Below are positions 1-64,000 of a stretch of 64,000 nucleotides of DNA, one piece after another. Under the pieces are notes generated by a model. That model had not been told where the DNA came from, searched no databases, and saw only the letters and a program-made list of their open reading frames with translations. The stretch comes from Sphingosinicella sp. (GTDB taxonomy: Bacteria > Pseudomonadota > Alphaproteobacteria > Sphingomonadales > Sphingomonadaceae): positions 1 through 64,000 of the forward strand of contig NZ_JACESP010000017.1 of NCBI RefSeq assembly GCF_013911755.1. The letters are read 5' to 3'. The position numbers and the translations under genes were made by a program. How positions within the stretch are numbered: position 1 is the stretch's first letter; each line of letters opens with the position of its first letter.

Positions 1-628
1 ATTTTACCTACTTCAAGATCATCGGGTGGGGCTGGATGTATCTGTCGACCGTGCTCGACGACTACTCGCGCTACATCATCGCCTGGAAGTTGTGCACCAA
101 CATGCGCGCCGAGGACGTGACTGACACGCTGGACCTCGCGCTTGCGGCGTCTGGCTGCGACAGCGCCACGGTGCTGCACAAGCCAAGGCTGCTCAGCGAC
201 AACGGCCCCAGCTACATTGCGGGCGAACTGGCGGAATACATCGAGGCCAACAAGATGAGCCACGTGCGCGGCGCCCCGATGCACCCGCAGACCCAGGGCA
301 AAATCGAGCGTTGGCACCAGACGCTGAAAAACCGCATCCTGCTGGAAAACTACTTCTTGCCCGGTGACCTCGAGGCCCAGATCAAGGCCTTCGTCGAGCA
401 CTACAACCACCAGCGTTACCACGAGAGCCTGAACAACGTGACGCCCGCCGACGCCTACTTCGGCAGGGCCAGCGCCATCATCCAACAGCGCGAAAGGATC
501 AAACGGCAGACCATCGAACATCGGCGCTTGCTTCACCGCAAGCTCGCCGCCTAACATCAACCCCCAGACGAGGCCCGCACTCCGCTAATTTACGCCGCGA
601 GTTGCGCCAAATGTTCTGACGACGGACA
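1..628 (+). mobile_element. IS3-family insertion sequence, right part
   Basis: The window opens inside this element. It holds the C-terminal part of an IS3-type transposase followed by about 74 bp of non-coding end. I place the right terminus near base 628 because the flanking TonB receptor frame, read on the minus strand, is convincing up to about base 629 and then becomes nonsense. The sequence there ends in CA on the plus strand (TG read inward on the minus strand), as IS3 termini do. The left end, the other inverted repeat and the target duplication are outside the window, so the exact boundary is inferred. Confidence 0.85.
3..554 (+). CDS. IS3-family transposase (OrfB), C-terminal part
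   Basis: Partial gene: the frame is already open at base 3, reading FTYFKIIGWGW before the first internal Met at 36, so the true start lies upstream. This is the DDE integrase-core domain that carries out strand transfer of the element. The catalytic residues visible are Asp in LDDYSRY, Asp in LLSDNGPSY and Glu in GKIERWHQTLKNR. The usual C-terminal NHQRYHESLNNVTPADAYFG motif follows, and the gene ends normally at TAA 552-554. OrfA and the frameshift region are not in the window. The frame is intact as far as visible, so the element may be active or recently mobile. Confidence 0.93.
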   Translation, partial: FTYFKIIGWGWMYLSTVLDDYSRYIIAWKLCTNMRAEDVTDTLDLALAASGCDSATVLHKPRLLSDNGPSYIAGELAEYIEANKMSHVRGAPMHPQTQGKIERWHQTLKNRILLENYFLPGDLEAQIKAFVEHYNHQRYHESLNNVTPADAYFGRASAIIQQRERIKRQTIEHRRLLHRKLAA

Positions 629-1728
629 CCGCTGAGGTGACGGTAGGCCGTGATCGACTTGAGGTCGAGGCTATCAGAGAGTTCGAAGCTGTTGGTGAGG
701 CTGAGGCCCCAGACGTCGGAGCGTGAAAAAGCAGGGGCCGTCCCAGCGTTGGTATCGGGACCGAGCACGTAGCGGTTGTCGTAGCATCCCGCGACGGCGA
801 GGTTGATCGGTGCGGCGGCGGTCGCGCAGGGGACCATCCCACCACCGCTCATCACGTTCGCGATGATGTTGCTGATGTCGGCGAACGGCGGCGTGGCGGG
901 ATCGATGGTGCGGCCGTAGTTGATGCCGATGAGGCTGATCGCCGGGCCGTTCTCGCGCGCCGTGGTGCCGTCGAAGGCAAGATCTGCGGTCCAGCCGTCC
1001 GCAGGTTCGAGGCGCAGCGCGACGCGTCCGGCGAGACGATCGGAATCGCCGAGCTTCTTGCCGTCGAACGTCCGCGTTACATAGCCGTTCTGATTGAACC
1101 AGCCGACCGATGCGCGCAGCGCCGCGCGCGGGCCGAGCGGCAGGTTCAGCGAGCCTTTCACGACGAACAGATCGTCAGTGCCGTAGGTCGCCGAACCCGA
1201 TGCCTCGAATTCCTGCCCCGGCGCCTTCGTCGTCACCGAGATCGCACCGCCAATCGTGTTGCGCCCGAACAATGTGCCTTGCGGGCCACGCAGCACCTCG
1301 ATGCGTTCGAAATCGACGAGATCGAGGATCGAACCGATCGAGCGCGCGACATACACGCCGTCGACATAAACGCCGACGCCGGGCTCGACGGTCGGCACGA
1401 AATCCTGCTGGCCGACGCCGCGAATATAGATGGTCGCGCTGTTGCTTGCGCCGCTGAACGCCGGGTTGTTCTGCAGCGTCAGGTTGGGCGTGATCTGGGC
1501 GATACCCTCGGTCGTCTGTATGCCGCGCGCTTCGAGGCCGCGGCCACTGAACGCGGTGATCGAGATCGGCGTTTCCTGAAGCGATTCCTCGCGTTTGCGC
1601 GCGGTGACCACAATCGCTTCGCCAAGCGCGGATTCGCCTCCGGCATCAGGAGCGGCCTGCGCGAAAGCAGGTTCAAAGGCTGTGGTGGCAAGCAGGAAAC
1701 AGGCAAGCGGATATCGCGATTTCATCAT
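629..1728 (-). pseudogene. TonB-dependent receptor, 3' half lost to IS insertion
   Basis: The first ~366 codons of an outer-membrane TonB-dependent receptor are present. Visible parts are a signal peptide (about residues 1-25), the AIVVTARKREESLQETP start of the plug, the plug motif VLRGPQGTLFGRNTIGGAI near residue 150, and the start of the barrel. The frame is good up to SITAYRHLSG and then runs into the IS, where it meets a stop at 499 after a meaningless tail. Full receptors of this class are about 750-800 residues, so roughly half is missing. The gene is last in a minus-strand run, 52 bp after the monooxygenase gene, which suggests it took up that pathway's substrate. It cannot form a complete barrel as it stands. 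Confidence 0.9.
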
Positions 1729-1780
1729 AGGTCACCCCCTCTGGTGTTGATCGTTGTTTCTTGTTTTTCTCGAATGCGTT

Positions 1781-3013
1781 TCAGGCCGCGGCGCGGGCGC
1801 GCGCAGCGAGGAAATCGTTCGCGGCCGCGGCATCGAAGTACCAGGGCGAGATCGATTTCGGATCGTTGAAGCTGTTCGCCATTTTGTGGGCGAGATCAGC
1901 ATCGGATTCCGCCGTCTTCAGGATGCGCAGCATGTGCTCGGGCGGCGGCCCCAGCGTCATGTTGGTGTAGGCGACCGCCCAGCGCGCATAGTCCCAGTAG
2001 CGCTCGAACACCTCGGTCATCCAATCGGCATCGAACGCCCCCGCATGGGCATTGATCGCGTCGAGATAGATCTTCGCGCCCTTCGACGCGTTGTTCGATC
2101 CCTGCCCCGTGATGGGATCATTGAGCACGAGCACATCGCCAAGCCCGAGCACGACGCGTCCGCTCGGCAGGCGGCCCACCGGATGTTTCACCGTCGGCGT
2201 CACCCGGCCGCGCAGCACACCGCCTTCGTCGGTGAGTTCAAGCTTGCCGTCGATGCGTTTCGCCTCCTCGGGAAAGTACGTTCGCAGCAGTCGCTCACTC
2301 ACCGCCAGATGATCGGCAGGGGTATGCACATCGGTCCAACAGTCCATCGGCCCGCCGGGCACGCACTCGATGGTGAAGATGTCGCACGCGCCGCTAAGCG
2401 TGAGGCCCGGAAAGGTCACGAACTCACCGACGCCCGGATTGATGTTGATGCTGATCGCCGGGCCGCCGTCGCGCGGTAGCATCGGCTTCACATAGGTGAG
2501 CGCGAGCACGCGCATCGGCTGCGTGTAGGGCGAGCGCGAGGCATCACGCGGGAACAGCTGTCCAATCGGCCCCTTGCCGGATGCGACGACAACGAGATCG
2601 TGCTCCAGCGTGAGCGTCTCCAGCGTCTCGATGTCGGCGTCCTCATAACGCAGCGTGCCGCCCAGCGATTCGAAATGCGCCATCCAGCGGGGCATCTTCA
2701 CGCGCTGGTCGATCGATTGGCCGGGCACGTCCATCGCGCCTTCCCAGTGCAGCATAGCGTTGCCGTCGCCGTCCCCGATCCACATCGAGGCAGCGCCGTA
2801 CTGCGGGCTGCCGTGCTCCCAGAAATCGATGCCGAGCTCGCGTTCGAGCGCCAGCGCCATGCCGTACATCGACTGGCTCGACGTGACGGTGCCGTCTGCG
2901 ATCTGCTGAGCCGTGCGATTGGACAGCACCGTAACCTCGTGGCCACCGTGCAGCAGGCCGATCGCAAGGTGCAATCCGCCCTGCCCCGCGCCAACGATCG
3001 CGATCCTCGCCAT
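1781..3013 (-). CDS. Styrene monooxygenase-like FAD-dependent oxygenase (StyA family)
   Basis: A 410-residue flavoprotein resembling the oxygenase component of two-component styrene/indole monooxygenases, which epoxidise or hydroxylate aromatics with FADH2 from a separate reductase. The N-terminal Rossmann motif IVGAGQGGLHLAIGL begins at residue 4. The Q-D/Y region (DGTVTSSQSMYGMAL, LGIDFWEHGSPQYG) and a C-terminal FAD segment (LGLGDVLVLNDPITGQGSNNASKGAK) follow. I chose ATG 3013 because GGGAGGGA lies just upstream; the in-frame ATG 15 bp earlier has no such site. The gene lies between an AraC regulator and the TonB receptor on the same strand. A flavin reductase at 4342 is the probable electron donor. 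The substrate cannot be told from sequence. Confidence 0.82.
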   Translation of the reverse strand: MARIAIVGAGQGGLHLAIGLLHGGHEVTVLSNRTAQQIADGTVTSSQSMYGMALALERELGIDFWEHGSPQYGAASMWIGDGDGNAMLHWEGAMDVPGQSIDQRVKMPRWMAHFESLGGTLRYEDADIETLETLTLEHDLVVVASGKGPIGQLFPRDASRSPYTQPMRVLALTYVKPMLPRDGGPAISININPGVGEFVTFPGLTLSGACDIFTIECVPGGPMDCWTDVHTPADHLAVSERLLRTYFPEEAKRIDGKLELTDEGGVLRGRVTPTVKHPVGRLPSGRVVLGLGDVLVLNDPITGQGSNNASKGAKIYLDAINAHAGAFDADWMTEVFERYWDYARWAVAYTNMTLGPPPEHMLRILKTAESDADLAHKMANSFNDPKSISPWYFDAAAANDFLAARARAAA

Positions 3014-3126
3014 AGTCCCTCCCGACATCCCGAATTGGTCGATGCGGAAAGACTAGAAACATGGGAGCCGCCCACAATCCGCTGGCAGCAACGACTATCC
3101 GGTGCGTGCAAGCGCCGCGCGCGGCG

Positions 3127-4155
3127 TCAGTTCATCCGGCCGGTGCGGTGCCGGCGCAGTGTGTCGCGCGGGGTTTCGCCGAAGCGCTCCCGGTACTTTG
3201 CGGCAAAGCGACCGAGGTGTTCGAAGCCCCAGCCGAGCGCGATGCGCGTGACGTTGGCGTCGGCGCCGCCGTCCATCAGCTCGCGGCGCACGCGGTCCAT
3301 GCGGATATCGCGCAGCAGTTGGAGCGGCGCGATGCCAAGCGTGCGCTTGAACTGATGGTAGATTGTCCGCACCGGCGCACCTGCAACCTCCGCCAGCATC
3401 GCCATGTCGATCGGCTCGTCAGCGTGGGCGGCGAGATAGTCGCGCACGCGCGTCACAAGGCGCGGTTCGGTGCCGTCGATCGCGCCAGCGAACTCCTCGG
3501 AGCGGTCGTGTGGCTGCGTGAACAGCAAGGTGCCCATCAAGCTGTTTTCGAGGTGCGCCGCGAGCAGTGGTGGCAGCGCCGCTCCGCCGAGCTGGCTTGC
3601 GCAGCGCAGCCCGGACTTGATCTGGTCGAGCAGCATCTGGCCCGCAATGCCCGAAAGGTCCATCTCCGGATACAGGTAGAGCGGCGCGCGCAGCGGGCGG
3701 CCGACGCAGCCTTCCACGAAGCGCTCGAAGCGGACGCGATCGTAGCGCAGTACCACCTTCGTGCAGGCCGCATCCCAGTGCATCCGGAGCGGCGCGGCAG
3801 GATGCTGTACCGAGGCGCGTCCCGGCTCGATCACCGCGTCGGCGCGCCCGAAGCTGATGCGCGCCTTCCCGCGCGTCGGGATCTGCACCAGGTAGAAGTC
3901 CTGAAGCAGGCCGGGTTCCACGATCACGTCGGCGCCGTAGCGCATGATCGCGAGCGCGACGCCGCCGAGGCGGATGTGATCCAGCTCGGCGTCCAGCGCC
4001 GCGGCGCGGTTAAGTACGCTGAGGCTGTGCCCGCAGAACACTTCGGCCACGTGCGATTGCACCTCGTCCCGGTCAGTGGAAGCGAAGCGGCTATGGGCGG
4101 CGAGCGGGCTCATCTCGCACAGCGCGAGCAGCCCCGGATCAGATGATACTGTCAT
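3127..4155 (-). CDS. AraC-family transcriptional regulator
   Basis: A 342-residue regulator. Residues 1 to about 220 form the AraC-binding-like ligand/dimerisation domain. The last ~100 residues hold two helix-turn-helix units: IDMAMLAEVAGAPVRTIYHQFKRTLG and DANVTRIALGWGFEHLGRFAAKYRERFGETP, the second being the hallmark AraC signature. It sits upstream of the monooxygenase and receptor genes on the same strand and is divergent from the flavin reductase. It probably activates this catabolic locus in response to its aromatic substrate. The effector is unknown. Confidence 0.9.
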   Translation of the reverse strand: MTVSSDPGLLALCEMSPLAAHSRFASTDRDEVQSHVAEVFCGHSLSVLNRAAALDAELDHIRLGGVALAIMRYGADVIVEPGLLQDFYLVQIPTRGKARISFGRADAVIEPGRASVQHPAAPLRMHWDAACTKVVLRYDRVRFERFVEGCVGRPLRAPLYLYPEMDLSGIAGQMLLDQIKSGLRCASQLGGAALPPLLAAHLENSLMGTLLFTQPHDRSEEFAGAIDGTEPRLVTRVRDYLAAHADEPIDMAMLAEVAGAPVRTIYHQFKRTLGIAPLQLLRDIRMDRVRRELMDGGADANVTRIALGWGFEHLGRFAAKYRERFGETPRDTLRRHRTGRMN

Positions 4156-4177
4156 CGGCGGTCTTTCGGCGATGTCG

Positions 4178-4313
4178 ATCCGCGCCCTCCACGCGGATGC
4201 GACAGCTTATTGAAGTGCCCTTCCCTCCGTCAATCGCGCAGCGCCTTTGCGCGGAGCGGACAATCGGCGTCGTCGGCCGGATAGCGGGCCCGATTCTCAC
4301 CATTTACGAATCG
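4178..4313. promoter_or_regulatory. Candidate operators in the araC / flavin reductase divergent gap
   Basis: Two inverted repeats lie in the 186-bp gap between the divergent genes. The first has arms ATCCGCG (4178-4184) and CGCGGAT (4192-4198). The second has arms CGATTC (4291-4296) and GAATCG (4308-4313) with an 11-bp spacer, 28 bp before the reductase start. Either could be a regulator-binding site. No clear -35/-10 pair was found, so this is only a suggestion from symmetry and position. Confidence 0.3.
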
Positions 4314-4341
4314 CGGCCGGACGATCAGCGGAGGACCGTAA

Positions 4342-4836
4342 ATGCAGACAGACGATTTCCGACGAGGAATGCGCCGGCTCGTCGGGGCCGTGACGATCGT
4401 GACAGCGGGCAAGGGCGAGGACGCAGGTGGCCTCACCGCGACAGCGGTATGCTCGCTGACGGCGGAACCGCCGCGCCTCCTCGCCTGTCTCAACAGCGGC
4501 GGCGCCACGTTCGACATCCTGCGCCGGCACGGCCGCTTCTGCGTCAATCTCGTCGGCAGCGGCGACCGCGCCGCCGCGGAGGTGTTCGCGGGCATCGGCG
4601 CCGCGCCTGGCGAGGACCGCTTTGCCGCCGGCGCGTGGGTCCGCACGGAAAACCGCGCGCCGCGACTCGCCTCGGCGCTCGCTGCGTTCGAATGCAGCGT
4701 GCACAGCATCACCATGCTGGCGACCCACGGCCTCGTCATCGGCGATGTTGATGCCGTTCACATCACCGGCGCCGACGAGCCGCTACTCTACCACGAAGGC
4801 CGCTTCGCGCGCCTCGCCGTGCCGGATATGGCCTGA
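4342..4836 (+). CDS. Flavin reductase (FMN/FAD:NAD(P)H), probable monooxygenase partner
   Basis: A 164-residue protein of the flavin-reductase-like family (HpaC/StyB type). It would use NAD(P)H to reduce free FAD and pass it to an oxygenase. Family features visible are the N-terminal FRRGMRRLVGAVTIVTAG, the flavin-binding GGLTATAVCSLTAEPPRLLACLN (residues 31-53) and the FCVNLV strand; the C-terminal H-G-L-V-I-G-D-V element is also present. The length is typical. GGAGGA lies just upstream of the ATG. The StyA-like gene 1.3 kb away on the other strand is the obvious partner; the pairing is inferred from gene position. Confidence 0.85.
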   Translation: MQTDDFRRGMRRLVGAVTIVTAGKGEDAGGLTATAVCSLTAEPPRLLACLNSGGATFDILRRHGRFCVNLVGSGDRAAAEVFAGIGAAPGEDRFAAGAWVRTENRAPRLASALAAFECSVHSITMLATHGLVIGDVDAVHITGADEPLLYHEGRFARLAVPDMA

Positions 4837-4901
4837 ACGCGCATCTTCGGTCACAATCGGGATTGACGCGGGCCCACCCCGGACGGGAGGATGGGCCCTC
4901 C

Positions 4902-5789
4902 ATGATCAATCTGCGCCACATCGAGATTTTCCACGCCGTTTACAGCAACGGGTCCGTCAGCGCCGCGGCGCGCGCGCTCAACGTGTCGCAGCCGTCGGTG
5001 ACGAAAGTCCTGCGCCATGCCGAGATGCTGCTCGGCTTTCCGCTGTTCGAGCGCGCCAAGAGCGGCCTGGTGCCGACCGAAGATGCCCATACTTTGTTCG
5101 CCGAGGTCGCCGAGATCCAGACCCGCGTCTATTCGCTGCGGCAGGCGAGCCAGAATCTGCGGCATGGGCGCGGCGGCACGCTGCGCGTTTCCGCCCTCCC
5201 CTCGCTCAGCCTCAGCGCGCTGCCCGACGCCGTCGCCCGCTTCCTCCGCGATCACGAGGGGGTCAGCTTCGACCTGCAGACCGTTCATCACGACGACATG
5301 GTCCGCAGGCTCTACGAGCGCGAGACGGACATCGTCGTCAGCTACGAGGTGCCGCCCGCCGCGCCCGTCTCGCACCGCTGGCTCGGCGAAGGCGAACTCG
5401 TCGTCCTCTACCGCGAAGCCGAAATGCCGGACGCGCCGCCGCGCATCCCGCTCGAGATGCTGAAGGACCGGCCGTTCATCAGCCCGATCCAGAGCGGACC
5501 CATCGGCCGGCTCCTTTCCGCCGAACTCCAGCGCGTGGGCGTCGAACTCACCGAGGTCGTCTCGGCGCGGACCTTCTACATCGCCTCCGCATTGGTGAAG
5601 GCGGGTGTCGGCATGACCATCGTCGACAATTTCACGGCACAGGCCGCGCAGGCGCCCGGCCTCGCATTCCGTCCGATCCAGCCCTCGCTGGCGTTCGACA
5701 TCCACGCCGTCCACCTGCAGAACCGCCCGCCGTCCGGCCTCGCGACGGCGTTTCTGAAGGTTCTGAGCGAGGTCATCGAGGCCCTATAG
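4902..5789 (+). CDS. LysR-type regulator of the D-glutamate locus (DgcR-like)
   Basis: A 295-residue LysR-type regulator. The N-terminal winged HTH reads LRHIEIFHAVYSNGSVSAAARALNVSQPSVTKVLRHAE (from residue 3), followed by a periplasmic-binding-protein-like effector domain. Start: the frame opens with a TTG at 4863, but ATG 4902 is the natural LysR start, with GGGAGG at 4885-4890. It is transcribed in the same direction as the dgcN-like gene 97 bp downstream, where LysR regulators of this pathway are usually found. Control by D-glutamate or an N-acyl derivative is inference from gene context. Confidence 0.85.
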   Translation: MINLRHIEIFHAVYSNGSVSAAARALNVSQPSVTKVLRHAEMLLGFPLFERAKSGLVPTEDAHTLFAEVAEIQTRVYSLRQASQNLRHGRGGTLRVSALPSLSLSALPDAVARFLRDHEGVSFDLQTVHHDDMVRRLYERETDIVVSYEVPPAAPVSHRWLGEGELVVLYREAEMPDAPPRIPLEMLKDRPFISPIQSGPIGRLLSAELQRVGVELTEVVSARTFYIASALVKAGVGMTIVDNFTAQAAQAPGLAFRPIQPSLAFDIHAVHLQNRPPSGLATAFLKVLSEVIEAL

Positions 5790-5886
5790 ACCTGCGTTAT
5801 AGGGGTCACGGTGCTTGATATGAAGCCGCGCGCGCGCGCCGCGTCTATCGCATCGGGGTAACAGACGGCATGGCAAAAGGTGCGCG

Positions 5887-6894
5887 ATGATCCCCAGTCC
5901 CTATTTCCTCTATCTCGGCCATTCGAACGACGAGATCGGGATCAAGACCTCGCGGGGACTCGCGGTTTTCCGCCGCGAAGACTGCGTCGGCGAGTTCCGC
6001 CACGATGATTGCGGCCTCACGCTCGGCCTCCCCCGCCTGACCATCGAAGAGGCCGTTGCGACGGGCGCGAAGACGCTCGTGCTCGGCATCGCGAACGCGG
6101 GCGGCAAGCTTGGCGAGGACCTGGTGCAGGATGCGCTTGCCGCGATTCAGGCGGGTCTCAACATCGCCTCCGGTCTCCACCAGCGCCTGCGCGACGAACC
6201 GCGCCTCGTCGCCGCCGCGCAGGCGAAGGGCGTTTCGCTGTTCGATGTTCGCGATCCCTCACCCGACCTCCCCGTCGGCAACGGCGCGCGCCGCGCGGGT
6301 AAGCGCCTGCTCACCGTCGGCACGGACTGCTCCGTGGGCAAGATGTACACGACGCTCTACCTCGCCCGCGCGCTGCGGGCGCGCGGCGTTCCCGCCGATT
6401 TCCGTGCGACCGGCCAGACCGGCATCCTCATCGCGGGCGACGGCGTACCGCTCGATGCCGTGGTCGCGGACTTCATCTCGGGCGCGATCGAGCACATTTC
6501 GCCCGCGCGCCACGACGGCGGCTGGGATCTCATCGAAGGCCAGGGCTCGCTGTTCCACCCCTCGTTCGCGGGGGTCACAACCGGGCTGCTGCACGGCGCG
6601 CAGCCGGATGCGCTCGTGCTGTGCCACGAACCGAACCGCCCGCACATGCGCGGCCTGCCCCACTACCAGCTGCCGAGCCTTGCCGACTGCCTCGAAGCGA
6701 ACCTCCGCACTGCGCGCCTCACGAACCCGAACGCGAAAGCCGTGGGCATCGCGCTCAACACCTCGAAGATGACGCCCGAGGCGGCGGCGAAGCTCTGCGC
6801 CGAAACGTCGGACGCTTTCGGCTTGCCTTGCGTCGATCCGGTCACCATGGGCGTGGAACCGATCATCGACCGGATACTGACATGCGAAGCCTGA
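5887..6894 (+). CDS. dgcN: DUF1611 protein, DgcN-like D-glutamate N-acetyltransferase
   Basis: A 335-residue DUF1611 protein. The N-terminal Rossmann-like domain (to about residue 135) is followed by a P-loop domain with LLTVGTDCSVGKMYT (about 140-154) and then GQTGILIAG, EGQGSLFHPSFAGVT and LCHEPNRPHMRG, all characteristic of the family. Members were shown in marine Proteobacteria to N-acetylate D-glutamate as the first step of a catabolic route. The next gene overlaps by 13 bp and encodes the matching racemase, which supports this assignment. AAAAGG precedes the ATG. The alternative is action on another D-amino acid or dipeptide; the DgcN-DgcA pairing makes D-Glu the best guess. Confidence 0.78.
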   Translation: MIPSPYFLYLGHSNDEIGIKTSRGLAVFRREDCVGEFRHDDCGLTLGLPRLTIEEAVATGAKTLVLGIANAGGKLGEDLVQDALAAIQAGLNIASGLHQRLRDEPRLVAAAQAKGVSLFDVRDPSPDLPVGNGARRAGKRLLTVGTDCSVGKMYTTLYLARALRARGVPADFRATGQTGILIAGDGVPLDAVVADFISGAIEHISPARHDGGWDLIEGQGSLFHPSFAGVTTGLLHGAQPDALVLCHEPNRPHMRGLPHYQLPSLADCLEANLRTARLTNPNAKAVGIALNTSKMTPEAAAKLCAETSDAFGLPCVDPVTMGVEPIIDRILTCEA

Positions 6895-7868
6895 ACGCCC
6901 GCAGCGAAACCTTCCCGCTCATTGCCCCGTTCCGCATCTCGCGCGGGGTGAAGACCGCCGCCGATGTCGTCACCGTGGAAATCTCCGCCGAAGGTCACAT
7001 CGGGCGCGGCGAGGGCGTGCCCTATCCACGCTACGGCGAGACGATCGAAAGCGCGCTCGCCGCGATCGAAGGCGTGCGCGGCGCGATCGAAGCCGGTGCG
7101 GGGCGCGCGGAAATCAATGCGCTGATGCCGCCATCCGCCGCCCGCAACGCCGTCGATTGCGCGCTCTGGGACCTCGAAGCTCGGCTTGCCGGAAAAAGCG
7201 TCACCGCGCTCCTCGGCCGACCCGCCGTGGGTCCGACACCAACCGCGCTCACCGTCAGCCTCGACACCCCCGAAGCCATGGGCGCCGCCGCGCTGAAGCT
7301 CGCGGACGTGCCGCTCGTCAAGGTGAAGGTCGATCGCAGTGACCCCGCCGCGCAGATCAAGGCGGTGCGCGCCGCGGCGCCCAAGCCGAAGCTCATTGTC
7401 GATCCCAACGAGAGCTGGACGATCGCGGAAGTGCGCGATCTTCAGTCGCTGCTCGTCGACCTCCGCGTCGATCTGCTGGAGCAGCCGCTTCCCGCCGCCG
7501 GCGACGCCGCGCTCGAAGGCTTCCGCTCGGCCGTGCCGATCGCGGCTGACGAATCCGCGCACGTCGCCGGCGATCTCGATGCGCTGATGGCGAAATACCA
7601 GGTCATCAATATCAAGCTGGACAAGACCGGCGGGCTCACCGCCGCGCTTGAACTCGCCGATGCCGCGCGCGCAAAGGGCATGGGGCTGATGACGGGCTGC
7701 ATGATCTGCTCGTCGCTCAGCATCGCGCCCGCGCTCATCATCGCGGCGAACGCGGCGTTCACCGATCTCGACGGTCCGATCTGGCTTGCAAACGACCGCG
7801 CGGGCGGCGTGACGTGCACACGCGGCATTCTCACGCCTGTCTCGCCCGAACTTTGGGGAGGCGCATAG
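6882..7868 (+). CDS. dgcA: Enolase-superfamily epimerase, DgcA-like N-acetyl-D-Glu racemase
   Basis: A 328-residue member of the muconate lactonising/dipeptide epimerase branch of the enolase superfamily. Active-site elements are present: the KxK motif in VKVKVD (about residue 148), metal ligands Asp in IVDPNESW, Glu in LLEQPLP and Asp in IAADES, and the opposite Lys in INIKLDKTGG. Start: the frame is open from 6621, but ATG 6882 lies inside the last codons of dgcN, so the two are translationally coupled. In the DgcN-DgcA route this enzyme turns N-acetyl-D-glutamate into the L form. Annotation pipelines often call such proteins L-Ala-D/L-Glu epimerase; the neighbour argues for the Dgc role. 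Confidence 0.78.
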   Translation: MRSLNARSETFPLIAPFRISRGVKTAADVVTVEISAEGHIGRGEGVPYPRYGETIESALAAIEGVRGAIEAGAGRAEINALMPPSAARNAVDCALWDLEARLAGKSVTALLGRPAVGPTPTALTVSLDTPEAMGAAALKLADVPLVKVKVDRSDPAAQIKAVRAAAPKPKLIVDPNESWTIAEVRDLQSLLVDLRVDLLEQPLPAAGDAALEGFRSAVPIAADESAHVAGDLDALMAKYQVINIKLDKTGGLTAALELADAARAKGMGLMTGCMICSSLSIAPALIIAANAAFTDLDGPIWLANDRAGGVTCTRGILTPVSPELWGGA

Positions 7869-7974
7869 CCCCGGGCTATGGGCTTAGGAACGCATACAAT
7901 CGCGTGTCCGCTTTTCTTTCCCGTGCTGCACCTGCACAGTCGAACGCGGGGATGAAGAATCCAGACGAGGGGGC

Positions 7975-9567
7975 ATGATGGTTGTTTGGAGTCTGAAGCA
8001 CGCCGCGCGCATGGCTCTAGCCGCCGCTGCGCTCACCGCTACGCCCCTCCTTGCAGCTTCCACCGCTGATGCCGACCTCGTTCTCAAAGGCGGCACCATT
8101 TATACGGGTACGGCCGCGCCCTTCGTGGGTGATGTCGTAATAACCGGCGATCGCATTTCTTATGTCGGCAAAAAAACCCCGCGCAGTGCAAAGCGCGTGA
8201 TCGATGCAAAAGGCCTTATCGTTGCGCCGGGCTTCATTGATGCCCACACACACGTCGGTCACATGCTTGGCGGGGATGAGGCCGTTGGCCGGCTCGTGCT
8301 GCCATTCCTGATGCAGGGCGTCACAACCGCCTTCGTTGGCAATGACGGTGGCGGCGACATCGACACGGCGAAGGTGCTCGGCAGCGCTGCGATTAACCCC
8401 GTCGGCATCAACTACGCGACCTTCGTTGGCTTCGGCGCCTTGCGCAAGGCGGTGATCGGCGAGGCTGATCGGGCACCCACGGCGGTAGAACTCGGTGCGA
8501 TGAAGATGCTTGTCGCCAAGGCAATGTGCGATGGGGCCCTCGGCTTTTCGACCGGGCTCTTTTACGCGCCTCAGAGCTTCGCGAAGCAGGACGAGGTCGT
8601 CGCACTCGCGAAGGAAGCAGCCGTTCGCGGCGGCATCTACGACAGCCACATCCGCGATGAATCGAGCTACACGATCGGGCTCTCCGCAGCGATCGACGAA
8701 GCCATCGCGGTGGGCCGAGAGGCGGGACTGCCCGTCCACATTGCGCACATCAAGGCGCTCGGTGTCGACGTGCATGGCCAGGCGCCCGCGATCATCGCGA
8801 AGATAGAGGCGGCGCGCGCCGCCGGGCAGGTCGTTCACGCCGATCAGTATCCGTGGTCGGCATCCGGCACCGGGCTCTCGGCATCGCTGCTGCCGCGCTG
8901 GGCGGAAGACGGCGGTCGCGCGGCGATGCTGAAGCGCTTCGACGCGCCCGAAACGCTGGCCCGCCTCCGCCCCGAAATGCGCGAGAACCTGCGCCGGCGC
9001 GGCGGTGCCGCTTCGCTGCTCATCACCTCGGGGCCGGACGATCTCGTCGGCAAGACGCTGGAAGCGATTGCGAAGGAGAGCGGCGCCGAACCGATCGACG
9101 CGGCCATCGCCATTCTGCGCCGCGCGCCCGCGGGCGTCGCGTCGTTCAACCAGAGCGAGGCCGATATCGCCGCCTTCATGAAGCAGCCGTGGGTGATGAC
9201 AAGCTCGGACGCCTCCACCGGCCACCCGCGTCTTTACGGCTCCTATGCGCGGAAATACGAGACGTACGTGAAGACGAACAAGGTCATCCCGCTCAGGGAT
9301 TTCATCGAACGTAGCACCGTCCTGCCTGCGGACGCATTCTCGCTGGAAGGCCGCGGCAGGCTTGCGCCCGGCGCGTTCGCCGATGTGATCGCTTTCGACC
9401 CCGCGACGTTCGCCCCGCGTGCCAATTTCGCGCAGCCCGAACTGTTCGCCAAGGGCATTCGCACGGTCATCGTCAACGGCAAGGTCGCAGTGGAGGACGG
9501 CGCACCCACGGGCGTCGCCGCCGGACGGGGATTGCCGCGCACGCCCAAGGCCGGGGCCTGCCAATGA
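7975..9567 (+). CDS. Exported N-acyl-D-amino-acid deacylase-like amidohydrolase
   Basis: A 530-residue amidohydrolase of the D-aminoacylase group, which hydrolyses N-acyl-D-amino acids. A signal peptide is evident (hydrophobic stretch to about residue 30 ending ATPLLAAS), so it should act in the periplasm. Motifs: FIDAHTHVGH (metal-binding), YDSHIRDES, VHIAHIKALG, HADQYPWSASGTG and SSDASTGHPRLYGSYARK. One oddity: in classical D-aminoacylases the segment after the GITT motif reads GNCG and its Cys binds metal; here it reads VGNDGGG, an Asp instead. It lies between dgcA and a glutamate-type symporter (4-bp ATGA overlap with the latter), so it may release D-Glu or related D-amino acids for import. 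Substrate range is inferred. Confidence 0.8.
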   Translation: MMVVWSLKHAARMALAAAALTATPLLAASTADADLVLKGGTIYTGTAAPFVGDVVITGDRISYVGKKTPRSAKRVIDAKGLIVAPGFIDAHTHVGHMLGGDEAVGRLVLPFLMQGVTTAFVGNDGGGDIDTAKVLGSAAINPVGINYATFVGFGALRKAVIGEADRAPTAVELGAMKMLVAKAMCDGALGFSTGLFYAPQSFAKQDEVVALAKEAAVRGGIYDSHIRDESSYTIGLSAAIDEAIAVGREAGLPVHIAHIKALGVDVHGQAPAIIAKIEAARAAGQVVHADQYPWSASGTGLSASLLPRWAEDGGRAAMLKRFDAPETLARLRPEMRENLRRRGGAASLLITSGPDDLVGKTLEAIAKESGAEPIDAAIAILRRAPAGVASFNQSEADIAAFMKQPWVMTSSDASTGHPRLYGSYARKYETYVKTNKVIPLRDFIERSTVLPADAFSLEGRGRLAPGAFADVIAFDPATFAPRANFAQPELFAKGIRTVIVNGKVAVEDGAPTGVAAGRGLPRTPKAGACQ

Positions 9568-10811
9568 CGCTCGTTCGCGCATGGTTCCAGATCGCGCTCT
9601 GGAAACGTGTGCTTGGCGGCCTCGCGCTCGGCGTCGCCTTCGGCCTGCTCTGGCCCGCCGCAACCGACACCGTCGCCATCCTCGGCGATCTCTTCATCCG
9701 CCTCATTCGGATGCTCGTCGTCCCGATTGTGTTCGTCACGATCGCCTCGGGCGTGTCCTCGCTCGGCGACCCCAAGCGCCTCGGCTCGGTCGGCGGGCGA
9801 ACGATCGGCCTGTTCGCGGTGCTGACCGGCATCGGCGTTGCGATCGGGATGGTGCTCGCGCTCATCGTGGAGCCAGGGATCGGCGCCGATCTCGGCGGTG
9901 CGGAGCCCCGCCCACTCGGCGATCCGAAATCGACGTACGATCAGCTCGTCGGCATCGTGCCCACCAACGTCTTCGAGGCGCTGGTGGCGGGCGACATGCT
10001 CGCGATCATCTTCTTCTCGCTGATGCTCGGCATCGCCACGATCCTGGCGGGCGACGCCGGAAAGCCGGTGGCGTCGCTGCTGCAATCAGCGGCGAGCGTG
10101 CTGTTCCAGATGATCCGCGTGGTCATGGAAACCACGCCCTTCGGCGTCTTCGCGCTGACAGCAGGCGCCATTGCGGCGAACGGCCTGGCCGTGTTCACGA
10201 ACATCGGCCTGCTCGCGCTCTGCGTCGCGCTTGGAGCACTCTTCCAGATGGGGGTCGTGCATAGCCTGATTGTTCGCGTGTTCACCGGAATGCGGCTCAA
10301 GGTTTTCTTCCGCGGTATCATCGATGCGCTCGCGGTCGCTTTTTCGACCGCTTCGTCGTCGGCGACACTGCCAGTGGCGCTGCGCGTCGCACGGGAGAAT
10401 CTCGGCGTGCCCATGCCCATCGCCTCGACCGTGCTGCCGATCGGCGCCGCCATCGGGAAGGACGGCACGGCGATGTACGTCGGCCTGCTCAGCCTGTTCA
10501 GCCTTCAGGCGCTCGGAATAACCCCGAGCGCGGACATGTTGGTCATCATCTTCCTCACCGCAGCCCTCGCCGCGTTCGGCACCGCGCCGATCCCGTCCGC
10601 CTCATTGTTCATGCTTGCGGCCGTGCTGAACGCGGTCGGCGTGACCACCGAACAGGCCGCGCTCATCGTCGGCTTCATCCTGCCGTTCGACCGCCTGCTC
10701 GATATGATGCGCACGGTGCCGAGCGCCTGCGCCAACCTCGCCGCCGCCACGACGATCGCGCACTGGGAAGGTGAACTGGGCAGTACGGAACGCACGCGCG
10801 GCACCGTATAG
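9564..10811 (+). CDS. Dicarboxylate/amino acid:cation symporter (GltP/DctA family)
   Basis: A 415-residue inner-membrane symporter of the DAACS family. About eight transmembrane segments are visible. The family hairpin motif appears as AFSTASSSATLPVALRVA (serine-rich, around residue 265), followed by PIGAAIGKDGTAMYVG and the substrate-site region GTAPIPSASLFMLAAVLNAVG. Members import glutamate, aspartate or C4-dicarboxylates with Na+ or H+. Its start overlaps the deacylase stop (ATGA), so it is the last gene of the proposed D-glutamate operon and most likely brings in the amino acid released in the periplasm. Confidence 0.9.
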   Translation: MTLVRAWFQIALWKRVLGGLALGVAFGLLWPAATDTVAILGDLFIRLIRMLVVPIVFVTIASGVSSLGDPKRLGSVGGRTIGLFAVLTGIGVAIGMVLALIVEPGIGADLGGAEPRPLGDPKSTYDQLVGIVPTNVFEALVAGDMLAIIFFSLMLGIATILAGDAGKPVASLLQSAASVLFQMIRVVMETTPFGVFALTAGAIAANGLAVFTNIGLLALCVALGALFQMGVVHSLIVRVFTGMRLKVFFRGIIDALAVAFSTASSSATLPVALRVARENLGVPMPIASTVLPIGAAIGKDGTAMYVGLLSLFSLQALGITPSADMLVIIFLTAALAAFGTAPIPSASLFMLAAVLNAVGVTTEQAALIVGFILPFDRLLDMMRTVPSACANLAAATTIAHWEGELGSTERTRGTV

Positions 10812-10883
10812 GCGGCAGGCATCAAGCCCGCAGAACGCAAGACGCTTTTGCGCCGCGCCCGAGACGACTAATGTCCGCGTCTC

Positions 10884-12180
10884 ATGTCTGATCTCTTCGC
10901 CAAGGATTCTCCGAAACCCAATGCGCGGCCCGCTGCCGACGCGCCGCTTGCAGAGCGGCTGCGGCCGCGCACGCTTGCCGATGTCGTCGGGCAGGAACAC
11001 CTGACCGGACCCGAGGGCGCGATCGGCCGGATGGTGGCGGCGGGGAAGCTGTCGAGCATCATCTTCTGGGGGCCGCCGGGCACCGGCAAGACCACGATCG
11101 CGCGCCTGCTCGCGGACGCGGTGGGGCTGCGCTTCGTGCAGATATCGGCGGTGTTCTCGGGCGTCGCCGACCTGAAGAAGGCGTTCGCGGAGGCGCGCGA
11201 ATACGCGAAGATCGGGCAGAAGACGCTGCTGTTCGTGGACGAGATCCACCGCTTCAACCGCGCGCAGCAGGACGGTTTCCTGCCCTTCGTGGAGGACGGC
11301 ACGGTGACGCTCGTGGGCGCCACCACTGAAAACCCGAGCTTCGAACTGAACGCCGCGCTCCTTTCGCGCTGCCAGGTGCTGCTCGTCCACCGGCTGAACG
11401 AAGCGGCGCTCGAAGAGCTTCTGCAACGCGCGGAGGCCGATTTCGGACGCCCCCTGCCCCTCACCCCCGAAGCGCGCGAGGCGCTCCTCCATTCAACGGA
11501 CGGAGATGGCCGCTTCCTGCTCAACCAGATCGAAACGCTGATGTCGGTGCATCTCGACGAACCGCTCGATCCCGCCGGGCTGCGCGACCTGCTGCACCGC
11601 CGCGTCGCCGTCTACGACAAGGACCGCGAGGGGCATTACAACCTCATCTCCGCGCTTCACAAATCGATGCGCGGATCCGACCCGCAGGCGGCGCTCTATT
11701 ATCTCGCGCGGATGCTGACGGCGGGCGAGGAACCGCTCTACGTGCTGCGTCGGCTCGTCCGCTTCGCGAGCGAAGACATCGGCCTCGCCGACCCGCAGGC
11801 GCTCGTCCAGTGCATGGCCGCGAAGGACGCTTACGACTTCCTCGGCTCGCCTGAAGGCGAACTCGCCATCGTGCAGGCCTGCCTCTATTGCGCGACCGCG
11901 CCCAAATCGAACGCCGCCTACGTGGCGCAGAAGGCGGCATGGCGATCCGCGCGCGAAACCGGATCGCTGATGCCCCCTGCGAACATCCTGAACGCGCCGA
12001 CGAAGCTGATGAAGGACATCGGCTACGGCAAGGGCTACGCCTACGATCACGATGTCGAAGGCGGCTTTTCAGGCGACAATTACTGGCCCGAAGAGATGCG
12101 GCCCGAAACCTATTACCGCCCCACCGAACGGGGCTTCGAAAAGCGCGTCAGCGAGCGGCTGGCCTGGTGGGAGGAACGCC

Positions 12181-12194
<14 letters not shown>
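10884..12194 (+). CDS. rarA: Replication-associated recombination protein RarA (MgsA)
   Basis: A 436-residue AAA+ ATPase related to RuvB and clamp loaders that acts at stalled replication forks. The N-terminus PLAERLRPRTLADVVGQEHL is the family signature. Walker A is FWGPPGTGKTTIARLLA (from about residue 57), Walker B LLFVDEIHRFNRAQQDGFLP, sensor 1 GATTENPSFELNAALLSRC. The C-terminal tetramerisation domain contains SEDIGLADPQAL and ends with GYAYDHDVEGGFSGDNYWPE, both diagnostic of the family. The next gene starts inside its last codons. A housekeeping gene with no peculiarities. Confidence 0.95.
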
Positions 12195-13533
<1,339 letters not shown>

Positions 13534-13543
13534 AGATGCGCGC

Positions 13544-14395
13544 TTGAAGGGCCGTTTCGCGCGCTTTGCCGCGATCGACTGGTCCGGTGCGAAGGGCAGC
13601 CGCCACAAGGGTATCGCGGTGGCGATCGCGGACGCGGGCGAGGCCGCGCCGCGTCTGGTGAAGCCCGGCCATATCTGGTCGCGCACGGAAGTTCTGGACT
13701 GGATCGCGGCACTCGCCGATGGCCCGCCGACGCTCGTCGGCATGGATTTCAGCTTCGCGCCGCCGTTCGTCGCACGCGGCGCCTATCTTCCGGGAGATAG
13801 CGCGCCGGATGACGCACGGACTTTCTGGGCCTTCGTCGATGCCGCCTGCGAGGATGAAGACCTCGGCGCCGCATCCTTCCTGGAACGCAGCTTCCGGCGG
13901 CATTTCTATTTCGGCAAGGCGGACGGCACAAAGGCGGACTTCATGCATCTTCGCGAATGCGAAGCCGCGTTCAATGCGTCGGGCGGCGGCAAGCCCTCCA
14001 CGGTCTTCGACGCGATCGGCGCGGCGCAGGTCGCGAAGGCGAGCTTCGCGGGAATGCGCCTGCTGCATCATCTGGCGGGGCGCGTGCCGGTGTGGCCGTT
14101 CGATCCGCCGCCAGCCGAAGGCTCGCTCCTCGTCGAAATCTATTGCCGCGCCTTCATCCGCCTCTCGGGCGGGCGCGGGCTCAAGCTGCGCAGTCTTGCC
14201 GATCTCAACACGGCGCTCGCGGGTTTCAATTCCCTTCCGTTTACCGCCGATCGATGGCTTGCCGATCACGAAACCGATGTTCTCGTCACCGCCGCCGGTC
14301 TTCGGCACATCGCGGACGATGCGGATTACTGGCATCCCGCAGGTCTCGACGAACGCCTCGCACGCACCGAAGGCTGGACGTTCGGCGTGCGCTGA
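13544..14395 (+). CDS. Conserved protein of unknown function, RNase H-like fold possible
   Basis: A 283-residue protein I cannot name with confidence. It begins FARFAAIDWSGAKGSRHKGIAVA and later has LVGMDFSFAPPF: acidic residues following beta strands, as in RNase H-like folds such as DUF429. No signal peptide or membrane segment is present. The start appears to be TTG 13544; the nearby ATG at 13536 is out of frame and closes at once. It lies 10 bp after the serine hydrolase and 3 bp before crcB, so it is probably co-transcribed with both. Confidence 0.6.
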   Translation: MKGRFARFAAIDWSGAKGSRHKGIAVAIADAGEAAPRLVKPGHIWSRTEVLDWIAALADGPPTLVGMDFSFAPPFVARGAYLPGDSAPDDARTFWAFVDAACEDEDLGAASFLERSFRRHFYFGKADGTKADFMHLRECEAAFNASGGGKPSTVFDAIGAAQVAKASFAGMRLLHHLAGRVPVWPFDPPPAEGSLLVEIYCRAFIRLSGGRGLKLRSLADLNTALAGFNSLPFTADRWLADHETDVLVTAAGLRHIADDADYWHPAGLDERLARTEGWTFGVR

Positions 14396-14398
14396 GCC

Positions 14399-14776
14399 AT
14401 GACACCGCCGATGATCGGACATTTTTTCCTCGTGGGCGCCGGCGGCGCCGTCGGCGCGATGCTGCGGCATGGTGTCGGCCTCGCCTCGCTGCGCCTCATG
14501 GGGCCGAACTTCCCGTGGGGGACGCTGATCGTCAACGTGGTCGGCGGGCTGCTGATGGGGCTGCTTGTCGGCCTCCTCGCGGCGCGCGGCGGCAGCGAGC
14601 CGCTGCGTTTGCTGCTCGGCGTCGGCGTGCTCGGCGGGTTCACGACCTTCTCGGCCTTCTCGCTCGATGTCGTGGCGATGATGGAGCGCGGCGCGGCGCT
14701 GACCGCGATCGGTTACGTGACGGCCTCCGTTGTGGTTTCGGTCGCCGCGCTTTTCATCGGAAAGGCGCTGGTATGA
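14399..14776 (+). CDS. crcB: Fluoride ion channel CrcB/FluC
   Basis: A 125-residue inner-membrane protein with four hydrophobic segments. Family motifs are GAVGAMLRH near the N-terminus, WGTLIVNVVGGLLMG (the conserved Asn of TM2), and GFTTFSAFSLDV (the Phe/Thr-rich TM3 break that binds the central Na+ and lines the fluoride path). It exports fluoride as a dual-topology dimer. The stop overlaps the start of the pseudouridine synthase (ATGA). Because the gene is internal to an operon, no fluoride riboswitch is expected immediately upstream and none was seen. Confidence 0.93.
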   Translation: MTPPMIGHFFLVGAGGAVGAMLRHGVGLASLRLMGPNFPWGTLIVNVVGGLLMGLLVGLLAARGGSEPLRLLLGVGVLGGFTTFSAFSLDVVAMMERGAALTAIGYVTASVVVSVAALFIGKALV

Positions 14777-15900
14777 GCCAGAACGACAGCGACGGTGTCC
14801 GCCAGTTCACCGTGGGCGAGGACGACGACGGCATCCGACTCGACCGCTGGTTCAAGCGGCATTTGCCCGACACCAGCTTCACCACCGTCGCGAAATGGGC
14901 GCGCACCGGCCAGCTGCGGCTGGATGGCAAGCGCGCACAGCCCGGCGACCGTATCGAAAGCGGGCAGAGCATCCGTGTGCCCCCGGCCGAGGCGGCGGCG
15001 CCGATGATCATGTCGGTGAAGAAACCGGAACGCCGGGCGCTGACGGACGACCAGATCGAATTCGCGCAGAGCCTCGTCATCTACCGCGACGAGTACGCCA
15101 TCGTGCTCAACAAGCCCGCGGGCCTCGCCACGCAGGGCGGCACGAAGATGACCGAGCATGTCGACGGGCTCCTCGACGCGCTGATGTTCGACCGCACCGA
15201 CCGGCCGAAACTCGTCCACCGGCTCGACAAGGACACGAGCGGCGTGCTGCTCCTCGCGCGGACGGCGCGCGCGGCGGCGCACTTCTCGAAGGCGTTCGCG
15301 GGCCGCACCGCCAGGAAGCTTTACTGGGCGATCGTGATGGGCGTGCCCGAGATTCGCGACGGCGTGATCGACCTGCCCATCGGCAAGCAGCCGGGCACCG
15401 GCGGCGAGAAGATGCATGTCGATGAAGACGGGGGGCAGCGCGCCGTGACGCGTTATCGGCGCATCGAGCGCGCCGCCAACCGCGCAGCGTGGCTGGAGAT
15501 GCAGCCGCTGACCGGCCGCACGCATCAGCTTCGCGTTCATGCCGCCGCGATCGGCCATCCCATCGTCGGCGATGCGAAATACGGCGGCAAGGAAGCGTTC
15601 CTTTCGGGAAGCGTCTCGCGCAAGCTGCACCTGCACGCGCGGCGGCTGGTGATCGAGCTTCCGGGCGGGAAGATGCTCGACATCAAGGCCGAGCCCGCGC
15701 CGCACTTCGCGGAGACCCTCGCCACCATAGGTTTCGATGCCTCGATCGGCGACCTGCCGCTCGAGGAAGAACTCGTCGATCCGGGCGCCGAAGAGCGCAA
15801 GGCCCGCCACAAGGCGCGCGACGCCCGCCGCGAACGCCGCGATTCGCACCGCAACCGCCGGGGCAGCGGTCGCGTCGCGCCGAAACGGGGCAAGAAATGA
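14773..15900 (+). CDS. 23S rRNA pseudouridine synthase, RluC/RluD family
   Basis: A 375-residue RNA-modifying enzyme. Residues 1 to about 75 form an S4 RNA-binding domain (IRLDRWFKRHLPDTSFTTVAKWARTGQL). The catalytic domain carries the HRLDKDTSGVLLLART motif, with the active-site Asp, and the family element LTGRTHQLRVHAAAIGHPIVGDAKYGG. The C-terminus is a strongly basic tail of ~35 residues (many Arg/Lys), probably for RNA contact. The start is ATG 14773, overlapping crcB; a longer open frame upstream is read in crcB and its neighbour and is not this protein. Which uridines are modified (RluC-like positions are the best guess) is uncertain. Confidence 0.9.
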   Translation: MSQNDSDGVRQFTVGEDDDGIRLDRWFKRHLPDTSFTTVAKWARTGQLRLDGKRAQPGDRIESGQSIRVPPAEAAAPMIMSVKKPERRALTDDQIEFAQSLVIYRDEYAIVLNKPAGLATQGGTKMTEHVDGLLDALMFDRTDRPKLVHRLDKDTSGVLLLARTARAAAHFSKAFAGRTARKLYWAIVMGVPEIRDGVIDLPIGKQPGTGGEKMHVDEDGGQRAVTRYRRIERAANRAAWLEMQPLTGRTHQLRVHAAAIGHPIVGDAKYGGKEAFLSGSVSRKLHLHARRLVIELPGGKMLDIKAEPAPHFAETLATIGFDASIGDLPLEEELVDPGAEERKARHKARDARRERRDSHRNRRGSGRVAPKRGKK

Positions 15901-16562
15901 CGGTTCGCCTCGCGATCTTCGATTGCGACGGTACGCTCGTCGACAGCCAGGCAAACATCATCGATTGCATGGGCGACACGTTCGCGAAGCACCGCCTCGA
16001 CGCGCCCGACCGGCACGCCGTACGGCGCGTTGTCGGGCTGTCGCTCGCCGAAGCGATGGCGGTGCTGCTGCCCGGCGCGGAGGCCGACTTTCACGACCGC
16101 CTTGCCGAAGACTACAAGCTCGCCTTTCAGGGCCGGCGCGCGAACGGCGGGCTATCCGCAGAGCCGCTTTATCCCGGCGTTCGCGAAGGACTCATCCAAC
16201 TTGAACGCAGCGGCTGGCTGCTCGGCGTCGCCACGGGCAAATCCGATCGGGGCCTCGCGCTCACGCTGATGCACCACGAGATTCACGGCCGCTTCGTCAC
16301 GCTGCAGACGGCGGACCGGCATCCATCGAAGCCGCACCCGTCGATGATCCAGACGGCGATGGCGGAAACCGGCGCGCAGCCCGAATACACGGTCATGATC
16401 GGCGACACCGTGTTCGACATGGAAATGGCGGTGGCCGCGCGCACCCATGCGATCGGTGTGAATTGGGGCTATCACGAGCCGCAGGAACTCACTGCCGCAG
16501 GCGCACGCCATGTCGCCGCCGATTTCGGCGCGCTGCTTGCCGAACTGGAAAAGCACGCATGA
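15897..16562 (+). CDS. HAD-family hydrolase, phosphoglycolate phosphatase-like
   Basis: A 221-residue HAD-IA hydrolase. Motif I is LAIFDCDGTLVDSQ (nucleophile Asp at about residue 9), motif II Thr in LLGVATGKSDRG, motif III Lys in KPHPSM, and motif IV VMIGDTVFDMEMA. A cap domain lies between motifs I and II. It is part of a tightly packed operon, overlapping the gene before (ATGA) and after. The pairing with an RluC-type synthase is common in alphaproteobacteria. The exact phosphate ester is unknown. Confidence 0.88.
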   Translation: MTVRLAIFDCDGTLVDSQANIIDCMGDTFAKHRLDAPDRHAVRRVVGLSLAEAMAVLLPGAEADFHDRLAEDYKLAFQGRRANGGLSAEPLYPGVREGLIQLERSGWLLGVATGKSDRGLALTLMHHEIHGRFVTLQTADRHPSKPHPSMIQTAMAETGAQPEYTVMIGDTVFDMEMAVAARTHAIGVNWGYHEPQELTAAGARHVAADFGALLAELEKHA

Positions 16563-16780
16563 GCGACCCGGCGAAGACCCGCTGGATCCTGCTGAACGCG
16601 ATGCGCATCGGCGGGCTGATCGTCATGGCCGTCGGGCTGCTCATCTGGCGCAAGGGCATCGGCGGCTTTCAGGACGAGATGATCGGCAAGGCCGTCTTCC
16701 TCATCGGCCTCATTGAAACGCTGATCATTCCAGCGATGCTGCGCCGCGCGTGGCGCAGCAAGAATACAGGCGGCAGGTGA
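16559..16780 (+). CDS. Small inner-membrane protein of unknown function
   Basis: A 73-residue protein with two hydrophobic helices, MRIGGLIVMAVGLLIWRKG and IGKAVFLIGLIETLIIPAML. It begins at ATG 16559, overlapping the HAD gene stop by 4 bp, and runs 31 bp into the ATP12 gene, so it is translationally coupled at both ends. Such short two-helix proteins are commonly found between these two genes in sphingomonads as far as I recall. No catalytic motif is visible. Confidence 0.75.
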   Translation: MSDPAKTRWILLNAMRIGGLIVMAVGLLIWRKGIGGFQDEMIGKAVFLIGLIETLIIPAMLRRAWRSKNTGGR

Positions 16781-17499
16781 GGCGGTTCTACACGGCGGTT
16801 GCCGCCGTTCCCGAAGACGGTGCGTGGCGGATCACGCTCGACGGGCGGCCGGTGCGGACGCCGAAGCGCGCGTCCCTCACCCTGCCGACCGCCGCACTCG
16901 CCGCCGCGGTCGCGGAGGAGTGGGACGCGCAGGGCGATAAAATCCTGCCCGCGACGATGCCGATGACCGGGCTCGCGAACGCCGCGATCGATCACGTGCA
17001 GCCGGACCCGCAGGCGTTCGCGGCGGGCCTCGCCGCCTATGCGGAATCCGACCTCGTCTGCTACCGCGCCGATACCCCCGCCGACCTCGCGGCGCGGCAG
17101 TCAACAGCGTGGGACCCGTTCGTCGCCTTCGCGCTGCGACGCTACGACGCCGCGCTCCGCGTGACGGCCGGCATCACGCACGTTGCGCAGGATGCGGCAG
17201 CGGTGCAGCGCCTCGCCGCCGCGCTTCGGAGCACGGACGCCTGGAAGCTTGCGGCGATGCAGCCGCTCGTCACCATCGCAGGCTCGCTCGTCATCGCGCT
17301 CGCGCTCGCCGAGGGCGAAGTGGATGCGGACGCGGCGTTTGCCGCGGGGCACCTGGACGAGCTGTATCAGGCCGAAAAATGGGGCGACGACGCCGAAGCC
17401 ACCGCAGCGCGCACCGCGCGCCGCGCGGCGTTCGAAGCCGCCGCCCGTTTCCTCAGCCTGCTGGATGCGACTTCGGCAGGAACCATTTCGCGAGGATGA
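16750..17499 (+). CDS. ATP12-family F1-ATPase assembly chaperone
   Basis: A 249-residue ATP12 chaperone, a mitochondrial/alphaproteobacterial family that binds the F1 alpha subunit during ATP synthase assembly. Family features: RRFYTAVAAVPEDGAWRITLDGRPVRTP near the start, then AVAEEWDAQGDKILPATMPMTGLANAAID, and W-x-P-F-V-A-F-A-L around residue 120. The start is GTG 16750, inside the preceding small gene. The last 47 bp overlap the 3' end of the convergent membrane-protein gene. A good marker that this genome is alphaproteobacterial. Confidence 0.9.
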   Translation: MAQQEYRRQVRRFYTAVAAVPEDGAWRITLDGRPVRTPKRASLTLPTAALAAAVAEEWDAQGDKILPATMPMTGLANAAIDHVQPDPQAFAAGLAAYAESDLVCYRADTPADLAARQSTAWDPFVAFALRRYDAALRVTAGITHVAQDAAAVQRLAAALRSTDAWKLAAMQPLVTIAGSLVIALALAEGEVDADAAFAAGHLDELYQAEKWGDDAEATAARTARRAAFEAAARFLSLLDATSAGTISRG

Positions 17500-18007
17500 A
17501 CCCCGCGACGGTGAGCGAGATCAGATCGGCCACCGCCACATAGAGCGTGTACGGCCAGTCCGCCCCAAACCAGACCGGCTCGCCCAGCCGGGAGAAGACG
17601 ACCACCGCAAGGCTCGCGAGCAAGACGACCGCCATGCGTTCGCTGAAGTTCCAGATTTTAGGGGCGACGCGCAGCAGCAAGAGGCCCAGCAGGAAGGCCG
17701 AGACCGCCATGTGCACGAGGCCCTTCACCATCACCATCGGGTCCATCATCTCGGAGCCATTGAGGTTCACGCGCAGCATCGCCGTTGGCCCGGCGCGATG
17801 CGCCGCCATCGCCGCCTCGTCCTCGCCTGTCGGGATGAAATAGGTGCCGCTCGCAGGCAGCGCCTTCAGCGCGTCCTGCACCGCCACCTGCGTTTCGAAA
17901 GGCGCTGTCTTGTATACGTTTGAGAACAAAGGCGTACCGTAGAACACAAAGCCGATCAGGAACATTGCAACGGCAGCAACGAGGCTGCCGATGAGCAGTC
18001 TGCCCAT
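17453..18007 (-). CDS. Membrane protein of unknown function, four helices
   Basis: A 184-residue inner-membrane protein beginning [25 protein letters not shown] first helix is followed by a soluble loop of about 70 residues, then three helices ending [15 protein letters not shown]. The frame is open far upstream (to 19867) only because it runs antisense to pccB; ATG 18007 has GGGAG a few bases upstream and starts a credible signal anchor. The 3' end overlaps ATP12 on the other strand by 47 bp. It resembles the small conserved membrane proteins of unknown function common in this group. Confidence 0.78.
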
Positions 18008-18151
18008 ATCTCCCTCCCCTGGTTCAGGCGGCACGGGCGGGGCCCTGAAGCCGCCGGGCGCGAACGTAGCACATCTCGCGCGGGCGTGACATCGCCGCCC
18101 CACCCCGCTAAGCGCGGTGACGAATCGACAAACGGACCGGGGAACTTGCCG

Positions 18152-19684
<1,533 letters not shown>

Positions 19685-19697
19685 AAGGGACTTGCCA

Positions 19698-20711
19698 ATG
19701 AACGTCCACAATCCCATCGCCCGCGAAATCCGCACCGACTGGACGCGCGACGAAGTCGCCGCGCTGTTCGACCTGCCGTTCGCGGACCTGATGTTCGAGG
19801 CGCAGACCGTGCACCGCGCGCACTTCGATCCGAACGCGGTGCAGCTCTCGACGCTGCTTTCGATCAAGACCGGCGGCTGCCCGGAGGATTGCGGTTATTG
19901 CAGCCAGTCAGCGAGCGCTGAAACGGGCCTAAAGGCCGAAAAGCTGATGGACGTGGACGCCGTGCTCGCCGAGGCGCGCGCCGCGAAGGACGCGGGCTCG
20001 GGCCGTTTTTGCATGGGCGCGGCGTGGCGCAGCCCCAAGGACCGCGACATGCCCGCGATCGTCGAGATGGTGAAGGGCGTCCGCGCGATGGGCCTCGAAA
20101 CCTGCATGACGCTCGGGATGCTCACGGCCGACCAGTCCCGCCAGCTCGCCGAGGCCGGCCTCGACTATTACAACCACAACATCGACACGAGCCCCGAAAA
20201 CTACGCCAACGTCATCACCACGCGCACCTTCGAGGATCGCATCGAAACGCTGGAAAACGTGCGCAGCGCGGGCATCAACGTGTGCTCGGGCGGCATCGTC
20301 GGCATGGGCGAAACACGCAGCGACCGCGTCGGCTTCCTGCACGCGCTCGCCACGCTTCCGCATCACCCCGAAAGCGTGCCGATCAACGCGCTCGTGCCGG
20401 TGAAGGGCACCGTGCTCGGCGACATGCTGGCCGACACGCCGCTCGCGAAGATCGACGAGATCGAGTTCGTCCGCACCGTTGCGGTCGCGCGCATCCTGAT
20501 GCCCGAAAGCATGGTGCGACTCTCCGCAGGCCGCGAGAGCATGTCGGATAGCGCGCAGGCGCTCTGCTTCATGGCGGGCGCGAACAGCATCTTCACCGGC
20601 GACCGGCTGCTGACCACGCCGAACGCGGGCGACAGCAAGGATGCGGCGCTGTTCGGACGCCTTGGCGTCCACCCGATGGAATTGGCCGCGCCCGCGCTTG
20701 CAGGCGCCTGA
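19698..20711 (+). CDS. bioB: Biotin synthase BioB
   Basis: A 337-residue radical-SAM enzyme that inserts sulfur into dethiobiotin. The [4Fe-4S] motif is CPEDCGYC (residues about 58-65); the [2Fe-2S] ligands appear in [17 protein letters not shown] and GINVCSGG, with the conserved Arg in MVRLSAGRE. An in-frame TTG lies at 19692, but AAGGGA is better spaced to ATG 19698. Lying between the two carboxylase subunit genes, it supplies the cofactor of the biotin-carrying alpha subunit. Confidence 0.95.
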
Positions 20712-20753
20712 AAATTAGCGCATTCGCAACGCGCCACCGGTAGACAGGCGCGC

Positions 20754-21389
20754 ATGAGCGGCGACGGCATCCTTTCGAAGATAGCGCGGCAACCAGCCGT
20801 TGTGCGGTTGTGGAGCGACCATGCGCTGCATCTGTTCGCCGCCGACACGCCCGGCATCGGCGCACCCGCCGATCTCGACGTTCGCGTCAACGACATGAAC
20901 CATGTCCGCCGCTTCGAGCAGACCGTGTCCTGGCAGACACGCGAGGACTTCATCGCCGCGGCCGAGCGGCGACTCGCGGAAGGCAAGACGCTGCTGTTCA
21001 CGGTTGCCGCTGCCGATGGCCCCCTGCTCGGCTATGGCCTTGCCCATCCGAACGCCGAAGAGACGACCTACACACATGTCGGTCAGCACGTGTTGTGGCC
21101 GGAACGGACGGCGACGCTCTACGGCGGTTACGTACACCCCATGGCGCGCGGGCATGGCCTTCACACCGCACTGCAGCGTGCGCGTATCCGCCATCTGATC
21201 GCGGACCTCGGTATGCGCTGGACGGTGAGCGGTGTCGTAAGCACGAACCTTGCCGCGCTGGCGAGCGCCCGCAAGGCCGGCTTGCGTCCGGTCGCGCTGC
21301 TGCACACCCGCCGGCGGCTGGGCAAGGCGCGCATGACAGCCGAACGCATCGACCCGGCGTTCGGCGCCCGCTTCGTGGACGCCGCGTGA
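20754..21389 (+). CDS. GNAT-family N-acetyltransferase of the ATP-grasp cassette
   Basis: A 211-residue acyltransferase-like protein. The acetyl-CoA-binding region is the stretch ATLYGGYVHPMARGHGLHTALQRARI (about residues 121-146), matching the GNAT R/Q-x-x-G-x-G/A motif. The N-terminal half (MNHVRRFEQTVSWQTREDF) is not informative. It opens the accessory cassette between bioB and pccA; its stop overlaps the GTG start of the ATP-grasp gene that follows (GTGA), so the two products are probably made together. It could acylate an amine on the intermediate built by the ligases, but the acceptor is unknown. Confidence 0.78.
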   Translation: MSGDGILSKIARQPAVVRLWSDHALHLFAADTPGIGAPADLDVRVNDMNHVRRFEQTVSWQTREDFIAAAERRLAEGKTLLFTVAAADGPLLGYGLAHPNAEETTYTHVGQHVLWPERTATLYGGYVHPMARGHGLHTALQRARIRHLIADLGMRWTVSGVVSTNLAALASARKAGLRPVALLHTRRRLGKARMTAERIDPAFGARFVDAA

Positions 21390-22561
21390 AGCCCGCGATC
21401 CTCGTCCCTGATGTCCAGACGCGCGCGCAGCTTGCAGCGCTGCGTTCGCTCGGCCGCGCGGGCTATGAAACCCATGCCGCGGCGGCAGACCCGCGCGCGA
21501 TGGGTCTGCGATCGACCTTCGCACGGCACACGGCGACGCATCCGCGTTACGGCGATCCGGCCTTCTGCGACTGGCTCACCGCCTATGTGAAGGCAAACGC
21601 CATCCGCATGATCGTGCCCTCGGGCGGCCTGCTTTCCGCCGTGCGCGAGCGGTTCTCCGAATTCAGCCCGCTCCTCCCCGTCTCCCCCGATCCCGCGATC
21701 GTCTATGCGGGCGGCGACAAGATCGCGGCCTACGACTGCTGGCGCGCAGCGGGCCTCCTCGACCATCATCCCAAAACGCTGGTGGCGCGCGCGGGCGATG
21801 TGCCCGACCTCTCGGGCTTTCCGCTGCCGATCTACGTGAAAGGCGGCCGGGGCGCAGATGGCGAAGTTGTCGGCGTCGGCTTCCACCAGTGCCTGAGCGT
21901 GCAGGCGGCTGAGGATGCCATCGGCCGGACGCTCGCCGCGGGCTACGAAAGCGTTCTCGTGCAGGGCGGCGTCACCGGGCGGCAGGTGGGCGTGAGCCTG
22001 CTGATGGGCCCCGATGGCCCGCTTGTCGGCGACGTCGTCGTCGATTGCCACGCCGAGCCGCACAGCAAGGGCACGATGTCGCTGCGCCGCACGCAGTGGC
22101 ATCAGGACGTTTACGACGATGCCGTGCGCCGCCTTTCCGCGCTCGGCTGGATCGGCTGCGCGATGGTGGAATACCGGCGCGATGACGACAGCGGCGATTT
22201 CCACGTCATCGAGGTGAACGCCCGCTTCTGGCAATATCTGCACCTCGATCTCCACGCGGGCGTCGATTTCCCCCGCCTCGCCGCCGAATGGTTCCTCGAC
22301 GGCCGAATTCCGCAGCCGATCCGCCCGAAGCAGGCCGTCATCTGCCGCGACACGTTTCCGGGCGAATTCGCCTGGCTCGCGAACGCGCTGCGGCGTCCCG
22401 GGAGCAAGGCCGCTCGGCTCGGCGCATTCGCATGGCGCTTCATCGATCCCCGCATTCATGCCGACCTAAACTTTCCCGAAGATCGGGCGTTGTATTTCCG
22501 GGAATTCGGCCGCTTCGCCGCGAACGAGATTCGTGCGCTGTTTAGGAAGATGGTTTTATGA
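21386..22561 (+). CDS. ATP-grasp ligase (carbamoyl-phosphate synthetase-like)
   Basis: A 391-residue stand-alone ATP-grasp protein, whose family makes amide or thioester bonds through an acyl phosphate. The N-terminal pre-ATP-grasp domain (PAILVPDVQTRAQLAALRSLGRAGY) precedes the ATP-binding core: FPLPIYVKGGRGADGE (Lys near residue 152), LVQGGVTGRQVGVSLLM, and the metal-binding HVIEVNARFWQYLHL (Glu and Asn). The start is GTG 21386, coupled to the GNAT stop; the open frame further upstream is a shadow of that gene. It overlaps the first sugar-transfer ATP-grasp gene by 4 bp. The substrate pair is unknown. Confidence 0.8.
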   Translation: MKPAILVPDVQTRAQLAALRSLGRAGYETHAAAADPRAMGLRSTFARHTATHPRYGDPAFCDWLTAYVKANAIRMIVPSGGLLSAVRERFSEFSPLLPVSPDPAIVYAGGDKIAAYDCWRAAGLLDHHPKTLVARAGDVPDLSGFPLPIYVKGGRGADGEVVGVGFHQCLSVQAAEDAIGRTLAAGYESVLVQGGVTGRQVGVSLLMGPDGPLVGDVVVDCHAEPHSKGTMSLRRTQWHQDVYDDAVRRLSALGWIGCAMVEYRRDDDSGDFHVIEVNARFWQYLHLDLHAGVDFPRLAAEWFLDGRIPQPIRPKQAVICRDTFPGEFAWLANALRRPGSKAARLGAFAWRFIDPRIHADLNFPEDRALYFREFGRFAANEIRALFRKMVL

Positions 22562-23643
22562 TTTTTGGGATGCCGGTGAAAGAGCTACTCGCATTGTCTC
22601 GAGCCGCCAAGGAACAGTCCGGAAAAAGTATCACATCCCAAATCATCGACATCATAAGACTCAGAGCAAGCAGAGGAAGAATAACAGCGGAATATTATTA
22701 CAATTATCGTCTTTTTGATCCAGAATTTACGTGGACACAAAAAACAACATATGTAGGACCTTGGGCAAAAAGTCGCATTTATAGAATTCAAGACACGGAA
22801 ACTGCACGGGTTTTCAGTGACAAGGCGCTATCATACCGTTTTTTTCATGAAAAGGGATGGCCCCATCCAAAAGTACTTGCTGCCACGAACACAGAAGCCC
22901 CCGCCGCAGGGGTGACTGCCCTGAATTCTGAACGCGAACTCGAGGCATGGCTGGGCAATAAGGAAAATTATCCGTTTTTCTGCAAACCCGCCGTCAGCTA
23001 TCTGGGATACGGCTCAAAACTCATCGTCCGTTCGGAGAACGGAAATTTGGTTCTCGGCGATGGCGAAACAATCAGCATAGCTGACTTCGTATCGCAGCAC
23101 GGCGCGCCGAACGGTCCGGTCATACTGTTTCAGGAATTGATCCGTCCGCACCCTGCATTGCAAAAGGTGATCGGGAATCGTGTGGCGACGGCTCGCATCG
23201 TAGTGCTTAACAAGTCTCGGGAAGCCAGGATACTTGCCGCAGGTCTCCGCATACCTTCGGGAAAGAGCATGACGGACAACTTCCAAAGTGGAAAGTCCGG
23301 GAATATGATCGCATTCGTGGATTTGGAAAGTGGTCGTCTGAGAAAAGTTCTTGGCGGATTGGGAGTCAATTGGCACGAAGTTTCCGTTCATCCCGACACC
23401 GCCGAACAGATTGTCGACTTCCCTATCCCGGACTGGCAAACGGCCGTTGATCTGGTGTTAACGGCCAGTCGCGCTATCCCCGGCTTGAAGATACACGGGT
23501 GGGATGTCGCTTTCAGCGACAGAGGACCGCTATTGGTCGAAACAAACCCCAGAGGCGATCTGAATATTGCACAGCTCGCTCCGGGCCGTGGGCTGCTTGC
23601 GGATGCGGATTTTCTGGCACTTTATCCGAACGAAAAATTCTGA
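22558..23643 (+). CDS. Sugar-transfer associated ATP-grasp protein, paralogue 1
   Basis: A 361-residue protein of the family often called sugar-transfer associated ATP-grasp (PF14397 type; older name hexapeptide transferase family). Features: GPWAKSRIYRI then SDKALSYRFF (Asp-Lys 88-89), ATP-binding Lys143 in FFCKP, FQELIRPHP (191-199), RIPSGKSMTDNFQSGKSGN, and metal ligands Asp316 and Glu328/Asn330 in GWDVAFSDRGPLLVETNPRG. The ATG overlaps the stop of the previous ligase (ATGA). The gene is markedly AT-rich: bases 22681-22740 contain only 19 G/C of 60, unlike anything nearby, which points to recent transfer. The reaction is not established for this family. Confidence 0.78.
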   Translation: MIFGMPVKELLALSRAAKEQSGKSITSQIIDIIRLRASRGRITAEYYYNYRLFDPEFTWTQKTTYVGPWAKSRIYRIQDTETARVFSDKALSYRFFHEKGWPHPKVLAATNTEAPAAGVTALNSERELEAWLGNKENYPFFCKPAVSYLGYGSKLIVRSENGNLVLGDGETISIADFVSQHGAPNGPVILFQELIRPHPALQKVIGNRVATARIVVLNKSREARILAAGLRIPSGKSMTDNFQSGKSGNMIAFVDLESGRLRKVLGGLGVNWHEVSVHPDTAEQIVDFPIPDWQTAVDLVLTASRAIPGLKIHGWDVAFSDRGPLLVETNPRGDLNIAQLAPGRGLLADADFLALYPNEKF

Positions 23644-23661
23644 TTTTCGAAGGGGGGACAC

Positions 23662-24798
23662 ATGTTTCTGGGGATCTCTCTAACAGATTTATTTCGGAAT
23701 ACGCACATAGCGAAAAAGCAAACCGGCAAAAGTCAACTCGCTCAAATAAAAGAAATAGTTCGCTGCAGGCGAGGCCCTGGAAAAGTGTCGGCGAAGGAAT
23801 ATTTCGATTATCGCCTGTTTGAATTGAACCCTTCGCAACATCACACATTTGCAGGCGTATGGGCGAAGGGCGTCGTTTATCAGGCGCAAGATCCTCAGTG
23901 GTGCGGCATTGGAAACGACAAGTTGCTTGCCTATGCCTTTCTCAAAACGTTCGGCCTGCCGATCCCGGTGACCAAAGCTGTCTACGAAAGCCGACGCTAT
24001 TATCCCGGCGTAGCACTCATCAGCACCGTCGAAGACATGGAGGATTGGCTCCGTCAGAAGGACAATTATCCATTTTTCTCGAAACCCTCGGCCGGCGCTT
24101 TCGGCATGGGAAGCTGTTGTGGTGTGTCATGGAACGAGAAGACCGATTCCATTGTGACGGTCACCGGGGAAGAAATTCCGGTGAAGACCTTCGCGCTGGA
24201 CAACTGGAACAAACATCTGGGGGGACTCATCTTTCAGGACGTAATTGAGCCCGACCCCGCACTGGTTCGCCTGTTCGGCAGACGCGTCGCCACCGCGCGG
24301 ATCATCACCATGGCTGCTGAGGGCGAAACACGGGTCCACCGCGCTGCATTCCGTATTCCTGTCGGGAAAAATTTCACCGATAACTTCAATCTCGGCACCG
24401 GCGGCAATGGCTTTGCTGAAATCGACATCGAGACCGGCACGCTCGGCGACATGTATGAAGGCCTCGGCCTGACGCTCAGGCGGACGCAGACGCACCTCGA
24501 TACCGGAGAGCGCATCACAGGCTTCCAACTGCCGCACTGGAATGAAGCCCTTGATATCGTGAAGCTTGGCCAGCAGGCCCTTTTCGGACTTCCCATACTG
24601 GGCTGGGACATCGCCTTCACGGTAAATGGACCCGTCGTGGTCGAGTTCAACACCCATCCCGGCTATGCGCTATTGCAAGCCACCGGGCGGGGTCTGATGG
24701 ACGACGTATTCCTGCAGTATTTCCCAATGGACCCCGTCGAGAACCGGAAACGATATCAACATATCATCATCGGCACGGGAAGCTGGAGGCGGCGCTAG
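23662..24798 (+). CDS. Sugar-transfer associated ATP-grasp protein, paralogue 2
   Basis: A 378-residue paralogue in the same direction, 18 bp after paralogue 1 with GGGGGGA upstream of the ATG. Shared blocks: VWAKGVVYQ, NDKLLAYAFL, ATP Lys141 in FFSKPSAGAFGMG, FQDVIEPDPALVRLFGRRVATARI, RIPVGKNFTDNF, GWDIAFTVNGPVVVEFN. It is also AT-rich at its start but nearer the genome average at its end. The C-terminus extends about 20 residues past the point where paralogues 1 and 4 stop, ending IIIGTGSWRRR. This tail may be read-through created when the gene was joined to the decayed sequence that follows. Confidence 0.78.
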   Translation: MFLGISLTDLFRNTHIAKKQTGKSQLAQIKEIVRCRRGPGKVSAKEYFDYRLFELNPSQHHTFAGVWAKGVVYQAQDPQWCGIGNDKLLAYAFLKTFGLPIPVTKAVYESRRYYPGVALISTVEDMEDWLRQKDNYPFFSKPSAGAFGMGSCCGVSWNEKTDSIVTVTGEEIPVKTFALDNWNKHLGGLIFQDVIEPDPALVRLFGRRVATARIITMAAEGETRVHRAAFRIPVGKNFTDNFNLGTGGNGFAEIDIETGTLGDMYEGLGLTLRRTQTHLDTGERITGFQLPHWNEALDIVKLGQQALFGLPILGWDIAFTVNGPVVVEFNTHPGYALLQATGRGLMDDVFLQYFPMDPVENRKRYQHIIIGTGSWRRR

Positions 24799-24811
24799 AT
24801 CGCGTCCCCGA

Positions 24812-24915
24812 CTCCTCAAGGCACGACGCCGCCGTCCATCGCGGCTTGAAGGTCCCCGTCATAGGTTTTGGGGGCCGCCCTTCACGTTCAAGAAAATCCC
24901 GATCGCGAACCGCGG
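24812..24915 (+). pseudogene. Decayed copy of the pccA upstream region and 5' end
   Basis: This ~104-bp stretch aligns by eye with 27272-27377, that is, the last codons of paralogue 4, the spacer and the first codons of pccA. I count roughly 13 mismatches and two 1-bp gaps. The pccA start ATG (27346) corresponds to ACG at 24884, so the copy cannot start; the frame then reads FKKIPIANRG against FKKILIANRG in pccA. The paralogue-4 stop TGA corresponds to CGA. Similarity ends abruptly at 24915. It is a scar of a duplication or recombination event in the array. Confidence 0.85.
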
Positions 24916-25103
24916 ACGCAGGCGCGCTACATGTCAAGATCGCGGCAAAGCGCGGCCTCGCCACGCCGCGCTTTCTGGAACGCTACGACAAACGGCGTCC
25001 TCTGTAACGGAATGGTAACGATAGTTATTTGTTTTTAAATTGAAAAATAACGCCTTACTGCAAAAAATTGCTTCCTCCGCAGCCCCGATATCGTACTGAG
25101 CCG

Positions 25104-25119
25104 CTGTGACGAATCACAG
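25104..25119. promoter_or_regulatory. Perfect palindrome before paralogue 3
   Basis: CTGTGA (25104-25109) and TCACAG (25114-25119) are exact inverted repeats around CGAA, 12 bp before the TTG start of paralogue 3. The half-sites match those of CRP/FNR-type operators, but the spacer is 4 bp instead of 6, so a CRP site is not assured. As RNA it would be a six-pair hairpin just upstream of the GGGGGA ribosome-binding site, so a translational role is equally possible. Confidence 0.4.
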
Positions 25120-25131
25120 TCGGGGGATAGG

Positions 25132-26208
25132 TTGTCACTTGCCGGAATCATTGCGCTTGCGCGCCGGGCGAAAGCGCAGACGGGGCGCGGCCTGTTCCAA
25201 CAGTTCGTCGACATGGCCGTGCTTCGCAAGGGCCCTGGCCGAATCCGGCCGGAGGCCTATTTCAAGTATCGTCTCTACACGCCGGGTTTGCCCATGGCAC
25301 GCAAGCTGCGCTTCGTGGACGAGTGGGCGCGGCCTCGCTTCTACAGCTTCGACGATCGCCGCTTTTATGCCATCGGCACGGACAAGCTGCTGTTCTACAC
25401 GATGATGCGCGCCTGGAAGTTGCCCGCACCGCGCGTGCTTGCCGTGATCCATCCGTGGCGTGTGTTCGCCGGGGCCGCATCGCTGCGCGATTCCGCCGCC
25501 ATCCGGGCGTTTTTCGCGCAAAGGGGGAATGACCCTTTCTTCATCAAGCGTGTGGACGACATTCGCGGACGCGGCGCGGCGCTTGTGCGCTGTGTAGACG
25601 CGGCCGCCGGTATTGTAAGCCTCGGCAGCGGAGAGGCCGTCCCGCTCGATGATTTCGTGGCGCGCCACAGCGGCACGCGCGATGGCGGATTCGTGGTTCA
25701 GGAACTGGCGCGGCCGCATCCCGATGTCGCTGCAGTGATCGGAGACCGGCTCGCCACCGTGCGCGTGATGACCTTCGCGCATGAAGGCACGTTCAAGGTG
25801 AAGCGCGCGTTGCTGCGCATTCCGGTCGGCACATCGATGACCGACAACTTCGCGGGTGGCATTACCGGCAACGCCTACGCGGCGATCGACCCCGATACCG
25901 GCAAGCTGACCGCCGCGACGCGCGGCACCGGACCGGACCAGCACGCGCTTGAATGTCATCCGGATACGGGTGTGCCCTTTGCCCGGCTGACGTTGCCGGA
26001 TTGGGAGAAGGCGATCGCCGATATCAGGCGGGCGACCTCCTATCTGCCGGGGCTGAAGTTCGCCGGCTGGGATCTCGCTTTCACCGATCAGGGACCGATG
26101 CTCATCGAAGTGAACGCCGCCCCCGGTGTCATCCTGCCGCAGCTCTACCTCGAACCGCTGATGGACGCCGATACGGACGCGCTCCACGCCCTCGGAAAGG
26201 CGGCCTGA
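25132..26208 (+). CDS. Sugar-transfer associated ATP-grasp protein, paralogue 3
   Basis: A 358-residue paralogue with normal GC content (bases 25201-25260 contain 40 G/C of 60). It starts at TTG 25132, supported by GGGGGA immediately upstream. Shared blocks: EWARPRFYSF, TDKLLFYTMM, FFIKRVDD (Lys139, but Arg follows where the others have Pro), VQELARPHPDVAAVIGDRLATVRV, RIPVGTSMTDNFAGGITGN, GWDLAFTDQGPMLIEVN (metal-binding Glu and Asn). The changed KP motif and other differences make it the most divergent of the four, suggesting a different substrate. Paralogue 4 follows after 7 bp. Confidence 0.78.
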   Translation: MSLAGIIALARRAKAQTGRGLFQQFVDMAVLRKGPGRIRPEAYFKYRLYTPGLPMARKLRFVDEWARPRFYSFDDRRFYAIGTDKLLFYTMMRAWKLPAPRVLAVIHPWRVFAGAASLRDSAAIRAFFAQRGNDPFFIKRVDDIRGRGAALVRCVDAAAGIVSLGSGEAVPLDDFVARHSGTRDGGFVVQELARPHPDVAAVIGDRLATVRVMTFAHEGTFKVKRALLRIPVGTSMTDNFAGGITGNAYAAIDPDTGKLTAATRGTGPDQHALECHPDTGVPFARLTLPDWEKAIADIRRATSYLPGLKFAGWDLAFTDQGPMLIEVNAAPGVILPQLYLEPLMDADTDALHALGKAA

Positions 26209-26215
26209 GCTGGGT

Positions 26216-27286
26216 ATGCGCAACATCGCCGCCACGCTGCGTTATGCGCGCGCTGGGGCTGCCGACGGCGGACTGCCTTTGGTCGCCCAGCTCGCCGAGA
26301 TGGTGCAGCTTCGCTTCGGGCCGTTCCGCGTGCGACCGCAGGAATATTACGAGCAGCGACTGTATCGTCCCGGAATGGCATTCGCTTCGAAGCGCGGCTT
26401 CGTGGGCTCCTGGGCGAAAGAAACCGTCTATCACATCGGCAATCATCGCTGGGATGCGGTCGCCGACGACAAGCTGCTCACATACCAGTTTCTGGACGGG
26501 CTTGGCCTTCTCTACCCGAAGATCGTCGCGATCGGCCACGCTTACCGCACCTATCCGGGCGTGCCCACCTTGGGCTCGCCCGAAGCGCTCGGCGCCTGGC
26601 TGCGCGAGGGCTGCCCCTATCCTCTCTTCGCGAAGCCTTCCGATCTTGCGCTCGGCATGGGCTGCGCACTGCTGGAGGGTTACGATCACGCGTCGGATAT
26701 GCTCCGAATGTCGGACGGAACCGTGATCCGCGTCGCGGACTATGTCGAAAAAATGTGGGCCCGCTCGGCAGGCCCGCTCATCTTTCAGGACCTGATCGTC
26801 CCGCACGCCGACCTCGTGCGTGTCATCGGCCAGCGCGCGGCGACGCTGCGCATCATGGTGCTGCTGCTCCCGGAAGGCCCGCGCGTGCATCGCATCGCCT
26901 TCCGCATCCCCGTCGGCCGCAACATGACCGACAACTATCGCAGCGGCAAAAGCGGCAACATGCTGGGGCAAGTCGATGCCGCAACGGGCGAGGTGCTGCG
27001 GGTGCATTCGGGCGTCGGCGCTGACCACCGAACGATCGAAAGCCACCCCGACACGGGCGCAGCATTCGCGGGTTGGCACCTGCCGTTCTGGGCGGAAACG
27101 CTGGACGCGGTGCGCTTCGCCGCGGCGGGTCTCGCGGGCATTCCCGTGCAGGGCTGGGACGTCGCCATCACACCGGGCGGGCCATCGTTTGTGGAGGTGA
27201 ACCACCGGGGCGACTTCGACCTTCTGCAGCAGGCGGAGGGGCGCGGCGTGGCGGATGAAGCCTTCCTTAGTCTCCTCAAGACTTGA
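26216..27286 (+). CDS. Sugar-transfer associated ATP-grasp protein, paralogue 4
   Basis: A 356-residue paralogue, 7 bp after paralogue 3 and GC-rich like it. Shared blocks: SWAKETVYHI, DDKLLTYQFL, ATP Lys140 in LFAKPSDLALGMG, FQDLIVPHADLVRVIGQRAATLRI, RIPVGRNMTDNYRSGKSGN, GWDVAITPGGPSFVEVNHRG. It is closer to paralogues 1 and 2 in the FAKP and GKSGN blocks than to its neighbour paralogue 3. Its last codons are the ones duplicated in the relic at 24812. pccA starts 59 bp downstream, so that gene's ribosome-binding site, and perhaps its promoter, lie at or just after the end of this gene. Confidence 0.78.
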   Translation: MRNIAATLRYARAGAADGGLPLVAQLAEMVQLRFGPFRVRPQEYYEQRLYRPGMAFASKRGFVGSWAKETVYHIGNHRWDAVADDKLLTYQFLDGLGLLYPKIVAIGHAYRTYPGVPTLGSPEALGAWLREGCPYPLFAKPSDLALGMGCALLEGYDHASDMLRMSDGTVIRVADYVEKMWARSAGPLIFQDLIVPHADLVRVIGQRAATLRIMVLLLPEGPRVHRIAFRIPVGRNMTDNYRSGKSGNMLGQVDAATGEVLRVHSGVGADHRTIESHPDTGAAFAGWHLPFWAETLDAVRFAAAGLAGIPVQGWDVAITPGGPSFVEVNHRGDFDLLQQAEGRGVADEAFLSLLKT

Positions 27287-27345
27287 CGCCGCCGCGCATC
27301 GCCGCTTGAAGGTCCGCGTCATTGGTTTCGGGGGCGCCGCCTTTC

Positions 27346-29364
27346 ATGTTCAAGAAAATCCTGATCGCGAACCGCGGCGAGATCGCCTGCCGGGTCATCA
27401 AGACGGCGCGGCGCATGGGCATCAAGACGGTCGCGGTCTATTCGGACGCAGATGCCGCCGCGCTGCACGTGGAGATGGCGGACGAGGCCGTGCGGCTCGG
27501 CCCGCCGCCCGCCGCTGAATCCTACCTTCTCGGCGACGCCATCATCGCGGCCTGCAAGGCAACCGGCGCCGAGGCTGTCCACCCCGGCTACGGCTTCCTG
27601 TCCGAGCGTGAATGGTTCGCCAAGCGCCTCGCCGAAGAGAATATCGCCTTCATCGGCCCGCCGCCCAATGCCATCGCCGCGATGGGCGACAAAATCGAAT
27701 CGAAGAAACTCGCCAAGGCCGCGGGCGTCAACGTCGTCCCCGGCTTCGTCGGGGAGATCGAGGATACCGAGCACGCCGTCCGCATCGCGAACGAAATCGG
27801 CTATCCGGTGATGATGAAGGCCTCCGCGGGCGGCGGCGGCAAGGGGATGCGCCTCGCCTACTCCGAAAAGGACGTGCGGGAGGGCTTCGAGGCGACCAAG
27901 CGCGAGGGGCTTTCGAGCTTCGGCGACGACCGCGTCTTCATCGAGAAGTTCATCGTCGAGCCGCGCCACATCGAGATCCAGGTGCTCGGCGACCAGCACG
28001 GCAACGTGCTCTACCTCGGCGAACGCGAATGCTCTATCCAGCGCCGCCACCAGAAGGTGATCGAAGAGGCGCCCTCGCCCTTCGTGACGCCCGAGATGCG
28101 CAAGGCGATGGGCGAGCAGGCCGTCGCGCTTTCGAAGGCCGTGGGCTACTATAGCGCCGGCACGGTGGAGCTGATCGTCAGCGGCGCCGACACGACCGGC
28201 ATGGGCTTCTACTTCCTGGAGATGAACACCCGCCTGCAGGTGGAGCATCCGGTGACGGAGTGCATCACCGGCCTCGACCTCGTCGAGCAGATGATCCGCG
28301 TCGCGGCAGGCGAGAAACTGGCCTTCACGCAGGACGACGTGAAGCTCTCGGGCTGGGCGCTTGAAAGCCGAGTCTACGCCGAAGACCCCTACCGCAACTT
28401 CCTCCCCTCGATTGGCCGCCTGACACGCTACGCGCCGCCCGAGGAGACGAGCGGCGAGACGACGGTGCGCGTGGATACCGGCGTCGTCGAGGGCAGCGAA
28501 ATCTCGATGTTCTACGATCCGATGATCGCCAAGCTGATCACCCACGCGCCGACGCGCGAGGAAGCGGCGGATCTTCAGGTCGCAGCACTCGACCGCTACC
28601 GGATCGACGGCATCGGCCACAACATCGACTTCCTCTCCGCCGTGATGCAGCACCAGCGCTTCCGCGACGGCCGCCTCACGACCGGCTTCATCGCCGAAGA
28701 ATACCCGGACGGCTTCGAGGGCGCGCCCTTCACCGACGAAAAGCGCGACGACCTGATCATCGCCGCCGCGGTCATCAACGCCATCACCGTGCAGCGCGCG
28801 CAGTTCATCGAGGGGCAGCTCAACGGCCACGGCGCGCAGTTCGGCCCGGACTGGGTGATCGAGATCGATCGCAAGCCGTTCAGCGTGCACGCCGAGGAAA
28901 CGAGCAGCGGCTGGATCGTGACCCACACGTTCGAGGGCGGTACGCACACGCACAACGTCGCGACGGAATGGGAGCCGGGCGAACCGGTGTTCCTCGCCGA
29001 CGTCGATGGCCGGGACGTTGCCGTGAAGCTGGCGCTGAAGCCCGTGGGCTACCGCATGACGGTGAAGGGCTCCGGCCACGACGTCCGCGCGCTCACGCCG
29101 CGCGCCAGCGCACTCGCGGGGTACATGATCGAGAAGATCCCGCCGGACCTTTCGAAGTTCCTGCTCTGCCCGATGCCCGGCCTTGTCGTCTCGGTCTCGG
29201 CGGCGGCGGGCGACACGGTGGAGCCGGGCCAGGCGCTCGCGGTCGTCGAGGCGATGAAGATGGAAAACATCCTCCGCGCGGAGAAGACGGCGGTCGTGAA
29301 GTCCGTGAACGCCAAGGCGGGCGACAGCCTCGCCGTGGACGCCATCATCATGGAATTCGAATAG
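27346..29364 (+). CDS. pccA: Propionyl/acetyl-CoA carboxylase alpha subunit (biotin carboxylase + BCCP)
   Basis: A 672-residue biotin-dependent carboxylase subunit. The N-terminal biotin carboxylase domain (FKKILIANRGEIACRVIKTARRMGIKTV) has the ATP-grasp glycine loop ASAGGGGKGMR near residue 160 and FLEMNTRLQVEHPVTE near 290. A connecting domain follows, and a C-terminal biotinyl domain has the attachment Lys in EAMKMEN. It carboxylates biotin and works with PccB. ATG 27346 gives the standard N-terminus; 8 extra codons upstream are open but belong to the spacer. Its separation from pccB-bioB by six accessory genes looks like insertion into a once compact locus. Confidence 0.95.
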   Translation: MFKKILIANRGEIACRVIKTARRMGIKTVAVYSDADAAALHVEMADEAVRLGPPPAAESYLLGDAIIAACKATGAEAVHPGYGFLSEREWFAKRLAEENIAFIGPPPNAIAAMGDKIESKKLAKAAGVNVVPGFVGEIEDTEHAVRIANEIGYPVMMKASAGGGGKGMRLAYSEKDVREGFEATKREGLSSFGDDRVFIEKFIVEPRHIEIQVLGDQHGNVLYLGERECSIQRRHQKVIEEAPSPFVTPEMRKAMGEQAVALSKAVGYYSAGTVELIVSGADTTGMGFYFLEMNTRLQVEHPVTECITGLDLVEQMIRVAAGEKLAFTQDDVKLSGWALESRVYAEDPYRNFLPSIGRLTRYAPPEETSGETTVRVDTGVVEGSEISMFYDPMIAKLITHAPTREEAADLQVAALDRYRIDGIGHNIDFLSAVMQHQRFRDGRLTTGFIAEEYPDGFEGAPFTDEKRDDLIIAAAVINAITVQRAQFIEGQLNGHGAQFGPDWVIEIDRKPFSVHAEETSSGWIVTHTFEGGTHTHNVATEWEPGEPVFLADVDGRDVAVKLALKPVGYRMTVKGSGHDVRALTPRASALAGYMIEKIPPDLSKFLLCPMPGLVVSVSAAAGDTVEPGQALAVVEAMKMENILRAEKTAVVKSVNAKAGDSLAVDAIIMEFE

Positions 29365-29367
29365 GGC

Positions 29368-30852
29368 TCAGCCCCGGCATTGCAGCGAGGACGGCGCGCG
29401 GAAATAGCATTCGCGCGTGCTTCCGCCCCGGCTCATGCGCAGCGTCATCTCGGCGGCAGCTGCGTTCGCCTGCGCCTGCAGTCCCTTCGCACTCGCTACG
29501 GCGCGGCCGTTCACCGCTTCGAGAATATCGCCGGGCTGAACGAGCCCGAAGCGCAGCGCCGGCGCGCGGGGATCGGCACCGATCACCACGACGCCTGCAT
29601 CGGGCAGCCCGCCGCCAAGCTCGGCGGAGAGTGCCGGCGAGAGGTTCGCAACCGTGATGCCCGCAAGGATCGAGCGCCCGGCGAGGAGCGTCGTGTCGCG
29701 TGCCGGCACTTCGGGCGGCGCGACGAGCTTCAGCGCCACGTTCTCCGCCTTGCCGCCGCGCAGAAGCGTGAGTTTCACGGTCTCGCCCACCGGCTTGCTG
29801 GCAACGAGGTAGCGCAGCGTATCAGGGTCGGAGGCATCCTTGCCGTCCACGGCGTAGACAATGTCCCCCACCCGCACGCCCGCCCGTTCGGCGGGCGAGC
29901 CCTTCGTCACCTCGTTGATGACGACGCCCATCGGCCGGTCGAGGCCCGAGGCGCGGGCGATCTCGGATGTCACCGGCTGGCCCGCCATGCCGAGCCAGGG
30001 CCTTGAAATCTTGCCGGTTTTCGCGCCCGCGATAAACTGGCGCACCATGTTGGCAGGGATCGCGAAACCGATGCCGTTCGAACCGCCCGAGCGCGAGTAG
30101 ATCGCAGTGTTGATGCCGACAAGGCGGCCATCCATGCCGATGAGCGCGCCGCCCGAGTTGCCGGGGTTGATGGCCGCGTCCGTCTGCACGAAGAACTGGT
30201 AGTCGCTGATGCCGACGCCGGTGCGCGCGAGCGCCGAGACGATGCCGTGCGTCACGGTCTGGCCGACGCCGAAGGGATTGCCGATGGCGATGACGACATC
30301 GCCGACCTCCGCACTGTCGCTGTCGCCGAGCGGCACGACGGGAAGCGCTGCTCCCCCCGTTTCCACCTTCAGCAGCGCAAGATCGAGCTGCTTGTCGGTA
30401 AACATCAGCTTGGCCGGAAACTCGCGGCGGTCTGCGAGCGCGACCTTGATCTCGTCGGCACCCTCGACAACGTGGTTGTTGGTGACGATGAGGCCGGAAC
30501 CATCGACGATAACGCCCGAGCCCAGCGACTGCTCGACGCGCGGCTGCGGCGTCATGCGGCCGCCGCCGAAGAACAGATCCCAGAACGGATCGCGGCGCGT
30601 GCGGTTCACACGCGCGGTGTAGACATTGACGACGGCCGGCACGCTCGCCTTCACGAGCGGCGCGTAGGAGAGCATCAACTCGGCATTGCTCGTCGGCACG
30701 CGGCGCGGCGTTTCGGGCGGCGCGGCGGCCGCGGCAAGTGCCGCCACCTGCTGCGCCGAAGCCTGCGGCTCGATCTTGTCGATGGCCATGGCGAAGCTCG
30801 TGCCCGCGATTGCGCCCGCGGCCAGCAGCCAGAGTGATCGGTTCGCTGTCAT
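29368..30852 (-). CDS. Do-like periplasmic serine protease (HtrA/DegQ family)
   Basis: A 494-residue trypsin-fold protease and chaperone for misfolded envelope proteins. A signal peptide or anchor (ANRSLWLLAAGAIAGTSFAMA) precedes the protease domain. The catalytic triad is His in TNNHVVEGADE, Asp in LDLALLKVE and Ser in NPGNSGGALIG. Two PDZ domains follow; one contains GVVINEVTKGSPAERAGVRVGDIVYAVDGKD. I start at ATG 30852, preceded by GGGACGGA, rather than at the GTG 30 bp upstream. The stop lies 4 bp from that of pccA, so the two genes converge. Confidence 0.92.
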   Translation of the reverse strand: MTANRSLWLLAAGAIAGTSFAMAIDKIEPQASAQQVAALAAAAAPPETPRRVPTSNAELMLSYAPLVKASVPAVVNVYTARVNRTRRDPFWDLFFGGGRMTPQPRVEQSLGSGVIVDGSGLIVTNNHVVEGADEIKVALADRREFPAKLMFTDKQLDLALLKVETGGAALPVVPLGDSDSAEVGDVVIAIGNPFGVGQTVTHGIVSALARTGVGISDYQFFVQTDAAINPGNSGGALIGMDGRLVGINTAIYSRSGGSNGIGFAIPANMVRQFIAGAKTGKISRPWLGMAGQPVTSEIARASGLDRPMGVVINEVTKGSPAERAGVRVGDIVYAVDGKDASDPDTLRYLVASKPVGETVKLTLLRGGKAENVALKLVAPPEVPARDTTLLAGRSILAGITVANLSPALSAELGGGLPDAGVVVIGADPRAPALRFGLVQPGDILEAVNGRAVASAKGLQAQANAAAAEMTLRMSRGGSTRECYFRAPSSLQCRG

Positions 30853-30927
30853 CGTCCGTCCCGTGATGTTTCCGGCAATCACATAGGTACGCAGGGCGCC
30901 GGCGTTAACCCCCTGGCCCGCGCACGG

Positions 30928-31587
30928 TCAGCCTTGTTTTCCCGCCATCTCGCGGGTGAATTCGGTGAGCCACGCGCCCCGGCGCTGCCGCCTCAGCCGC
31001 TCGGCGTGAACGATCGTGTGAATCTGTTCGAAGCAGTCGTGCATGTCCTCGTTGACAAGCACATAGTCGTATTCGGGCCAGTGGCTGATTTCCGCGGCGG
31101 CGCGCGCCATGCGGCCCTCGATGACCTCTTCGCTGTCGGTGCGGCGCGCGCGCAGGCGGCGTTCCAGTTCGGCCATCGTCGGCGGCAGCAGGAAGATGGA
31201 GACGACATCGTCGCCCATCGACTGGGCGAGTTGCTGTGTACCCTGCCAGTCCACGTCGAACAGCACGTCGCGGCCCATGCGGAGCGCGGTTTCCACCGCA
31301 GCGCGCGGCGTGCCGTAGCGGTTGCCGAACACGTGCGCCCATTCCAGGAACTCGCCCGCCTCGACCATGCGCTCGAACTGCGCCTCGGTGCGGAAGTGAT
31401 AGTCGATGCCATCGACCTCGCCGGGGCGCTTCGCGCGCGTGGTCGCCGACACGGAAACCGCCATCTGCGGTTCCGCCGCCAGCAGACGCCGCGCCATCGT
31501 GGTTTTGCCCGCGCCCGAAGGGGAAGACAGCACGAAAAGGATGCCGCGCCGCTCGATTTTTCCGGCCGTGTCTGTCCGTACGTCCAT
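30928..31587 (-). CDS. gmk: Guanylate kinase
   Basis: A 219-residue enzyme phosphorylating GMP to GDP with ATP. The P-loop is VLSSPSGAGKTTMARRLL; GMP-binding elements include VSATTRAKRPGEVDGIDYHF and FLEWAHVFGNRYGT; then VLFDVDWQGTQQL and LRARRTDSEEVIEGRM in the lid region. The open frame starts at 31623, but residues before MDVRTDTAGKIERRG look non-native, so I take ATG 31587. Neither ATG has a convincing ribosome-binding site. An essential nucleotide enzyme without peculiarities. Confidence 0.92.
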   Translation of the reverse strand: MDVRTDTAGKIERRGILFVLSSPSGAGKTTMARRLLAAEPQMAVSVSATTRAKRPGEVDGIDYHFRTEAQFERMVEAGEFLEWAHVFGNRYGTPRAAVETALRMGRDVLFDVDWQGTQQLAQSMGDDVVSIFLLPPTMAELERRLRARRTDSEEVIEGRMARAAAEISHWPEYDYVLVNEDMHDCFEQIHTIVHAERLRRQRRGAWLTEFTREMAGKQG

Positions 31588-31685
31588 GCGCGCCGCACAT
31601 AAAGCAAGGTGCGCCACGGTCAAGATTGCGCAAAGAAGAACGTAATTAGCGAATCGTTATCATCCGCTGCGTTAACCTAAAGCGG

Positions 31686-33437
31686 ATGCATGGTATTTTC
31701 GGCATAACCGCTGTGTTCGCACGGCGCGGGCTGCTCCTGCTTGCGAGCTTGCTTTTCTGTGCGCTCGCCATTTCATCGACCGCGAACGCGCGCGTTACGC
31801 TCGATATCGGCGCGAACGCGTGCGTTTTCCCCGATCACAAGGATCTTAGCCTTGCCGGCGCCATGGCGAGGGCCGCGGGCGGCGACTGCCCGGGCGGGCT
31901 CTCCACGGGCGAGATGCGCGACGCCTGGCTGATAAAATCCGGCCTCGATCTGCGACAGAAGCCCGGCGAGCCCTTGTCCGTTCACCTCAAACAGACGCTT
32001 TTTGAAGAGGTTACGCTCTACGTTCGCTATGCCGACGGCACCGTCTGGACGATGCGCCACGATGCCGCCTCTGCCGCAAGCCACACCGAACTCGGCGGCA
32101 TGTTCCGGCTGCGCATCCCCTGGCGGGCGGGAACGATCGAAACCATTGCGCTGCACGCCCGGAAAGTCGTCGATCCGCGCGGCGCCTTCGTGCGGCCCGC
32201 GGTTGAGACTCCCCAGGTGGAGGCCATTGAAACTGAACGGCAATCGCTGATCTACGGCCTGTTCGGCGGCGTGATCTTCGCCACCCTGTTCTTCAATCTC
32301 GTGCTGCTCGTCTGGCTGCGCTACGCCTTCCTTTTCTTCTACTGCGGCATGACCGCCGCGACCCTGCTCTACGGCCTTGCCGCGTCCGGCATCATGATGC
32401 GGATGCTTCCCGCAGGATTGCCGCCGATGCTCGGCAACGTCGCCGCAGAGGCCGTCTTGCCCGTGATGCTGTGGTTCGCGGTCGTTTTCACGATCACCCT
32501 GCTGGAGCGCGGCACCGTACACATGCGGCTGGCGATCACCGGCATCATGCTCGCAACCTTGCAGGTCGGCGCAGGCGTCATCGCGCTCATCACGCTGTTC
32601 CAGGCGCCGGAGCGGCTTCATGTCCCGCTCGCCGTGGTGAACATCCTCGGCGCGGTCACGATGGCGCTGATCTTCCCGATGGCGATCATCGCGTGGCGCC
32701 GGGGCAGCCGCATCATCCTCATCTACACGGTGGCCTGGGCCGTACCGCTCGCCGGGGCCTTCGCCCGCATTCTCGTCGCGCTCGGCTTCATGGAGACGAG
32801 TGCGTTCATCGAAGACAGCTATTTCTACGCGATGTGCCTTGAATGCGTGCTGAGCATGATCGGCATCGCCTACCGCATCTCCAACATTCGCGCCGAGCGC
32901 GACGAGGCGCGCGCCCGCGAGATCGAACTGACCTACCTTGCCGAAACCGACGCGCTGACCGGGCTTCTCAACCGCCGCGCCTTCATCGAATACGGCATCC
33001 GCCGCAGTGGCAAGGGCAAGCTGAAGTCGCGCCTGCTGCTGATCGACATCGATCATTTCAAGACCGTCAACGACGGTTTCGGGCACGAATTCGGCGACCG
33101 TGTGCTGCGGGAGGCCGCACGGCTGATCGAGAGCGTCTCCCCGGCGGGCGCCGTCGTCGGCCGCCTCGGCGGCGAGGAATTCGCGCTCATCGTCCCCCAC
33201 AGCGAGCGCGACGACACGGCCGGAACGATCCTCCGCGCCTTCCGCGCGACACCGATGACGGACGGCGTCCGCATCACTGTCAGCATCGGCTCCGCATCGG
33301 GCATCATCGCCGACGACCGCACCTGGCGGCAGGTCTACAGGCGCGCTGATACGGCACTCTACGAGGCCAAGAGGACCGGGCGTGATCGGCACGTGGCCGC
33401 CGCCGGACCCGAACCTTCGGTCGCGACGGCGGCTTGA
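31686..33437 (+). CDS. 7TM-type diguanylate cyclase (GGDEF)
   Basis: A 583-residue membrane-bound cyclase making c-di-GMP. A signal peptide (to about residue 36) leads to a periplasmic domain of ~150 residues, then seven hydrophobic helices (about 190-400) in the 7TMR-DISM arrangement, a short coiled linker (RAERDEARAREIEL) and the GGDEF domain. The catalytic segment is DALTGLLNRRAF, then DIDHFKTVNDGFGHEFGD and active-site GRLGGEEF. The RxxD inhibitory site expected five residues before GGEEF is absent, so product feedback is probably lost. The GGDEF-EAL-PilZ gene begins 1 bp after the stop, so the two opposing activities are co-expressed. Confidence 0.9.
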   Translation: MHGIFGITAVFARRGLLLLASLLFCALAISSTANARVTLDIGANACVFPDHKDLSLAGAMARAAGGDCPGGLSTGEMRDAWLIKSGLDLRQKPGEPLSVHLKQTLFEEVTLYVRYADGTVWTMRHDAASAASHTELGGMFRLRIPWRAGTIETIALHARKVVDPRGAFVRPAVETPQVEAIETERQSLIYGLFGGVIFATLFFNLVLLVWLRYAFLFFYCGMTAATLLYGLAASGIMMRMLPAGLPPMLGNVAAEAVLPVMLWFAVVFTITLLERGTVHMRLAITGIMLATLQVGAGVIALITLFQAPERLHVPLAVVNILGAVTMALIFPMAIIAWRRGSRIILIYTVAWAVPLAGAFARILVALGFMETSAFIEDSYFYAMCLECVLSMIGIAYRISNIRAERDEARAREIELTYLAETDALTGLLNRRAFIEYGIRRSGKGKLKSRLLLIDIDHFKTVNDGFGHEFGDRVLREAARLIESVSPAGAVVGRLGGEEFALIVPHSERDDTAGTILRAFRATPMTDGVRITVSIGSASGIIADDRTWRQVYRRADTALYEAKRTGRDRHVAAAGPEPSVATAA

Positions 33438-33438
33438 G

Positions 33439-36066
33439 ATGCCCAGCCGCCCCGCCAAACCGATCCGCGAAACCGTGGGCGCCGATTCCGCTGCGCACCT
33501 TCGCGAGCCCCGGAACTGGCTGGCCGGCGTCGCGCTGCCGCGCCTCGGCTCGCGCAGCGAGATTGCCAACACGCACCGGCAGCTGCTTGATCTCCGCCCC
33601 ACGATTCCGCTGTTTGCGGCGATCGGCGCGCTGATCTGGGCGGGCGTCACGCTCTGGCACGTACCGCTCACCGCCTCGATCCAGGGCGCGTGGCTCGCGG
33701 CGGGCGGCGTGCTGACGACGTTGTTCGCGGTGTTCGGGCTGCGCGAAGCCCAGCCGAAAGCAGGCGAAGTCGCCGATACGGCGCGCGGTCTCGTGACGCT
33801 GAGCGCCGCGGCGGGGCTTCTTTGGAGCACGCTTCCGGTCATCAGCGACATACCGTTCGCGCTCGTTCTTTCCATTTCGATGCTCGTGCTCGGCATTGTC
33901 GCGCTTTCGCCGATGCCGCTTGCAGCGATGGCCTATATGGTCGCGTTCGCGGTCACGCTCGTCACCCGTCTCGATGGCTTCGCCTCGTCGGCGGCGGCGG
34001 TCGTCGTGCTGTCGGGCGCGCTCACGCTCTACCTCGCCGGACGGCGCACGCTCATCGAACGCGCCGAGGGATCGATGCGCGATCTCGGCGAACAGCGCGT
34101 GCGCAGGCTCTGCGCGACATTCGAGACCTGCGGCAGCGGCTGGTTCTGGGAAACCGATATCGACGGCCGCATCACCTATATCTCGCCCTCGTTCGGCGCG
34201 GCGCACGGGACCACGAACGAGCTCCTGATCGGGCGTCCGCTTGGGGACATCATCTCGCTTGAGGTGGAAGACCCGGACGAGGCCGCAACCTCGCTGCGGA
34301 CGCTGGAATTCCACCTGCAGGGCAAGCTGCCGTTTCACGACGTGGTGATTCCCGTGCTGTTCCCGCTCGGCATCCAGTGGTGGTCGCTCGCGGGCACGCC
34401 GATCTACAGCCAGCACGGCCACTTCGAGGGCTTCACGGGCATCGGCGGCGATCTTACCGACGTGCGCCGTTCGGAAGACCGCGCCATGCGCCTTGCGCGC
34501 TTCGATCCGCTCACCGGCCTTGCGAACCGCATCACCATCCGCGAGACGCTGGAAACCGCGCTCCTCAGCCACGGCGGCGTCGTGCCGCAGCGCTGCGCGC
34601 TGCTGCTGCTCGATCTCGACCGCTTCAAATCGGTAAACGACACGCTCGGCCATCCAGTGGGCGACAAACTGCTCGAACAGGTTGCCGATCGGCTCGGCAC
34701 GCTCGTCGGCGCGGATGGCCGGGTCGGGCGGCTCGGCGGCGACGAGTTCGCGGTCGTCGTGCGCGATGCCGAAACGCTGGCCGGGCTTTCCGCCTTCGCC
34801 CAGCGCATCATCGACTATCTCTCCGCGCCCTACACGGTGGACGGCCACCGCATCATCATCGGCGCGAGCGTCGGCATCGCCATCGGCCCCGACAACGGCC
34901 ACAGCGTCGACGCGCTGATGCGGAACGCCGACCTCGCGCTTTATGCGGCGAAATCGGACGGGCGCGGCAAGCACCGCTTCTACGAGGGCGGGATGCACCG
35001 CAATGCCGAGACGCGGCGGCAGATCGAAAACGACCTGCGCGGGGCGCTCGTCAGCAACGGGCTGTCGCTCAATTTCCAGCCGATCGTCGAAACGGCGAGC
35101 GAAACACTCGTCGGCTTCGAAGCGCTGGTGCGCTGGCACCATCCGCGCCACGGTGAAATCTCGCCGGCGAGCTTCATTCCGATCGCCGAGGAAACCGGCC
35201 TTATCGACGGCATCGGCGAATGGGTGCTGCGGAACGCCTGCATGGTGGCTGCGAAGTGGCCCGAGCACATCGGTATCGCCGTCAACCTCTCGCCGATCCA
35301 GGTGACGAACCCGGAATTGCCGACGCTGGTGATCAACGCGCTCGCGCAGGCCGGCCTCGCGCCCGAGCGGCTGGAGCTGGAGATCACCGAAAGCGTTTTC
35401 CTCGAGGAAAACCCGGCGACACGCGCCACGCTGCAGCGCCTCGGCGCGATCGGTGTGCGGCTAACGCTCGACGATTTCGGCACCGGCTATTCGGGCTTCT
35501 CCTATCTCACCAAGGCGCCCTTCAAGAAGATCAAGATCGACCGCTCGTTCGTCTCCGGCGCGGCCGAGCGCGGCGGGCAGAAGGCCGCGATCGTGAAGGC
35601 GATCGTCGCGCTCGCCGACAGTCTCGGCATGATCACCACGGCCGAAGGCGTCGAGACGCACGACGACCTCGATATCATCCGCCGCATCGGATGTACGCAG
35701 GTGCAGGGCTTCATCTTCGGCAAGGCCGTGCCCTGGGCCGAGGCAGGCATCCTTGCGCGCTCCGAAGCGCCGATCGCGCCGAACGGCATGAAATCGAACC
35801 GCCCCCGCCGTATCGCCATGCTGCGGCGCGCGACGATCCTGCACAACGACCGCAGGCGGAGCGCCCGGCTGCGCAACACATCCGATACGGGCGCGATGTT
35901 CGAGGCGCGCTGGCTGCCGAGGCCAGGCGACCGGGTCACGACCTTCGTGGAAGGCCAGCAGCCCCGCTCCGGCATGGTGCGGTGGGTGGAGGAAGACCGC
36001 TTCGGCATCCACTACGACGAGCAGGTCATCGCAGCCGACGTCGAAAACCACGAACGCGCCGCCTAG
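33439..36066 (+). CDS. Bifunctional GGDEF-EAL protein with C-terminal PilZ domain
   Basis: An 875-residue c-di-GMP protein. The first ~200 residues contain five or six hydrophobic helices, followed by a PAS-like sensor (GWFWETDIDGRITYISPSFG). The GGDEF domain has DPLTGLANRITI and VGRLGGDEF, without an upstream RxxD site. The EAL domain has FEALVRW, VNLSPIQ, ELEITESVF, LDDFGTGYSG and TAEGVET, all consistent with an active phosphodiesterase. The end has the PilZ signature RRSARLRNTSDTGAMFEA (RxxxR and NxSxxG), a c-di-GMP receptor. ATG 33439 lies 1 bp after the upstream cyclase stop. PilZ binding could switch the enzyme between synthesis and breakdown; that is inference. Confidence 0.9.
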   Translation: MPSRPAKPIRETVGADSAAHLREPRNWLAGVALPRLGSRSEIANTHRQLLDLRPTIPLFAAIGALIWAGVTLWHVPLTASIQGAWLAAGGVLTTLFAVFGLREAQPKAGEVADTARGLVTLSAAAGLLWSTLPVISDIPFALVLSISMLVLGIVALSPMPLAAMAYMVAFAVTLVTRLDGFASSAAAVVVLSGALTLYLAGRRTLIERAEGSMRDLGEQRVRRLCATFETCGSGWFWETDIDGRITYISPSFGAAHGTTNELLIGRPLGDIISLEVEDPDEAATSLRTLEFHLQGKLPFHDVVIPVLFPLGIQWWSLAGTPIYSQHGHFEGFTGIGGDLTDVRRSEDRAMRLARFDPLTGLANRITIRETLETALLSHGGVVPQRCALLLLDLDRFKSVNDTLGHPVGDKLLEQVADRLGTLVGADGRVGRLGGDEFAVVVRDAETLAGLSAFAQRIIDYLSAPYTVDGHRIIIGASVGIAIGPDNGHSVDALMRNADLALYAAKSDGRGKHRFYEGGMHRNAETRRQIENDLRGALVSNGLSLNFQPIVETASETLVGFEALVRWHHPRHGEISPASFIPIAEETGLIDGIGEWVLRNACMVAAKWPEHIGIAVNLSPIQVTNPELPTLVINALAQAGLAPERLELEITESVFLEENPATRATLQRLGAIGVRLTLDDFGTGYSGFSYLTKAPFKKIKIDRSFVSGAAERGGQKAAIVKAIVALADSLGMITTAEGVETHDDLDIIRRIGCTQVQGFIFGKAVPWAEAGILARSEAPIAPNGMKSNRPRRIAMLRRATILHNDRRRSARLRNTSDTGAMFEARWLPRPGDRVTTFVEGQQPRSGMVRWVEEDRFGIHYDEQVIAADVENHERAA

Positions 36067-36073
36067 CGGGCGC

Positions 36074-37465
36074 CTAGCGACCGGGCGCCAGCATCGTTTC
36101 AGGGCGGACGAGCGCGCGAAAACGCGTCTCATCGATCAGATCGAGCGCTTTTGCCGCTTCCAGCAGCGTCAATCCATGCTTGTGCGCGTGCTTGGCGATC
36201 GCCGCGGCATTGTCGTAGCCGATCTCGGGCGCGAGCGCCGTCACCAGCATCAGCGAGCGCTCGACGAGATCGGCGATGCGCTCGCGGTTCGGTTCGATAC
36301 CCGCGACGCAGCGGTCCGCGAAGCTCACGGAAGCGTCGGCGATAAGGCGGATCGACTGGAGCACATTGTAGGCGATCACCGGCTTGAAGACGTTGAGCTC
36401 CATGTGCCCCTGCGCGCCGCCCACCGTGACGGTGACGTGATTCCCCATCACCTGGGCGGCCACCATCGTCAGCGCTTCGGCCTGTGTCGGGTTGACCTTA
36501 CCCGGCATGATCGAGCTGCCCGGCTCGTTTTCCGGAAGCGCAAGCTCGCCGAGCCCGGAGCGCGGCCCGGAACCGAGAAGGCGGATGTCGTTCGCGATCT
36601 TGTTGAGACTGACCGCAAGCACGTTGAGCGCACCCGACAGCTCGACCATCGTGTCGTGCGTGGCGAGCGCCTCGAACTTGTTGGGCGCGGTTTCAAACGG
36701 CAGGCCGGAAAGCCGCGCGAGTTCGCTCGCGATGCCCTCGGCGAAGCCTTCCGGCGCGTTGAGCCCGGTACCGACCGCCGTGCCGCCCTGCGCCAGCCGA
36801 TAGAGCCGCGGCAGCACCGCCTCCACGCGCGCGATCCCGTCCGCGAGCTGCTGCGCGTAGCCGGAGAACTCCTGTCCCAGCGTCACTGGCGTCGCGTCCT
36901 GCAGGTGCGTGCGGCCGATCTTCACGATGTCCGCGAACGCCTGCGCCTTCGCCGCAAGTGCCGCGTGCAGATGCCGGAGCGCCGGGATCAGCCGTTCGTT
37001 CACCTCGCGCGCCGCCGCGACATGCATCGCGGTCGGGAACGTGTCGTTCGAGCTTTGCGAGGCGTTGACGTGATCGTTCGGATGCACCGGGATCTTGCCG
37101 CCGCGCGCGCCCGTGAGAATCTCGTTGGCGCGGCCCGCGATCACCTCGTTGGTGTTCATGTTGCTCTGCGTGCCCGAACCGGTCTGCCAGACGACGAGCG
37201 GGAACTGGTCGTCGCGCTTCCCCGCCGCAACCTCGGCAGCGGCCTCGATGATCGCGGGTGCGAGATTGTTGTCAAGCACGCCAAGCTCGGCATTCACGAA
37301 GGCCGCAGCCTGTTTGATAAGGCCGAGCGCGCGCACAAGCGGCGCGGGCATACGCTCGCCGCCGATGGGAAAATTGCTGATGGAACGCTGCGTCTGCGCG
37401 CCCCAGTAGGCCGAGGCGGGCACTTCGATCGGCCCGAAACTGTCAGTCTCGACGCGCGCGCTCAT
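36074..37465 (-). CDS. fumC: Fumarate hydratase class II
   Basis: A 463-residue tetrameric, iron-independent fumarase of the TCA cycle. It has the superfamily signature [15 protein letters not shown] near residue 315, the active-site loop region with the catalytic Ser, [16 protein letters not shown] near residue 95, and the [21 protein letters not shown] block around 125-145 containing the catalytic His. The start ATG 37465 overlaps the sspB stop, so the two form an operon. Its stop lies 7 bp beyond the end of the convergent c-di-GMP gene. Confidence 0.96.
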
Positions 37466-37935
37466 TTCTTCCGAAAGGCGTCGAGCGTCACCACGTTCGA
37501 GCCGTCACCGCTTTCGGGCGGCGTGGGCTCGGGCTCGGGCTCCGGTGCGGGCGGTATGATGCCCTCGGGCGTCGGAAACTGCAGCGCGAACTCCACGGAA
37601 GGGTCGTGGAAGCCGGTGATCGCCGCGTAGGGAATCGAAAGCTTGGTCGGCACCTGATTGAACGAAAGGCCGATCTCGAAGTGCTCGCGATCAACCTTCA
37701 GCTCCCAGTAGCGGTGCTGGATGACGATCGTCATTTCGTCCGGATAGCGCTGGCGCAGGTGCACGGGCATCTCGACGCCGGGCGCGGCGGTCTTGAAGGC
37801 GATATAGAAATGGTGGTTGCCGGGCAGGCCGCCATCGGTCTCCACCCGTTTCAGAACGCCGTACACGACGCCGCGCAGCGCATCCTGCACGATCTCGTCA
37901 TACGGGATCAGACTTTCCGGAGTTTCGGCGTTCAT
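37462..37935 (-). CDS. sspB: SspB-type ClpXP adaptor
   Basis: A 157-residue alphaproteobacterial SspB, which tethers ssrA-tagged proteins to the ClpXP protease. It has the substrate-binding core ([35 protein letters not shown]), then an acidic/Pro-rich linker ([13 protein letters not shown]) and the C-terminal ClpX-binding tail [11 protein letters not shown] chose ATG 37935 with GAGGG upstream; 18 extra codons upstream are open but basic and unlikely. It is notable that the tmRNA gene, which makes the tags SspB recognises, lies about 165 bp upstream on the same strand. Confidence 0.9.
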
Positions 37936-38021
37936 GCGGCCCTCGTTATCATAAGGCCACTTGGTGGCGCGGCGCCGCGGCGCGGTCAAGTCCGACTCTG
38001 GATGAACCGTGAAAGTGGGGA

Positions 38022-38074
38022 GCTTCTGTTGCCCGGCGCTCCCCGTGCCGCTGGTGTCCGCTTCTGTTGCCCGG
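38022..38074. repeat. Two hairpins sharing an identical 15-nt element
   Basis: GCTTCTGTTGCCCGG occurs at 38022-38036 and again at 38060-38074. The first copy sits in a hairpin with arms GGGGAGC and GCTCCCC. The second sits between CCGC and GCGG arms. The pair lies between sspB and the tag-coding piece of ssrA. On the minus strand it would be in the 3' trailer of the tmRNA precursor or in the sspB leader. Confidence 0.6.
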
Positions 38075-38099
38075 TGCGGCCCGAACCGCGCTAAGCTTT

Positions 38100-38350
38100 G
38101 TAACCTATTCCCCGAAGGGCTTTAGTTACGCGGCGATCGCGAATGCCTCGTTATCGTTGGCATTTGTAGGTTTTGAACGGTTTTACGGCGCATTCAGGCC
38201 GGGCAAAGAAAACCGTCTTTCAGCACACGTCGATCCTAGTTCGGCCCCATGTCCGGACAGGCCGTTTAGCCTGCCCGGTGAAACTGGTGGAGCCGCCGGG
38301 TACCGCCCCCGGGTCCGCTGTACCTATTTCACGGCATCATTTATCGCCAT
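38100..38350 (-). ncRNA. ssrA: Permuted two-piece transfer-messenger RNA
   Basis: Read on the minus strand, the acceptor piece comes first and ends with CGGCGGCTCCACCA at 38285. It is followed by an intervening spacer, then the 5' piece beginning GGGGCCGAACTAGGATCGAC at 38248. The tag codons run from 38161 to the TAA at 38126-38128 and encode ANDNEAFAIAA. This order (CCA piece before tag piece) is the circularly permuted form found in alphaproteobacteria; processing yields two RNAs that pair. The outer boundaries are approximate. A UUCG-capped hairpin (GCCGCC/GGCGGC, 38353-38368) lies just upstream. Together with SspB and ClpXP it rescues stalled ribosomes and marks their products for degradation. 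Confidence 0.88.
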
Positions 38351-38383
38351 AGCCGCCCGAAGGCGGCAACACCCATATAGGGG

Positions 38384-39556
38384 CTATGCGCGCGCTTTTG
38401 AAGAGTGTCGTGCAACAACGGTGCGATACCGCTGCAACAAGGCGCCGTTGATCGCATCCCAATCGAAGCGCTTGCTGATCTCGCGGCCCGCTTTTCCGGC
38501 CGCCATGCGGCTTTCCGGATCGGCGATATAGGCAGCGAGCGCATCCGCCGATTCCTGGATGTCGTCGGGCGTCGTCAGCTGTCCGTTGAGGCCCGGTGTC
38601 ACGAGGCTGAGGCTGCCGGTCGCGCGCGCCGCAACCACGGGAAGGCCGCTTGCCATCGCCTCGAGCGTCACGTTGCCGAACGTCTCGGTGGACGACGGGT
38701 TGAACATCACGTCGGCCGAAGCATAGGCCCGCGCGAGCGCATCCCCGGACTGGAAGCCAAGGAAGATGCCCTGCGGCGCCTGCGCCTCGATCCACGCCCT
38801 GGCCGGGCCATCGCCCACGAACAGCGCCTTGTAGGGCACGCCGCGCGCATCCAACTCCGAGAGCGTCGCCGCGAACGTATCAAGGCCTTTCTCGAGCACG
38901 AGGCGTCCCACGAACAGGATCACCACGTCCTCGTCGGCGATGCCGAGGCTCCGCCGCCACTCCATATCGCGTCGATCCGGGCGATAGAGCTCGCCGTCGA
39001 TGCCACGGCTCCAGATATGCACGTTGCGGCTCATGCGCTGGTCGGTGAGCACCGCCGCCATGCTTTCGGAAGGTGCGTAGATTTCCACACAGCGCTTGTA
39101 GAGACGGCGCAGCACCGCCTCGATCACGGTCTGCATCCAGTGCATCCGGTAATAGCGGAAATAGGTCTCGAAGCGCGTATGGACGGACGCCACCGCCGGC
39201 TTGCCCCGCGCCCGCGCCCACCCGACGGCACGGTGGCCGATGATGTCGGGTGAAGCGATGTGAACGATGTGCGGGTCAAAGGCCTTGAGGTCCGCCTTCA
39301 CCCCGCCGATGCCGAGCCCGAGCCGGTACTCGCCGCGCCCCGGGATCGGTACGGACGGGATCGAAACAAGATCGCCCGTCGGCGCGAATGCCGGGTTTTC
39401 GATGGTCGGCGAGTAAACGCGAACCGAGACGCCCTGCCGCAGCAGGTAGCCGACGAGCCGGTTCAGCGCCTGATTGGCACCGTCCTTCACATAATTGTAG
39501 TTGCCCGAGAACAGGGCGACCCTGAGATCGCTGCTAGGCAATATGTCGCTCCGCAT
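38384..39556 (-). CDS. Glycosyltransferase family 4, GDP-mannose-type mannosyltransferase-like
   Basis: A 390-residue GT-B fold glycosyltransferase. The N-terminal domain begins LRVALFSGNYNYVKDGANQALNRLVGYLL, close to bacterial alpha-mannosyltransferases acting on lipids. The C-terminal donor-binding domain has VILFVGRLVLEKGLDTFA, KALFVGDGPARAWIE, and the E-x7-E motif region FNPSSTETFGNVTLEAMASGLPVVA. Met at 39556 is the sensible start (MRSDILPSSDLRVALFSG); 39 upstream codons are unlike coding sequence. It lies upstream of ssrA on the same strand with a 34-bp gap to the tmRNA region. The acceptor (a glycolipid is likely) is inferred. Confidence 0.85.
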   Translation of the reverse strand: MRSDILPSSDLRVALFSGNYNYVKDGANQALNRLVGYLLRQGVSVRVYSPTIENPAFAPTGDLVSIPSVPIPGRGEYRLGLGIGGVKADLKAFDPHIVHIASPDIIGHRAVGWARARGKPAVASVHTRFETYFRYYRMHWMQTVIEAVLRRLYKRCVEIYAPSESMAAVLTDQRMSRNVHIWSRGIDGELYRPDRRDMEWRRSLGIADEDVVILFVGRLVLEKGLDTFAATLSELDARGVPYKALFVGDGPARAWIEAQAPQGIFLGFQSGDALARAYASADVMFNPSSTETFGNVTLEAMASGLPVVAARATGSLSLVTPGLNGQLTTPDDIQESADALAAYIADPESRMAAGKAGREISKRFDWDAINGALLQRYRTVVARHSSKARA

Positions 39557-39755
39557 CGTGAAAGCGCCGGACGTTAGTCGATCTGCGGAGCAAATTCCAA
39601 CAGGGGTGCATGAACTTCGACAGGCTCCGGCGACGGTGGCCCCGCCTTTCGGGCCTCGCCGCCTCCGATGCAACCCCGAAAGTCATGTGCGGGCCCCACC
39701 GATGCCGCAACCCTCCCTCGGTGAGGGATGTGCGCAACAGCGGCTGCGTTCAGCG

Positions 39756-39893
39756 CTACCGCTCGCCCTCGTCCTTGTCAGCGGCCTCGTCGCCGAAATC
39801 CATTCGGCTGAGCGTACGGCGGCCCGGTGCCGGCGGCGCCAGCAGCGCAGCAAGGAGCAATGCACCAACCACACCCGTGACCCACCAGAGCAT
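39756..39893 (-). CDS. Small membrane peptide, 45 residues
   Basis: A short frame starting at ATG 39893 with a strong AGGAGG about 10 nt upstream. It encodes one hydrophobic helix (MLWWVTGVVGALLLAALLA) followed by a charged tail (RRTLSRMDFGDEAADKDEGER). It lies between the glycosyltransferase and rpoC on their strand, about 200 bp from each. The organised helix-plus-tail layout and the ribosome-binding site argue that it is real. Function unknown. Confidence 0.55.
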   Translation of the reverse strand: MLWWVTGVVGALLLAALLAPPAPGRRTLSRMDFGDEAADKDEGER

Positions 39894-40039
39894 CGCCCCC
39901 GCCTCCTGTCCCCCTGTCCCGGGATGGGACAAGCACGGATCGTGCCATCCTGACATGAAGACGGAAATGCGACCTTTCGGCCGTGCGTACGGTGCGACTC
40001 CTGACACCGGTGTAAAGAGCGCCGACGCTGGCACCCGAA

Positions 40040-40078
40040 ACGAAAGAGGCCCCGCCGGTTTCCCGGCGAGGCCCTTTT
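40040..40078 (-). terminator. Intrinsic terminator after rpoC
   Basis: On the minus strand, 18 bp after the rpoC stop, a GC-rich hairpin forms between GGCCTCGCCGG and CCGGCGGGGCC (plus 40048-40074) and is followed by TCTTTCGTTTC. It is a reasonable end for the rpoBC transcript, although the U-run is interrupted. Confidence 0.7.
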
Positions 40079-40095
40079 CATCGTGACGCGGAGCT

Positions 40096-44355
<4,260 letters not shown>

Positions 44356-44359
44356 TCAT

Positions 44360-48505
<4,146 letters not shown>

Positions 48506-48551
48506 GCTGTTTGTCGCCCTTGCTCTTCAAAATTCGTCAGGCGCTGACGCG

Positions 48552-48594
48552 AAAAAAGCCGCAGGCTCCCCCGCATCCGGGAGAACCGCAGCTT
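48552..48594 (-). terminator. Attenuator-like terminator in the rpoB leader
   Basis: On the minus strand, an 8-bp stem (AGCTGCGG with its GU-containing complement), a small internal loop and a 5-bp stem (CTCCC/GGGAG) are followed directly by six U residues (A-run at plus 48552-48557). The hairpin lies between the rpoB promoter and the rpoB start, 46 nt before the ATG. It has the full structure of an intrinsic terminator, yet lies upstream of the gene in the same transcript, so it should act as an attenuator. Confidence 0.7.
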
Positions 48595-48678
48595 TCCGCA
48601 TCAAACCGCAGCCGATCCATTCGTGCGATGCGCTGCGCGAAGGCACATCATTTCCCGAAAGGCTGTGGAAGGAAGCGG

Positions 48679-48707
48679 GATATAGGAGCCGCAGGCGGCG
48701 CTGTCAA
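48679..48707 (-). promoter_or_regulatory. Sigma-70-type promoter of rpoBC
   Basis: On the minus strand, a consensus -35 TTGACA (plus 48702-48707) is followed after exactly 17 bp by TATATC (plus 48679-48684). Transcription would begin near 48672, giving a leader of about 165 nt that includes the attenuator hairpin. This is the best -35/-10 pair noticed in the window. Confidence 0.8.
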
Positions 48708-48770
48708 ACCCCCTGTCGCAAGAGTCGCTTTCGATCTGCCCCTCGCTCCCCTAACAGATACGGCATCGTT

Positions 48771-48780
48771 GGGGGGGGGG
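48771..48780 (+). repeat. G10 homopolymer before the MFS gene
   Basis: Ten consecutive G residues lie 13 bp before the ATG of the MHS transporter, in the place of its ribosome-binding site. Mononucleotide tracts of this length slip readily during replication, so the spacing between promoter or Shine-Dalgarno and start may vary among cells. Confidence 0.8.
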
Positions 48781-48793
48781 AGATCACAGCCGC

Positions 48794-50086
48794 ATGACCG
48801 ATCCGAAGGCCGCAGACAGCCGCCACCGCCTGAAATCCATCATCGGCGGCGCCACCGGCAACCTCGTCGAATGGTACGATTGGTACGTCTACGCCGCCTT
48901 CGCGCTCTATTTCGCGCCGCACTTCTTTCCTGAAGGCGACCGCACCGCGCAGCTGATGAACAGCGCCGCCGTGTTCGCGGTCGGTTTCCTGATGCGGCCG
49001 ATCGGCGCCTGGATCATGGGTATCTATGCCGACCGGCACGGCCGCAAGGCGGGGCTCACCCTCTCCGTCACGCTGATGTGCGCGGGCTCGCTGCTGATCG
49101 CCATAACGCCCGACTATGAGGCGATCGGCGTGTTCGCCCCCGGCCTTCTCGTCCTCGCCCGCATGATGCAGGGGCTTTCCGTGGGCGGTGAGTACGGCGC
49201 GAGCGCGACCTATCTTTCTGAAATGGCGGGTAAGCAGCGCCGCGGGTTCTTCTCCAGCTTTCAGTACGTGACGCTGATTTCCGGGCAACTCCTCGCCATC
49301 TGCGTGCTTCTGGTGCTTCAGAACGTGATGCCGGAATCCGCGCTCGATGACTGGGGCTGGCGCATCCCCTTCGCGATCGGCGGCGTGCTCGCCATCGTCG
49401 TTTTCTACATCCGGCGCGGCCTCGCCGAGACGGAGAGCTTCACGAACGCCAAGCGCGAAGGCATCGCCGTTTCGGGCCTCGGCGAGCTATTCCTTCGACA
49501 CCCGCGCGAGGCGGCGGTGGTGATGCTGCTCACCGCCGGCGGCACGCTCGCCTTCTATGCGTACTCGATCTACATGCAGAAGTTCCTAGTCAACACGTCG
49601 GGTTTCAGCCGCGAAGTCGCCTCGCAGATCAACGCGGGGACGCTCTTTGTATTCATGCTGCTGCAGCCGCTCGCGGGCGCATTGTCGGACCGGATCGGGC
49701 GCAAGCCGCTGATGGTCGGCTTCGGGATCGCGGGCGTGCTCTTCACCTATCCGATCTTCTCGGCGCTGGAGACGACGCGCGACCCGGTTGTCGCCTTCGC
49801 GCTCGTGCTCGGCGCGCTCATCATCGTCACCGGCTACACATCGATCAACGCGGTGGTAAAGGCGGAGCTGTTTCCAGCGCACGTCCGCGCGCTCGGCGTC
49901 GCCTTGCCCTATGCGCTCGCCAACACGATCTTCGGGGGCACCGCCGAATATGTCGCGCTCTGGTTCAAGGCGGAGGGTATGGAACAGGGCTTCTACTGGT
50001 ACGTCACCGTGATGATCGGCCTTTCGCTGATCGTGTACCTGCGGATGCGCGACACGCGCACGCACAGCCGTATCCTGGAAGACTGA
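48794..50086 (+). CDS. MFS transporter, metabolite:H+ symporter (MHS) family
   Basis: A 430-residue inner-membrane transporter with 12 predicted helices, like the alpha-ketoglutarate permease KgtP and related carboxylate:H+ symporters. The N-terminus GGATGNLVEWYDWYVYAAFALYFA is the MHS signature; the cytoplasmic loop motif GIYADRHGRKAGL follows TM2 and ARMMQGLSVGGEYGASATYL is in TM4. It lies between rplL and rpoB on the opposite strand to the ribosomal block, convergent with the AI-2E-type gene. The substrate is probably an organic acid. A G10 tract occupies its ribosome-binding region. Confidence 0.9.
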   Translation: MTDPKAADSRHRLKSIIGGATGNLVEWYDWYVYAAFALYFAPHFFPEGDRTAQLMNSAAVFAVGFLMRPIGAWIMGIYADRHGRKAGLTLSVTLMCAGSLLIAITPDYEAIGVFAPGLLVLARMMQGLSVGGEYGASATYLSEMAGKQRRGFFSSFQYVTLISGQLLAICVLLVLQNVMPESALDDWGWRIPFAIGGVLAIVVFYIRRGLAETESFTNAKREGIAVSGLGELFLRHPREAAVVMLLTAGGTLAFYAYSIYMQKFLVNTSGFSREVASQINAGTLFVFMLLQPLAGALSDRIGRKPLMVGFGIAGVLFTYPIFSALETTRDPVVAFALVLGALIIVTGYTSINAVVKAELFPAHVRALGVALPYALANTIFGGTAEYVALWFKAEGMEQGFYWYVTVMIGLSLIVYLRMRDTRTHSRILED

Positions 50087-50090
50087 GCCG

Positions 50091-51149
50091 TCAGGCGGTG
50101 GTCCAGCCGGACCGGCGGCCCGCCGCGACGATTTCCCACACCGCCATGAACAGCGCCGCGATGACGGGTCCGATGACGATGCCGTTCAGCCCGAACAGCT
50201 CGATGCCGCCGAGCGTGGAGACGAGCACGATATAGTCGGGCATCCGGGCGTCGCGGCCGACGAGGATCGGACGGAGGATGTTGTCGATAAGCCCGATAAC
50301 GAAGACGCCGCAGAACACGAGCACCACGCCCTGCCAGATGGCGCCCGTGACCAGCAGATAGACGGCGACCGGCACCCATATAAGTCCCGTGCCCACGGCC
50401 GGCAGCAGCGACAGGAAACCCATCAGCACCCCCCACAGCAGCGCGCCGTGGATGCCGAGGCTCCAGAACACGACACCGCCGACGGCGCCCTGCAGGATGG
50501 CGACGACGATGCTGCCCTTCACCGTCGCACGGATGACGGTGACGAACTTCGCCATGAGCGCGTTGCGCTGCGCGGGATGCAGGGGGATCGAAGCGCGCAG
50601 TTTTTCGACGAGTGCGTCGCCATCGCGCAGGAAGAAGAAGATGAGGTACAGCATCACGCCGAGCCCGATGAGGAACCCGAACGTGCGCTGCCCGATCACG
50701 ACGGTCTGGGCGGCGAGCACTTGAAAGCTGTCGGCGATGCCGTCCGCGATCTTCTCGCGGATCGCGCTGATGTTGCCGAGCCCGAGTCGGCGCAGCATCG
50801 AGATTGCCCAGTCCGGCAGCAACGCCTGCACCTGCCGGAAATAGCCGCCGACGTCGATCTGCCCTCCCTCGATGCGGGCATAGATCGCGGTCGCTTCCTG
50901 CAGCAGGAATATGCCGAGGGTGATCGCAGGCAGAATCACCATCGCAACGATGACCAGCAGCGTCACGAGCGCGGCGGTGTTCGGATGCCCCGGAAACTTC
51001 GCGAGCAGCCGCCGGTTGAGCGGCTCGAAGAGGATGCCCGCGATCAGCGCCCACAGGATTGCACCGAAGAACGGCAGCAGCACCCACGCGAACGCCAATG
51101 ACACGACGACGATAAGCGCGAGAAAGGTTCTGTCTTCGATCTTCCGCAT
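50091..51149 (-). CDS. AI-2E family transporter (PerM/YdiK-like permease)
   Basis: A 352-residue membrane protein of the AI-2E transporter family. Two or three N-terminal helices (ALIVVVSLAFAWVLLPFFGAILWALIAGIL) precede a long amphipathic middle region, then helices including SLLPAVGTGLIWVPVAVYLL and the family block IDNILRPILVGRDARMPDYIVLVSTLGGIELFGLNGIVIGP. Members were named for autoinducer-2 export but most have other or unknown substrates. It lies on the ribosomal strand, 128 bp after rplL and beyond the rplL terminator, and it converges with the MFS gene with a 4-bp gap. Confidence 0.9.
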   Translation of the reverse strand: MRKIEDRTFLALIVVVSLAFAWVLLPFFGAILWALIAGILFEPLNRRLLAKFPGHPNTAALVTLLVIVAMVILPAITLGIFLLQEATAIYARIEGGQIDVGGYFRQVQALLPDWAISMLRRLGLGNISAIREKIADGIADSFQVLAAQTVVIGQRTFGFLIGLGVMLYLIFFFLRDGDALVEKLRASIPLHPAQRNALMAKFVTVIRATVKGSIVVAILQGAVGGVVFWSLGIHGALLWGVLMGFLSLLPAVGTGLIWVPVAVYLLVTGAIWQGVVLVFCGVFVIGLIDNILRPILVGRDARMPDYIVLVSTLGGIELFGLNGIVIGPVIAALFMAVWEIVAAGRRSGWTTA

Positions 51150-51222
51150 AAGCGCCGCCCGGTCCCTGGCCTCGTAGCATACATCAAACGCACGGCTTTG
51201 GAATCAGCCGCTTATACGCGCA

Positions 51223-51257
51223 TGAAAAAAGGGCGGCCCCTTTCGGAACCGCCCCTT
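51223..51257 (-). terminator. Intrinsic terminator after rplL
   Basis: On the minus strand, GGGGCGG and CCGCCC arms around a short loop (GTTCCGAAAGG-type) are followed by six Ts (plus 51225-51230). It lies about 20 bp after the rplL stop and should end the rplJL transcript, insulating the downstream transporter and rpoBC. Confidence 0.85.
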
Positions 51258-51277
51258 CGTTCGATAAGCCGTGAAGC

Positions 51278-51658
51278 TTACTTGATCTCGACGGTCGCGC
51301 CGGCTTCTTCAAGCTGCTTCTTGATCTTCTCGGCTTCTTCCTTGTTCACGCCTTCCTTCACCGGCTTCGGAGCGCCTTCGACGAGCGCCTTGGCTTCGCC
51401 GAGGCCGAGGTTGGTGATGGCGCGGACTTCCTTGATGACGTTGATCTTCTTGCCACCGTCGCCGGTGAGGATCACGTCGAACTCGGTCTTCTCTTCCACG
51501 GCCGGGCCGGCGTCACCGCCGCCACCCGGAGCCGCCGCAACCGCGACAGCAGCGGCGGCCGAAACGCCCCACTTCTCTTCGAGGAGCTTCGAGAGCTCAG
51601 CCGCTTCGAGAACGGTAAGAGCCGAAAGGTCGTCAACAATCTTCTGAAGGTCTGCCAT
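51278..51658 (-). CDS. rplL: 50S ribosomal protein L7/L12
   Basis: A 126-residue stalk protein, present in several copies on the ribosome and recruiting translation GTPases. N-terminal dimerisation helices ([31 protein letters not shown]) are followed by the Ala/Gly-rich hinge ([18 protein letters not shown]). The globular C-terminal domain contains [33 protein letters not shown]. Length and composition are standard. It lies 73 bp after rplJ. Confidence 0.97.
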
Positions 51659-51731
51659 TTTAAGTCTCCATGCGGGCCACGCGGCCCAATCAATGTTTCA
51701 ATATCGGTCGTGAACAGTTGTCCGGACTGGC

Positions 51732-52247
51732 TTACGCGGCGTCCTTGGCGGCGTAAGCACCCATGACACGCGCAAGCTGGGCGGCAGGCGCCTGGACGAT
51801 CTGAACCACCTTGGTCGCCGGCGCATTGATGAGGCCGACGATCTTGGCGCGCAGTTCGTCAAGCGACGGCAGCGATGCCAGTTGCTTGATGCCATTTGCA
51901 TCGAGGACGGTATCCCCCATGGCGCCGCCGACGATTTCCAACTTTTCGTTGGTCTTCGCGAAATCGACGGCCGCCTTGGCAGCGGCAACGGGATCACTCG
52001 ACGTTGCCAGCGCCGTCGGACCGACCAGCATGTCGCTGATCCCCGTGTACGGCGTACCTTCCAGTGCGATCCGGGCGAGCTTGTTCTTCGCGACTTTATA
52101 GCCCGCGCCCGCCTCGCGCATCTTTCCGCGGAGAGCCGTCACCTGGGCGACGGTAAGGCCGTGGTTGCGCGTGATGACGACAACCCCGGTCTCCGAGAAG
52201 ACGCGGTTGAGCGATGCGACGAGCGCCTTTTTTTCAGCGCGATCCAT
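51732..52247 (-). CDS. rplJ: 50S ribosomal protein L10
   Basis: A 171-residue stalk base protein that anchors L7/L12. The N-terminal RNA-binding part begins [47 protein letters not shown], and the C-terminal helix that binds L12 dimers ends [12 protein letters not shown]10 in complex with L12 classically represses its own mRNA; the 280-nt leader upstream is consistent with this. AGGAG precedes the ATG. Confidence 0.97.
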
Positions 52248-52527
52248 GCTTCACTCCTGGTTTGTCCCTTGGGCGATCACTCGCCTTCGGGACGGTTGAG
52301 CCGAAATCCCGGACCATTCCGGGGGTCTCGGCCCGTCCGCGGGGTCGTCGTCTGCGTGCGGGCGAAAGGAGCCCTTCGGCAGACCCGGTTCGCCATCGCA
52401 CGGCTGAAACCGGTAAAACTTGTCCCCGTCTCATGCAGGCTGGCGTTTTGAGTTTCCTGTCGGAAACGCCTGCAATCTCGGACGGTATCTTGGGGCGGCC
52501 CGTTTCCGGCCCGCCCCGCGATGCTGT
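52248..52527 (-). promoter_or_regulatory. rplJ leader, probable L10 autoregulatory region
   Basis: This 280-nt gap between rplA and rplJ contains no gene. It has several hairpins. One at 52492-52517 (GGGGCGG arms with a one-base bulge) is close to the rplA stop. Another is the GGCGTTT...AACGCC element near 52443-52470, and a long GC-rich structure lies near the rplJ start. In many bacteria the equivalent RNA binds L10-L12 and represses translation. The role here is inferred from position and folding; no consensus was scored. Confidence 0.5.
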
Positions 52528-53229
52528 TTAGGCGGCCGCGCCTGCGGTCGCCGTATCGATTTTCACGCCCGGCCCCATCGTGGAGCTGATGGCGATCTTG
52601 CGAACGTACTTGCCTTTGGCGCCCGACGGCTTCGCCTTGACGATGGCGTCGACGAAAGCGTCGAAGTTCGCCTTCAGCGCCGCATCGTCGAAGCTCACCT
52701 TGCCTATGCCGCTGTGGATGATGCCGGCCTTCTCGACGCGGAACTCCACCTGGCCGCCCTTGGCCGCTTCCACGGCTTCGGCGACGTTCGGCGTGACGGT
52801 GCCGAGCTTCGGGTTCGGCATCAGGCCCTTGGGACCAAGCACCTTGCCGAGACGGCCGACGATGCCCATCATGTCGGGCGTCGCGATCACGCGATTGAAA
52901 TCGCTGCGGCCGCCCTGGATTTCTTCCATCAGGTCTTCAGCGCCGACAACCTCGGCGCCCGCCTTGCGGGCATCTTCGGCCTTGTCGCCGCGCGCGAACA
53001 CCGCGACGCGAACGTCCTTGCCCGTGCCGCTCGGCAGGCGGACAACGCCGCGCACCATCTGATCGGCATGGCGGGGATCGACACCAAGGTTCAGCGCGAC
53101 CTCGACGGTCTCGTCGAACTTGGAGCTTGCGAGGCTCTTCACGAGCGCAATGGCTTCGTCGATACCGTAGAGCTTCTCACGGTCGACCTTGCCGGCCAGC
53201 GCCTTGGCCTTCTTCGTCAGCTTGGCCAT
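52528..53229 (-). CDS. rplA: 50S ribosomal protein L1
   Basis: A 233-residue L1-stalk protein that binds 23S rRNA and moves deacylated tRNA to the exit. The start reads [31 protein letters not shown]. The family signature is in the centre of the protein around [36 protein letters not shown]. It follows rplK after 2 bp, the usual tight pair, in which L1 commonly represses the shared mRNA. Confidence 0.97.
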
Positions 53230-53231
53230 GT

Positions 53232-53663
53232 TCAGCCCTCCACCACTTCGAGGCCCATCGAGCGCGCGGAGCCCTCGATGATCTTCATTGCCGCGTCGAT
53301 GTCGTTTGCCGACAGATCGACCATCTTCGCCTGCGCGATCTCACGAACGGCGGAACGCTTGATCGTTCCGGCGCTCGCCTTGCCCGGCGTCTTGGAGCCG
53401 GACTTGAGGTTCGCGGCCTTCTTCAGAAGGAAGGTGGCGGGCGGCGTCTTGGTGACGAAGGAGAAGCTGCGGTCGGCATAGACGGTGATCACCGTCGGCA
53501 CCGGGGCGCCCTTTTCCATTTCCTGCGTCTGGGCGTTGAACGCCTTGCAGAATTCCATGATGTTGACGCCGCGCTGACCGAGCGCCGGCCCGAGGGGCGG
53601 CGACGGGGTGGCGGCGGCAGCCGGCACCTGCAGCTTGATATAGCCGGTAATCTTCTTGGCCAT
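53232..53663 (-). CDS. rplK: 50S ribosomal protein L11
   Basis: A 143-residue protein at the GTPase-associated centre. It begins [39 protein letters not shown], the usual Pro-rich N-terminal domain that binds thiopeptides. The rRNA-binding C-terminal domain includes [20 protein letters not shown]-type sequence. A GTG three codons upstream is open in frame but ATG 53663 is the conserved start. Confidence 0.96.
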
Positions 53664-53760
53664 TGGTCTCACTCTCTTTCAAGTTTAGCGGTCCAGACGG
53701 CCACCCGAAGGCAGCCTCCCGCAGGCAACGCCCCTCCCCTTAACGGCGAGGGGTAAAAAA

Positions 53761-54300
53761 CTACTTCGTACGCTCGACCTGCTCGAAGTCGAGCTCGACA
53801 GGCGTCGCGCGCCCGAAGATCGACACCGAGACCTTCACGCGGGCGCGATCGTAATCGATCTCTTCCACGAGGCCGTTGAAGCTGGCGAACGGACCGTCGA
53901 GGACGCGAACCTCGTCGCCGATCTCGAAGTTCACCTTCATCTTCGCCTTCGGCGCCTCGATGTGGTGACCCTTGGTCGAAAGGATGCGCGCGGCTTCCGC
54001 CTCGCTGATCGGCGAGGGCTTGCCGCTCGCGCCGAGGAAACCCGTCACCTTCGGCGTATTCTTCACGAGGTGGAACACGTCGTCGGTCATGTGCAGCTTC
54101 GCCAGCACATAGCCCGGGAAATACTTCCGCTCGGCCTGCACCTTCTTGCCGCGGCGGATTTCCGTCACGGTCTCGGTCGGCACCTCGACCTGCTCGACAA
54201 GCGCTTCAAGACCCAGGCGCTTCGCCTCGTCGAGGATCGAATCGCGGACCTTGTTCTCGAAGTTCGAGTAGGCGTGAATGATGTACCAGCGCGCGGCCAT
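53761..54300 (-). CDS. nusG: Transcription termination/antitermination factor NusG
   Basis: A 179-residue RNA polymerase-binding factor. The N-terminal NGN domain starts ARWYIIHAYSNFENKVRDSI and contains RKYFPGYVLAKLHMTDDVFHLVKNTPKVTGFLG. The C-terminal KOW domain reads FEIGDEVRVLDGPFASFNGLVEEID and would contact Rho or S10. It lies 20 bp after secE and about 97 bp before rplK. No unusual features. Confidence 0.97.
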   Translation of the reverse strand: MAARWYIIHAYSNFENKVRDSILDEAKRLGLEALVEQVEVPTETVTEIRRGKKVQAERKYFPGYVLAKLHMTDDVFHLVKNTPKVTGFLGASGKPSPISEAEAARILSTKGHHIEAPKAKMKVNFEIGDEVRVLDGPFASFNGLVEEIDYDRARVKVSVSIFGRATPVELDFEQVERTK

Positions 54301-54320
54301 GCCTGTTTCGAACCTTCCCG

Positions 54321-54521
54321 TTATTTCGCGATGTCGAGCAGGAACTGAACGATTCGGCCCAGCACCTGGTCGACGCCCAGGAAGAACAGCGACAGGATGG
54401 TGGTCATGATGAGCACCATGATCGTCGTCACGATCGTCTCGCGACGCGTCGGCCAGGATACCTTCGCGGTCTCCTGACGTACCTGCCGCACGAACGTGCC
54501 CGGATTGGTCATCTTAGCCAT
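54321..54521 (-). CDS. secE: Preprotein translocase subunit SecE
   Basis: A 66-residue subunit of the SecYEG channel. It has the conserved amphipathic segment FVRQVRQETAKVSWPTRRETI followed by a single transmembrane helix (VTTIMVLIMTTILSLFFLGVDQVL), the short one-helix form usual outside enterobacteria. It lies between tRNA-Trp and nusG, as in most proteobacteria. Confidence 0.96.
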   Translation of the reverse strand: MAKMTNPGTFVRQVRQETAKVSWPTRRETIVTTIMVLIMTTILSLFFLGVDQVLGRIVQFLLDIAK

Positions 54522-54647
54522 CTAACGCGCTCAATTCCCAAACAAAAACAGCCGACCGGCCGCGCCCTTTTCTTCCGGGCGGCGCCGGTTGACTGGTGAA
54601 CCTCTACTCGCTCCCGAGCCCCCAAATCTGCCCTTTTCAGGAGAGAG

Positions 54648-54723
54648 TGGCAGGAGTGGAGGGACTCGAACCCACGGCCCTCGGTTTTGGAGACCGATGC
54701 TCTACCAACTGAGCTACACTCCT
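54648..54723 (-). tRNA. tRNA-Trp (CCA anticodon)
   Basis: Read on the minus strand it starts AGGAGTGTAGCTCAGTTGGT, with anticodon loop TCTCCAAAA (anticodon CCA), and ends CACTCCTGCCA with an encoded CCA. The seven-pair acceptor stem (AGGAGTG/CACTCCT) and the TTCGAGTCC T-loop are intact. It is upstream of secE in its usual place. Confidence 0.97.
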
Positions 54724-54871
54724 AGAGCCCGGGAGCCGCGTCTATAATCGGGGGCATTCCCGGGCGCAAGTCCTGTCGTTTGATGTGCATGCGGGGTTGA
54801 TCCGGCGGGCGCGCTGCGCCCACAATGGAGGAACCGAAGGCAGCCGAGGAACGTTCTTCATCGCGCATCAC

Positions 54872-55639
54872 ATGGGCATCGATTCTTCCACAGAGACCTC
54901 CCCAGCCGGCGCGCAGATGCTGCCGCCGCCCCCCCCGCCCGGAATGATCGAGCGCCTGTCGGTCTTCCTCGATTTCGATGGCACGCTTGTCGAACTTGCA
55001 CATGCCCCCGATGCGATCCGGATCGCGCCGGGGCTGATAGACATGCTCGAAAACGCAGCTGCAGCCCTCGAGGGGCGGCTCGCGGTCGTCAGCGGCCGCG
55101 CGCTGGCGGACCTCGACCGCCATCTCGGCACGCGCCGCCTGACCCTCTCCGGCTCGCACGGCGGCGAACTGCGCCTCGCCGCCGCAAGCGCGAACGCGCC
55201 TCCAGGCTCGGCATTCCCGGAGCAAGCCCATCTGGAAGCGAGCGCGTTTGCCGCCGCGCACGGGCTTCTGCTGGAAACCAAGCCGCTCGGCTTCGCCTTT
55301 CACTATCGGCAGACGCCGACCGCCGGCGCAACCGTGGAGGCCTTCGCGCGGCAGCTCGGCACGCGCTACGGACTTGCGATGAAGGCCGGAAAGATGGTCG
55401 CCGAACTCATGCCTCCTGGCATCGACAAGGGCGGCATCGTCGCGTCGCTGATGGCAACGCCCGGCTTCCGGGGGAGCACGCCCGTCTTTATCGGCGACGA
55501 CCTGACCGACGAGGACGGCTTCCGGGCGGCCGCGGCACACGGCGGTTTCGGGATTCTCGTCGGCACGCGCGCCGCGACCACCGCGACGGCGCGCCTTGGC
55601 GATGTGAATGCCGTTCACACTTGGTTGGGGCACCTGTGA
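54872..55639 (+). CDS. otsB: Trehalose-6-phosphate phosphatase
   Basis: A 255-residue HAD-fold phosphatase releasing trehalose from trehalose-6-phosphate. Motif I is LDFDGTLVEL (nucleophile Asp), motif II SGRALADLDRHL, motif III region KAGKMVAELMPPGIDKGG, and motif IV IGDDLTDEDGF. The frame is open back to 54785; I prefer ATG 54872 as the last Met before the conserved body, but no ribosome-binding site clearly decides it. It is first in the operon, its stop overlapping the GTG of the GH15 gene. Confidence 0.92.
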   Translation: MGIDSSTETSPAGAQMLPPPPPPGMIERLSVFLDFDGTLVELAHAPDAIRIAPGLIDMLENAAAALEGRLAVVSGRALADLDRHLGTRRLTLSGSHGGELRLAAASANAPPGSAFPEQAHLEASAFAAAHGLLLETKPLGFAFHYRQTPTAGATVEAFARQLGTRYGLAMKAGKMVAELMPPGIDKGGIVASLMATPGFRGSTPVFIGDDLTDEDGFRAAAAHGGFGILVGTRAATTATARLGDVNAVHTWLGHL

Positions 55640-57420
55640 GCAGCCTCGATCTCTGGCCCGTGGGCAATTGCCAGGTGAGCGGGCTCATCGACACCGCCGG
55701 ACGTCTCGTCTGGGGCTGCGTACCGCGCGTCGACGGCGACCCCACGTTTTGCGCGCTCCTGAACAATGATCCCGGCGACCACACGAACGGCGCCTGGGCG
55801 ATCTCGCTCGAAGGGCAGGTTTCTGCGCGGCAGTCGTATCGGCGCAACGCCCCCATTCTGGTGACGCGGCTCGAGGACGAGATCGGCGGCGCCGTCGACC
55901 TCATCGATTTCTGTCCGCGTTTCGAGCGCTCGGGACGCATGTACCGGCCGATCGCCTGGGTACGGGTCGTGCGGCCGGTCGCGGGATCGCCGCGCCTCAG
56001 GATCCATCTTGCGCCGATGCGCGGATACGGGCGAGAGCTCGCGCCGCGCACCAGCGGCACCAACCATGTCCGGTACCTGCTCGGCGACCAGACCCTGCGC
56101 CTGACAACCGATGCACCGGTCGGCTACGTTCTCGATAGCCGCCCGTTCCGGCTCGAACGCCCCCTGCACTTCTTCCTCGGCCCCGACGAACCCTTCACCG
56201 GCAATGTCGCCTACGAGGTACAGGCGATGCTTGACCGCACCGAGTCCTACTGGATGCAGTGGGTCCGGGGGCTCGCGACGCCGCTCGAATGGCAGGATCA
56301 TGTGATCCGGGCCGCGATCACGCTCAAGCTCTGCCAGCACGAAGAAACCGGCGCGATCGTCGCCGCACTGACCACATCCATCCCCGAGGCATCAGGCTCG
56401 GGGCGGAACTGGGACTACCGCTACTGCTGGATCCGCGACGCCTATTACACGGTGCAGGCACTGAATCGGCTCGGCGCACTCGACGTTCTCGAAAAATACC
56501 TCGCCTATCTCCGCAACATCGTCGACGCCGCCGACGGCCAGCTTCAACCGCTTTACGGCGTGTCCGGCGAGCGCACACTGGACGAGACGATCGCGGGCAG
56601 CCTCGCCGGCTATCGCGGCATGGGCCCCGTGCGGATCGGCAACGCCGCCTACACGCAGGTCCAGCACGACGTGTACGGCCAGATCGTGCTGCCCAACATC
56701 CAGGCATTCGTCGATCGGCGATTGCTGAGGATGGGCAACCTCGACGACTTTCATAGCCTGGAGCACGTCGGCGAAATGGCGTGGCTGCGGCACGACACGC
56801 CCGACGCCGGCCTGTGGGAATTCCGCACGCGCACCGCCGTCCACACCTACAGCGCGGTGATGAGCTGGGCGGCTTGCGACCGGTTGGAGAATGCTGCGCG
56901 CATTTTCGGCCTTGAAGAGCGCGAACGCCACTGGCGCGGTCGTGCCGCCGCGATCCGCGACACCATCGAGACGCGCGCGTGGTCGGAAAGCGCGGGGCAC
57001 TTCGGTGCCTCCTTCGGCGGCAGCGAACTCGACGCGAGCCTGCTCCAGCTGGTCGACCTGCGCTTCCTCCCGGCGGACGACCCCCGCATGGCCGCCACCT
57101 TCGCGGCCGCTGAAAAGGCACTGCGCCGCGGCGAGCACATGCTGCGCTACGACACGGAGGACGATTTCGGCAAACCGGAAACCGCGTTCAATTTCTGCAC
57201 GTTCTGGCTGATCGAAGCGCTCCAGCTGAGCGGGCGCGGCGAAGAGGCGCGCGCGCTCTTCCAGCGAATGCTCGAACACACGACGGACGCGGGGCTGCTT
57301 TCGGAAGACATGGATTTCGAAACCGGCGAGCTGTGGGGGAACTATCCGCAAACCTATTCGCTGGTTGGCATCATCAATTGCGCAGGATTGCTGTCGAAAC
57401 CCTGGAGTACCATCCGATGA
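55636..57420 (+). CDS. Glycoside hydrolase family 15 enzyme (glucoamylase/trehalase-like)
   Basis: A 594-residue GH15 protein. A beta-sandwich N-terminal domain (about residues 1-220) precedes the (alpha/alpha)6 barrel. Landmark segments are SGRNWDYRYCWIRDAYYTVQAL near residue 255 and LSEDMDFETGELWGNYPQTYSLVG near the end, where the general base Glu lies. GTG 55636 overlaps the otsB stop and is preferred to the TTG 15 bp upstream. Genes of this type often sit between otsB and otsA. Some relatives hydrolyse trehalose, so it may recycle what the operon makes, but a glucan substrate is possible. Confidence 0.88.
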   Translation: MSSLDLWPVGNCQVSGLIDTAGRLVWGCVPRVDGDPTFCALLNNDPGDHTNGAWAISLEGQVSARQSYRRNAPILVTRLEDEIGGAVDLIDFCPRFERSGRMYRPIAWVRVVRPVAGSPRLRIHLAPMRGYGRELAPRTSGTNHVRYLLGDQTLRLTTDAPVGYVLDSRPFRLERPLHFFLGPDEPFTGNVAYEVQAMLDRTESYWMQWVRGLATPLEWQDHVIRAAITLKLCQHEETGAIVAALTTSIPEASGSGRNWDYRYCWIRDAYYTVQALNRLGALDVLEKYLAYLRNIVDAADGQLQPLYGVSGERTLDETIAGSLAGYRGMGPVRIGNAAYTQVQHDVYGQIVLPNIQAFVDRRLLRMGNLDDFHSLEHVGEMAWLRHDTPDAGLWEFRTRTAVHTYSAVMSWAACDRLENAARIFGLEERERHWRGRAAAIRDTIETRAWSESAGHFGASFGGSELDASLLQLVDLRFLPADDPRMAATFAAAEKALRRGEHMLRYDTEDDFGKPETAFNFCTFWLIEALQLSGRGEEARALFQRMLEHTTDAGLLSEDMDFETGELWGNYPQTYSLVGIINCAGLLSKPWSTIR

Positions 57421-58826
57421 ACCGCCTTATCGTCGTTTCGAACCGCGTTTCCGTGCCCAAAGGGGCCGATTCGAATGGTGCTCAGGGAGGCCTCGCCGTA
57501 GCGCTCGGCGCCGCGCTCCGCGAACACCGCGGCATCTGGTTCGGCTGGTCGGGGAATGAAACCGAAACGTTCACCGGCCATCTCGACATGCAGCGCCAGC
57601 ACGGCGTGACGACCGCCACGATCGACCTCGAACATCAGGATATCGATGAATATTACAACGGTTACGCGAACCGGACGCTTTGGCCGCTGTTCCACTACCG
57701 CGTCGATCTTACCGAATATGAACGCAGCTTTGGCGCGGGTTATGAACGGGTAAACCAGCGCTTCGCCGACAGCGTAACGCCCCTGGTGGAACCGGACGAC
57801 CTCGTCTGGATCCACGACTATCACCTCCTGCCGCTCGGCAAGTTCCTCCGCGACCGGGGGATGCGCAACCGGATCGGACTGTTCCTGCACATCCCATGGC
57901 CGCCGACGCGCCTGTTCGTTTCGTTGCCTTTCCACGAGCGCCTGGTCGAGCACATGCTCCACTACGACGTGATCGGCTTCCAGTCGCAGGAGTGGCTCGA
58001 ATCCTTCAATCATTACGTCGAAAAGGAGCTAGGCGGGACGGTTTCGGACGATGGCACGATCGAATGGCAGGGCCGCCGTGTGGTGGCGCGCGCCTTCCCC
58101 ATCGGCATCGATTACACCGAGTTCATGGCGGCTACCAAAAGCGACATCGCCCGACGCGCGTACGAACGGCTGAAATCAAGCGCCGACGGGAAGAAGGTCA
58201 TCATCGGAGTTGACCGGCTCGACTATTCCAAGGGCCTCGTCGAGCGCTTCGAATCTTACCACCGCTTCCTGACCGAACATCCGGAGGCGGCAAAAGACGT
58301 CGTACTGCTCCAGATCGCACCCCCCTCCCGCGAGGACGTGCATACCTATCAGGATATCCGCAACACGCTGGAGCAGTCGGCCGGCCATATCAACGGCGCC
58401 CATGCAGACGTCGATTGGGTGCCGATCCGCTACGTGAACCAGGGCTATTCGCGGGCCGAACTGGCGGGCTTCTACCGCGCTTCCCGTGTGGGCCTCGTAA
58501 CGCCGCTTCGCGACGGCATGAACCTCGTCGCCAAGGAATATGTCGCGGCGCAGGACCCGGAGGATCCCGGTGTTCTCATTCTCTCGCGTTTTGCGGGCGC
58601 CGCGCCGCAGCTCGCCGACGCACTGCTCGTCAACCCGCACAGCAGCGAAGAGGTGGGCGATGCGATCAACACCGCGCTTTCCATGCCGCGCGATGAGCGC
58701 ATCCGGCGCTGGCAGAGCATGATGCAAAGCGTTCGCGACGAGGACGTGATCGTCTGGCGCGACGACTTTGTCACCGCGCTGAAAGGCCCGTCCGCGAATG
58801 CCAACCCGCACCAGGCGGCCGCATAA
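57417..58826 (+). CDS. otsA: Trehalose-6-phosphate synthase
   Basis: A 469-residue GT20 enzyme forming trehalose-6-phosphate from UDP-glucose and glucose-6-phosphate. It starts MNRLIVVSNRVSVPKG with the glycine loop AQGGLAVALGAALRE. Further motifs are VWIHDYHLLPLGKFLRDR, GLFLHIPWPPTRLF, GVDRLDYSKGLVERFESY (donor-phosphate Arg/Lys) and LVTPLRDGMNLVAKEYVAAQ. ATG 57417 overlaps the GH15 stop (ATGA). It is the last gene of the otsB-GH15-otsA operon and ends at a strong terminator. Confidence 0.95.
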   Translation: MNRLIVVSNRVSVPKGADSNGAQGGLAVALGAALREHRGIWFGWSGNETETFTGHLDMQRQHGVTTATIDLEHQDIDEYYNGYANRTLWPLFHYRVDLTEYERSFGAGYERVNQRFADSVTPLVEPDDLVWIHDYHLLPLGKFLRDRGMRNRIGLFLHIPWPPTRLFVSLPFHERLVEHMLHYDVIGFQSQEWLESFNHYVEKELGGTVSDDGTIEWQGRRVVARAFPIGIDYTEFMAATKSDIARRAYERLKSSADGKKVIIGVDRLDYSKGLVERFESYHRFLTEHPEAAKDVVLLQIAPPSREDVHTYQDIRNTLEQSAGHINGAHADVDWVPIRYVNQGYSRAELAGFYRASRVGLVTPLRDGMNLVAKEYVAAQDPEDPGVLILSRFAGAAPQLADALLVNPHSSEEVGDAINTALSMPRDERIRRWQSMMQSVRDEDVIVWRDDFVTALKGPSANANPHQAAA

Positions 58827-58830
58827 CAAC

Positions 58831-58868
58831 AAAAGGGCCGGAGACGTTCGCCCCCGGCCCTTCTTATT
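58831..58868. terminator. Bidirectional terminator between otsA and hsp20
   Basis: Arms GGGCCGG (58835-58841) and CCGGCCC (58854-58860) are flanked by AAAA on the left and TTCTTATT on the right. It can end otsA transcripts on the plus strand and hsp20 transcripts on the minus strand; the two stops lie on either side. Confidence 0.85.
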
Positions 58869-58882
58869 GCACCTCAACAGGT

Positions 58883-59347
58883 TCAGGCGGCTTCGCGCTT
58901 GCCCTCGATCACCTGCGGACCGCTCTGCCCCCCGATGACGACCTTGCGCGGCTTCTTCTCCTCAGGGATCTCGCGGACGAGATCGATGTTGAGAAGGCCG
59001 TGCTCGTAGTTCGCGCCCGTCACCTTGATGACGTCGGCGAGCTGGAAACGTCGCTCGAAGGCGCGCTTGGCGATGCCGCGGTGCAGGAACTGGCGGTCGC
59101 CGTTCTCCGTCTCGGCGGTCTTGCCGGTCACGATCAGCGTGTTTTCCTGAACGGTGATGTCGAGTTCGCTCTCCGCGAAGCCCGCCACCGCCATCTGGAT
59201 ACGGTAGGCGTTATCGCCGGTTTTCTCGATGTTATAGGGGGGGTATCCGCCGCCTTCATCGCCGCGCGCGGCGAATTCCGCGAGCCGGCTGAGGTTTTCG
59301 AAGCCGATCGACGAGCGAAGCAGCGGGGTCAGATCGAATGTACGCAT
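58883..59347 (-). CDS. Hsp20/alpha-crystallin small heat-shock protein
   Basis: A 154-residue small heat-shock chaperone (IbpA-like) that holds unfolding proteins for refolding. It begins MRTFDLTPLLRSSIGFENL. The alpha-crystallin domain spans about residues 35-130 and includes IQMAVAGFAESELDITVQENTLIVTGK. The consensus region ANYEHGLLNIDLVREIPEEKKPRKV ends it. Start: ATG 59353 lies only 1 nt from the AAAGGA site, so ATG 59347, seven nt away, is the better start. Expression appears heat-controlled by the RNA thermometer upstream. Confidence 0.93.
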   Translation of the reverse strand: MRTFDLTPLLRSSIGFENLSRLAEFAARGDEGGGYPPYNIEKTGDNAYRIQMAVAGFAESELDITVQENTLIVTGKTAETENGDRQFLHRGIAKRAFERRFQLADVIKVTGANYEHGLLNIDLVREIPEEKKPRKVVIGGQSGPQVIEGKREAA

Positions 59348-59350
59348 GTC

Positions 59351-59408
59351 CATATCCTTTCAATTCAAAGCAATATGCGGTCCTTCAGCCCACCATATGG
59401 CTGGGCCT
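59351..59408 (-). promoter_or_regulatory. ROSE-type RNA thermometer of hsp20
   Basis: On the minus strand the 5' UTR ends in a hairpin. CATATTGCTTT (plus 59367-59377) pairs imperfectly with AAAGGATATG (plus 59351-59360), which holds the Shine-Dalgarno AAAGGA. The TTGCT-against-AGGA arrangement with an unpaired or G-G position is the core of ROSE elements. A second hairpin with GCCCA/TGGGC arms lies just upstream (59388-59406). At low temperature the site is masked; heat opens it. The fold was judged by eye. Confidence 0.72.
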
Positions 59409-59534
59409 TGCCGGACGCTCGGACCCCATTTCGGGCATCCCTTCGCCGGCGCTGGTGAGGTGGTTGTTAACCCCTTTTGTTTCAAGATGCCCGTTGACCC
59501 GGGAACGACAAGGCGCGATTCACTCGCGGCAACG

Positions 59535-59993
59535 ATGATGAACGAACACACGCCGATCACAGCGAAGCTGGTGGCCGCCCTTTATACGGAGGCGATGCTG
59601 CTTGCCGACGAGGCACGCGGCTACTTCGATTCCGAAGGCCAGTTGGAGCGCGCCGCGCTCGACCCTGTGCTGCGCGTCGCTTACTCGTGCGAATCGCTGC
59701 GCGTGACGACACGGCTGATGCACGTCGTTTCGTGGCTGCTCGTCCGCAAGGCCGTGGCGGCTGGCGAAATGACCGAGGCAGAGGGCGAAGCGCCCGAACG
59801 TCGCCTCGGCCGTGCCGGCGATACCGAGCTCGACTCCACGCGCCTCGGCCAACTTCCCCCGCGCGCCCGCGAGATCATCGAGGCGAGTCGCGACCTCTAC
59901 GAGCGCGTGAAGCGCCTCGACGACCAGTTCGCCACCGAAGTGCCGCTCTCCCCGGCACGCGCGCTGCTCGGGCGGCTGGAGCGCTCCTTCTAG
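59535..59993 (+). CDS. DUF1465 family protein
   Basis: A 152-residue protein of an alphaproteobacteria-specific family. It is mainly helical: MNEHTPITAKLVAALYTEAMLLADEARGYFD at the start, then RVAYSCESLRVTTRLMHVVSWLLVRKAVAAGEMT and LPPRAREIIEASRDLYERVKRLDDQF. I start at the first of two adjacent ATGs (59535); upstream open sequence is read from the hsp20 leader and is not coding-like. Members have been connected with cell-cycle regulation in this class, as far as I recall. Divergent from hsp20. Confidence 0.82.
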   Translation: MMNEHTPITAKLVAALYTEAMLLADEARGYFDSEGQLERAALDPVLRVAYSCESLRVTTRLMHVVSWLLVRKAVAAGEMTEAEGEAPERRLGRAGDTELDSTRLGQLPPRAREIIEASRDLYERVKRLDDQFATEVPLSPARALLGRLERSF

Positions 59994-60042
59994 GGCCTTC
60001 TAGGCCTTGCGTGCCCGGCAGGGGCTTGCCACTGTCGCGCCC

Positions 60043-60459
60043 ATGACCCTTCAGCCGTTCCATCTGGCCTTTCCCGTCGATGATCTTGCCGCCGCCCGCC
60101 GCTTCTACGGCGATCTGATGGGCTGTCCCGAGGGGCGCTCGTCCGACAGCTGGGTGGATTTCGACTTCTTCGGCCACCAGATCGTTGCGCATCTCGCCCC
60201 GGCGGGCAGCATCCACCGCAATCCCGTGGATGGCGACCAGGTGCCCGTGCCGCATTTCGGTATCGTGCTCGACTGGGCTGCCTTTCACGCGCTTGCCGAT
60301 CGACTTCGCGCCGCGGAGGTGCGCTTCGAGATCGCGCCTCACATCCGCTTCGCGGGCGAGGTCGGCGAGCAGGCGACGATGTTCTTCTTTGATCCCAGCG
60401 GCAATGCGCTCGAATTCAAGGCGATGCGCACGCCCCAAAACCTGTTCGCGAAGGACTGA
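60043..60459 (+). CDS. VOC-family protein (glyoxalase/dioxygenase fold)
   Basis: A 138-residue single VOC domain. It begins [32 protein letters not shown], with the first metal-type His in HLAF. The second half has [20 protein letters not shown] and ends [15 protein letters not shown], the usual last strand with the metal-binding Glu. The substrate cannot be predicted. It lies 2 bp before the NYN gene and 49 bp after the DUF1465 gene. Confidence 0.82.
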
Positions 60460-60461
60460 GC

Positions 60462-61166
60462 ATGGCGGCAAACGGCAACGAGCGCAGCCCCAACATCGCG
60501 CTCCTCATCGATGCCGATCAGGGCGGGCAGAAGTATCTGGATGCGGTCCTGACCGTGCTTGCCGAGCTGGGTACCGTGAACATCCGCCGCGCTTACGGCA
60601 ACTGGTCGAAGCCCGAACTCGGCACGTGGGAGCCCGTGTTCCACGCCTATGCGATCATGCCGATGCAGCAGTTCGACATCGCCAAGCGCAAGAACGCAAC
60701 CGACATGGCGATGGCGATCGATGCGATGGACCTGCTCTATTCGGGCCGGGTCGACGGCTTCGGCCTGATGTCGTCAGACAGCGACTTCATGCCGCTCGCG
60801 ATGCGCATCCGGCAGAACGGGCTGCCCGTCTACGGCTTCGGCCGCGCCAGCACGCCCGAATCCTTCCGGCAGGCCTGCACGCGCTTCATTGATGTCGATG
60901 CGCTGATGCCGGTTGCCGACAAGGCGCCCAAGGGCGAGGTCGACGACCAGCTCATCGACCTGTTGATTGATGCCTACAACGCCGTGAAGCGCGACGAGCA
61001 GGGCTATGCGCGCCTCGCCGAGGTCGGCAAGATCGCCGGCAATCGATCCTCCTTCGACGTGCGCAACTACGGCTTCAAGCGGCTCTCGGAACTGGTCGAG
61101 GCCGTTCCGAACTTCGTCACCGAGCGCCGCGAGGACGGCACCGTCTTCATCAAGCGCGTGCGCTGA
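60462..61166 (+). CDS. NYN (PIN-like) RNase domain with C-terminal OST-HTH domain
   Basis: A 234-residue protein of the LabA/DUF88 type. The NYN domain begins NIALLIDADQGGQKYL and has acidic active-site residues also in RKNATDMAMAIDAMDLLYSG and LMSSDSDFMPLAMRI. A linker leads to an OST-HTH (LOTUS) domain of about 75 residues (QLIDLLIDAYNAVKRDEQGYARLAEVGK...), which binds RNA in eukaryotic relatives. It would be a nuclease directed to structured RNA, but targets are unknown. Its stop lies directly against the convergent rlmB stop. Confidence 0.85.
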   Translation: MAANGNERSPNIALLIDADQGGQKYLDAVLTVLAELGTVNIRRAYGNWSKPELGTWEPVFHAYAIMPMQQFDIAKRKNATDMAMAIDAMDLLYSGRVDGFGLMSSDSDFMPLAMRIRQNGLPVYGFGRASTPESFRQACTRFIDVDALMPVADKAPKGEVDDQLIDLLIDAYNAVKRDEQGYARLAEVGKIAGNRSSFDVRNYGFKRLSELVEAVPNFVTERREDGTVFIKRVR

Positions 61167-61907
61167 TCAGCGCGACGTCACCGCATAAAGCGCCACGGCC
61201 GCCGCGTTCGAGACGTTGAGGCTCTCGACGCGCTTCGAAATCGGCAGTTTCGCGAGCACATCGCAGTGCGCGCCGACATTCTGGCGCATTCCCGGGCCTT
61301 CGGCGCCGAGCACGAGCACGATCGGCATGTCGGCGAGCGTATCCACGAGCACCTTGTCCGCATCGCCGGTGAGCCCGATCCGCCAGTAGCCTGCCTTCGC
61401 CAGCTCCTCGAGCGCCCGTGACAGGTTCGTCACCCGCACCCAGGGGACCACTTCCAGCGCACCGGACGCCGCCTTCGCCAAAGCGCCCGATTCAGGCGGC
61501 GCATGGCGGTCCTGCGTCACCACCGCCGCCGCCCCGAACGCCGCCGCAGAGCGCAGTATGGCGCCTACATTGTGCGGGTCCGTCACCTGATCCAGCACAA
61601 GAATCGGCCCATCAAGCCCGACTACATCCTCTATATGAAGATCGTCGAGCGGCTCCACCTCCAGCACCAGCCCCTGATGCGGCGCATCGGCCGGCACAAG
61701 CCGCGCCAGGTCCGCCGCCTGCCCGATCTCCACCGGAAGGCCCTCAGGCAGGTGGAACTTCTGCGCGATGTCGCTCGTCACCCAAAGCTTGCGCGGGACA
61801 CGGTCCGGGTTGCCGAGCGCCGCCTCGACCGCGTGCTTTCCATAGAGGCGCGGGTACTTGAACGCGCCGCCGCCCTTCGCCTTGCCGGATTTACCCCGTC
61901 TACCCAT
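61167..61907 (-). CDS. rlmB: 23S rRNA 2'-O-ribose methyltransferase, RlmB/TrmH family
   Basis: A 246-residue SPOUT methyltransferase, most similar to RlmB, which methylates G2251 in 23S rRNA. A basic N-terminal stretch (GRRGKSGKAKGGG) precedes the substrate-binding domain (LYGKHAVEAALGNPDRVPRKLWV). The knotted catalytic domain has LVLDQVTDPHNVGAILRSAAAFGAAAVV (motif 1 Asn/Arg), LVLGAEGPGMRQNV (motif 2) and LPISKRVESLNVSNAAAVALY (motif 3). The related tRNA Gm18 enzyme TrmH cannot be excluded. Confidence 0.88.
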   Translation of the reverse strand: MGRRGKSGKAKGGGAFKYPRLYGKHAVEAALGNPDRVPRKLWVTSDIAQKFHLPEGLPVEIGQAADLARLVPADAPHQGLVLEVEPLDDLHIEDVVGLDGPILVLDQVTDPHNVGAILRSAAAFGAAAVVTQDRHAPPESGALAKAASGALEVVPWVRVTNLSRALEELAKAGYWRIGLTGDADKVLVDTLADMPIVLVLGAEGPGMRQNVGAHCDVLAKLPISKRVESLNVSNAAAVALYAVTSR

Positions 61908-62042
61908 CGCCGTCTTCCCGTTTCGCCGCGACGCTGCGCGCGTCCTTGCGGCTCCTTAGCCCGCGCGTCTCCCCACTCCAACCCTCTGTTCGGTGTCGGT
62001 GGACTAGGGTATGAACGGTGCGTCAACCGGAAGGGGGCTTCC

Positions 62043-62780
62043 ATGGCAACACTGGCACAACGGCGCCCGGCAGCCTCTGCCGACCGCTGGTTCTTCACAT
62101 CGACGGCGCTGCTGATGCTCGCGCTCGTCTTCATCGGTTTTGCGCCAAGCTACTATCTTTCGGGGATCTTGAAGCCGCCGCCGGGCCTGAAGCCTGCAAC
62201 GACGCTTGTTCACGTCCATGCCTTCCTCTTTTCCGCTTGGATGCTGCTGTTCGTGCTGCAGACGCAGCTTGTGGCATGGCGGCGCACCGATCTGCATCGC
62301 CTGCTCGGCACGATTGGCTTCCTGATTTTGCCGGTGATGATCGTAATCGCGACGGTTTCCGCGCTCCATGGCGTCCACAGGGCATCCGGCCCCCCTATGA
62401 TCCCGCCGCTCACCTTCCTTGCCGTGCCGCTGCTCGACGTTCCGGTGTTCGCGTTGCTGATCGGCGGAGCGCTCGCCAACCGCCGCACGCCCCAGATGCA
62501 CAAGCGGCTGATGTTAATCGCGATGATCGGCATGATGAGCCCGGCGATCGGGCGAATGCCTCTGCCCCCGCCCTTCGTGGGCCCGGTGGCGATCTTCGTG
62601 CTGCCGGACCTCTTTCTGTTCGCGCTCGTGCTGTTCGACCTGATGGCCATGGGCCGTGTCCACCGCGCGACCGTCTGGGGCGGACTGCTGCTCGTCGGCT
62701 CGCAGGTTCTGCGCGTTCTCGTCTGGGAAACCGAGGGCTGGCTGGCCTTCGCGCGCTGGGCGTCGGGGCTCGTTGCGTGA
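62043..62780 (+). CDS. Seven-helix membrane protein of unknown function
   Basis: A 245-residue integral membrane protein. It starts at ATG 62043 with GGAAGGGGG upstream; the longer open frame runs antisense to rlmB. About seven hydrophobic segments are visible, from FFTSTALLMLALVFIGFAPSYYL to WGGLLLVGSQVLRVLVW. Histidines in LVHVHAFLFSAWMLLFVLQ and in TDLHRLLGTIGF might bind haem or metal, as in some b-type cytochrome-like families, but this is speculative. It is a single gene with no functional neighbours. Confidence 0.72.
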   Translation: MATLAQRRPAASADRWFFTSTALLMLALVFIGFAPSYYLSGILKPPPGLKPATTLVHVHAFLFSAWMLLFVLQTQLVAWRRTDLHRLLGTIGFLILPVMIVIATVSALHGVHRASGPPMIPPLTFLAVPLLDVPVFALLIGGALANRRTPQMHKRLMLIAMIGMMSPAIGRMPLPPPFVGPVAIFVLPDLFLFALVLFDLMAMGRVHRATVWGGLLLVGSQVLRVLVWETEGWLAFARWASGLVA

Positions 62781-62870
62781 AGCTGCACATCACGCGTTGA
62801 CATCGCCGCGGCCATTCGCCATCTAGCCCGCCTTGCCGCGCCCGGCTCACTGCCGGGCCGCCCGCCCTGT

Positions 62871-62955
62871 GGAGGGGTGGCCGAGTGGTTAAAGGCAGCA
62901 GACTGTAAATCTGCCCGCATAGCGTACGCTGGTTCGAATCCAGCCCCCTCCACCA
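62871..62955 (+). tRNA. tRNA-Tyr (GTA anticodon)
   Basis: It begins GGAGGGGTGGCCGAGTGGTT, has anticodon arm CAGACTGTAAATCTG (anticodon GTA), a long variable arm (CCCGCATAGCGTACGC region) as expected for the class II tRNA-Tyr, T-arm GGTTCGAATCC, and ends CCCCTCC-A-CCA with an encoded CCA. A hairpin with GCCCGG/CCGGGC arms just upstream (near 62840-62858) may belong to the promoter region or end the preceding gene. Confidence 0.96.
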
Positions 62956-62992
62956 TCACACCCTCCGGCGCACAAGAGGCATAGCCCGCCGC

Positions 62993-64000
62993 TCAGGGTA
63001 AATCGGCATGTTTCTTCCAGGCCTCCACGGCCTGTTGCCGGGTGTGGACATGCAGCTTGTGGTAGATTCGCTTCAGATGATGCCGGACCGTCTCATACGA
63101 AAGGTTGAGATGCCGGGCGGCGACCTTTGTGGGATGCCCGAGACACAGTTCGGCCATTACCTCCTGCTCGCGCGGGCTTAGGAGCCTAGCGACGCCGCGA
63201 TCCGCGTCGTGGGCAATGTGCGCGGAAAAGTGGTGCAGGATTGCGTCCCCCGCCCCCGACCGTTCATCCCGCGATATCTCTTGAAGAACAGCCTGAACGT
63301 CTTGATCTGCATCGAGGAAAAGACGCACTGCGCCGGTGCCCTCCACCTGCTTCATGGCTTGACGTATAGCAGTATCGGCCTTGCCGCGATGTCCGCCGGC
63401 CAACGCCGCAGCCGCTGCATCCAGAAGTCCACCGGCGCCCATCAGAAGACGTCCGCTTTGCGCGGCACGAATGGCAAATTCGTGCGCGAGATTATAGGCG
63501 CGCTCGGCGTCGCCCGCATGCAGCCAATAGCGGGAAAACAGCCGTACCAGCGCTTCCGTCTCAAGCCAGGGACGGACAAACCATGTCCGGTGCTGATCAA
63601 GCACGGCATCAAGCTTCGCAGACCGAATCAGTTGTTCGCATCCACTCCTGTCCCCCGCCGTCAGCCTCAGCTCGGCACCAACCGCCGGCGCGATGACCGA
63701 CATATGCGGCAAGGCTTCTTCGAGCGCGTACTGATAATCATCGTCGAGATCCGACAGCGCCTGCTCGATCTCGCCGCCAAGGAACAGGCACCGCACCCTC
63801 GTGCAGACGGCGTACACCTGCGTACTCAGCAGCGAATAGGCTATCTGCCTCGGCACGGCATCGAAATGCGCCAGCGCCACATCGAGCATGTTCTGCTCGA
63901 AAAAGCTCTGGCCGAGAATGGCGGTGCAATGCCGCCGCATGAAGGTGTTGCGCATCTCTCCGGTGTCCGCGAGGCGTTCGAGAACGACGCGGGAGTAGTG
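62993..64000 (-). CDS. LuxR-type regulator (MalT/LAL-like), C-terminal part
   Basis: Partial gene running off the right edge: the frame stays open from base 64000 through the first internal Met at 63955. About 335 residues are visible. Most are helical repeats of the TPR-like sensor kind (LETEALVRLFSRYWLHAGDAERAYNLAHEFAIRAAQSG). The end is a LuxR helix-turn-helix: LSPREQEVMAELCLGHPTKVAARHLNLSYETVRHHLKRIYHKLHVHTRQQAVEAW. This architecture fits large ATP-dependent MalT-like activators, whose NTPase domain would lie beyond the window. Target genes unknown. Confidence 0.85.
   Translation of the reverse strand, partial: HYSRVVLERLADTGEMRNTFMRRHCTAILGQSFFEQNMLDVALAHFDAVPRQIAYSLLSTQVYAVCTRVRCLFLGGEIEQALSDLDDDYQYALEEALPHMSVIAPAVGAELRLTAGDRSGCEQLIRSAKLDAVLDQHRTWFVRPWLETEALVRLFSRYWLHAGDAERAYNLAHEFAIRAAQSGRLLMGAGGLLDAAAAALAGGHRGKADTAIRQAMKQVEGTGAVRLFLDADQDVQAVLQEISRDERSGAGDAILHHFSAHIAHDADRGVARLLSPREQEVMAELCLGHPTKVAARHLNLSYETVRHHLKRIYHKLHVHTRQQAVEAWKKHADLP

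What the first reader, a model, noticed from the sequence alone, without database searches (positions are those of the whole stretch)
20754..27286. Six-gene GNAT/ATP-grasp cassette with four tandem divergent 'sugar-transfer' ATP-grasp paralogues
Seen: one GNAT, one stand-alone ATP-grasp ligase and four same-strand ATP-grasp paralogues (356-378 residues), with overlaps or short gaps except before paralogue 3. All keep the ATP Lys and the metal-binding E-x-N, so all look active, yet they differ clearly from each other, and paralogue 3 has KR in place of KP. Known: ATP-grasp enzymes join a carboxylate to an amine or thiol; the sugar-transfer family has no settled reaction. Inference: the four ligases may each add a different unit in sequence to one acceptor (a peptide- or amide-decorated sugar or lipid), with the GNAT capping an amine. 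No glycosyltransferase, polymerase, exporter or precursor peptide is in the cassette, so the acceptor would be made elsewhere. I know of no described system with this composition.
Basis: partly seen in the sequence, partly recalled or inferred. Interest (0 to 1): 0.82.

Follow-up and report, generated by a model that had tools for sequence, protein, structure and literature searches.

The report
Shuffled amide-ligase cassette in Sphingosinicella
A run of ligase genes wedged between two housekeeping genes looks assembled by joining two variants of a changeable gene cassette, and it probably makes enzymes that hang small acid or amino-acid groups on a sugar of the cell envelope, though the product is not yet known.

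Summary
In detail: GNAT, one stand-alone ATP-grasp (AG0) and four intact, anciently diverged PF14397 ATP-grasps (34-38% identity) lie on one strand between bioB and pccA. A fixed four-step assembly line fits poorly. In three sister Sphingosinicella genomes the same slot holds GNAT-AG0-P3-P4, P3-P4 alone, or GNAT-AG0-P1. The gap before paralogue 3 is a recombination scar: a P4-tail remnant, broken pieces of pccA and the 3' end of another P1-type gene. P3-P4 are about 2-4 times more diverged at silent sites than the median neighbour, suggesting exchange between lineages. The six-gene set is best read as two alleles joined in one genome. Function is inferred. In six other genomes of the order AG0 lies beside a PgaB-like polysaccharide deacetylase, in four with a PF14397 gene too; Sphingosinicella keeps that deacetylase at another locus, and of the four good-quality genus genomes only the one without AG0 lacks an orthologue. 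Best reading: amide-forming decoration of an amino-sugar or uronic-acid envelope glycan, with interchangeable rather than serial ligases. The parts are known kinds; the modular, recombining ligase array is a new variant.

The parts
19692..20711 (+). bioB, left fixed flank of the slot
   Evidence: ORF; pccA follows within 1.5 kb in 14 of 26 bioB loci fetched from other genomes of family and order
20754..21389 (+). GNAT acetyltransferase (211 aa)
   Evidence: PF00583 27.3 bits over the 20.7 cut-off; orthologues in G149 (87%) and G085 (72%); a 28% homologue lies directly upstream of the AG0 homologue in G187
21386..22561 (+). AG0, full-length stand-alone ATP-grasp ligase (391 aa, GTG start)
22558..23643 (+). 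P1, PF14397 ATP-grasp, GC 0.51
   Evidence: 138.6 bits; grouped with G085_P1 and G149_C9, 100/99
23662..24798 (+). P2, PF14397 ATP-grasp, GC 0.55, no orthologue found in the genus
   Evidence: 119.0 bits; singleton in the tree
24805..24916 (.). scar piece 1: P4-tail remnant, intergenic stretch and pccA codons 1-12
   Evidence: 88% over 115 bp to the P1-pccA junction of G085; 87% over 106 bp to the window's own P4-pccA junction
24912..24945 (.). scar piece 2: pccA codons 35-45, out of place
   Evidence: blastn 82% over 34 bp to G149, E 9e-4; translated 73-82% over 11 codons
24933..24998 (.). scar piece 3: 3' end of another P1-type gene
   Evidence: 62-64% over 21-22 residues to the C-termini of G149_C9 and G085_P1 (E 1e-3 and 2e-4), and 75% DNA over 55 bp to G085
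25132..26208 (+). P3, PF14397 ATP-grasp (TTG start)
   Evidence: 129.4 bits; clade with G149 and G151 P3 100/100; dN/dS 0.13-0.16
26216..27286 (+). P4, PF14397 ATP-grasp
   Evidence: 97.5 bits; clade 100/100; AF2 pLDDT 95.2; dN/dS 0.115-0.16
27346..29364 (+). pccA, right fixed flank of the slot
   Evidence: 98% (G149), 95% (G151), 95% (G085)

Best explanation
The six genes are one genome's version of a variable amide-ligase array that sits in a fixed slot between bioB and pccA in Sphingosinicella. SHOWN: slot contents differ between the four genus genomes in which the slot was seen, by presence or absence of whole genes; the gap before P3 holds debris of a P4 tail, of pccA and of a P1-type gene; P3, P4, AG0 and GNAT are under purifying selection. 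INFERRED FROM THAT: this window's version is two alleles joined end to end (GNAT-AG0-P1-P2 and P3-P4), and P3-P4 has been exchanged between lineages. The paralogues are more likely alternative ligases with different donors or acceptors (P2 and P3 carry an N-x-x-P-G loop after E-x-N, P1 and P4 N-x-R-G-D) than four steps of one pathway, so exchanging them would change the decoration.
For: Allele comparison: G149 GNAT-AG0-P3-P4, G151 P3-P4, G085 GNAT-AG0-P1, window all six. Mosaic scar in the gap, and a P4-tail remnant GVADEAFLRLLKA-stop after P1 in G085. dS of P3/P4: 0.97/0.87 to G149 against 0.10-0.48 for the 12 other ORF pairs; 1.46/1.21 to G151 against 0.24-0.48 for the 11 others; AG0, with similar GC3, has dS 0.40 to G149. 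dN/dS 0.115-0.28 for P3, P4, AG0, GNAT. Tree: P1, P3 and P4 are separate groups at 100/99-100/100 inside one genus clade (94/99), with independent expansions in G158 and G198. Function: all 7 order genomes with AG0 at E<1e-50 (of 296) are among the 24 of 296 with the deacetylase at E<=1e-15; in 6 of 6 outside the genus the two genes are 30-857 bp apart, and in 4 of 6 a PF14397 gene adjoins. Genus: the three genomes with AG0 have the deacetylase at 94-100%; G151, with no AG0, has only a 30% partial match. GNAT directly precedes AG0 in G187. Flippase or glycosyltransferase genes are neighbours of, or 2-3 kb from, AG0 relatives in L118, L061, L119, L121. Precedents: VimE deacetylase then VimA amino-acid transfer on a sugar, as proposed in PMC7468200 (passages); a TupA-like ATP-grasp amidating glucuronate in capsule (PMC11800379, passages).
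Against: No substrate is known, and every functional step rests on gene neighbourhood and fold. No deacetylase, glycosyltransferase, flippase or polymerase lies in the cassette. G151 keeps P3-P4 without AG0 or the deacetylase, so the PF14397 pair can be used without that module; G152 has the deacetylase (94%) but no AG0 was found (83% complete genome). 17 of the 24 order genomes with the deacetylase lack AG0 at E<1e-50. Most PF14397 relatives fetched from outside the order are solitary genes in mixed surroundings. In G187 and G175 the PF14397 gene is far from AG0. Against G085, dS of GNAT and AG0 (0.75, 0.58) is not beyond other genes of the region (up to 0.78), so exchange is argued for P3-P4 only. 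P1 and P2 could not be tested for selection (dS saturated; no orthologue). Scar pieces 2 and 3 are short. An old two-gene duplication is not excluded: the best tree pairs P1 with P3 (67/56) and P2 with P4 (67/33), weakly.
Confidence: 0.43

Rival explanations
1. Serial assembly line: the four ligases add four different units in order to one acceptor and the GNAT caps the end.
For: Tandem, partly overlapping genes; four intact, divergent paralogues; two kinds of loop after E-x-N; general precedent in PMC4431377.
Against: Sister species carry two, two or one of the ligases in the same slot; the four-gene state looks like a fusion of two alleles; P3-P4 has a different silent divergence from GNAT-AG0 against G149.
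Confidence: 0.14
2. Small-molecule pathway: the cassette makes a soluble N-acetylated peptide or amide (osmolyte, antibiotic or cofactor tail), as GNAT plus ATP-grasp pairs do in other systems (recalled).
For: Nearest solved folds include ArgX, LysX, RimK, cyanophycin synthetase and D-Ala ligase for P4 and L-amino-acid ligase and PylC for AG0, which act on amino acids, peptides or carrier proteins; no glycan gene is in the cassette.
Against: AG0 relatives sit beside polysaccharide deacetylases and some near flippases; no NAGGN-type model matched at E<=1; no transporter or carrier gene in the cassette.
Confidence: 0.23
3. The cassette is tied to its flanks and acts on biotin, propionyl-CoA or methylmalonyl-CoA metabolism.
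For: It lies inside the pccB-bioB-pccA run; in G686 and G598, one distant genus, a PF14397 gene is about 5 kb from pccA-pccB.
Against: In 14 of 26 other bioB loci pccA follows bioB directly or after 0.6-1.4 kb without cassette genes in the part fetched; the AG0 relatives of the order that I looked at (six loci) are not next to bio or pcc genes.
Confidence: 0.07
4. A neutral, decaying accretion hot spot with little function.
For: Gene debris in the gap; P1 and P2 of foreign composition; a different content in each of the four genus genomes with the slot seen.
Against: dN/dS 0.115-0.28 for the four genes that could be tested; all six frames open; conserved residues kept.
Confidence: 0.1

Closest known systems
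PF14397 sugar-transfer associated ATP-grasp (Pfam)
   Same: P1-P4 score three to four and a half times its gathering cut-off; a plasmid homologue is annotated with this name.
   Different: No paper holding the accession or the exact family name was found, so no reaction could be cited; four in tandem with GNAT and AG0 was seen only in this genome.
RimK / LysX / ArgX carboxylate-amine ligases
   Different: P4's first 95 residues are all helical; RimK-family models match far below cut-off.
Wbp/Vim pathway of Porphyromonas gingivalis (PMC7468200, passages seen)
   Same: Logic: a CE4-type deacetylase frees a sugar amine that then receives an amino acid.
   Different: There the acyl step is ascribed to VimA, an acetyltransferase/FemAB-like protein, not to ATP-grasps; no sequence link to VimA was tested here.
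Cj1438 C-terminal TupA-like ATP-grasp of Campylobacter jejuni capsule (PMC11800379, passages seen)
   Same: An ATP-grasp making an amide on a capsule sugar carboxylate.
   Different: No TupA-like model matched P1-P4 at E<=1; there the ligase is fused to a glycosyltransferase.
Linked ATP-grasp plus GNAT operons (general proposal, PMC4431377, one passage seen; the older survey by Iyer et al. 2009 was not held)
   Same: Several peptide ligases in one operon, possibly with a GNAT cap.
   Different: No described case with allele exchange, a deacetylase partner and this composition turned up in the searches made.

Membership tests
PF14397 ATPgrasp_ST (P1-P4) | score over the Pfam gathering cut-off of 31.4 bits | tested here: met
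   97.5-138.6 bits, 4 of 4
PF14397 ATPgrasp_ST (P1-P4) | ATP-binding lysines and metal-binding D/E-x-N | tested here: met
   K86, K140, D315, E327 invariant in 49; N329 in all four
PF14397 ATPgrasp_ST (P1-P4) | sugar-transfer gene neighbourhood | tested here: inconclusive
   absent from the cassette itself; polysaccharide genes near homologues in several order loci, mixed surroundings elsewhere
RimK family alpha-L-glutamate ligases (P1-P4) | curated cut-offs of TIGR00768 and TIGR02291 | tested here: not met
   TIGR02291 23.9-42 bits against 314.2; TIGR00768 13.2 or less against 143.4
RimK family alpha-L-glutamate ligases (P1-P4) | shared ATP-grasp fold | tested here: met
ATPgrasp_Ter PF15632 / PRK12767 (AG0) | curated cut-offs | tested here: not met
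   22 against 29.1 bits; best 32.7 against 390
TupA-like ATP-grasp | match to a TupA-like Pfam model | tested here: not met
   no such match listed at E<=1 for the six proteins
NAGGN osmolyte cassette (TIGR03103 GNAT/ATP-grasp, recalled; TIGR03104) | trio GNAT and trio amidotransferase models | tested here: not met
   no match among the six proteins at E<=1
Deacetylase plus amide-ligase module of the order (defined here) | AG0 homologue beside a PgaB-like deacetylase | tested here: not met
   in this genome the deacetylase is an open frame but unlinked, G000:C23:82979-84061
PF14397 ATPgrasp_ST (P1-P4) | enzymatic product | not testable with these tools
   needs assay

The most novel reading that the evidence does not exclude
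A serotype-like switch built from ligases instead of glycosyltransferases: the bioB-pccA slot is a recombining array in which interchangeable PF14397 amide ligases are swapped between strains through the conserved flanks, so the envelope glycan (for example the uronic-acid glycosphingolipid that replaces LPS in this family) is re-decorated with different amides, perhaps to escape phages or grazers.
Probability: 0.26. Interest if true: 0.75.

Novelty: new variant of a known kind. Interest (0 to 1): 0.5.

Why it matters
PF14397 enzymes have a name, but the two searches for the accession and the family name found no paper, and no reaction could be cited. The natural variants in sister species (one, two, two and four ligases in the same slot) and the co-occurring deacetylase give a ready comparative series: mass differences between the species' envelope glycans should follow the ligase content. 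If so, it would assign a chemistry to the family and show surface variation generated by shuffling amide ligases.

Tried and rejected
Phage or plasmid carriage of the P genes: no relative in viral contigs (query A1; 54 pattern matches, none confirmed) and, for P1, 3 of 72,556 plasmid records, all under 34% identity. Promoter and terminator signals in 19600-27500: 3 promoter-like sites against 2.1 +/- 1.6 expected and 6 terminator-like against 7.5 +/- 3.0, so nothing is claimed for the gap. KR in P3 as loss of function: rejected. A recent tandem duplication P1-P2 to P3-P4: rejected, the proteins are only 34-38% identical; an ancient one is not excluded, since the best tree does pair P1 with P3 (67/56) and P2 with P4 (67/33) without good support, while the loop motifs pair P1 with P4 and P2 with P3. 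The GNAT homologue in G172 (C173) has no recognisable cassette gene on its 15-kb contig. The named-genome scan gave one locus only, S. microcystinivorans L027. Literature searches for PF14397, the family name and combinations with deacetylase, amidoligase or exopolysaccharide turned up no description of this cassette; listings and a few passages were seen, no whole paper.

Limits: the list of 32 genomes with a PF14397 match used was typed from the table at about E<=4e-15. The probabilities (9e-9 by genome; 2e-4 by genus, 4 of 4 AG0 genera among 11 of 79) ignore relatedness. P1-P3, the GNAT and the acceptor pockets were not modelled. The GNAT search covered 196 order genomes; the AG0, P and deacetylase searches 296. 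Gene calls in loci come from a crude ORF scorer of mine; the version missed the low-GC P genes and was replaced. G152's only bioB found (76%) lies in a different neighbourhood (G151 has a second, 72% bioB), so its slot was not seen, and it is one of the 26 'other' bioB loci. The G149 deacetylase match carries one TGA, which lies upstream of the conserved part, ahead of the likely start; the frame downstream is open.
Full report
WHAT IS THERE. The window belongs to a Sphingosinicella genome (3.63 Mb, 48 contigs): genus mate G149 is S. microcystinivorans DSM 19791, since its contig 1 and NZ_RBWX01000007.1 have the same length and the same locus. Between bioB and pccA lie GNAT, AG0 and P1-P4. P1-P4 pass PF14397 by a wide margin, are 34-38% identical to each other and keep the conserved lysines and the D/E-x-N motif. 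Two further PF14397 genes lie elsewhere in the genome, on C24 and C4.

THE SLOT. Of 26 bioB loci fetched from other genomes of the family and order, 14 have pccA downstream within the 1.5 kb held: six with gaps up to 354 bp and eight with 0.6-1.4 kb; the other 12 show no pccA there (gaps reckoned by hand). In Sphingosinicella the slot holds GNAT-AG0-P3-P4 (G149), P3-P4 (G151), GNAT-AG0-P1 (G085) or all six (window). In the two incomplete genus genomes the slot was not seen: G150 gave no match, and G152's only bioB lies in another neighbourhood.

THE SCAR. The 333-nt gap before P3 is a mosaic: 115 bp at 88% to the P1-pccA junction of G085 (87% over 106 bp to the window's own P4-pccA junction), then 11 out-of-place codons of pccA, then 21-22 codons like the C-terminus of a P1-type gene. 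In G085 the DNA between P1 and pccA reads GVADEAFLRLLKA-stop, the tail of a lost P4 (P4 here ends GVADEAFLSLLKT-stop). So the window seems to carry one allele (GNAT-AG0-P1-P2 with its pccA start) joined to another (debris of a P1-type gene, then P3-P4-pccA). An ancestral array GNAT-AG0-P1-P2/P3-P4 with later losses and exchange would explain all four genomes; an old duplication of a two-ligase block is an alternative that the tree neither supports well nor excludes (P1+P3 67/56, P2+P4 67/33). Both are inference.

EXCHANGE AND SELECTION. Against G149, P3 and P4 have dS 0.97 and 0.87 while 12 other ORF pairs of the region lie at 0.10-0.48 (the 0.10 is probably a shadow ORF); against G151, 1.46 and 1.21 versus 0.24-0.48 for 11 others. 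Codon bias is somewhat weaker in P3/P4 (GC3 0.78-0.80 against 0.89-0.92 for bioB, pccA, pccB), but AG0 with GC3 0.81 has dS 0.40 to G149. Against G085, GNAT and AG0 (0.75, 0.58) are not beyond the other genes (0.33-0.78). dN/dS is 0.115-0.16 for P3 and P4, 0.12-0.15 for AG0, 0.19-0.28 for GNAT. P1 and P2 have GC3 0.52 and 0.65; P1's relatives in G085 and G149 have 0.74 and 0.79, so P1, and perhaps P2, probably came from outside. The tree gives separate P1, P3 and P4 groups at 100% bootstrap and one genus clade (94/99); G158 and G198 expanded independently. Matches to the four-paralogue profile lie side by side also in G158 (five in 10 kb), G198, G165, G201 (two each) and, outside the order, G416 (three).

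FUNCTIONAL CONTEXT. AG0 homologues at E<1e-50 occur in 7 of 296 order genomes. In the six outside the genus each lies 30-857 bp from a PgaB-like deacetylase gene (PF01522 over its cut-off in the two scanned; all six by match to the Sphingosinicella protein), and in four a PF14397 gene is next to it (G172, G184, G217, G212). In G187 a GNAT homologue is immediately upstream of AG0 and a flippase gene downstream. The window's genome has the deacetylase at C23:82979-84061 with TIDDG and HTHRH motifs (motif meaning recalled). G085, G149 and G152 have it at 94-95%; G151, which lacks AG0, has only a weak partial match. 17 of the 24 deacetylase-bearing order genomes lack a strong AG0, so the deacetylase also works without it. 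A distinct deacetylase, FemAB and amidotransferase of an XrtA/PEP-CTERM exopolysaccharide locus lie on C12. Two distant PF14397 relatives adjoin a DegT-type aminotransferase. Three other order loci have a PP-loop protein beside the P gene.

MECHANISM. Most likely the enzymes form amides: AG0 and the P enzymes phosphorylate a carboxylate and pass it to an amine; the deacetylase exposes a sugar amine, and the GNAT acetylates. Candidate acceptors: an exopolysaccharide or the uronic-acid glycosphingolipids which replace LPS in Sphingomonadaceae (PMC7956469, passage). Because species use different subsets in one slot, the ligases are better read as interchangeable. I put about 0.85 on the allele-joining history, about 0.43 on envelope-glycan amide decoration, and less on any specific acceptor. 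Checking lowered the first two slightly: an old two-gene duplication has weak support in the best tree, and most deacetylase-bearing genomes lack AG0.

VERDICT. Real, not chance, and better explained than at first reading: the novelty lies in the apparently recombining array and its link to a deacetylase module, while the enzyme families and the idea of linked ATP-grasps with a GNAT are known.

Noticed in passing
G000:C2:70166-78150 (L176 10167-18151): Low-GC island (ORFs 0.40-0.54) with, by eye, integrase-like and resolvase-like ORFs; it carries a 227-aa ORF that looks GNAT-like by eye, a PP-loop (SGGVDS) protein related to neighbours of P genes elsewhere, and a 31% homologue of the cassette GNAT.
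   Followed up: partly
L058, L061, L065: A family of about 390-aa PP-loop proteins (SGGIDS or SGGIDG; DUF6395 hits below cut-off in two) sits next to PF14397 genes; possible further amide-forming partner.
   Followed up: partly
L166 7669-9552, L167 7720-9642, L133 400-2523: PF14397-type domains at the C-terminal end of 627-708 aa proteins; the N-terminal part of the first two looks membrane-spanning by eye.
   Followed up: no
L159 and L160 (G686, G598): A PF14397 gene about 5 kb from pccA-pccB in a distant alphaproteobacterial genus; chance or a second link to the same flank.
   Followed up: no
L154 (G541:C1:76878-77879): A PF14397 relative (42% to P4 over 258 residues) whose match is interrupted by one in-frame TAG.
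   Followed up: no
L183 (G000:C12:18000-37900): XrtA/PEP-CTERM exopolysaccharide locus with its own deacetylase, FemAB and amidotransferase.
   Followed up: no
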